Shown: positions 1 through 34,341 of the stretch, one piece after another
How positions within the stretch are numbered: the stretch's first letter is position 1
Layout: every line of letters starts with the position of its first letter
Source: Protaetiibacter mangrovi
Lineage (GTDB): Bacteria; Actinomycetota; Actinomycetes; Actinomycetales; Microbacteriaceae
Length of the DNA stretch: 34,341 nt
Reading direction: 5' to 3'
Assembly (NCBI RefSeq): GCF_024752305.1
Contig: NZ_JANTHX010000005.1
Coordinates: 517,521-551,861, forward strand
Notes under the pieces: model-generated
Database searches by the model: none
Seen by the model: only the letters and a program-made list of their open reading frames with translations
What the model was told of the DNA's origin: nothing
Program-made: the position numbers and the translations under genes

Positions 1-30
1 CCCAGCGGGGCACGTGCGCGCGCGAGCGAA

Positions 31-139
31 GCGATGCGCAGGATTCGCTTTCGGGACGCTGGCACCGGGCCGGGCGGGAGCGCGTCGCCGAAGGCGGCAC
101 GCGAGGGCATGCGTCGCGAAAGCGAATCCTGCGCATCGC
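31..139. repeat. Palindromic intergenic repeat, copy A
   Basis: Bases 31-59 are the reverse complement of 111-139 with one mismatch (54/116), giving a stem of about 29 bp. The enclosed segment contains a second small palindrome, GTCGCCGAAGGC, near 84-95. The core 55-115 recurs inverted at 29603-29663 with 5 differences in 61 bases, but the outer arms of the two copies are unrelated in sequence. It lies just upstream of the nadK promoter. No protein-like reading frame of its own is convincing. It may act as a bidirectional terminator or be a REP/BIME-like or MITE-like element. Confidence 0.8.
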
Positions 140-184
140 GAAGCGGCCCTGTGCGGCAGAGCGGCACGCGTCCGACGCATCCGA

Positions 185-190
185 CAGAAT
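185..190 (+). promoter_or_regulatory. Probable -10 box of a leaderless nadK transcript
   Basis: CAGAAT lies 6 nt before the nadK ATG at 197, so transcription would start at or next to the start codon. No clear -35 box is visible. The same spacing recurs at several other genes in this window. Confidence 0.45.
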
Positions 191-196
191 GGGGGC

Positions 197-1141
197 ATGA
201 CCGACGACGCGCGCCACCTGCTGGTCGTCGCCCACACCGGCCGCGCCGATTCGCTCGACGCCGGCATCCAGGTGTGCCGACGGCTGATCGCGGCGGGCAT
301 CACGCCCGTGGTGTCGGATGACGAGCTCGCCGACCTGCGTGAGGCGGCCCCCGACCTGCAGCCGCTCGCGCTGCTCGGGGTCGACGTCGCGCCGTCGGCG
401 CTCGAGCTGGTGATCGTGCTCGGCGGCGACGGCACGATCCTGCGTGCGGCGGAGCTGGCCCGCGGATGCGAGGCCCCGGTGCTCGGCGTGAACCTCGGCC
501 ATGTCGGGTTCCTGGCGGAGGCGGAGCGCGAGGATCTCGACGAGACGGTGCAGCGCGCCCTCGCCCGCGACTACGTGGTCGAGGAGCGCATGGCGCTCTC
601 GGTGCGGGTGAAGCTCGGCAGCGAGGTGGTCTACGAGACGTGGGCCCTCAACGAGGCGACGGTCGAGAAGGCGAGCCGTGAGCGTTCGCTCGAGGTGGTC
701 GTCGAGGTCGATGCGCGTCCCCTGTCGACGTTCGGCTGCGACGGGGTCGTGGTGTCCACGCCGACGGGGTCGACCGCCTACGCGTTCTCGGCGGGCGGTC
801 CGGTGATCTGGCCGAGCGTCGAGGCGATCCTGATGGTGCCGCTGTCGGCGCACGCCCTGTTCGCGCGCCCGCTGGTGGTGGGCCCGGATTCGCCGTTGGC
901 GATCGAGCTGCTCGACCGCTCGCAGGGCAGCGGGGTGCTCTGGTGCGACGGGCGCCGCACCTTCGACCTGCCGCCGGGCGCGCGCGTGGTGGTGCGCCGG
1001 TCGCCGCAGCCCGTGCGGCTGGCGCGGCTCGCGGCGCATCCGTTCGTCGACCGCCTGGTCGGCAAGTTCGCGCTCCCGGTCGACGGCTGGCGCGGCCCGG
1101 TCGGCGAGGGTTCCGGCGGCGAGGAGCGGGGCAGGGCGTGA
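197..1141 (+). CDS. nadK: NAD kinase
   Basis: ATP/polyphosphate-dependent NAD kinase, which makes NADP+ from NAD+ in the cytosol. The 314-residue product has the family's GGDGT motif at residues 76-80 and the conserved TPTGSTAY motif at 188-195, preceded by the NE pair at 152-153 that contacts NAD. The length matches actinobacterial PpnK. The ATG at 197 is chosen because the frame upstream runs into the palindromic repeat and because MTDDARHLLVVAHTGR is a normal N-terminus for the family. The last codons overlap the GTG of recN by 4 nt (GTGA), so the two are probably translationally coupled. This pair matches Rv1695-Rv1696 of M. tuberculosis. Confidence 0.95.
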   Translation: MTDDARHLLVVAHTGRADSLDAGIQVCRRLIAAGITPVVSDDELADLREAAPDLQPLALLGVDVAPSALELVIVLGGDGTILRAAELARGCEAPVLGVNLGHVGFLAEAEREDLDETVQRALARDYVVEERMALSVRVKLGSEVVYETWALNEATVEKASRERSLEVVVEVDARPLSTFGCDGVVVSTPTGSTAYAFSAGGPVIWPSVEAILMVPLSAHALFARPLVVGPDSPLAIELLDRSQGSGVLWCDGRRTFDLPPGARVVVRRSPQPVRLARLAAHPFVDRLVGKFALPVDGWRGPVGEGSGGEERGRA

Positions 1142-2844
1142 TCGAGGAGCTGTCGATCCGCGACCTCGGCGTCATCGGGGATGCGCGGCTGCCGCTCGGC
1201 CCGGGGTTCACGGCGGTCACGGGTGAGACCGGTGCCGGCAAGACGATGGTGGTGACGGCGCTCGCGCTGCTGCTCGGCGAGCGCGCGGATGCCGGTGCGA
1301 TCCGTGCGGGCAGCGTCCAGGCGGGTGTCGAGGGGCGCTGGCTGGTGCCCGAGACCGGTGCCGTGGCGGAGCGCGTGCGCGAGGCGGGCGGCGAGGTCGA
1401 CCCGGTCGGCGACGGCCGGGCCGAGCTGATCCTCGCCCGGACCGTGTCGAGCGAGGGCCGCAGCCGCGGCATCGTCGGCGGTCGCTCGACCCCCGTCGGC
1501 GTGCTGGCCGAGCTGGGGGAGCGGCTCGTGGTGGTGCACGGGCAGTCGGACCAGCTGCGGCTGCGCTCGGCCGCGGCGCAGCGCGAGGCTCTCGACGCCT
1601 CGGCGGGTGCGGAGCACGCGTCGACGCTGCACGACTACGCCGACGCCTACCGCGACTGGCGTGCGCTCGCCTCGGAGCTCGAGGTGCTCGCGCTCGACCG
1701 CGAGACGCGCGCGCGGGAGGCCGAGCAGCTGCGGCTCGATCTCGACGAGTACGCGGAGCTCGCGCCGCAGCCCGGCGAGGAGGACGAGCTGGCCGCCCGC
1801 GCGGAACGGCTCGGCAACCTCGAGGATCTGCGCGCCTCGGCGGCGCTCGCCCAGGAGGCGATCTCGGCGCAGTCCGGGGACGACCATCCGGATGCGGTCG
1901 CCCTGGTCGAGGAGGCGCGCCGCGCCCTCGCCCGCGTGGTCGACCACGATCCGGGGCTGGCGCCCGCACGCGACGGGCTCGACGCGGTCGCGTTCCAGCT
2001 CGCCGAGGTGTCGGCGGAGCTGTCCCGCTACCTCGGCGGGCTCGACGTCGACGGCGCCCGCGAGCTGGAGGGTGTGCAGGAGCGCCGCTCCGCACTCGCG
2101 GCCTTCTCGCGCAAGCACGGCGCACCCGTCGACGAGCTGGTGGCGCGCTTCGAGCAGGCGGGCCTGCGGCTGGTCGAACTGGACGGCGACGACGACCGCA
2201 TCCGGGCCCTCGAGCACGAGGTGCAGCGGGCGCGGGTGCGGGTCGACGAGCTGGCCGATCGGGTCGGCGCGGGGCGACGGGCGGCCGCCGAGGCCCTCGC
2301 CTCGGCGGTGACGGCGGAGCTCGCCGCGCTCGCGATGCCGGACGCGCGTCTGGTCGTCGAGGTGGAGGCGGCCGAGCTCGGGCCGACAGGCCGCGACCGG
2401 GTCGCCTTCCTGCTGACGCCGCACACGGGCGCGGAACCGCGTCCGCTCGCGAGGGGCGCATCGGGCGGCGAGCTCTCGCGCGTGATGCTCGCCCTCGAGG
2501 TGGTGCTGGCGGCGGGCGGCGAGACCCCGACGTTCGTGTTCGACGAGGTCGACGCGGGGGTCGGCGGTGCGGCGGCGATCGAGATCGGGCGCCGTCTCGC
2601 CCGGCTGGCCGAGTCGGCGCAGGTGATCGTGGTCACCCACCTGGCGCAGGTGGCGGCCTTCGCCGGCAACCATCTGGTCGTCGAGAAGGACCGCGACGGT
2701 CGGGTGACGGCCTCGAGCGTGCGGCGGGTCGACGCGGATGCCCGTGCGGCCGAGATGGCGCGGTTGCTGTCGGGCCTCGCCGACTCGGAGAGCGGTCTGG
2801 CGCACGCCCGCGAGCTGCTCGAGCTCGCTCAGCCCGCGCGCTGA
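1138..2844 (+). CDS. recN: DNA repair protein RecN
   Basis: SMC-like ATPase that acts in double-strand-break repair by recombination. The 568-residue product begins at a GTG overlapping the nadK stop, with the purine-rich GAGGAGCGGGGCAGGG just upstream. Walker A GETGAGKT is at residues 29-36. A long charged middle region (about 160-400) has coiled-coil character. The ABC signature (SGGELSRVMLALE) and Walker B/D-loop (FVFDEVDAGVGG) sit near residues 440-480, followed by the H-loop segment VIVVTHLAQVAAFA. All functional motifs of a full-length RecN are present. Confidence 0.95.
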   Translation: MIEELSIRDLGVIGDARLPLGPGFTAVTGETGAGKTMVVTALALLLGERADAGAIRAGSVQAGVEGRWLVPETGAVAERVREAGGEVDPVGDGRAELILARTVSSEGRSRGIVGGRSTPVGVLAELGERLVVVHGQSDQLRLRSAAAQREALDASAGAEHASTLHDYADAYRDWRALASELEVLALDRETRAREAEQLRLDLDEYAELAPQPGEEDELAARAERLGNLEDLRASAALAQEAISAQSGDDHPDAVALVEEARRALARVVDHDPGLAPARDGLDAVAFQLAEVSAELSRYLGGLDVDGARELEGVQERRSALAAFSRKHGAPVDELVARFEQAGLRLVELDGDDDRIRALEHEVQRARVRVDELADRVGAGRRAAAEALASAVTAELAALAMPDARLVVEVEAAELGPTGRDRVAFLLTPHTGAEPRPLARGASGGELSRVMLALEVVLAAGGETPTFVFDEVDAGVGGAAAIEIGRRLARLAESAQVIVVTHLAQVAAFAGNHLVVEKDRDGRVTASSVRRVDADARAAEMARLLSGLADSESGLAHARELLELAQPAR

Positions 2845-2899
2845 GCGAGGTTCGGCATCCGATGTCGCCGTGTCGCAGCGGACGCTCGGTTTCGTGACA

Positions 2900-2905
2900 T
2901 ATGCT
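2900..2905 (+). promoter_or_regulatory. Probable -10 box for pyrG
   Basis: TATGCT fits TANNNT and lies 8 nt before the first GTG of pyrG in the 69-bp recN-pyrG gap, again suggesting a leaderless or nearly leaderless transcript. No good -35 is seen. Confidence 0.4.
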
Positions 2906-2907
2906 GA

Positions 2908-4662
<1,755 letters not shown>

Positions 4663-4667
4663 CCCCC

Positions 4668-5255
4668 GTGACCCCCGACGAGCGCGCCGCGCTGCTCGAC
4701 GGTCCGCTCGCCGACCTGAGCGATCCCGCGGAGCTCGTGTGGTCGCATCGCGTGTACGAGGGGCGCGTGTGGGACATCCGCCGCGACCGCTTCCGTTTCG
4801 GCGACCACGAGCTCGAACGCGACTACGTCGACCACACGGGAGCCGTGGCCGTGCTCGCGCGGGACGCCGAGGATCGCGTGCTGCTGATCAACCAGTACCG
4901 GCATCCGATCCGCTCCCGCGACTGGGAGCTGCCGGCGGGGCTGCTCGACGTCGAGGGGGAGGACCCTCTCGCCGCGGCACGGCGTGAGCTCGCCGAGGAG
5001 GCGGATCTGGTCGCCGAGGACTGGAGCGAGCTGCTCGTGTTCGCGACCTCGCCCGGCGGCAGCGACGAGGTGATCCGGGTCTACGAGGCGCGCGGCGTCT
5101 CGGCCGCACCCGAGGTCTTCGACCGCACCGAGGAGGAGGCCGAGCTGCTGCTGCGCTGGGTGCCGCTCGCCGAGGTCGTCGAGGCGGCGCTCGCCGGACG
5201 GTTGCGCAACTCGATCCTGCTGCTCGCGGTGCTGGCCGCTGATGCCCGCGGCTGA
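4668..5255 (+). CDS. NUDIX hydrolase, probable ADP-ribose pyrophosphatase
   Basis: A 195-residue NUDIX protein in the place occupied by the ADP-ribose pyrophosphatase Rv1700 in M. tuberculosis. The NUDIX box runs from GLLDVEGED through [11 protein letters not shown], with the metal-binding REL-EE core intact. As in other actinobacterial homologues, the final Gly of the consensus is not present. [17 protein letters not shown] just before it is typical of the ADP-ribose/nucleoside-diphosphate-sugar subgroup. By family it would hydrolyse ADP-ribose to AMP and ribose 5-phosphate; the exact substrate is inferred. The start is GTG 5 bp after pyrG. The 3' end overlaps xerD by 14 nt. Confidence 0.88.
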
Positions 5256-6165
5256 GCTCGCGCGGCACCTCGACCGCTACCTGCGCCACCTCTCGATCGA
5301 GCGCGGTCTGTCGGCCAACACGGTCGCCGCCTATCGGCGCGATCTGACGGCGCTCCTCGCGGCGCTCGTCGACCGCGGGGTGACGGATCCGGCCGCCCTC
5401 GCGCCGGAGCTGCTGCGCGGCTACGTGGTGGGTCTGCGCGACGGGGAGGCCGGTCTCTCGGCGAGCTCGACGGCGCGCGTCATCTCCTCCATCCGCGGGT
5501 TCACGCGCTTCCTCGTCGAGGAGGGCGTGCTCACCGCCGACCCGGCGCAGGATCTCGTCGCACCGAAGCTCCCGAAACGGCTGCCGAAGGTGCTCAGCCA
5601 GCAGCAGGTGGAGGCGCTGCTCGCGGCCACCGATGGCGACGATCCGGTGCGGATGCGCGACAAGGCCCTGCTCGAGCTCCTGTACGCGACCGGTGCGCGG
5701 GTGTCGGAGGCGGTGGCGCTCGACGTCGACGACCTGGTCGGACCGGACGGCACGCCCGAGCTCATCCGCGTGATCGGCAAGGGTGACAAGCAGCGGATCG
5801 TGCCGGTCGGCTCGTATGCGCGGGCGGCTGTCGAGGCGTACCTGGTGCGGGCGCGCCCGCTGCTCGCGGGCGGGGGCCGGGCCACCCCCGCGCTGTTCCT
5901 CGGCGCCCGCGGCGCGAGGCTCAGCAGGCAGAACGCGTGGCTCGTGATCCGCGCCGCCGCCGAGCGCGCGGGGCTGACGGTCGACGTCTCGCCGCACAGC
6001 CTGCGCCATTCCTTCGCGACGCACCTGCTCGCGGGAGGCGCGGACGTGCGGGTGGTGCAGGAGCTGCTCGGACACGCGTCCGTCGCGACGACGCAGCTCT
6101 ACACGCACGTCACGATCGACAACCTCCGCGACGCCTACCAGCTCTCCCACCCCCGCGCCCGCTGA
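5242..6165 (+). CDS. xerD: Tyrosine recombinase XerD
   Basis: Site-specific tyrosine recombinase that with XerC resolves chromosome dimers at dif. The 307-residue protein has an N-terminal SAM-like core-binding domain (about 5-95) and a C-terminal catalytic domain. All catalytic residues are visible: R153 (TGARVSE), K180 (GKGDK), H252 and R255 ([10 protein letters not shown]), H278 ([11 protein letters not shown]) and Y287 (YTHV). The syntenic position between the NUDIX gene and parA-scpAB identifies it as the housekeeping XerD and not a phage integrase. The ATG lies inside the end of the preceding gene (14-nt overlap), implying translational coupling. Confidence 0.94.
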
Positions 6166-6200
6166 CCCCGCGCGACGCGCCGGTTTCAGGCTCTAGTTGA

Positions 6201-6215
6201 GGGTTAGGTGAACCC
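6201..6215. promoter_or_regulatory. Small inverted repeat in the xerD-parA gap
   Basis: GGGTT-AGGTG-AACCC is a perfect 5-bp inverted repeat in the 107-bp gap before parA. It lacks a U-tract, so a protein-binding site is as likely as a weak terminator. Function not known. Confidence 0.25.
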
Positions 6216-6260
6216 GGAGGGGCGCGCCTGTCGTCGCGGGGGGCGCAGAAGGGCCGGACG

Positions 6261-6266
6261 TACACT
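6261..6266 (+). promoter_or_regulatory. Probable -10 box of a leaderless parA transcript
   Basis: TACACT, a good TANNNT match, ends 6 nt before the parA ATG at 6273. No Shine-Dalgarno sequence is visible in front of this ATG, consistent with leaderless initiation. Confidence 0.5.
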
Positions 6267-6272
6267 CGCGAT

Positions 6273-7184
6273 ATGACAGCGCAGCGGGAGGCCACCCAGC
6301 TCCGGGACGGCAGCACCGAACTGCCCGGGCTCGAGGACCTGGGCGTCGAACTGGGTCCGACGGGGCGCCCCGTGACCGAATTCCCGGAGCCGAAGACGCT
6401 GAGATCGCACGGCCCGGCCCGGATCATCGCCCTCTGCAACCAGAAGGGCGGGGTGGGCAAGACCACCACCACGATCAGCCTCGGCGCCGCCCTCGCCGCC
6501 TACGGCCGGCGGGTGCTCGCGATCGACTTCGACCCCCAGGGCGCGCTGTCGGCGGGGCTCGGCGTGCCGACGCACGACGTCACCACGATCTACGACCTGC
6601 TGCTCGGCTCGGCCAAGGACGTCGCTGCCGCGATCCAGACCACCGGCACGCCGGGGCTCGACGTGATCCCCGCGAACATCGACCTCTCCGCGGCCGAGGT
6701 GCACCTCGTGAACGAGGTCGCCCGCGAGCAGATCCTCGCCCGTGTGCTGCGCCAGGTCGCCGCCGACTACGACGTCATCCTGATCGACTGCCAGCCCTCG
6801 CTCGGGCTGCTCACCGTCAACGCCCTCACCGCGGCGCACGGCGTGCTCATCCCGCTCGAGTGCGAGTACTTCGCGCTGCGCGGCGTGGCGCTGCTCGTCG
6901 AGACGATCGACAAGGTGCGCGACCGGCTGAACCCCGCGATCGAGCTGGACGGCATCCTCGCGACCATGTACGACCCCCGCACCCTGCACTCGCGCGAGGT
7001 GCTCGAGCGCGTCGTCGAGGCGTTCGGCGACCGCGTGCTCGAGACGGTCATCAACCGCACCGTGAAGTTCCCGGATGCCTCGGTCGCGGCCACCCCGATC
7101 ACCGAGTTCGCGCCCGACCACCACGGCGCCGACCAGTACCGCCAGCTCGCCCGCGAGCTCGTGCACCGTCACGCCGTCGCCTGA
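6273..7184 (+). CDS. ParA/Soj-family ATPase of the scpAB cluster
   Basis: ParA/MinD-type P-loop ATPase of 303 residues. After a disordered N-terminal extension of about 50 residues it has the deviant Walker A KGGVGKTT at 58-65, the FDPQG switch region and the DCQPSLGLLTVNAL motif. The ortholog Rv1708 sits at the same place before scpA-scpB. No parB lies next to it, so this is not the oriC-proximal parAB pair. A role with condensin ScpAB in chromosome organisation is inferred from the conserved neighbourhood. The gene is monocistronic or the first of the parA-scpA run; scpA has its own -10-like box. Confidence 0.9.
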   Translation: MTAQREATQLRDGSTELPGLEDLGVELGPTGRPVTEFPEPKTLRSHGPARIIALCNQKGGVGKTTTTISLGAALAAYGRRVLAIDFDPQGALSAGLGVPTHDVTTIYDLLLGSAKDVAAAIQTTGTPGLDVIPANIDLSAAEVHLVNEVAREQILARVLRQVAADYDVILIDCQPSLGLLTVNALTAAHGVLIPLECEYFALRGVALLVETIDKVRDRLNPAIELDGILATMYDPRTLHSREVLERVVEAFGDRVLETVINRTVKFPDASVAATPITEFAPDHHGADQYRQLARELVHRHAVA

Positions 7185-7202
7185 GCTCCGGCCGCCGCTG
7201 AC

Positions 7203-7208
7203 TAGACT
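7203..7208 (+). promoter_or_regulatory. Probable -10 box of a leaderless scpA transcript
   Basis: TAGACT lies 7 nt before the scpA ATG (7216) in the 31-bp parA-scpA gap. No Shine-Dalgarno sequence precedes the ATG. Confidence 0.5.
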
Positions 7209-7215
7209 CGCCACC

Positions 7216-8052
7216 ATGCAGGAGGCGTCCGTCGAGGTCGATCAGGCCGTGGCGGACGACGCCCCGCCGGAGGCGGGATTCCGCCTCACCTTGGCGAACT
7301 TCGACGGTCCCTTCGACCTGCTGTTGTCGCTCATCACCAAGCACGAGCTCGACATCACCGAGGTCTCGCTCTCGAAGGTCACCGACGAGTTCATCTCCTA
7401 CCTGCGGGGGCTCGACGGCCCGGAGGAGCTCGACCAGGCGAGCGAGTTCCTCGTCGTCGCGGCCACCCTGCTCGACCTCAAGGTCGCGGGGCTCCTGCCG
7501 CAGGGCGAGCTCGTCGACGCCGAGGACGTGGCGCTGCTCGAGGCGCGCGACCTGCTGTTCGCGCGCCTGCTGCAGTACCGCGCGTTCAAGGAGGCCGCCC
7601 GCTGGTTCGAGGCCGGGTTCGAGGCGGAGTCGGGGCGGCATCCGCGGTCGGTGCGTCTCGAGGAGAAGTACCGGAGGCAGACGCCGGAGCTGGTCTGGAC
7701 GCTCAGCCTGCACGACTTCGCGGCGCTCGCCGCGCTGGCGATGGCTCCGCGCGAGATCGCGGTGGTCGGCCTCGACCACCTGCACGCGCCGCTCGTGAGC
7801 ATCCGCGAGCAGGCGGCGGTCGTGGTCACGATGTTGCGAGCGGGCCAGGCGACGACCTTCCGCGAGCTGATCGCGGGCGCCGCGCAACGCGGCGTCGTGG
7901 TGGCGCGCTTCCTCGCGGTGCTCGAGCTGTACCGTCACGCCGCCATCTCCTTCGAGCAGTTCGAGCCGCTCGGCGAGATCACCCTGCGCTGGACGGCCGC
8001 GCACTGGAACGACGACCAACTGGCGACCCTGGGGGCCGACTATGACCGATGA
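7216..8052 (+). CDS. scpA: Segregation and condensation protein A (kleisin)
   Basis: Kleisin subunit of the SMC-ScpAB condensin, which compacts and segregates the chromosome. The 278-residue product has the diagnostic N-terminal segment FDGPFDLLLSLITKHELDITEVSLSKVTDEF (near residues 32-60) and a C-terminal winged-helix region contacting the SMC head. The start ATG at 7216 follows the -10-like box; the frame extends further upstream, but only as read-through of the parA 3' end. It overlaps scpB by 11 nt, matching the 1:2 complex these proteins form. Confidence 0.93.
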   Translation: MQEASVEVDQAVADDAPPEAGFRLTLANFDGPFDLLLSLITKHELDITEVSLSKVTDEFISYLRGLDGPEELDQASEFLVVAATLLDLKVAGLLPQGELVDAEDVALLEARDLLFARLLQYRAFKEAARWFEAGFEAESGRHPRSVRLEEKYRRQTPELVWTLSLHDFAALAALAMAPREIAVVGLDHLHAPLVSIREQAAVVVTMLRAGQATTFRELIAGAAQRGVVVARFLAVLELYRHAAISFEQFEPLGEITLRWTAAHWNDDQLATLGADYDR

Positions 8053-8623
8053 CGTGCACGACGACGGTGCGGCGCTCGAGCGACGCCTCGAGGCGATCAT
8101 GCTCGTGGCCGACGAGCCGCTTCCGCTGGTGACGCTGGCGACCGCGCTGGGTGCACCGGTGCCCGCGGTGCGGCAGTCGCTCGAGCGTCTCGTCTCCGAC
8201 TACGACGGCGAGATCGGCGGGCCGCGTCGCGGCTTCGAGCTGCGGGAGGTGGGCGGAGGGTGGCGCCTGTACGTACGCCCCGAGCACGACGAGGTCGTGC
8301 GCGACTTCGTGCTCACCCAGAGCCCCACCCGCCTCTCGCAGGCGGCGCTCGAGACGCTCGCGGTGATCGCCTACCGGCAGCCGATCGCCCGCAGCTCGAT
8401 CGCCGCGATCCGCGCGGTCAACGTCGACTCGGTCGTGCGCACGCTGCTCGGCCGGGGCCTCATCACCGAGGCGTTCACGGATGCCGAGACCGGTGCCATC
8501 CACTACGAGACCACCCCGCTGCTGCTGACCCAGCTCGGCATCAACTCGCTCGACGAGCTACCGCCGATCTCCCCGCTGCTGCCGGACGGGGTCGAGGGGT
8601 TCGAGGAGCTCGGCGCCCGATGA
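8042..8623 (+). CDS. scpB: Segregation and condensation protein B
   Basis: Winged-helix partner of ScpA in the condensin complex. The 193-residue protein has two winged-helix domains. The typical family stretches LEAIMLVADEPLPLVTLA (near residue 16) and LSQAALETLAVIAYRQPIARS followed by AIRAVNVDSVVRTLLGRGLI are both present. Translation probably starts at ATG 8042 inside the end of scpA. The stop overlaps the rluB ATG (ATGA arrangement), so scpA-scpB-rluB-tyrA-cmk appears to form one translationally coupled run. Confidence 0.93.
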   Translation: MTDDVHDDGAALERRLEAIMLVADEPLPLVTLATALGAPVPAVRQSLERLVSDYDGEIGGPRRGFELREVGGGWRLYVRPEHDEVVRDFVLTQSPTRLSQAALETLAVIAYRQPIARSSIAAIRAVNVDSVVRTLLGRGLITEAFTDAETGAIHYETTPLLLTQLGINSLDELPPISPLLPDGVEGFEELGAR

Positions 8624-9408
8624 TCGACGAGCAGCCGGAGGGCGAGCGACTCCAGAAGGTGCTCGCGGCGGCGGGCGTGGCGTCGAGGCGCGTCGTGGAG
8701 CAGTACATCGTCGCCGGGCGCATCCGTGTCAACGGTCGCGTGGTCACGGAGCTCGGAACCCGGATCGACCCCGAGAACGATCGGGTCGAGGTCGACGGCA
8801 CACCCGTGCAGCTCGACGCCGACAAGCGCTACCTCATGCTCAACAAGCCCAAGGGCGTCGTGAGCACGATGTCGGACGAGAACGGGCGCCCCGACCTGGC
8901 CCGCTACGCCGAGCAGGCGGGGGAGCGGGTCTACAACGTGGGCCGGCTGGACGCCGAGACGACGGGCCTGCTCGTGCTCACGAACGACGGCGAGCTCGCC
9001 CACGTGCTCGCGCACCCCTCCTACGGGATCGAGAAGACCTACCTCGCGACGGTGCGCGGTGTCGTGAAGCCCGAGGCGCTGCGGCGGCTCCGGGCCGGAG
9101 TCGACCTCGACGACGGGCCGATCGCCGCCGACCGGGTGCGCGTCATCGGCGAGCCATCCGGGGGGCGCACGATCGTCGAGGTCACGCTGCACTCCGGCCG
9201 CAACCGCATCGTGCGCCGGATGCTCGCCGAGGTGGGCCACCCCGTGATCGAGCTCGTGCGGCGCCAGTTCGGCCCCCTGCACCTCGGCTCGCTCGGGGCG
9301 GGGCGGATGCGCGACCTCACTAAGGTGGAGGTCGGCGCGCTGCTGGCCCTCGCCCGCGACGCCGCAGCCGACGCCGCACCGCCGACCACGAAGCAGGAAC
9401 CCCGATGA
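8620..9408 (+). CDS. rluB: 23S rRNA pseudouridine synthase, RluB type
   Basis: RsuA/RluB-family pseudouridine synthase of 262 residues, modifying large-subunit rRNA. An N-terminal S4 RNA-binding domain (about 8-55, [16 protein letters not shown]) is followed by the catalytic domain with [17 protein letters not shown], where D111 is the catalytic aspartate. The conserved [19 protein letters not shown] motif lies toward the C-terminus. The ATG overlaps the scpB stop by 4 nt and the gene overlaps tyrA by 4 nt. Position scpB-rluB-cmk matches Rv1710-Rv1712. Confidence 0.92.
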
Positions 9409-10511
9409 CCGACCCGCACCCGGGCGACCACCGTCTCGCGGAGCAGGTGCGCATCGTCGGCTCCGGACTGCTCGGCGCGAGCATCGGCCTCGGTCTCTCG
9501 GCGAAGGGCGTCGACGTCATCGTCGACGACGCCTCACCGTCGACCCGTTCGCTCGCGATCGCCTACGGCGCCGGCCGTGCGCCCGCCGCGGGCGATGCGC
9601 CGGGCCTGATCGTGGTCGCCGTGCCCCCGGATGTCGTGGCCGAGGTGGTCGCCGCCGAGCTCGAGCGCTTCCCCGAGGCGCTCGTGACCGACGTCGCGAG
9701 CGTGAAGCTCTTCCCGCTCGAGCAGCTGCGCGCCCGCGGGGCGGACCTGTCGCGCTACCTCGGCTCGCATCCGATGGCGGGCCGGGAGCGCGGCGGCGCC
9801 GTGTCGGCCCGCGCCGACCTGTTCGTGGGCCGGCCCTGGATCCTGGCGGGACACGACCGCATCAGCTACCGCCGCGCCGCCGCCGTCGAGCACATGGCGC
9901 TCGACCTCGGCGCCGTCCCGATCCAGTTGGATGCCGCCGAACACGACCGGAGCGTCGCCCTGGTCTCGCACGCGCCCCAACTCGTGGCGAGCCTGCTCGC
10001 GAGCCGGCTGCGCGACGGCTCCGCCTCCGCGCTCGGCCTCGCCGGGCAGGGGGTGCGCGACACCACCCGCATCGCCGGCAGCAATCCCGAGCTCTGGGTG
10101 CAGATCCTCGGCGCGAACGCGGCCGAGATCGCCGCGGTGCTGAAGCCGCTGCGCGACGAGCTCGATGTCGTGATCGCGGCCCTCGACGACCCGGAGGCGC
10201 CCGCCTCGCGGCGGGCGATCGCCGAGGCGCTCGTCGCCGGCAACGACGGCGTCGCGCGTATCCCGGGCAAGCACGGCCAGGACAAGCGCTACACCTCGCT
10301 CGTCGTCAAGATCGACGACCGTCCGGGCCAGCTCGCGAGGCTGCTCACCGAGATCGGCGAGGAGGGCGTGAACATGGAGGACCTGCGCCTCGAGCACTCG
10401 CCCGAGACGAAGGTCGGCTTCGCCGAGATCTCGGTGCTGCCGGAGGCCGCGCATCCGCTCGCCGCCGCCCTCGAACAGCGCGGGTGGACCCTCATGGAGG
10501 CCGAGCGGTGA
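9405..10511 (+). CDS. tyrA: Prephenate dehydrogenase
   Basis: NAD(P)-dependent prephenate dehydrogenase, converting prephenate to 4-hydroxyphenylpyruvate for tyrosine synthesis. The 368-residue product has an N-terminal Rossmann fold with GSGLLG at 19-24, the family signature GSHPMAGRE near residue 122, and a C-terminal ACT domain from about residue 300 ([20 protein letters not shown]), which suggests feedback control by an aromatic amino acid. The gene is wedged between rluB and cmk with 4-nt and 1-nt overlaps; M. tuberculosis lacks tyrA at this place. Confidence 0.93.
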
Positions 10512-11185
10512 TGTGCGCAGCAGTCGTCGTCGCCGTCGACGGCCCGGCGGGCTCGGGCAAGTCGAGTGTGAGCAAGGCCGCCTCGCGTGCGCTCGGCTAC
10601 GCCTTCCTCGACACGGGCGCCGCCTATCGCGCGCTCACCTGGCAGGCGCTCGAGTCCGGCATCGACACGGCCGACGCCGCGGCCATCGTGGCGCTGCTCG
10701 ACGGCTTCGACTACCGCACGACGGTCACCGACGAGGGAACCCGCGTCACGGTGGGCGACGCCGACGTGACCGACGCCATCCGCGAACCGCGCATCTCCGC
10801 CGTGGTGAGCGACATCGCGCGCGTCCCCGAGGTACGGCTCGCCCTCAACGACGCGTTCCGGCGGATGATCCGCGAGACGGATGCGCCGGGCATCGTCGTC
10901 GAGGGCCGCGACATCACGACGGTCGTCGCCCCGGACGCCGCCGTGCGCATCCTCCTGACGGCCGACGAAGCGGTTAGAATTGCCAGGCGATCGGCCGAGC
11001 TCGCGCCCGGCACCGCCTCCACGGCGGGGCAGCTGCGCGAGCGGGATGCGCGGGACGCCCAGGTGGTCGACTTCCTGACCGCGGCGCCCGGCGTCGTGAC
11101 GATCGACTCCACCGAGCTCGACTTCGACCAGACCGTCCAGGCGGTCGTCGGGCTCGTGAATGACGAGCAGGAAAAAAGGTTATAA
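10511..11185 (+). CDS. cmk: Cytidylate kinase
   Basis: CMP/dCMP kinase, transferring phosphate from ATP to CMP. The 224-residue protein begins with the P-loop GPAGSGKSS (11-19) and continues with the conserved [18 protein letters not shown] and [10 protein letters not shown] motifs. ATG 10511 forms TGATG with the tyrA stop; GTG 10508 is a possible alternative. The last dozen codons become AT-rich, including a run of six A, directly next to the low-GC satD-like cassette, so the very C-terminus may have been rewritten by the insertion. In relatives der normally follows directly. Confidence 0.93.
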
Positions 11186-11206
11186 CCCCGGGATATAAGC
11201 TAAAAT
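11178..11206 (+). promoter_or_regulatory. Promoter/operator of the SatD-like cassette
   Basis: TAAAAT (11201-11206) is a near-consensus -10 ending 6 nt before the ATG at 11213. At 11178-11187, in the -35 position, lies the perfect palindrome GGTTATAACC, overlapping the cmk stop codon. The stretch is the most AT-rich in this half of the window. Since the first gene product has a C-terminal helix-turn-helix, autoregulation through this palindrome is plausible but inferred. Confidence 0.5.
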
Positions 11207-11212
11207 CTCGGT

Positions 11213-11851
11213 ATGGCACTGAATACGGTGGCAATCATCGCGGACATCGTGCGCTCTCGGGAGATCGGAAGCCGGGATGCCGCGCAGCTCATCTTGGAAG
11301 AAGCCTTTCGTCGTGTACGCGACCTCGTAGACCTGGAGGAGCCGTTCCGGCCCACGGTTGGTGACGAGTTTCAGGCCGTGGCAGGGGATCTAGGTGACGC
11401 CATATGGGTAACGATGGCCGCTCGACTCACCTTTCCCGCGGGGGTGGAATGCCGTTTCGGGCTTGGACGAGGAGATACCCACCTGGTCACTTCGAGTGAG
11501 CGGGATGGAATTCGAGATGGCTCAGCCTGGTGGCGTGCCCGAGAAGCAATAGAAACGGCGCACCGCGAGCAGAGCAATGGGCGGTCATCGCTGCGCACAA
11601 GTTTCGCATCCGATGACATCAGCGAAACGAATGGTGTCAACGCCTACTTGACCATCCGCGACCACGTTATCTCGAGGATGAAGAAGCAGGAGCGCTCAAT
11701 TGCCTTCGGCCGCATGTCGGGAGCGACCCAAAGCGCGATCGCCCGTGCACACGAAGTCTCCCAGTCGGCCGTTTCCCAGAGTCTGCAGCGGTCTGGGGGA
11801 GCCGCCCTAATCGATTCGGCCACGTTGTGGAAGGGAAGGCCAGTTGGTTGA
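11213..11851 (+). CDS. SatD-family protein with C-terminal helix-turn-helix
   Basis: A 212-residue protein matching the SatD family (named after satD of the Streptococcus mutans sat operon; biochemical role unknown to me). Visible motifs are AIIADIVRSR with D11, FRPTVGDEFQ with G50-D51-E52, CRFGLGRGD at 80-88, and a conserved WWRAREAIE stretch. The C-terminal part (about 160-195) is a helix-turn-helix, TQSAIARAHEVSQSAVSQS, suggesting DNA binding. The spacing D11 / GDE50-52 / RxGLxxG81-87 resembles class III nucleotide cyclases; that is my inference. The codons are clearly less GC-biased than in cmk or der, a sign of transfer. It overlaps the next gene by 8 nt. Confidence 0.8.
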   Translation: MALNTVAIIADIVRSREIGSRDAAQLILEEAFRRVRDLVDLEEPFRPTVGDEFQAVAGDLGDAIWVTMAARLTFPAGVECRFGLGRGDTHLVTSSERDGIRDGSAWWRAREAIETAHREQSNGRSSLRTSFASDDISETNGVNAYLTIRDHVISRMKKQERSIAFGRMSGATQSAIARAHEVSQSAVSQSLQRSGGAALIDSATLWKGRPVG

Positions 11852-12665
11852 GGCAGCGTCGCTGTTGCTGACCGTTGCTCTGGCGGACCTGGCGCGGGCG
11901 TTCGCCCGCACCGTCACGTGGTGTTGGATTCTCGGACTAGCTAGCGCAATGCTTGCATCGCTCGGATTGTGGGCGATGCTGGGGTACTCCTGGGTGGTTG
12001 CCGCCCTTGTTCTCGTGATCGCTGCCAGCTGGGTCCTACTCGTAGGAGTCAATCCATCAGTCGGAGCTACTCGGATCTGGCCAGCGCTCGTCCTCACCGT
12101 TCTCGTTGTAGTGCTTGCTACCGGGTATGCGTCGGAGGCTCACTTGAATGCTCAGATCCTGGCTTTGTATGAGAGCACTCCGATCGCGGGAGCAGGCGTC
12201 AGCTGGCGAGTAGCACTTGCGGCGGCCAGTGTGACTCTCTTCATAACACGAAGCGCCAACTTGATCGTCAGGGGCGCGATCGTCTCGCGGGCCGCACAGG
12301 CGGAGTCGAGCAGTCCGGACGAATCATCCAGGATCTCGCCGATCCGACCACGTTGGCGAGTGGCGTGGAAGAACGTCGAGCTTGCAACGATCGAACGCGC
12401 CCAAGAGAGTCCTCGCGCACACAATGAGCTAGCAGGCGGGCGTGTGATCGGGCCTATCGAGCGGATACTTCTCGTCGCGCTGATGCTGAGCGGCAATGCC
12501 GTCATTGTCGCCGCGTTGGTCGCAGCCAAGGGAGTAGTGCGCTTCCCCGAAATATCTGCCGACCGAGACGGGGGCTTGAACGCCGAGACATTCCTCGTTG
12601 GGAGTCTCACGAGCTGGACTATCGCTGCTGCAGCGGCGGCGCTCATCTGGGCGGCGGGACCCTAA
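11844..12665 (+). CDS. Polytopic membrane protein paired with the SatD-like gene
   Basis: A 273-residue integral membrane protein starting at TTG, with a strong Shine-Dalgarno-like GGAAGGGAAGG directly upstream and an 8-nt overlap with the SatD-like gene. Hydrophobic segments lie near residues 25-45, 50-68, 78-95, 120-135, 207-230 and 248-270, separated by a charged cytoplasmic-looking region at 150-200. The C-terminal block GRVIGPIERILLVALMLSGN...AAKGVVRF...LVGSLTSWTIA resembles the C-terminal part of DUF3307 membrane proteins, which are often encoded beside SatD-family genes (from memory). Low-GC codon use is like its partner's. Function unknown; an effector or transporter controlled by the partner is a guess. 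Confidence 0.75.
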   Translation: MVEAASLLLTVALADLARAFARTVTWCWILGLASAMLASLGLWAMLGYSWVVAALVLVIAASWVLLVGVNPSVGATRIWPALVLTVLVVVLATGYASEAHLNAQILALYESTPIAGAGVSWRVALAAASVTLFITRSANLIVRGAIVSRAAQAESSSPDESSRISPIRPRWRVAWKNVELATIERAQESPRAHNELAGGRVIGPIERILLVALMLSGNAVIVAALVAAKGVVRFPEISADRDGGLNAETFLVGSLTSWTIAAAAAALIWAAGP

Positions 12666-12685
12666 GGAGCGTACGCAATGCTCCT
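12665..12685 (+). terminator. Weak hairpin after the membrane protein gene
   Basis: AGGAGC / GCTCCT arms around a 9-nt loop start within the stop codon region. There is no U-tract, so termination is doubtful. It could mark the cassette border. Confidence 0.25.
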
Positions 12686-12741
12686 GGCAGAATGGAAAGC
12701 CGTGCGTGGCAACGAACTTCGCGCCTTGAAGGAGAACCAGC

Positions 12742-14307
12742 ATGTCAACTGATGTCCCGCACGAACCTGACGCCCCCCTCGAGGCGGAGTTCGCCGCCGA
12801 CAACACCGACTCGGACTATGCGGGCGAGGTCGACCCCGGCCTCGCCGACCGCCTGGCCGAGCTCGACGACGAGGTGGCCGAGCAGCGCGCCGCCTCGCTG
12901 CGCGCCGGCCTCTCCGACTACGAGCTCGACGAGGACGACCTCGACGTGCTCGAGGCCGCCGAGGCGGGACCCGACGGCATCACCTACCTGCCCGCGCTCC
13001 CCGTGCTGGCGATCGTCGGCCGCCCGAACGTGGGCAAGTCGGCGCTCGTGAACCGGATCCTCGGTCGCCGCGAGGCGGTCGTCGAGGACGTGCCGGGCGT
13101 CACGCGCGACCGCGTCTCGTACAAGTCCGAGTGGCTCGGTCGCCGCTTCACCGTGGTCGACACGGGGGGCTGGGAGCCGGATGCCGCGGGCATCAACGCC
13201 TCGGTCGCCGCCCAGGCGGAGGTCGCCGTCGACCTCGCCGACGCCGTGCTGTTCGTCGTCGACATCAACGTCGGCGCGACCGCGACCGACGAGCACGTCG
13301 TGCGGATGCTGCGCAACGCGAAGAAGCCCGTGATCCTGGTCGCGAACAAGGCCGACGACGCCATCAAGGACCCGCAGGCCGCCGAGCTGTGGAGCCTGGG
13401 CCTCGGCGAGCCGTGGCCCGTGTCCGCGCTGCACGGCCGCGGGGTCGCGGATCTGCTCGACCACGTGATGACGGTGCTGCCCCCGGTCTCCGCGGTCGCC
13501 AAGCAGGAGATCGGCGGGCCGCGCCGCGTGGCGATCCTCGGGCGCCCGAACGTCGGCAAGAGCTCGCTGCTCAACAAGGCCGCCGGCGAGGAGCGCGTCG
13601 TCGTGAACGAGCTCGCCGGCACGACCCGCGACCCGGTCGACGAGCAGATCGAGCTCGGCGGCCGCATCTGGACCTTCGTCGACACCGCCGGCATCCGCAA
13701 GCGCGTGCACCTCCAGCAGGGCGCGGACTTCTACGCCTCGCTGCGCACCGCCGCGGCCCTCGAGAAGGCCGAGGTGGCCGTCGTGGTGCTCGACGTCACC
13801 GAGCCGATCAGCGTGCAGGATCTGCGCATCATCGACCTGGTGCTCGAGTCGGGGCGGGCGCTCGTGCTCGCCTACAACAAGTGGGATCTGCTCGACGACG
13901 ACCGCCGGCGGTACCTCGAGCGCGAGATCGAGCAGGACCTCGCGCACGTGACGTGGGCGCCGCGCGTGAACATCTCGGCGCGCACCGGCCGGCACCTCGA
14001 GAAGCTCGTGCCCGCGCTCGAGACCGCCCTCGAGAGCTGGGACACCCGCATCCCCACCGGCAAGTTCAATGCGCTGCTCGCCGAGCTCACCGCGGAGCAC
14101 CCGCACCCGGTGCGCGGCGGCAAGCAGCCCCGCATCCTGTTCGGCACCCAGGCGTCGACGCGTCCGCCGACGTTCGTGCTGTTCACGACCGGATTCCTCG
14201 ACCCGCAGTACCGCCGCTTCATCCAGCGCCGGCTGCGCGAGGTGTACGGCTTCGAGGGCACCCCGATCGTGGTCAATATGCGCGTGAGGGAGAAGCGGAA
14301 GCGCTGA
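12742..14307 (+). CDS. der: Ribosome-associated GTPase Der (EngA)
   Basis: Double-Era-like GTPase for 50S subunit assembly, 521 residues. An acidic N-terminal extension of about 85 residues, usual in Actinobacteria, precedes two tandem GTPase domains: G1 motifs GRPNVGKS at 93-100 and again in the second domain ([14 protein letters not shown]), DTGGW and DTAGI switch motifs, NKAD and NKWD. A KH-like domain follows ([23 protein letters not shown]). The ATG has a good Shine-Dalgarno (AAGGAG, 12729-12734). The stop TGA sits in the loop of a perfect 13-bp hairpin, and the last eight codons are repeated 126 bp downstream. Confidence 0.96.
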
Positions 14308-14322
14308 ACGCGCTTCCGCTTC
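14292..14322 (+). terminator. Hairpin enclosing the der stop codon
   Basis: Arms 14292-14304 and 14310-14322 are perfectly complementary (13 bp) around the loop TGAAC, which holds the der stop codon. No U-tract follows. It is the first of three consecutive hairpins between der and the convergent exporter gene. Confidence 0.6.
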
Positions 14323-14323
14323 C

Positions 14324-14378
14324 GGGAGGGCCATTTCTGGCCCTCCCGCCTCACGCGCCGCGGCCGTCCCGGCCGCGG
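14324..14378. repeat. Two further perfect hairpins between der and the MFS gene
   Basis: GGGAGGGCCA-TTTC-TGGCCCTCCC (14324-14347) is a perfect 10-bp stem and CCGCGGCCG-TCC-CGGCCGCGG (14358-14378) a perfect 9-bp stem. Outside the first, CGCGTGAGG (14281-14289) is mirrored by CCTCACGCG (14349-14357), making a nested inverted structure. It probably acts as a bidirectional terminator for the two convergent genes and may be a REP-like element. Confidence 0.65.
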
Positions 14379-14409
14379 TCCGCCACGGAGGCGCGCAGCG
14401 GCGAGGGCG

Positions 14410-14439
14410 GTGAGGGAGAAGCGGAAGCGCTGAACGCGC
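14410..14439 (+). repeat. 30-nt duplicate of the der 3' end
   Basis: Bases 14410-14439 are identical to 14284-14313, i.e. the final codons of der (VREKRKR, stop) plus six bases. The offset of 126 bp keeps the der reading frame. The copy lacks the right arm of the der hairpin and abuts the stop codon of the minus-strand exporter gene. Confidence 0.85.
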
Positions 14440-14440
14440 G

Positions 14441-15910
14441 CTAGGCGGCCAGCTCGCCCTCGGCCACCTCGGCGTCGGCGATGCTCGGCACCGGTCGCTC
14501 GCGCCCGGGGAGCAGCAGGCTCGCGAGCAGGGCGAGCACGGCGACGCCCGTGGCGACCCAGAACGCGGCGTGGAAGGCATCCGCGGCGCCCGTGGTGTCG
14601 GTGACCCCGTCGAGCAGGGTCGTCAGCACGACGGCGAGGATGGCGGTGCCGAAGGCCCCGCCGACCTGCTGCGCGATGCGGGTGATCATGGTGACCTGCG
14701 GGATCTCGTCGTGGGCGAGCCCGGTCATCGAGACGGTCATGAGGGGGATCAGCACCGTCCCGAGCCCGAGGCCCCGCACCACGAGCACGGCCGAGAGCCA
14801 CACGTTCGAGGTGCCGGCGTCGGCGAGGGCGAAGGGGATCGTGCCGAGCGCCATGAGCGCGAATCCGATCATGGTGAGCGCGCGTGCGCCGATCCGCTCG
14901 AGCAGCACCCCCGCGATCGGGCGTGCTGCGAGCGAACCCACCCCCTGGGGGATGAGCAGCAGGGCCGCCGTCAGCACGGTCTCGCCGCGCAGGGTCTGCC
15001 AGTAGAGCGGCAGCAGCAGCATGGCGCCGTAGAGCGCCGCCCCGGAGAGCCACATGACGGTGGACGCGCTCGCGACCGTGCGGCGGCCGAGCATGCGCAG
15101 CTGCACGAGCGCCCTCTCGCGTCGGGCGAGCGACCAGAAGACGAACGCGACCGCGAGGGCGATGCCGACGAGCAGCGGCACCAGCACCTCGGCGCTGCCG
15201 ACGCCGTCGCCGGTCTCGATGTCGGAGAGGCCGAGCAGGATGAGGGCGAGGCCGGGCGCGAGCAGCATCAGCCCCACGATGTCGAGCTTCGGGCGGGTGA
15301 TGCGGCTGCTGTCGTCGGGCAGCAGCCACGCGGCGAGCGCGATGCCGACGATCACGATCGGCACGTTCACGAGGAACAGCCACTGCCAGCTGAGGTCGTT
15401 CAGGATGAGGCCACCGACGACGGGTCCGAGGATGGGACCGAGGGCGATCGGCACCGTGACGACGGCCATCATCCGACCCATGCCCCGGGTGCGCCCGCCG
15501 GCCGCCTGTACGGCCAGCGATTGCATGAGCGGGAACATGATTCCGCCGCCGAGTCCTTGGAGGACGCGGAAGACGATGAGGCTGGGGGCGTCCCAGGCGA
15601 GCGAGCAGAGCACCGATCCGAGCAGGAACAGGGCCAGGGCGGCGATCCACAGACGCTTGCCGCCCACGCGGGCCTGAGCCCATCCGGTGAGCGGGATGGC
15701 GACGGCGAGGGCGAGCAGGTACGCGGTCGAGACCCACTGGATCGTCGAGACCGGCACGTCGAATTGCCGGGCGAGGGTGTCGATGGCGATGGCCACGATC
15801 GTGGAGTCGAGGATGGCGGCGAATCCGCCGATGATGAGCACCCAGACGGTCCGCAGCACGGCGCGCGGGATGCGGGTGTCGGAGGGGACGGGTGCGGGGG
15901 AGTCGGTCAT
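14441..15910 (-). CDS. DHA2-type multidrug MFS exporter
   Basis: Major facilitator superfamily drug:H+ antiporter with about 14 transmembrane helices, 489 residues. Family motifs are visible: LDSTIVAIAIDTLARQF in helix 1, WVSTAYLLALAVAIPLTGW followed by RVGGKRLW (motif A), VFRVLQGLGGGIMFPLMQSL (motif B) and IALGPILGPVVGGLILNDLSWQWLFLVNVPI (motif C of exporters). It resembles EmrB/QacA proteins of the plasma membrane; the substrate cannot be read from sequence. It is divergent from a TetR gene, with a shared operator in the 68-bp gap, so substrate-induced derepression is likely. The stop abuts the der-tail duplication. Confidence 0.9.
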   Translation of the reverse strand: MTDSPAPVPSDTRIPRAVLRTVWVLIIGGFAAILDSTIVAIAIDTLARQFDVPVSTIQWVSTAYLLALAVAIPLTGWAQARVGGKRLWIAALALFLLGSVLCSLAWDAPSLIVFRVLQGLGGGIMFPLMQSLAVQAAGGRTRGMGRMMAVVTVPIALGPILGPVVGGLILNDLSWQWLFLVNVPIVIVGIALAAWLLPDDSSRITRPKLDIVGLMLLAPGLALILLGLSDIETGDGVGSAEVLVPLLVGIALAVAFVFWSLARRERALVQLRMLGRRTVASASTVMWLSGAALYGAMLLLPLYWQTLRGETVLTAALLLIPQGVGSLAARPIAGVLLERIGARALTMIGFALMALGTIPFALADAGTSNVWLSAVLVVRGLGLGTVLIPLMTVSMTGLAHDEIPQVTMITRIAQQVGGAFGTAILAVVLTTLLDGVTDTTGAADAFHAAFWVATGVAVLALLASLLLPGRERPVPSIADAEVAEGELAA

Positions 15911-15926
15911 GGGGTCCGTTCCAAAT

Positions 15927-15946
15927 AAGAGACGTTAGTGTCTCTT
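15927..15946. promoter_or_regulatory. TetR operator palindrome
   Basis: AAGAGAC-N6-GTCTCTT is a perfect 7-bp inverted repeat between the divergent exporter and tetR genes. It lies inside the likely exporter promoter (TTCACA-17-TTATTT on the minus strand) and overlaps the start of the tetR -35 box, so one bound dimer could repress both. Confidence 0.75.
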
Positions 15947-15972
15947 GTGAAGATACGCCGAGGCGATAAGAT
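15945..15972 (+). promoter_or_regulatory. Promoter of the tetR-family gene
   Basis: TTGTGA (15945-15950), a 16-bp spacer and TAAGAT (15967-15972) form a good sigma-70-type promoter. The -10 ends 6 nt before the GTG start, implying a leaderless mRNA. Confidence 0.65.
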
Positions 15973-15978
15973 ACGCAA

Positions 15979-16560
15979 GTGACTCTTGAAAAGGCGACCC
16001 GACGCCGCGGCGCGGAACTCGAAGACGCCATCCTCGACGCCGTCTGGGACGAGATCGCCGAGAAGGGCTACGGCGGTCTCACCTACGAGGCCGTGGCCAC
16101 GCGCGCCCGCACCAGCCGCGCCGTGCTGTATCGGCGGTGGCCGAGCCGCGAGGAGCTCGTGCTCGCCGCCATCCGCCGCCTCGGCGAGCGCACCCCCACG
16201 ATCTCGCCCGACACCGGCAGCCTGCGGGAGGACATGCTCGAGCTGCTCCGGTACTCCAACGCCAATCGGCTCGGCACCTGGGTCGTGCTGAGCGTGCAGC
16301 TCGCCGGGTTCTACGCCGAGACGGGCATCACGCCCGCCGAGCTGCGGTCGCAGCTGCTCGGCGAGCGGCCGAGCCTCGTGCCGCTCATCGTCGCGCGCGC
16401 GGTCGCGCGCGGCGAGGCGCGCGCCGATCTCACCGATCGCGCCATGCGCTCCGCCTTCGACCTGTTCCGCTCCGAGGCGATCATGCGACTCGGTCCCGTG
16501 CCGGACGAGGAGATCGTCGCGATCGTCGACGAGGTGTTCCTGCCGCTCGTGCGCCCCTGA
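15979..16560 (+). CDS. TetR-family transcriptional regulator
   Basis: A 193-residue TetR-type repressor. The N-terminal helix-turn-helix is clear: ILDAVWDEIAEKGYGGLTYEAVATRARTSRAVLYRRWPSREEL (about 18-60). The C-terminal ligand/dimerisation domain is of the TetR_C type found in regulators of drug exporters. The start is GTG, preceded by the promoter and not by a Shine-Dalgarno sequence. It is divergent from the DHA2 exporter and most likely represses it and itself through the shared palindrome. The gene ends 17 bp before the convergent CotH-fusion gene. Confidence 0.92.
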   Translation: MTLEKATRRRGAELEDAILDAVWDEIAEKGYGGLTYEAVATRARTSRAVLYRRWPSREELVLAAIRRLGERTPTISPDTGSLREDMLELLRYSNANRLGTWVVLSVQLAGFYAETGITPAELRSQLLGERPSLVPLIVARAVARGEARADLTDRAMRSAFDLFRSEAIMRLGPVPDEEIVAIVDEVFLPLVRP

Positions 16561-16577
16561 TCGCGGGAGGATCCGGA

Positions 16578-18935
16578 TCAGGCGATCCCGAGTGCGGTGC
16601 GGACGGCATCCGCCTCGCGTGAGACGACGTCCGACGACACCAGGTCCTCCGCCTGGGTGTCGAGGGTCTGCTGCCAGGCGTCGACGAGGGATGCGGCGGT
16701 CCCGTCGTCGAGGAGTCGAGCGGTCAGCGTCGTGGTGGCCTCGGCGTACAGCTCGGCGAACGCGGGGACCGCGAGGAATCGCTCCTTCAGCAGGCTCTCG
16801 CCGCCGCCACCGCCGCCACCGCCACCGCCGCGCGCGGGGCCGGCACCCGGTCGGTCGCCGCCGCCCGCGGGCCCGCCGCCGCCCGGGCTCTGGCCGAACG
16901 CGAGGTTGAGATCCCAGTTCACGACCGTCGCGACGCCCGTGGCGTCGTCGACGAAGAGGTACCAGTTGTTGCCGGGACCGTCGATGTCGTCGGTGTTCTG
17001 CACGAGCTCCTGGAACGCCAGATAGTCGGCGAAGGCCTGCACGTCGAGGTGATCGGGCAGCGCGGCGGCGAAGGTCTCGTCGTCGGACTCGTCGACGAAC
17101 TGCAGGAAGGCGATGAGCGCCGACAGCTCGTCGTCGCCGCCCTCCTGATCCCAGGAGTCCGCGTAGGCCCCGGGGTCGGTGCCGTGGTAGTCCTCGTCCC
17201 CGCCGCTCTCCGCCTTGTAGAGCTGCCCGGCGGTGCCGAACTCCTCGTCGGCCCACGCGCCGGTGGGGTTCTCGACGACCAGGCGCAGCGCCGCCTGCTC
17301 GTCGCCGACGCGGAACCGCGCGGCGACCGCGTTCTCGGCGGCGAGACCGGATGCGCGCAGCAGACCCAGCGCGACCGCCTCGTTGAGCGAGGTCTCCGAG
17401 CTGTTCCCCCGGATCACCAGCTCGGTCTCGCCCTGGTACGACTGCCCGTCGACGAACTCGTCGAGGCGCAGGATCCACGGCACCTCCGCGAGCGGGGTCT
17501 CGGCCGAGACCGTGCGCAGCGAGGAGTTGCCCTTGAGCTTGATGCCGACGTCGTCGAGGGTCGTCCCGTCGATGGTCACCGTCACCGACCCCCAGTCCTT
17601 CTCGCCGCTCGCGAGGAACGTCGCGACGAGATCCTCGAGCACCGTGTCGTCGTCCTCGACGCGGATGTCGTGCACGAGCGAGGTGTCCCTCCACGCGTCC
17701 CCGGTCGCAGCCTCCGCGGAATCGGACCCCGCGGAATCGGACCCGGAGGATCCGGCCCCCGCGGCGACCGAGCAGCCCGCGAGCAGCAGCACCGACGCCC
17801 CCGCCGCGGCGGCACCGGCGACCCGACGCCCGGCGCGGACACGCGGCGGCGCCGGGGCGGGTGCCGCGGGTGCGCGCGAGGCGCGGCGGGCGAACACCAG
17901 CATCCGCTGGATGCCGAAGGAGGCCGCGAACAACGCCACCTCCACGGCGACCTTGGCCGCGAGCAGGGGCGCACCGGCGTCGGTCATCGCGGCGAGGACG
18001 AGGTAGTTCACGGCGAGGACCACCGCGGCGAGCGCGGCGTACCGCACGGCCTGACCGCCGAGCGACCCCGCGCGGGCGCGGAACACGAAGCGACGGTTGA
18101 GGGCGAAGTTCGCGGATGCGCTCACGAGGCGCGCCGACACCACCGCGGCGAGCAGCGGGGCCCCGAGCAGCACGAGGCCCTGCAGCAGCACGACGTCGAT
18201 CACGAACCCGGCGAGGGAGGCGCCGAGGTACCGCGCCATCGGGCGCATCACCCGCAGCGAGTCGACGAGCGGCCGGAAGTGGCTCGACGCGTTGCGCTCG
18301 AGGTACACCGTCTGCACCGGCACCTCCACGACCGGCACGCCGCCCCCGCGGCAGGCGAGCAGCACCTCGAGCTCGTAGGCGAACCGCTCGCCCGGCACCT
18401 CGAGCGCCCAGGGGATGCGCTCGGCGGGGATGCCGCGCAGGCCGGTCTGGGTGTCGCGCACCCGGTAGCCCGCCGCCATCCCGAACAGCGCGCTCGAGAC
18501 CGCGTTGCCGAACCGGCTCCGCGCGGGCGTTCCCGGCCCGAAGGCGCGGGTGCCGAGCACGAGCGGACGACCCCCGTCCGTCGACACCCCATCCGTCGAC
18601 GTCTGCTCGGCCAGCCGGTCGGCGACGCGCAGGATGTCGACCGCCGTGTGCTGGCCGTCGCTGTCGGCCGTCACGACGTCGCGGCCCGGGTGGTGCGCGA
18701 GCGCATGCCGCAGTCCGGTGCGCAGGGCGGCCGCCTTGCCCCGGTTGCGCGGATGGACGAGCACCTCGGCGCCCAGCACCTGCACCGCGTCGAACACGGC
18801 CCGGTAAGAGGCGCCCGAGCCGTCGTCGACCAGGAGCACCGTCAGCCCCGGGTCCATGCGCCGCAGCTGGGCCACGAGCGGGACGAGGCGGTCGCCCGGC
18901 TCGTAGGCGGGGATCAGCACGATCATCCGGGTCAC
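16578..18935 (-). CDS. Fusion protein: GT2 glycosyltransferase - GtrA - CotH kinase-like
   Basis: A 785-residue three-part protein. Residues 1-225 are a GT-A family 2 glycosyltransferase resembling polyprenyl-phosphate mannosyl/glucosyltransferases (VLLVDDGSG, TADSDGQH, DTQTGLRGIP). Residues 233-350 are a GtrA domain with four hydrophobic segments, typical of polyprenyl-linked sugar flipping. A basic stretch (GRRVAGAA) and lipobox-like LLLAGC (383-388) look like a lipoprotein signal, now internal. Residues about 415-785 are a CotH kinase-like domain (GIKLKGNSSL; VVNWDLNLAFG) interrupted by a low-complexity Gly-rich loop. The frame is open throughout with no internal stop. GTG starts 1 bp after the glycosidase stop; coupled translation is likely. 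The combined function in envelope glycan or surface-protein modification is inferred. Confidence 0.85.
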   Translation of the reverse strand: MTRMIVLIPAYEPGDRLVPLVAQLRRMDPGLTVLLVDDGSGASYRAVFDAVQVLGAEVLVHPRNRGKAAALRTGLRHALAHHPGRDVVTADSDGQHTAVDILRVADRLAEQTSTDGVSTDGGRPLVLGTRAFGPGTPARSRFGNAVSSALFGMAAGYRVRDTQTGLRGIPAERIPWALEVPGERFAYELEVLLACRGGGVPVVEVPVQTVYLERNASSHFRPLVDSLRVMRPMARYLGASLAGFVIDVVLLQGLVLLGAPLLAAVVSARLVSASANFALNRRFVFRARAGSLGGQAVRYAALAAVVLAVNYLVLAAMTDAGAPLLAAKVAVEVALFAASFGIQRMLVFARRASRAPAAPAPAPPRVRAGRRVAGAAAAGASVLLLAGCSVAAGAGSSGSDSAGSDSAEAATGDAWRDTSLVHDIRVEDDDTVLEDLVATFLASGEKDWGSVTVTIDGTTLDDVGIKLKGNSSLRTVSAETPLAEVPWILRLDEFVDGQSYQGETELVIRGNSSETSLNEAVALGLLRASGLAAENAVAARFRVGDEQAALRLVVENPTGAWADEEFGTAGQLYKAESGGDEDYHGTDPGAYADSWDQEGGDDELSALIAFLQFVDESDDETFAAALPDHLDVQAFADYLAFQELVQNTDDIDGPGNNWYLFVDDATGVATVVNWDLNLAFGQSPGGGGPAGGGDRPGAGPARGGGGGGGGGGESLLKERFLAVPAFAELYAEATTTLTARLLDDGTAASLVDAWQQTLDTQAEDLVSSDVVSREADAVRTALGIA

Positions 18936-18936
18936 C

Positions 18937-19890
18937 TCATCCCGCGACGTAGAGGATGTCCGAGGTGCCGCGCTCGCCGCCGTTCGAGGGCGAGTTGATC
19001 ACCTCGCCGCCGAAGTACATGGTCGAGCTGCCGCCGCCGTCGAGGTTGTAGGCGGTGGTCGCGCCGAGCGAGATCATGATGTCGGCGAGGTCGGTCAGGG
19101 TGACCCCCGCGCTGTAGCCGGCCTGCCGCCCGTCGACGACGACGAACACCAGGTGGTTCTCGTCGATCACCCCGACCGCGGTGCGCGGCTGGGTGCCCTG
19201 GATGGAGTGGTTGCCGAAGTTCGTGTCGACCTCCGCCGTGTCGATGCCGGCGGCGACCTCACCGTCCTCGACGAGGGCGGGGCCGAACGAGAGCGTGTTC
19301 CAGACCCCGGCGTCGAGCAGCTCCTGCGCGGTGGTCTGCGTCTCGTCGTAGACCTCGACGCGGCCGTCGGAGTAGAACGCGAGCCCCTCCCGCGCCCCCG
19401 CGTCGCGGTAGATCACGCCGTTGCGGATCTCGATGCCCGTGTCGCGGAACCCGTAGTAGTCGCCGTTGATCGCGAACACCGCGCCGTGCGCCTCGGCGAT
19501 CGCGGAGGTGGTCTGGGTGATGTTGGTGCCGAAGGAGTCGTCGGCGAACGCGGAACGCAGCACCGTCGCGTCGCCGAGCGTCACGTCGGCCATGTAGTAG
19601 GTGACGGTGTCGTCGCCCGAGCCCGTGGTCACCGTCGACACCGTGATGCTCGCGTCGTCGCTCGTGTAGCCGTCGGAGGTGAGGGTCCCGCCCTCGTCGG
19701 AGACGGTCTGCGCCGTCCCCGCCTGCTGCTCGAGCGCCGAGACGTCGGAGACGGCGACGTGCGGGATGAGGTAGCGGTCGGCGGCCCACCAGGCGCCGCC
19801 GCCGAGGACGAGCGCCGTGGTCGCGCCGATCGCGACGAGTGCGCGCCCCCGTCGCCGGGAGCGTCGCGGGGTTCCGGATGCGTCGGTCAT
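18937..19890 (-). CDS. Membrane-anchored phosphodiester glycosidase (NAGPA-type)
   Basis: A 317-residue protein: short basic N-terminus, one transmembrane segment (about 17-37), then an extracytoplasmic phosphodiester glycosidase domain of the NAGPA/DUF2233 family. Signature stretches are FAINGDYYGF, QPRTAVGVIDENHLVFVVVDGR and the strongly conserved YNLDGGGSSTMYF. Family members cleave N-acetylglucosamine phosphodiesters; here a glycan-phosphate linkage in the envelope is a fair guess. ATG 19890 is chosen because upstream frame residues look like non-coding DNA. It is the first gene of a two-gene unit with the GT2-GtrA-CotH fusion. Confidence 0.88.
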   Translation of the reverse strand: MTDASGTPRRSRRRGRALVAIGATTALVLGGGAWWAADRYLIPHVAVSDVSALEQQAGTAQTVSDEGGTLTSDGYTSDDASITVSTVTTGSGDDTVTYYMADVTLGDATVLRSAFADDSFGTNITQTTSAIAEAHGAVFAINGDYYGFRDTGIEIRNGVIYRDAGAREGLAFYSDGRVEVYDETQTTAQELLDAGVWNTLSFGPALVEDGEVAAGIDTAEVDTNFGNHSIQGTQPRTAVGVIDENHLVFVVVDGRQAGYSAGVTLTDLADIMISLGATTAYNLDGGGSSTMYFGGEVINSPSNGGERGTSDILYVAG

Positions 19891-19984
19891 GCCACGAGGA
19901 TGGGCGCCGTGCGTGGGGCGTTCGTCGGTGGCGCCTTGGTCGCGGCTGGGACTTCCGGCCTGTCGCGCCGGCGGCGCCGTGCGC

Positions 19985-19990
19985 CAGGAT
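19985..19990 (+). promoter_or_regulatory. Probable -10 box for ldh
   Basis: CAGGAT ends 6 nt before the ldh ATG at 19997, the spacing of a leaderless transcript. The match to TANNNT is partial. Confidence 0.35.
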
Positions 19991-19996
19991 CGGGGC

Positions 19997-20950
19997 ATGG
20001 CCGTCATCGAGAACGCGAAGCTGACCGTGATCGGGGCGGGTGCCGTGGGCACCTCGCTCGCCTACGCCGCCCTGATCCGCGAGTCGGCGCGCGAGGTCGC
20101 GCTCTACGACATCGACACGGCGCGCGTCGAGGCCGAGGTGCTCGACCTCGCCCACGGGACGCCCTTCACCGGGTCGTCCAGCATCCGCGGCGGCTCCGAC
20201 CTCGGCGTCGTCGACGGGTCGAACGTGGTCGTCATCACGGCGGGCGCCAAGCAGAAGCCCGGCCAGACCCGGCTCGAGCTGGCGGGCGTGAACGTGGGCA
20301 TCATCCGCGAGCTCATGCCTCGGCTCGTCGAGCGGGCGCCGAACGCCGTGTTCGTGGTGGTCTCGAACCCCTGCGACGTGCTCGCCGTCGCGGCCCACCG
20401 CTTCTCGGGTCTCCCCGCCTCGCGCGTCTTCGCCTCCGGCACGGTGCTTGACTCCTCGCGGCTGCGCTGGCTGCTGGCGAGTCGGCTCGGGGTCGCGGCG
20501 TCGAGCACCCACGCGATGATCATCGGCGAGCACGGGGACTCGGAGTTCCCGCTGTGGTCCCAGGCGCGCATCGGACCGGTTCCGCTCGACCACTGGGATG
20601 CCGGCCACGGGCCGCTCGACCGCGAGGAGCTCGACCGGATCGCGGACGAGGTCAAGAACGCCGCCTACACCGTCATCGCGGGGAAGGGCGCGACGAACTA
20701 CGCGATCGGGCTCTCCGGGGCCCGCATCGTCGAGGCGATCCTGCGCGACGAGGGCGCGGTGCTTCCCGTGTCGAGCGTGCTCGACGGCTACCACGGCGTG
20801 AGCGGCGTCGCGCTCTCCGTGCCGAGCGTCGTCGACGCCGGCGGGGTGCGCCGCGTGATCGACGTGCCGTTCGACGACGAGGAGCAGCAGCGGTTCGCCG
20901 CGTCAGCCGCGACGATCGAGCGCTCGCTCGCCGAGCTCGGCATCCGCTGA
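19997..20950 (+). CDS. ldh: L-lactate dehydrogenase
   Basis: NAD-dependent L-lactate dehydrogenase (pyruvate to lactate), 317 residues. NAD-binding GAGAVG is at 13-18. The substrate-specificity loop GAKQKPGQTR has Q86, diagnostic of lactate rather than malate dehydrogenase, and R92. N124 (SNPCD), D152 (LDSSRLR) and catalytic H179 (GEHGDSE) are all present. The ATG at 19997 fits the family N-terminus; the longer upstream frame overlaps the divergent glycosidase gene. The last 48 nt overlap the convergent P-type ATPase gene. Confidence 0.94.
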   Translation: MAVIENAKLTVIGAGAVGTSLAYAALIRESAREVALYDIDTARVEAEVLDLAHGTPFTGSSSIRGGSDLGVVDGSNVVVITAGAKQKPGQTRLELAGVNVGIIRELMPRLVERAPNAVFVVVSNPCDVLAVAAHRFSGLPASRVFASGTVLDSSRLRWLLASRLGVAASSTHAMIIGEHGDSEFPLWSQARIGPVPLDHWDAGHGPLDREELDRIADEVKNAAYTVIAGKGATNYAIGLSGARIVEAILRDEGAVLPVSSVLDGYHGVSGVALSVPSVVDAGGVRRVIDVPFDDEEQQRFAASAATIERSLAELGIR

Positions 20951-22798
20951 TCCGGTCCGCTCGCGCCGGGGGCCGAGGGCGCGCAGGGCGGCGAGGATCG
21001 TGATGAGGTCGACGACCTCCTGCAGCAGCGCGCCGAGCGTGGCAGGGATCACCCCGAAGCTCGCCACCACCATGAGCCCGATCGACACGGCGATGCCGAC
21101 CCAGATGCTCTGCAGCGCCACCGCGACCGTCCGTCGTCCGATCTCGACGGCGTCCGCGACCCGCCCGATGTCGTCGACGAGCACGACGACGTCGGCAGAC
21201 TCGCTCGCCGCGGTGGCGCCCTTCGCGCCCATCGCGACGCCCACCTCGGCGGAGGCGAGCACCGGGGCGTCGTTGACCCCGTCGCCCACCATGATGACGG
21301 GGCGCTCGGCGATACCCCGCACCGTGGACACCTTGTCGGCCGGGAGGCATTCCGCGCGCACCTCGGCGATGCCGACCTCGGCGGCCACGTGCTCGGCGGT
21401 CTCCCGGGCGTCGCCGGTCAGCATGAGCGTGCGCCGCACCCCGAGGGCCGCGAGCCGCTCGAGCGTCCGCCGCGCGTTCGCGCGGACGGTGTCGCGGGCG
21501 AGGATCGCCCCCGCGTACCTCCCGTCGACGGCGGCGTAGATCGCCAGCTCACCCGGGGCGATGCGGGTGCGCACGGCATCCGGCGCGTGCGCCGCCACGA
21601 ACGCGAACTTGCCGAGCACGACCGCGCGCCCGTCGAGGGTCGCCTCCACCCCGTCGGTCGCCACCTCGCGGGCGTCCTCGGCCTCGCGGAGGGTGAGACC
21701 GCGGGCCGTGGCCGAGCGGATGAGCGAGGCCGCGAGAACGTGCGAGGAGTACTGCTCGGCGCTCGCCACGACGGTGAGGAGCTCGTCCGCATCCGCGCCG
21801 GATGCCGTGCGCACCTCGGTGATCTCCGGGGCGCCGTGGGTGAGGGTGCCCGTCTTGTCGAACACGGCGGTCCGCGCCGCCGCGAGCTGCTCGAGCACGC
21901 TGCCGCCCTTGACGATGAGACCGCCGCGGGCGGCCCGGCTCATGCCCCCGACGAAGGCGACGGGCGCCGCGATCAACAGCGGGCAGGGGGTCGCGAGCAC
22001 GAGCACCTCGGCGAACCGCGCCGGATCCGCCGACACGGCCCAGGCGACGCCGGCGAGCGCGAGCGAGAAGGCGGTGAACGGCACGGCGAAGCGATCGGCG
22101 AGCCGCACCACCGGCGCGCGGCTCGCGGCCGCCTCCGAGACCAGAGCCACGATCTGCTGGTACTGGCTGGCGGCGGCGGTCGCCGTCGCCCGGAGCTCCA
22201 CCGCCTCCGGACCGTTCACGGAGCCGGAGAGCAGCAGCTCGCCGCGGACCTTCTCGACCGGCACGCTCTCTCCGGTGAGCGAGGACTCGTCGACGGAGGC
22301 GTGCGCCGCGAGCAGCGTGCCGTCGACCGGCACGACCTCGGCGGGGCGGATCAGCAGCACCTCGCCGATCGCCACCTCGTCGACGGGTACCTCCTCGAAA
22401 CGGTCGCCGCGCTGCACGTGGGCGCTGTGGGGTGCACGGGCGAGCAGCGCGTCGAGCTCGTGCTTCGCCCGCCGGTTCGCGAAGTCCTCGAGGGCCTCGC
22501 CGCCCATCAGCATCAGCACCACGACGAGGGCGGCCACGAACTCGCCGACCACCACCGTGGCGACGATCGCCATGATCGCCAGCACGTCGAGCCCGAACTC
22601 GCGCCGCAGCAGGCGGCGCACCATCACGACCGCCTGCCAGAGCGCGATCGCGAGCGCATAGGCGCTGAACAGGTACTGCACCGCCGCGCCCGCGCCCGCC
22701 AGGGCCAGCACACCGCCGATCCCGCCGATCACGAGGGTCAGCGTGACCGCCCAGTAGCGGCGGGCCGCCCGGAGGACGGCGCGCATCGCGGTCGGCAC
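20903..22798 (-). CDS. P1B-type metal-transporting ATPase with TPCP motif
   Basis: Heavy-metal P-type ATPase, 631 residues, with no N-terminal metal-binding domain. Visible: TGES (175-178, actuator), TPCP in the metal-binding helix (270-273), phosphorylated D314 in DKTGTLT, and GDGVND (505-510). P1B pumps usually have CPC, SPC or CPH; TPC is a minor variant, so the metal cannot be assigned. The P1B hallmark HP dipeptide is replaced by HV in SSHVLA (351-356). The GTG at 22798 is used here; ATG at 22786 is equally possible. It lies 3 bp downstream of the HhH-GPD gene and overlaps ldh at the 3' end. Confidence 0.9.
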   Translation of the reverse strand: MPTAMRAVLRAARRYWAVTLTLVIGGIGGVLALAGAGAAVQYLFSAYALAIALWQAVVMVRRLLRREFGLDVLAIMAIVATVVVGEFVAALVVVLMLMGGEALEDFANRRAKHELDALLARAPHSAHVQRGDRFEEVPVDEVAIGEVLLIRPAEVVPVDGTLLAAHASVDESSLTGESVPVEKVRGELLLSGSVNGPEAVELRATATAAASQYQQIVALVSEAAASRAPVVRLADRFAVPFTAFSLALAGVAWAVSADPARFAEVLVLATPCPLLIAAPVAFVGGMSRAARGGLIVKGGSVLEQLAAARTAVFDKTGTLTHGAPEITEVRTASGADADELLTVVASAEQYSSHVLAASLIRSATARGLTLREAEDAREVATDGVEATLDGRAVVLGKFAFVAAHAPDAVRTRIAPGELAIYAAVDGRYAGAILARDTVRANARRTLERLAALGVRRTLMLTGDARETAEHVAAEVGIAEVRAECLPADKVSTVRGIAERPVIMVGDGVNDAPVLASAEVGVAMGAKGATAASESADVVVLVDDIGRVADAVEIGRRTVAVALQSIWVGIAVSIGLMVVASFGVIPATLGALLQEVVDLITILAALRALGPRRERTGSADAELGERALDRRG

Positions 22799-22801
22799 CT
22801 T

Positions 22802-23374
22802 TCAGGCTTTCGCGGCGGCCTTCATGGCCTTCTTGTGTGCGCGGACGGTGAGCAGCGAGTCGTGGTCGACGATGTCGGCCACCGAACGGAAGGAACCCGG
22901 CTCGGCGTAGTCGCCTGCTGCCTGCTGCCAGCCCTCCGCCTCGAGCTCGTACTGCTTGCCGAGCAGGGCGAGGAAGATGCGGGCCTTCTGCTCGCCGAAG
23001 CCCGGCAGCGCCTTCAGTCGCGTCAGGATCTCCCGGCCGTCGGGGTCGCCGTCGGTCCAGATCGCGGCGGCGTCGCCGTGCCAGTCGGTGACGACCGTGC
23101 GGCAGAGGGTCTGCACACGGGCGGCCATCGACCCGGGGAAGCGGTGGATCGCGGGCGGTTCCTTGAAGAGCTCGGCGAGCGCCTCGGGGTCGGCGCCGGC
23201 GATCGTCTGCGCGTCGAGAGCGCCGCCCATCCGCACGCGCAGCTTCTCAGGACCGGCGAACGCCGTCTCCATCGGCACCTGCTGGTCGAGCAGCATCCCG
23301 ATCAGCAGCGCGAGCGGGCTCTCCGACAGCAGGCGGTCGGCATCCGGTTCCCCGGTCAGGTGAAGCGTGGGCAT
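22802..23374 (-). CDS. HhH-GPD-type base excision repair protein
   Basis: A 190-residue protein of the HhH-GPD (Endonuclease III/AlkA-like) superfamily. [32 protein letters not shown] near the N-terminus and the helix-hairpin-helix [19 protein letters not shown] are typical of a compact actinobacterial family annotated as HhH-GPD-type DNA repair protein. No iron-sulfur cysteines are present, and the catalytic Lys/Asp is not obvious, so the glycosylase substrate is unknown. The C-terminus is Lys/Ala-rich ([12 protein letters not shown]). It is co-oriented with, and 10 bp downstream of, the UvrA-like gene. Confidence 0.85.
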
Positions 23375-23384
23375 GCCCCCATGG

Positions 23385-25745
<2,361 letters not shown>

Positions 25746-25751
25746 GCATCG

Positions 25752-25757
25752 ACGGTA
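25752..25757 (-). promoter_or_regulatory. Probable -10 box of a leaderless uvrA-like transcript
   Basis: On the minus strand TACCGT is followed by exactly 6 nt and then the ATG at 25745. Confidence 0.4.
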
Positions 25758-25879
25758 GCGCCCACGGGCGACGCGCGTAACGTCCCGGAAACACGGCGGG
25801 ACGGATGGCGAAATCTGGCGTCGATAGCGTCGGTCCCATCACACTCCACCCCTCTGCATCCGAAGGGATCCGCATCCGC

Positions 25880-26998
25880 ATGGCACCCACCGCGCACCCC
25901 GCGCATCGCATCGCCCGCCGCGTCACCGCGGCCGTCGCCGCCTCCGCCGCGGCCGTCCTCGTCCTCGCCGCCTGCGCCTCGGGCGACAGCACCGACACCG
26001 GCTCCGACGGCGCCTCCGCCTCCTACGGCGAGATCAGCGTCCAGTACTCGTGGATCAAGAACGAGGAGTTCGCGGGCGAGTTCTACGCCTACGAGAACGG
26101 CTACTACGACGAGGCCGGCTTCGACGACGTGATCGGCGTCTCGGGACCCGACACCGGTGTGGCGAAGCTCCTCTCTGGCACCGTGCAGGTCGCCCTGTCG
26201 GACGCGGCGTCGATCGGCGCGGCGATCGCCGAGCAGGACGCCCCGCTCAAGATCATCGGCGCGACCTTCCAGAAGAACCCCTTCACGATCCTGTCGCTGA
26301 CCGACGGCGCCGACATCCAGACCCCCGAGGACCTCATCGGCAAGAAGATCGGCGTGCAGGACTCCAACGCGAGCGTCTTCGCGGCCATCCTCGCGGCGAA
26401 CGGCATCTCGCCCGACCAGGTGACCGTGGTGCCGGTCGACTTCGACCCGACCCCGCTCATGAACGGAGAGGTCGACGGGTTCATGGCGTACCTGACGAAC
26501 GAGGCGCTCACCGTGCAGCTCGCGGGCTACGACATCACCAACCTGCCCTATGCCGAGAACGGCGTGCCCTACGTCGCCGAGACCTACTCCGTGACCGACC
26601 AGTACCTCGCCGAGAACAAGGACCTCCTGAAGGCGTTCCTGATCGCCGAGATCAAGGGCTGGACCGACGTGTTCCAGAACTCCACCGAGGACACGGTCGA
26701 CCTGATCACGAGCTACTACGACAAGGCGGCGTCCGAGAACGCCGACGGGCTGGAGGCCGTCTTCGGCGCCCTCGACCCGACCAAGACGGGCATGGGCCTC
26801 GAGGCCGAGAAGGAGCTGATCTCGACCCCCGACACGGAGGCGAACGGCCTGTTCACGATCACCGACGAGCTCAAGAAGCAGACGGTCGCCTCGCTCGCGG
26901 CCGCCGGCTGGGACGTCTCGGTGGACGATCTCTTCGACACCACCCTCATCGACGAGATCTACGCCGAGCACCCCGAGCTGAAGGCGTACCTTCCGTAG
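25880..26998 (+). CDS. NMT1/SsuA-type ABC transporter substrate-binding lipoprotein
   Basis: A 372-residue extracytoplasmic solute-binding lipoprotein. The N-terminus has a basic segment, a hydrophobic Ala/Val-rich helix and the lipobox LAAC (cysteine near residue 34). The mature part begins [30 protein letters not shown], typical of NMT1/ThiY/SsuA-like binders for thiamine pyrimidine precursors, riboflavin or sulfonates. [28 protein letters not shown] is the usual second motif. No biosynthetic gene or riboswitch is visible nearby to settle the substrate. ATG 25880 is chosen with GAAGGGA about 11 nt upstream. It is the first of four tightly packed importer genes. Confidence 0.88.
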
Positions 26999-26999
26999 C

Positions 27000-27827
27000 A
27001 TGACGATCTCCGCAACACCGGATGCCGGTGCCCGGGTCACCCCGGGCACCGGCATCCAGATCACGGGTCTCAGCAAGGCGTTCGACGCCGGGCGCGGTCG
27101 CACGGTGCAGGCGCTGCAGGACACCGAGCTGCACACCGAGCAGGGCTCGTTCCTGGCACTTCTCGGGCCGTCCGGCTGCGGCAAGTCGACCATCCTGCGC
27201 ATCCTCGCCGACCTCGAGGAGCCGACGACCGGCGAGGTGCGCGTCGACGGCAAGACGCCGCACGAGCTGCGCCGGGCGAGCGAGCTCGGGATCGCCTTCC
27301 AGGACCACGCCCTGCTGCCGTGGCGCAGCGTGCGGGCCAACATCAAGCTGCCGTTCGAGGTCGCGGGCCGCACGGCCGACGAGGCCTACATCGACGAGCT
27401 CATCGCGCTCGTCGGCTTGACGGGTTTCGAGAAGGCCAAGCCGGCGCAGCTCTCCGGCGGTATGCGCCAGCGCGTGTCGATCGCGCGCGCTCTCGCCCTC
27501 AAGCCCTCGGTGCTGCTGCTCGACGAGCCGTTCGGCGCCCTCGACGACATGACGCGCCAGAACCTCAACCTCGAGCTGCTGCGCATCTGGACCGAGAAGC
27601 CCGCGACGACCCTGCTCGTGACGCACGGCATCTCGGAGGCGATCTTCCTCTCCGACCGGGTCGCCGTGATGTCGCCGCGTCCGGGCCGGGTGAAGGAGAT
27701 CATCGAGGTCGACCTGCCGAGGCCCCGCACGCCCGACATGATGCGCAGCCCGGAGTTCCACGCCCTCGTCGACCGCGCCTCCGAGCTGCTGTTCGGTTCC
27801 GACGGGCACGCCGAAGCGGAGTCCTGA
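27000..27827 (+). CDS. ABC transporter ATP-binding protein
   Basis: A 275-residue ATPase of the nitrate/sulfonate/taurine-type (SsuB/TauB) importer family. Walker [11 protein letters not shown]-loop [10 protein letters not shown], signature [15 protein letters not shown], Walker [13 protein letters not shown] and the switch histidine in [15 protein letters not shown] are complete. It starts 1 bp after the lipoprotein stop and is followed 1 bp later by a permease gene. It energises uptake of the substrate bound by the upstream lipoprotein. Confidence 0.93.
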
Positions 27828-27828
27828 G

Positions 27829-28650
27829 GTGGCGGGCTCGAGTTCTCGTCGCCGCGGGATGCCGGGCTGGGCCGCCGGGATCATCGGCGCGGTCGTGATC
27901 GTCGGTGCCTGGTGGCTCATGTCGGCGACGATCTTCACGCCGCCGCCCGGCACCGACTTCACCCCCGTCCCCAGCCCGTTCGCCGTGGTGGCGCAGCTGG
28001 TCGCCGACGGCCCCGCCGCGTACTGGGAGGTCTTCAAGGTCACCATCACCGAGGCCCTGCTCGGCTTCGCCTGGGGCAACGGCCTCGCGCTGCTGCTCGC
28101 GGCGACGGTGCTGCTGCTGCCGCGGATCGAACCCGTCGTCACGCAGATCGCGGTCGTCTCCTACTGCCTGCCGGTGGTCGCCGTCGGCGGCATCGCGATC
28201 GTCGTGCTGGGCGGGGCGAAGAGCCCGGGCGACCCCTCGAAGACCGCGATCTTCCTCGCCGCCCTCGCCGTGTTCTTCACCACCGTGGTGGGTGCCCTCG
28301 CCGGCTTCCGGGCCGCCGATCGGGCCAGTCTCGACGTCGTGCGCGTCTTCGGCGGCGGACGCTGGACGCAGCTCACCAAGGTGCGCCTCATCGCGGCGAC
28401 ACCCGCCATCCTGAACGCGCTGCAGATCGCCGTGCCGAGCGCCTTCCTCGGCGCCGTGCTCGGCGAGTACATGGGGGCGACCGACCGCAGCGTCGGCATC
28501 ACGCTCATCCGGTTGCAGGGCAATCTCGACTCGACGCGCGTCTGGGCCGTGTTCCTGCTGTGCGCGCTCGTGGCGCTCGTCGGCTACGCGCTCGTCGGGC
28601 TGATCGCACGGCTCGTGACGCCCTGGGTGGCGGGGAGGGCGACCTCGTGA
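27829..28650 (+). CDS. ABC transporter permease 1
   Basis: A 273-residue inner-membrane permease of the BPD_transp_1 (SsuC/TauC-like) type with about six helices. The EAA-like loop contacting the ATPase reads RVFGGGRWTQLTKVRLIAATPAILNALQIAVPSAFLGAVLGE. The start is GTG, one base after the ATPase stop. The 3' end overlaps the second permease by 4 nt (GTGA). It probably forms a heterodimer with that second permease. Confidence 0.9.
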   Translation: MAGSSSRRRGMPGWAAGIIGAVVIVGAWWLMSATIFTPPPGTDFTPVPSPFAVVAQLVADGPAAYWEVFKVTITEALLGFAWGNGLALLLAATVLLLPRIEPVVTQIAVVSYCLPVVAVGGIAIVVLGGAKSPGDPSKTAIFLAALAVFFTTVVGALAGFRAADRASLDVVRVFGGGRWTQLTKVRLIAATPAILNALQIAVPSAFLGAVLGEYMGATDRSVGITLIRLQGNLDSTRVWAVFLLCALVALVGYALVGLIARLVTPWVAGRATS

Positions 28651-29555
28651 CGCTCGCCCAGTTCGACGCGCTGACCTCGCCCGATCCGGCGGAGGCGGAT
28701 GCCGCGATCCGCCGGCGGGTGCGGCGCGACCGCGGGCGTGCGCTCGCCAAATCGGTGGCGCGTGCGCTCGGCAACGCCCTCCTGACGATCGTGATCGTGC
28801 TGCTGCTGTGGCAGGCGGTCGTGAGCCTCACCGGCATCTCCCCGTACGTCGCCAAGGGGCCGCTCGACGTGTGGGACTTCCTGTTCGTCGACCAGCCCGG
28901 CGTCGACCCCGACAAGTCGGCGGCGGCCCATCGCGCCGCGCTCATGCCCCTGCTCGCGCAGACGCTGCAGGATGCGGCGCTCGGCTGGGTGGTCGGCATG
29001 GCGGTCGCCATCGTGCTCGCCGTGCTGTTCTCGCTCTCGCGTGCCGTCGAGGCGGGCGTCATGCCGCTCGCCCTCGTGCTGCGCACCGTGCCGCTCGTGT
29101 CGATCGCGCCCGTCATCATCCTGCTGACCGGCCGCGGCACCACGGCATCCGTCGCCGTCATCGGCTCGATCGTGGTGCTGTTCCCGGCGCTCGCCTCGGT
29201 CATGTTCGGTCTCTCGCGCGCCAACAGGGAGAGCCTCGACCTGGTCGCCGTCTACGGCGGCACCCGGCTGACGCAGCTGCGCAAGGTGTCGATCCCGGGG
29301 GCGCTGCCGTCGCTGTTCGTCGCGGCGCGCGTATCGGTGCCCGGCGCGGTGACCGGTGCACTGCTCGCGGAGTGGCTCTCCACCGGAACCGGCATCGGCG
29401 GCATGATCCAGAAGTTCTCCGCCTCCGCCCGCTTCGACGAGCTGTGGGCGTCGGTGGCCCTCATCACGATCGTCACGCTGCTGCTCTACAACCTCGTGCA
29501 GCTCGTCGAGAACATCGTGCTGGCGCGCATGGGCATGGCGTCGACCCTGAGCTGA
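28647..29555 (+). CDS. ABC transporter permease 2
   Basis: A 302-residue permease of the same superfamily, with a longer cytoplasmic N-terminus (about 55 residues) before the first helix. The EAA-like loop is VYGGTRLTQLRKVSIPGALPSLFVAARVSVPGAVTGALLAEWLSTGTGIGGMI, typical of SsuC/TauC. GTG overlaps the stop of permease 1. The two permeases differ clearly, whereas NMT1/SsuA-type importers often have a single homodimeric permease. Confidence 0.9.
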   Translation: MTLAQFDALTSPDPAEADAAIRRRVRRDRGRALAKSVARALGNALLTIVIVLLLWQAVVSLTGISPYVAKGPLDVWDFLFVDQPGVDPDKSAAAHRAALMPLLAQTLQDAALGWVVGMAVAIVLAVLFSLSRAVEAGVMPLALVLRTVPLVSIAPVIILLTGRGTTASVAVIGSIVVLFPALASVMFGLSRANRESLDLVAVYGGTRLTQLRKVSIPGALPSLFVAARVSVPGAVTGALLAEWLSTGTGIGGMIQKFSASARFDELWASVALITIVTLLLYNLVQLVENIVLARMGMASTLS

Positions 29556-29583
29556 CGGGGGTCGCCCTCGACGCTCCGGCGGA

Positions 29584-29680
29584 CGCGCGATCGGGTTGCG
29601 CGACGCATGCCCCCGCGTGTCGCCTTCGGCGACGCGCTCCCGCCAGTCCCGATGCCAGCGTCGCGCAACCCGATCCCGCG
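29584..29680. repeat. Palindromic intergenic repeat, copy B
   Basis: Arms 29589-29606 and 29658-29675 are perfectly complementary (18 bp), extended outward by 4 bp after one mismatch. The core 29603-29663, read on the minus strand, matches copy A (55-115) at 56 of 61 positions, including the inner GTCGCCGAAGGC palindrome. The arm sequence (ATCGGGTTGCGCGAC) differs completely from that of copy A. It lies 28 bp after the last importer gene. Confidence 0.8.
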
Positions 29681-29723
29681 CCCGCCTTCGCTCGTGTGTC
29701 CACCCGCAGCACCGTCGAGGTGG

Positions 29724-29758
29724 TCGAGGAGCGCCGCCCGCAGGGCGACGCGTCTCGA
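29724..29758. repeat. Second hairpin in the permease-HNH gap
   Basis: GCGCCGCCC-GCA-GGGCGACGC (29731-29751) is a 9-bp stem with one mismatch, flanked by TCGAG (29724-29728) and CTCGA (29754-29758), which also pair. Together with repeat copy B it fills the 228-bp gap between two convergent genes, where a bidirectional terminator is expected. Nothing else is seen in this gap. Confidence 0.45.
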
Positions 29759-29783
29759 GACCCCCGCACCTTCGCGCCACGCG

Positions 29784-31031
29784 TCAGGCGGCGGGGTGCG
29801 TCGTGTACTCGCGGCCGAGGTAGCTGGTCCAGGTGAGGGCGCCGCCGCGCGTCTGGCGCACCCGCCAACCGCCGTGGTGTTTGAGGGTGTGATGCCCACG
29901 CGACAGGTGTGCGAGGTTGTCGTGATCGGTCGGCCCGTCGTACGCCCAGTCGTGCGTGTGGTCGATGTCGGACCGTGAGGCGCAGGTGCGGCACATAGGG
30001 AAGCGGCAGGTCTCGTCGCGGAGGCGGAGCCATCGTCGCAGCGGCTCCGGGATGCGGTAGCTCGTGCGGGACAGGGAGAGGTGGGCGCCCGTCTCGGGGT
30101 CGGTGAGGAGCCGGAACAGGGTGGGCGCGTGGGAGGCGAGCCCGCGCGCGGTCGCGGGATCGACGGGGCCGACGCCGTCGAGGTGCCCGGGCTCCGTACC
30201 GCCGAGCAGAGTGCCCACCGGCACCGTCACGATGACGGTGGGAACGATGCCGGCGAACGGCCCGAACTCGGCGGACTGCACCTGCGCCATCGCCTCCGGG
30301 TCGGCACCGAGCTCCTCCAGCTGCGTGCGCGAGAGCCCGAGCACGGTGTCGCGCTCGAGCAGCGCGTCGACCATCAGGTCGACCCGCAACTGGGTGACGG
30401 TGCGGGGGTCGCCGTCCGCGTGGGTGCGTGCCGCGGCGGCGGTGGCGCGATTCCAGATCGCCGATGCTTCGACGGCCCCGACGTACAGCGTCAGATACGC
30501 CATGCCGTCGCGAGCCGGGTCGAGGGCGACGGTGCGCTCCAGGTGCGCGTCGCGCCTCCGCTCGCTCATGGTCTCGGGGTGACGCTTCTCGCGGAGGCGC
30601 CGCACCCGAGCTCGGAACTGCGACACCGTGGTGATCGCGGCGGTGCCGAGTGCGACGCGCTCGATGGCCGCCCGATCCTCGGACGCCAGCCCGGCGGTCT
30701 CGTCGACGAGCACCTGCGCGTGGCGGTAGGAGAAGCGGCCCTCAGCCAACGCCTCCAGGGTCGCGGGCAGCTCGTGGACGAGCATCCGCGCCTCGCCCAG
30801 CAGCGACTCGACGGCGCGCTCCGGAGTGCGGAGGGCGCAGGCGAGCTCGGCGCGCTCGGCCCGGTCTCGCATCGCCCGCGCCTCGGGCGCATACGCCGCC
30901 TGGAACGCCTCCTCGAAGTCGAGCAGCGCCGTAGCGCGCTCCGCCGCCAGGGCGTCGATGCGTGCCTGGATGTCGACGACGCGATCGAGCGCGGCGTCCG
31001 CTGCGGCGATCGGATCGGTCGGGTTCTCCAT
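29784..31031 (-). CDS. DUF222 / HNH endonuclease domain protein
   Basis: A 415-residue protein of the actinobacterial DUF222-HNH family. The N-terminal two thirds is the helical DUF222 region; DPATARGLASHAPTLFRLLTDPETGA is a typical stretch. The C-terminal HNH nuclease motif is intact: CRFPMCRTCASRSDIDHTHDW, then DNLAHLSRGHHTLKH, with two zinc-type cysteines and the DxDH core. Such genes occur in many copies in actinobacterial genomes and have been linked to mobile DNA and intein-like spread; biological role unclear. ATG 31031 is preferred over GTG 31046 because MENPTDPI resembles family starts. Confidence 0.88.
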   Translation of the reverse strand: MENPTDPIAAADAALDRVVDIQARIDALAAERATALLDFEEAFQAAYAPEARAMRDRAERAELACALRTPERAVESLLGEARMLVHELPATLEALAEGRFSYRHAQVLVDETAGLASEDRAAIERVALGTAAITTVSQFRARVRRLREKRHPETMSERRRDAHLERTVALDPARDGMAYLTLYVGAVEASAIWNRATAAAARTHADGDPRTVTQLRVDLMVDALLERDTVLGLSRTQLEELGADPEAMAQVQSAEFGPFAGIVPTVIVTVPVGTLLGGTEPGHLDGVGPVDPATARGLASHAPTLFRLLTDPETGAHLSLSRTSYRIPEPLRRWLRLRDETCRFPMCRTCASRSDIDHTHDWAYDGPTDHDNLAHLSRGHHTLKHHGGWRVRQTRGGALTWTSYLGREYTTHPAA

Positions 31032-31137
31032 GCGTCCAGACCACACGGGGGCACCGACATCCGAACCTCCGAACGGCTCGTTTCACTCGTCCGGAGGGGG
31101 CTTCGGACGCCATCGTTACCGTTTCGTGATGTCAGCC

Positions 31138-31662
31138 CTATGCCCGCTGCAGCGCCAGCACCTCGTGCGGCGCGAGCCGCTCCCGGCCGCCGAGCCCGTC
31201 GAGCTCGAGCACGACGGCGGTGCCGGCGAGCGCCCACCCGGCGCGCTCGATGAGCCGGTGCGACGCGGCGAGCGTGCCGCCCGTGGCGAGCACGTCGTCG
31301 ACGAGCAGCACCCGGGTGCCCGCGGGCAGCTGGTCGACGTGCACCTGCAGCGCCGCCTCGCCGTACTCGAGCGCGTAGCTCTCGGTGAGCGTCGCCCCGG
31401 GCAGCTTGCCGGCCTTGCGCACGAGCAGCAGGCCGTGGCCCGAGCGTGCCGCGGAGGCTGCCGCGAGAGCGAACCCGCGCGCCTCGACGCCCGCCACGAC
31501 GTCGTAGGCGCCCGCGAACGGCGCGACCAGCGCATCCGCGATCGAGGCGAGCGCCGCGGCATCCGCGAACACGGGCGTCAGGTCGCGGAACAGGATGCCC
31601 GGCTCCGGGAAGTCGGGGATCACGCGGGTGAGCGCGTCGAGGTGCGCGGTGGCGTCGGTCAC
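31138..31662 (-). CDS. apt: Adenine phosphoribosyltransferase
   Basis: Purine-salvage enzyme making AMP from adenine and PRPP, 174 residues. IPDFPEPGILFRDLTPVFAD near residue 14 is the Apt hallmark. AGVEARGFALAAASA and the PRPP-binding motif VLLVDDVLATGGTL (about 118-131) are intact. The start is GTG, preceded exactly 6 nt upstream by TAGCCT (31669-31674, minus strand), pointing to a leaderless transcript. In many bacteria apt lies near relA; here it stands alone. Confidence 0.94.
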   Translation of the reverse strand: MTDATAHLDALTRVIPDFPEPGILFRDLTPVFADAAALASIADALVAPFAGAYDVVAGVEARGFALAAASAARSGHGLLLVRKAGKLPGATLTESYALEYGEAALQVHVDQLPAGTRVLLVDDVLATGGTLAASHRLIERAGWALAGTAVVLELDGLGGRERLAPHEVLALQRA

Positions 31663-31668
31663 CCGGCC

Positions 31669-31674
31669 AGGCTA
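31669..31674 (-). promoter_or_regulatory. Probable -10 box of a leaderless apt transcript
   Basis: Minus-strand TAGCCT, then 6 nt (GGCCGG), then the GTG start of apt. Confidence 0.4.
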
Positions 31675-32025
31675 CGCGCGGCGTGTGGCGGCGGTGTTAC
31701 GCGCGTCGGCGGGGAGCCGCCGCGGCCCGTGGCTCGCGAGGAAGCGACGGTGGGCGGCCATGGCGGCGGCGCGCAGGCTGCGGAAGTACCCGATCAGCTC
31801 CCGATCGCCGGAGTCCTCCGCCCAGGTGACGGCCCGGTAGCCGCGTTCGCCGCCGAGCTCCAGCAGCCGGATCACCCCGTACGGGCGCCCGTCGGGTGCC
31901 GTCATCGTCCAGGTGCCCACCGGCTGCTCGACGGCGGCGAGCAGCGGATGCCACTCGCCGCGGTATCCGGCCCGCGCACGTTCTGCGGCGTCGAGCCCGT
32001 CGCGGGGGTCGGCGTTGACGGCCAT
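31672..32025 (-). CDS. Small hypothetical protein
   Basis: A 117-residue protein that I do not recognise. ATG 32025 has a Shine-Dalgarno-like GAGAGG about 7 nt upstream, unlike the leaderless genes nearby. The central part (TWTMTAPDGRPYGVIRLLELGGERGYRAVTWAEDSGDRELIGYF) has alternating hydrophobic residues suggesting a small beta-sheet, followed by a basic helix (SLRAAAMAAHRRFLASHG). The pattern is sensible for a folded soluble domain. Its 3' end runs into the apt promoter. The frame stays open upstream, but that part looks like antisense of the SRPBCC gene. Confidence 0.65.
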   Translation of the reverse strand: MAVNADPRDGLDAAERARAGYRGEWHPLLAAVEQPVGTWTMTAPDGRPYGVIRLLELGGERGYRAVTWAEDSGDRELIGYFRSLRAAAMAAHRRFLASHGPRRLPADARNTAATRRA

Positions 32026-32139
32026 GCAGTGCCTCTCATCTCGAGCGGCCGGCCCCGCGCTGCCGAGGGTACCCCCGGGCGCCGACCGCGCCCCCGGGAA
32101 TGCAGGGTTCGCCGTCTGCTGTTGCACAGGGGGAGCGCC

Positions 32140-32667
32140 ATGACCGAGACGACCGCATCCGCCCACGCGCGCCACGAGACGATCGCGCTGAGCCGCGTCC
32201 TCGCGGCGGATCCCGCCGACGTCTACCTCGCCTTCGCCGACGTCGCGCTGCGACGTCGCTGGGTGCGGATGCCGGGCCGCACCGTCGAGGTCGCCCACGA
32301 CTTCCGCGCCGGAGGGGGAGAACGTCTCGAGGCGGTGTTCACCCATCCGGATGGCCGCGAGGAGCGGTTGCTCTCGACGATGCGCTACCTCGCGCTCGAG
32401 CCCGGGCATCGTCTCGTCTACGGCTACGACTCCACGGTCGACGGCGTCGTGCGCTGGACGGCGCTCGTGACGATCGAGTTGACTCCCGACGGCGTCGGCG
32501 GCACCCGCCTCGACTGGACCGAGCAGGTGGCGTTACTCGTCGCGTCGGGCGACGGATCCGCCGACCTGCCGCATCTGCGCGGCGCGATCGCCCTGCGCCT
32601 CAACGGGCTCGCGATGGTGCTCTCCGACGGACCGTCGCTGGCGTCGGCGACCCCCGGGACACGGTAA
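32140..32667 (+). CDS. SRPBCC (AHSA1-like) domain protein
   Basis: A 175-residue START-like SRPBCC protein. The N-terminal strand-helix ETIALSRVLAADPADVYLAFADVALRRRWVRMPG is typical of Activator-of-Hsp90 homologues, followed by DFRAGGGERLEAVF and the C-terminal helix GAIALRLNGLAMVL, though the usual GW-x-x-x-L motif is not evident. Such proteins bind hydrophobic ligands in a central cavity; the ligand is unknown. A purine-rich GGGGGAG lies about 4-10 nt before the ATG. It is divergent from the small hypothetical gene. Confidence 0.82.
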   Translation: MTETTASAHARHETIALSRVLAADPADVYLAFADVALRRRWVRMPGRTVEVAHDFRAGGGERLEAVFTHPDGREERLLSTMRYLALEPGHRLVYGYDSTVDGVVRWTALVTIELTPDGVGGTRLDWTEQVALLVASGDGSADLPHLRGAIALRLNGLAMVLSDGPSLASATPGTR

Positions 32668-32700
32668 GGTAGGTAGCCGTGCCGGTGACGGCACGAGCCA

Positions 32701-32774
<74 letters not shown>

Positions 32775-32778
32775 CGTC

Positions 32779-32815
32779 ATGCGAAAGGGTCGTCCGAAGG
32801 ACGGCCCTTTCGCAT
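32779..32815 (+). terminator. Strong hairpin terminator after tRNA-Pro
   Basis: Arms 32779-32795 and 32799-32815 form a 17-bp stem with a single T-G pair and a GAA loop, followed by TATCT. Confidence 0.85.
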
Positions 32816-32916
32816 TATCTCGAGCCGACGAGAACTGCACCTGCGAGCAGGTGGGCCCACGCCGCCGCGGGGCCCCGGGCGCGGCGTAGCCGCGTCTGGG
32901 GGAGGCGGTGGGGACG

Positions 32917-32932
32917 AATCCTGTCAGCCCGA
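32917..32932 (+). repeat. Displaced copy of the tRNA-Pro 3' end (att-like)
   Basis: AATCCTGTCAGCCCGA is identical to the last 16 bases of the tRNA gene (32759-32774), in direct orientation and 158 bp downstream. No integrase or other gene lies between. The interval holds the tRNA terminator and a GC-rich segment with short palindromes. It looks like an attachment-site scar from a lost or collapsed element. Confidence 0.75.
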
Positions 32933-32955
32933 GACGTCGACGGCAGGGGTCGCCG

Positions 32956-33207
32956 TCACGCGTGGGCGCCGCTCGTCTGCGCCGCGTCGCGCTGCAACCG
33001 ATCGATGGTGCGGACGACGCCGATCGCCAGCACCGCAGCGGCGAGGTTGAGTGCGTCGACGAGCACCAAGGCCGCCGACGCGGCGATCAGGGCGTCGAGG
33101 GTGGTCGCCGATGCGGAGAGTCGCGCGACGAGACCGCCTGCGATGCTGGAGCTGATCCACAGCGCCCACCACCACGAGAGCAGCGGGATCCCGCCGGTGG
33201 CGGCACT
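32956..33207 (-). pseudogene. C-terminal remnant of a DUF4328 membrane protein
   Basis: The minus-strand frame reads 83 residues, from IPLLSWWWALWISSSIAGGLVA through TLDALIAASAALVLVD to NLAAAVLAIGVVRTIDRLQ and a stop at 32956-32958. This matches the C-terminal half of DUF4328 membrane proteins. There is no start codon before the conserved part: the frame is closed by TAG (33208-33210), and the N-terminal helices are absent from the DNA upstream, which is the end of the next gene. So it is a 5'-truncated gene, plausibly cut when the adjacent att-like copy was made. Confidence 0.65.
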
Positions 33208-33230
33208 CTATCCGCTCGCCGTCGCCATGC

Positions 33231-33252
33231 GGCGCAGCCGCGCAGCTGCGCC
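33231..33252 (-). terminator. Hairpin after the Ala-rich coiled-coil gene
   Basis: GGCGCAG / CTGCGCC arms (7 bp) around an 8-nt loop, 3 bp beyond the stop codon of the minus-strand gene. No U-tract. Confidence 0.45.
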
Positions 33253-33255
33253 GTC

Positions 33256-34185
33256 TCAGCTGGCGAGCGAGTCCCGCAGCAGGGTCGCCTGCTGGAGGAG
33301 GCGCGCGGCCACCTCGATGCGTTCGTCGGTGTCGATCGGCGACGCCGACCATCCGATGCCGCGCAGGCGATCCGTGGTGGCGTACGACTCGCCCCACACG
33401 AAGACGTCGGGGAAGACCTCGACGGCCATGATGGTGCTCCCGCCGCCGCTCAGGCGATGGGTCACGCGCATCGCGGCAGCCGCGTGGGGGGCCGCCGTCG
33501 CCCGGGATCCGGGGGTGATCGCGGGGGGCTCGGTCGGCGCGGGGAGGGCCGCCAGCGCCTCCTCCGTCACGGGCACGGCGACCGGGTGCGTCGGCGTGGC
33601 GGGTGCCTGGGCCGCGACCGCGGCGCGCGCCGCAGCCGCCCTCTCGGCGGCGCGGCGGGCGTTCTCGAGGGCGGCGGCGGCCTCCACCTCGGCCTGGGCG
33701 GCCTCGGCCTCCGCGGCCGCCAGCGCGGCGCGTTCGGCGGCCTCCGCGGCACGCGCCTTCGCCTCGGCGAGACTGCCCGGCATCCCCGAGAAGTCGGACG
33801 ACAGCTCTCCCGCATGGCTCGGAGCGACGACGGGCGGTGCCCACGCCGCGGGTGCCGGCGCAGCGAGTTCACCCACCCGTTCGCCGGTGATCGGGGTCTT
33901 CGCCAGCAGCCCGCGGCGCCGGGTGCCGCCGAACGCGTACGGCCCGTGCAGCGAGATCTCGTACGTGTAGTGGGCGTTCCCCCGTGAGGAGCCGGCCGAG
34001 AGCAGCTCGAAGCGGATCGCGGCGCCGTCGAACTCGACCCGCGCCGCGGTGCCCGCGCCGTCCGGGTCGGTGTCGACCACGACGACCCGTCCGTCGCGCT
34101 CGAGGAACGCGATGCGTCCGAGGGATGTCTTCTTGGTGCGATCGATCTGGGAGATGTCCCATTCGCCGAGGATGTCGCGGATCAT
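33256..34185 (-). CDS. Ala-rich coiled-coil protein of unknown function
   Basis: A 309-residue protein that I do not recognise. Residues 1-90 look like a compact beta-rich domain (MIRDILGEWDISQIDRTKKTS, then ...GRIAFLERDGRVVVVDTD... and YTYEISLHGPYAFGG). Residues about 125-190 are a very Ala/Glu-rich helix, probably a coiled coil. After a Pro/Ala-rich linker, residues about 240-309 form a second folded region (HRLSGGGSTIMAVEVFPDVFVWGESYATTDRLRGIGW) and an amphipathic end. No signal peptide or membrane helix is seen. The start is ATG with GAGAGGG about 8 nt upstream. Confidence 0.75.
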   Translation of the reverse strand: MIRDILGEWDISQIDRTKKTSLGRIAFLERDGRVVVVDTDPDGAGTAARVEFDGAAIRFELLSAGSSRGNAHYTYEISLHGPYAFGGTRRRGLLAKTPITGERVGELAAPAPAAWAPPVVAPSHAGELSSDFSGMPGSLAEAKARAAEAAERAALAAAEAEAAQAEVEAAAALENARRAAERAAAARAAVAAQAPATPTHPVAVPVTEEALAALPAPTEPPAITPGSRATAAPHAAAAMRVTHRLSGGGSTIMAVEVFPDVFVWGESYATTDRLRGIGWSASPIDTDERIEVAARLLQQATLLRDSLAS

Positions 34186-34271
34186 GTGGAGCCCTCTCGA
34201 GGATGGTGGGGGCGGAGCCGTCTGCCACCAGCAAAGAGGTCGAATGTCTCGCGCGCGTTACGGGGGTGTCA

Positions 34272-34294
34272 CCGAGCGGGAAATTCCCGCTCGG
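34272..34294. terminator. Hairpin at the right edge
   Basis: CCGAGCGGG-AAATT-CCCGCTCGG is a perfect 9-bp stem. On the minus strand a frame entering from beyond the window ends here (IVQRIAMRIAAHAAEREFPAR, stop 34269-34271); this could be the tail of a gene continuing to the right, but the evidence is thin. The remainder of 34186-34268 shows nothing further. Confidence 0.45.
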
Positions 34295-34341
34295 CGGCGT
34301 GGGCCGCGATCCGCATCGCGATCCGTTGCACGATGGCGGGG

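Follow-up and report, generated by a model that had tools for sequence, protein, structure and literature searches.

In the streptococcal sat operon (ylxM-ffh-satC-satD-satE), a promoter is located directly before satD, and a non-polar satD mutant of Streptococcus mutans is said, in the abstract of Kremer's 2001 study, to be viable. Self-regulated two-gene modules are represented by toxin-antitoxin operons and by the modules of CapW/BrxR-type regulators. According to the accessible parts of the published reports, satD carries an acid-tolerance label in streptococci and Fusobacterium (PMC11323703, PMC10326533) and is listed as a DNA-binding protein in Streptococcus suis (PMC12005413). In Streptococcus pyogenes, it is the one accessory gene scored as essential in a transposon meta-analysis, the same partial text giving it as present in 178 of 249 genomes and yet essential by transposon sequencing (PMC11323703). 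Our literature search, which left most subscription journals outside its scope, found in the text that it covered no description of a SatD-partner pair, of a SatD fold or of an operator. Here, we analyzed a stretch of 34,341 nucleotides from Protaetiibacter mangrovi (the window, G000:C16:517521-551861), in which a satD-like gene and a gene for a membrane protein stand between cmk and der.

A two-gene insert of foreign composition between cmk and der

The insert, located at positions 11186-12741, is a low-GC two-gene unit (cf. Table 1). As the preliminary description of this DNA had claimed, two overlapping open reading frames are present between cmk and der, and the overlap amounts to 8 bases. 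The weaker GC that it had noted was also found: the GC content of the pair is 0.616 compared with 0.723 for the remainder of the window, and the profile dips to about 0.61 at the insert, while it stays at 0.70-0.76 in the scanned intervals from 8000 to 10999 and from 12750 to 15749. The final interval (15500-15999) has a value of 0.66. The GC3 of the two genes (0.656 and 0.674) is below that of all 23 other called genes, among which the lowest value (0.747) belongs to a mis-called gene and the mean is 0.923 for those longer than 300 bases. Furthermore, a simple gene caller trained on the window omitted both insert genes, which fits a foreign codon use. The caller is approximate: at scpB and rluB, the open reading frames it chose were on the incorrect strand.

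Table 1. Features of the insert and of its flanks, in positions of the window
Feature	Position	Strand	Basis or remark
cmk, left flank	10484..11185	+	ORF; last codons differ from insert-free genomes
Candidate operator, palindrome GGTTATA-N9-TATAAGC	11178..11200	+	overlaps cmk stop codon (11183-11185), directly upstream of the -10 box
Leaderless-type -10 box TAAAAT	11201..11206	+	ends 6 bases before the SatD ATG
satD-like gene	11213..11851	+	ORF, 212 aa; putative autorepressor
Membrane partner, TTG start	11844..12665	+	ORF, 273 aa, several TM helices
Conserved C-terminal membrane domain of the partner, GGRxIGPxER...AAKGxVRFPEIS...AExFLVGSLxSW	12429..12653	+	alignment of 67 sequences
Insert right edge, new der leader with CAGAAT (12688-12693, possible -10) and AAGGAG (12729-12734)	12666..12741	+	read from sequence
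der, right flank	12742..14307	+	ORF

The splitting of cmk and der, which the preliminary description had regarded as unusual, proved to vary between close relatives. A SatD gene is present in two of the nine genomes of the genus (the host and G001), in both cases at the cmk-der junction, while in the remaining seven cmk nearly touches der, ending 11 bases before it in five genomes and overlapping its start in two. The insert-free genomes have in common the string CAGGACACGACATG at the junction, that is, a der leader differing from the one in the window. The presence/absence pattern and the GC content thus bear out the earlier view of an inserted cassette of foreign composition, made of a regulator and a membrane protein. 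Cmk, der or tyrA were absent from the 3.3-3.6 kb surrounding the other 29 SatD loci of the family that we examined.

At the left edge, both the window and Homoserinibacter gongjuensis have GATATAAGCTAAAAT before satD, and the right edge with CAGAAT is similar in this species as well. Since both edges look homologous in the two insert-bearing species, a single insertion event at the cmk-der site appears likely from the sequences. The two copies have strongly diverged since then: the identity between both species is 58% for SatD, 78% for cmk, 90% for tyrA, and 92-94% for der, and the GC content of the insert is 0.616 in one and 0.731 in the other. In H. gongjuensis, the reading frame of the partner is broken, and SatD is intact. 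A tree of five flanking proteins placed both species within one five-genome clade (support 99/98), and a tree in which they were sisters was rejected (p-AU 0.02). Either a gain followed by later losses or a transfer of the allele between species may lie behind this distribution.

SatD and its membrane partner occur together across genomes

Among 299 sampled genomes of the family, 71 contain a SatD match at E ≤ 0.001, and 60 of these are above the curated cut-off; some of the weaker matches are of the core type described below. At 29 of 31 SatD loci of the family (L002-L032), the next gene encodes a protein with at least four predicted membrane segments. In a broader set, composed of the best 80 of 443 loci from named genomes, all actinobacterial by title, the partner follows SatD in 74 cases, and the two genes overlap by 4 bases in 61 of them, by 1 base in nine and by 7 bases in four. 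The strict C-terminal motif of the partner is present in 61 of these 74 proteins. Five loci have no detectable partner (L065, L068, L090, L098, and L101), and at L089 the motif is located in another frame. The preliminary description had left room for the two genes never co-occurring elsewhere, and the 74 paired loci indicate that they do travel together.

The pairing is also visible from the side of the partner: among the partner-protein matches listed in the family genomes, 143 of 146 (after four extra pieces of already counted genes had been dropped) are within 1.8 kb of SatD or core SatD. Moreover, the distance matrices of 71 SatD-partner pairs correlate with r of 0.87, a value reached in none of 1000 permutations. 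In a wider sample of the phylum, SatD was found in 17 of 246 genomes, and the partner motif is present at nine of the 16 distant loci other than our own (L123-L138) and missing from seven. On plasmids of Halorientalis and Haloplanus, the two genes of the pair, overlapping by 4 bases, bear the annotations 'SatD family protein' and 'DUF3307 domain-containing protein'. In a conjugative plasmid of Arthrobacter, the gene after SatD, likewise overlapping it by 4 bases, encodes an unnamed product. In a Fusobacterium record, SatD and a DUF3307-type partner are 10 bases apart as judged by eye.

A search with a partner protein revealed a second, divergent pair in the host genome (G000:C16:505046-506232, minus strand), which is situated 11.3 kb left of the window; a 16S rRNA gene is about 2.8 kb away from this pair. 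Its genes overlap by 4 bases, and its GC content is 0.746. By hhalign, the first gene of this core pair matches the SatD profile (97.6%), and the second matches the C-terminal domain of the partner profile (95.8%). The two SatD proteins of the host share 28% identity (54/192), including D11, D51-E52, and R110. Core-type pairs were found in 147 of the 299 family genomes and in all six genus genomes of that sample. Since a divergent pair was already present in the lineage, the insert in the window would be an extra, mobile version.

SatD is predicted to have a nucleotidyl-cyclase fold and a helix-turn-helix

The product of the first gene matches the Pfam family SatD (PF16264) with an E value of 3e-18 and 66.7 bits against a cut-off of 29, and its AlphaFold model contains a helix-turn-helix, both in agreement with the preliminary description. 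All 78 members in our alignment (78 of 81 SatDs, i.e., the 80 loci and the window) match this family at E ≤ 0.01. According to the model (pLDDT 95), the protein is composed of a domain with the fold of class III nucleotidyl-cyclase catalytic domains (residues 1-156) and the helix-turn-helix (residues 158-206). In 9 of the 78 members, the latter resembles KorA/TrfB, and in 10-12 it resembles sigma-70 region 4. Two putative metal-site aspartates, placed in the fold by secondary structure rather than by superposed side chains, are D11 at the end of strand 1 and D51 in the turn between strands 2 and 3. Both are invariant in the 78 SatDs, and D11 and D51-E52 are kept in all 18 rows of an alignment of distant members (window included, L124 and L138 left out). 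R110, a helix arginine, is likewise invariant in the 78 proteins and is kept in 15 of the 18 distant rows. Four residues before R110, at what we take to be the position of the catalytic (transition-state) asparagine of class III enzymes, all 78 SatDs have a tryptophan (W106), and four residues before D51, presumably the position of their base-selecting lysine, proline (P47 in the window) or alanine is found in most of the alignment rows listed. A Foldseek search with the model listed Rv2242 (9f80), which we assume to be a PucR/CdaR-type regulator with a GGDEF-like domain, at rank 33 (E 1.4e-3, TM-score 0.35, rmsd 14.3) and the cUMP synthase 7r65 (E 1.8e-3). In the accessible text on PycC enzymes, two such aspartates are 44 residues apart (D102/D146 and D62/D106), and the base-selecting residues differ among these enzymes, too (PMC11224242).

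Conservation of the membrane partner is concentrated in its C-terminal domain

The second gene encodes a protein with several transmembrane helices and a mostly helical AF2 model (pLDDT 86.3), so that its earlier description as a polytopic membrane protein holds. It gave no Pfam, NCBIfam, or PADLOC match at E ≤ 1, and neither a solved relative by sequence nor a convincing fold match among solved structures was found. In an alignment of 67 of the 75 possible partners (the window and 74 others), conserved positions cluster in the final 75 residues, and G198, G199, R200, G203, E206, R207, K229, R233, P235, A247, E248, L251, G253, and S257 are invariant. The C-terminal domain is also present in Fusobacterium and Natronosalvus, as judged by eye, and in the core paralog. 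Some partners are little more than this domain (L142 and L129), and it makes up much of the 149-residue Natronosalvus partner and of the 138-residue protein of L129, which is why it looks like the working part of the protein.

The preliminary description had also ascribed a DUF3307-like C-terminus to this protein. The homology behind this claim stands, since hhalign matched the C-terminus (probability 98.7%) to that of a haloarchaeal (Halorientalis) protein annotated as DUF3307. The label, however, is wrong: in the haloarchaeal protein, the DUF3307 domain proper is N-terminal (residues 15-115), and its profile (PF11750) gave no match in the window partner at E ≤ 1. DUF3307 was also missing from the Pfam matches of the 67 partners at E ≤ 0.01, and none of 99 relative genomes matched its profile.

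A covarying palindrome overlies the putative satD promoter

A scan of the window for TTGACA/TATAAT indicated no near-consensus promoter at the insert, contrary to the preliminary description; a leaderless-type -10 box preceded by a palindrome was found instead (cf. Table 1), and this layout is conserved across genera. In 68 of 81 SatD genes (the 80 loci and the window), a TANNNT box has its end 5-8 bases upstream of the start codon, compared with 203 of 1233 control genes (Fisher 5e-37). The SatD start codons were assigned by a rule, and a few of them (e.g., those of L065, L068, L079, and L098) are uncertain. GCTTATA-N9-TATAAGC or a variant with 6-7 of 7 complementary positions, searched with a spacer of 8-10 bases and an end 11-17 bases from the start, was found in 41 of 68 SatD loci (window included) but only in 94 of the 1233 controls and in 37 of the 203 controls with a TANNNT box. 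In a fixed register, 256 of 469 arm positions pair in 67 loci. When the right arms were re-dealt, a mean of 217 paired and none of 2000 trials reached 256; with one locus per genus label (31 loci), one of 2000 re-dealings reached the observed pairing. Sliding one arm lowered the pairing from 0.55 in register to 0.24-0.43. These comparisons indicate that the two arms change together, as exemplified by CTTGTA/TACAAG in Actinomyces and CTGATA/TATCAG in L073 and L120. A palindrome search without a fixed register gave a weak excess, and the palindrome of the window has one mismatched position and is 2 bases nearer to the start than in most loci.

In the 2.98-Mb host assembly, a site with a 9-base spacer and up to three mismatches occurs once, at SatD, whereas a reversed control pattern gave 12 matches per strand; the palindrome with spacers of 7-9 bases and no mismatch was also found once. 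With no other such site in the assembly, the regulation exerted by SatD is most likely confined to its own operon. Furthermore, a comparison of 19 loci by hand showed that the recognition helix tends to track the half-site: Q[SGA]AVSQ occurs with CTTATA, QQAVS with CTTGTA, and QPSVSK with GCATA. However, the classes of operator and of helix are for the most part distributed by clade, and L073 and L120, which have a CTGATA operator, share the QSAVSQ helix with the CTTATA class, so we treat this match as support rather than proof. Similar half-sites are seen by eye, without statistics, before haloarchaeal and core SatD genes.

No clear sign of a defense island around SatD loci

The genes around 81 loci fall into 13 synteny groups (10 of them confined to a single genus), with 21 loci in no group, and SatD loci are syntenic within genera. 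A Pfam scan of 18 immediate neighbors assigned a family to 14 of them. Metabolism, transport, and regulation account for most of these families, which comprise peroxiredoxin, acetyl-CoA synthetase, PfkB kinase, thymidine kinase, lactate permease, dihydroxy-acid dehydratase, MerR regulator, transporters, one UvrD-type helicase, and others. For 34 loci, an approximate gene caller supplied 170 near and 174 far genes, and 134 of each set were compared with PADLOC models; no clear difference between the sets was found, and matches at E ≤ 1e-10 were few and mostly generic in both, the first result table giving 25 of 40 families. One near gene strongly matched the candidate defense family PDC-S48 (1.9e-151), which was absent from 10 genes that were re-scanned. 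Neither window protein matched any PADLOC family at E ≤ 1. Searches of phage records, with window SatD and with Halorientalis SatD and partner as queries, yielded no relatives, nor did a search of viral contigs detect any of the pair at the sensitivity used. Most copies are host-like in GC: only 8 of 73 (window included, partners shorter than 190 residues from L060 and L064 left out) are more than 0.03 lower. The preliminary description had seen here the shape of a small defense island. With no clear PADLOC enrichment, no viral relatives found, synteny within genera and a second, core pair in 147 of 299 genomes, the surroundings do not, on balance, look like one, and no positive evidence for a defense role emerged.

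Discussion

An autoregulated module of a nucleotide-sensing repressor and an effector would be in keeping with the overlapping layout, the single promoter palindrome, and the usual membrane partner, and we lean, by a little, toward SatD being a nucleotide-sensing autorepressor of its membrane partner, which would probably be harmful or costly when unregulated. The two-gene module would then be old, and the insert would be an accessory form of it that moves horizontally. The cyclase-type domain of SatD, in which two putative metal-site aspartates are kept, is likely to bind a nucleotide together with Mg2+, and the helix-turn-helix of SatD would bind the palindrome over its own leaderless promoter and repress, rather than activate, its own operon. 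The partner, whose gene overlaps the end of satD, would be made from the same mRNA and act as the effector: when the nucleotide signal changes, SatD would release the DNA and the membrane partner would be made. A gene absent from some genomes and yet unbreakable is what would be expected of a repressor or an antitoxin, and the accessory-yet-essential satD of S. pyogenes would fit a repressor restraining a harmful partner. The following observations speak against this model: (i) SatD genes without a detectable partner (5 of 80 loci, 2 of 31 family loci, and 7 of 16 distant loci), (ii) the broken partner frame beside an intact SatD in H. gongjuensis, (iii) the reportedly viable satD mutant of S. 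mutans, and (iv) the mismatched and shifted palindrome of the window, the clade-following operator and helix classes, and the weak excess of palindromes without a fixed register. As a tentative generalization, SatD and its partner might constitute an unrecognized bacterial and archaeal regulatory system with core and mobile forms, in which a cyclase-fold repressor would restrain a harmful membrane domain (IGxxE...AAK...R...G[TS]LxS) that is freed when a nucleotide signal changes.

Other readings of the same data have to be weighed. SatD could respond to a ligand and regulate an ordinary transporter or envelope protein, much as a repressor encoded beside an efflux pump does, with a partner that is useful under stress rather than harmful. 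The promoter palindrome, the synteny within genera with mostly ordinary neighbors, the copy in 147 of 299 family genomes and the acid-tolerance label given to satD in the accessible reports (PMC11323703, PMC10326533) would all suit such a regulator. We nevertheless find it doubtful, as no transporter Pfam family was matched by more than one of the 67 partners, no convincing fold match was obtained, and a dispensable transporter hardly explains the accessory-yet-essential satD of S. pyogenes in the text available (PMC11323703). A Pycsar-like scheme, in which SatD is an active nucleotidyl cyclase (or a GTP-hydrolyzing relative) whose product acts on the partner and whose helix-turn-helix only sets expression, draws on the fold with both metal aspartates, on the R110 invariant in 78 SatDs, on the cUMP synthase 7r65 listed by Foldseek (E 1.8e-3) and on the spacing of the aspartates, 40 residues in SatD against 44 in PycC as given in the accessible text (PMC11224242). 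We consider it unlikely, because no cyclic-nucleotide-binding Pfam family is among the matches of the 67 partners, no more than about 43 consecutive residues of the partner model are free of long helices, R110 is kept in only 15 of 18 distant rows, and the presumed catalytic asparagine and base-selecting lysine positions are occupied by tryptophan in all 78 SatDs and by proline or alanine in most rows listed, respectively.

That the pair is an anti-phage defense cassette in an island seems to us improbable. A sensor with a membrane effector is a usual layout of defense systems, and the presence/absence variation, the foreign GC in the window, and the occurrence on plasmids would agree with it, as would the single PDC-S48 match (1.9e-151) among 134 near genes and a 134-residue DUF3307 protein that a Ralstonia jumbo phage encodes according to the accessible part of its report (PMC8504454). 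Against it stand the lack of a clear enrichment of defense genes in the PADLOC comparison of 134 near with 134 far genes, the searches of phage records and viral contigs, which within their sensitivity detected no relative of the pair, the host-like GC of most copies (only 8 of 73 more than 0.03 lower) and the second, divergent pair in the same genome.

A family labeled so far, in the literature accessible to us, only by acid tolerance or DNA binding can now be assigned a fold (by prediction), a usual partner, and a probable operator, together with a role that lends itself to testing. The pair is seen in Actinobacteria, a Fusobacterium, and haloarchaea, and twice in the host genome. If SatD represses a harmful partner, this would resolve how satD can be accessory and yet essential in S. 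pyogenes, and a transcription factor built from a cyclase domain would be added to those known.

The locus may finally be compared with described systems. Like window satD, the streptococcal sat locus has a promoter just before satD, but the window gene stands alone with its partner in a two-gene insert. Descriptions of the SatD family in print, as far as their accessible text goes, give an acid-tolerance or DNA-binding label only and no partner, operator, or fold. With DUF3307 proteins (PF11750), the likeness is confined to the C-terminal membrane domain that the haloarchaeal SatD neighbor shares with the window partner, in which the N-terminal DUF3307 domain is undetectable. SatD shares with class III nucleotidyl cyclases the fold, two metal-site aspartates, and the helix arginine, and differs from them in being fused to a helix-turn-helix and in having what we take to be the catalytic asparagine and base-selecting lysine positions replaced. 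Pycsar (PycC with PycTM) likewise places a small cyclase-fold protein beside a membrane protein, whereas the window partner has no detected cyclic-nucleotide-binding domain, SatD has a DNA-binding domain of its own and neither protein matches PADLOC. PucR/CdaR-type regulators, too, have a cyclase/GGDEF-like sensor domain fused to a helix-turn-helix; SatD, in contrast, keeps the metal aspartates, has a palindrome located at the promoter of its own gene, and is linked to a single membrane partner. Finally, toxin-antitoxin and CapW/BrxR-type modules have in common with this pair an autoregulator as the first gene and an operator of their own (both putative here), an overlapping second gene and an accessory distribution; the present pair is set apart by a polytopic membrane protein as the partner and a cyclase-like sensor.

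A second SatD pair and the der leader

Outside the window, the genome carries a second, divergent SatD-partner pair that adjoins a 16S rRNA gene, and the SatD type of this pair (core SatD) was found in 147 of the 299 sampled genomes of the family. At the locus between cmk and der, the leader of der differs in the two insert-bearing genomes (12666-12741 in the window), where it brings a separate ribosome-binding site as well as a possible -10 element; the other seven genomes have cmk followed directly by der.

Partner variants and neighbouring genes

In Homoserinibacter gongjuensis (L043), SatD is whole and the frame of the partner gene is disrupted ahead of the conserved C-terminus, which reflects either a true change or an assembly error. 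The partners of L142 and L129 hardly extend beyond the C-terminal membrane domain, yet SatD still adjoins them.

Features of SatD loci outside the window
Feature	Locus	Position	Strand	Remark
Second SatD-partner pair, divergent	G000, C16 (= L155)	505046-506232 (= 3547-4733)	minus	window's own genome
Partner, frame broken	L043	about 10639-11490		H. gongjuensis
Short partner gene	L142	6602-7051		Natronosalvus plasmid
Short partner gene	L129	1013-1426		
Thymidine kinase gene ahead of SatD pair	L099	9194-9865		Pfam

The gene preceding the window's pair is cmk, which may be compared with the thymidine kinase gene found upstream of the pair in L099 (called with Pfam) and in seven other Actinomyces loci (placed by a BLAST-shared upstream family); the presence of nucleotide kinases at this position may be a coincidence. 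Among the genes neighbouring SatD pairs (near set A4), one, located at most 3 kb from a pair, gave a very strong PADLOC match to PDC-S48 (1.9e-151). The Fusobacterium record NZ_CP084075.1 (L153) is filed as a plasmid but, because of its size of 2.1 Mb, looks like a chromosome.

A possible operator plan in archaeal and core loci

Half-sites in plus-minus-plus order (for example TTCGGT, ACCGAA, TTCGGT) lie upstream of SatD in several of the haloarchaeal (L140, L141, L142) and core (L155-L161) loci. This order, judged by inspection, suggests that the same operator plan may hold in the archaeal copies and in the core copy.
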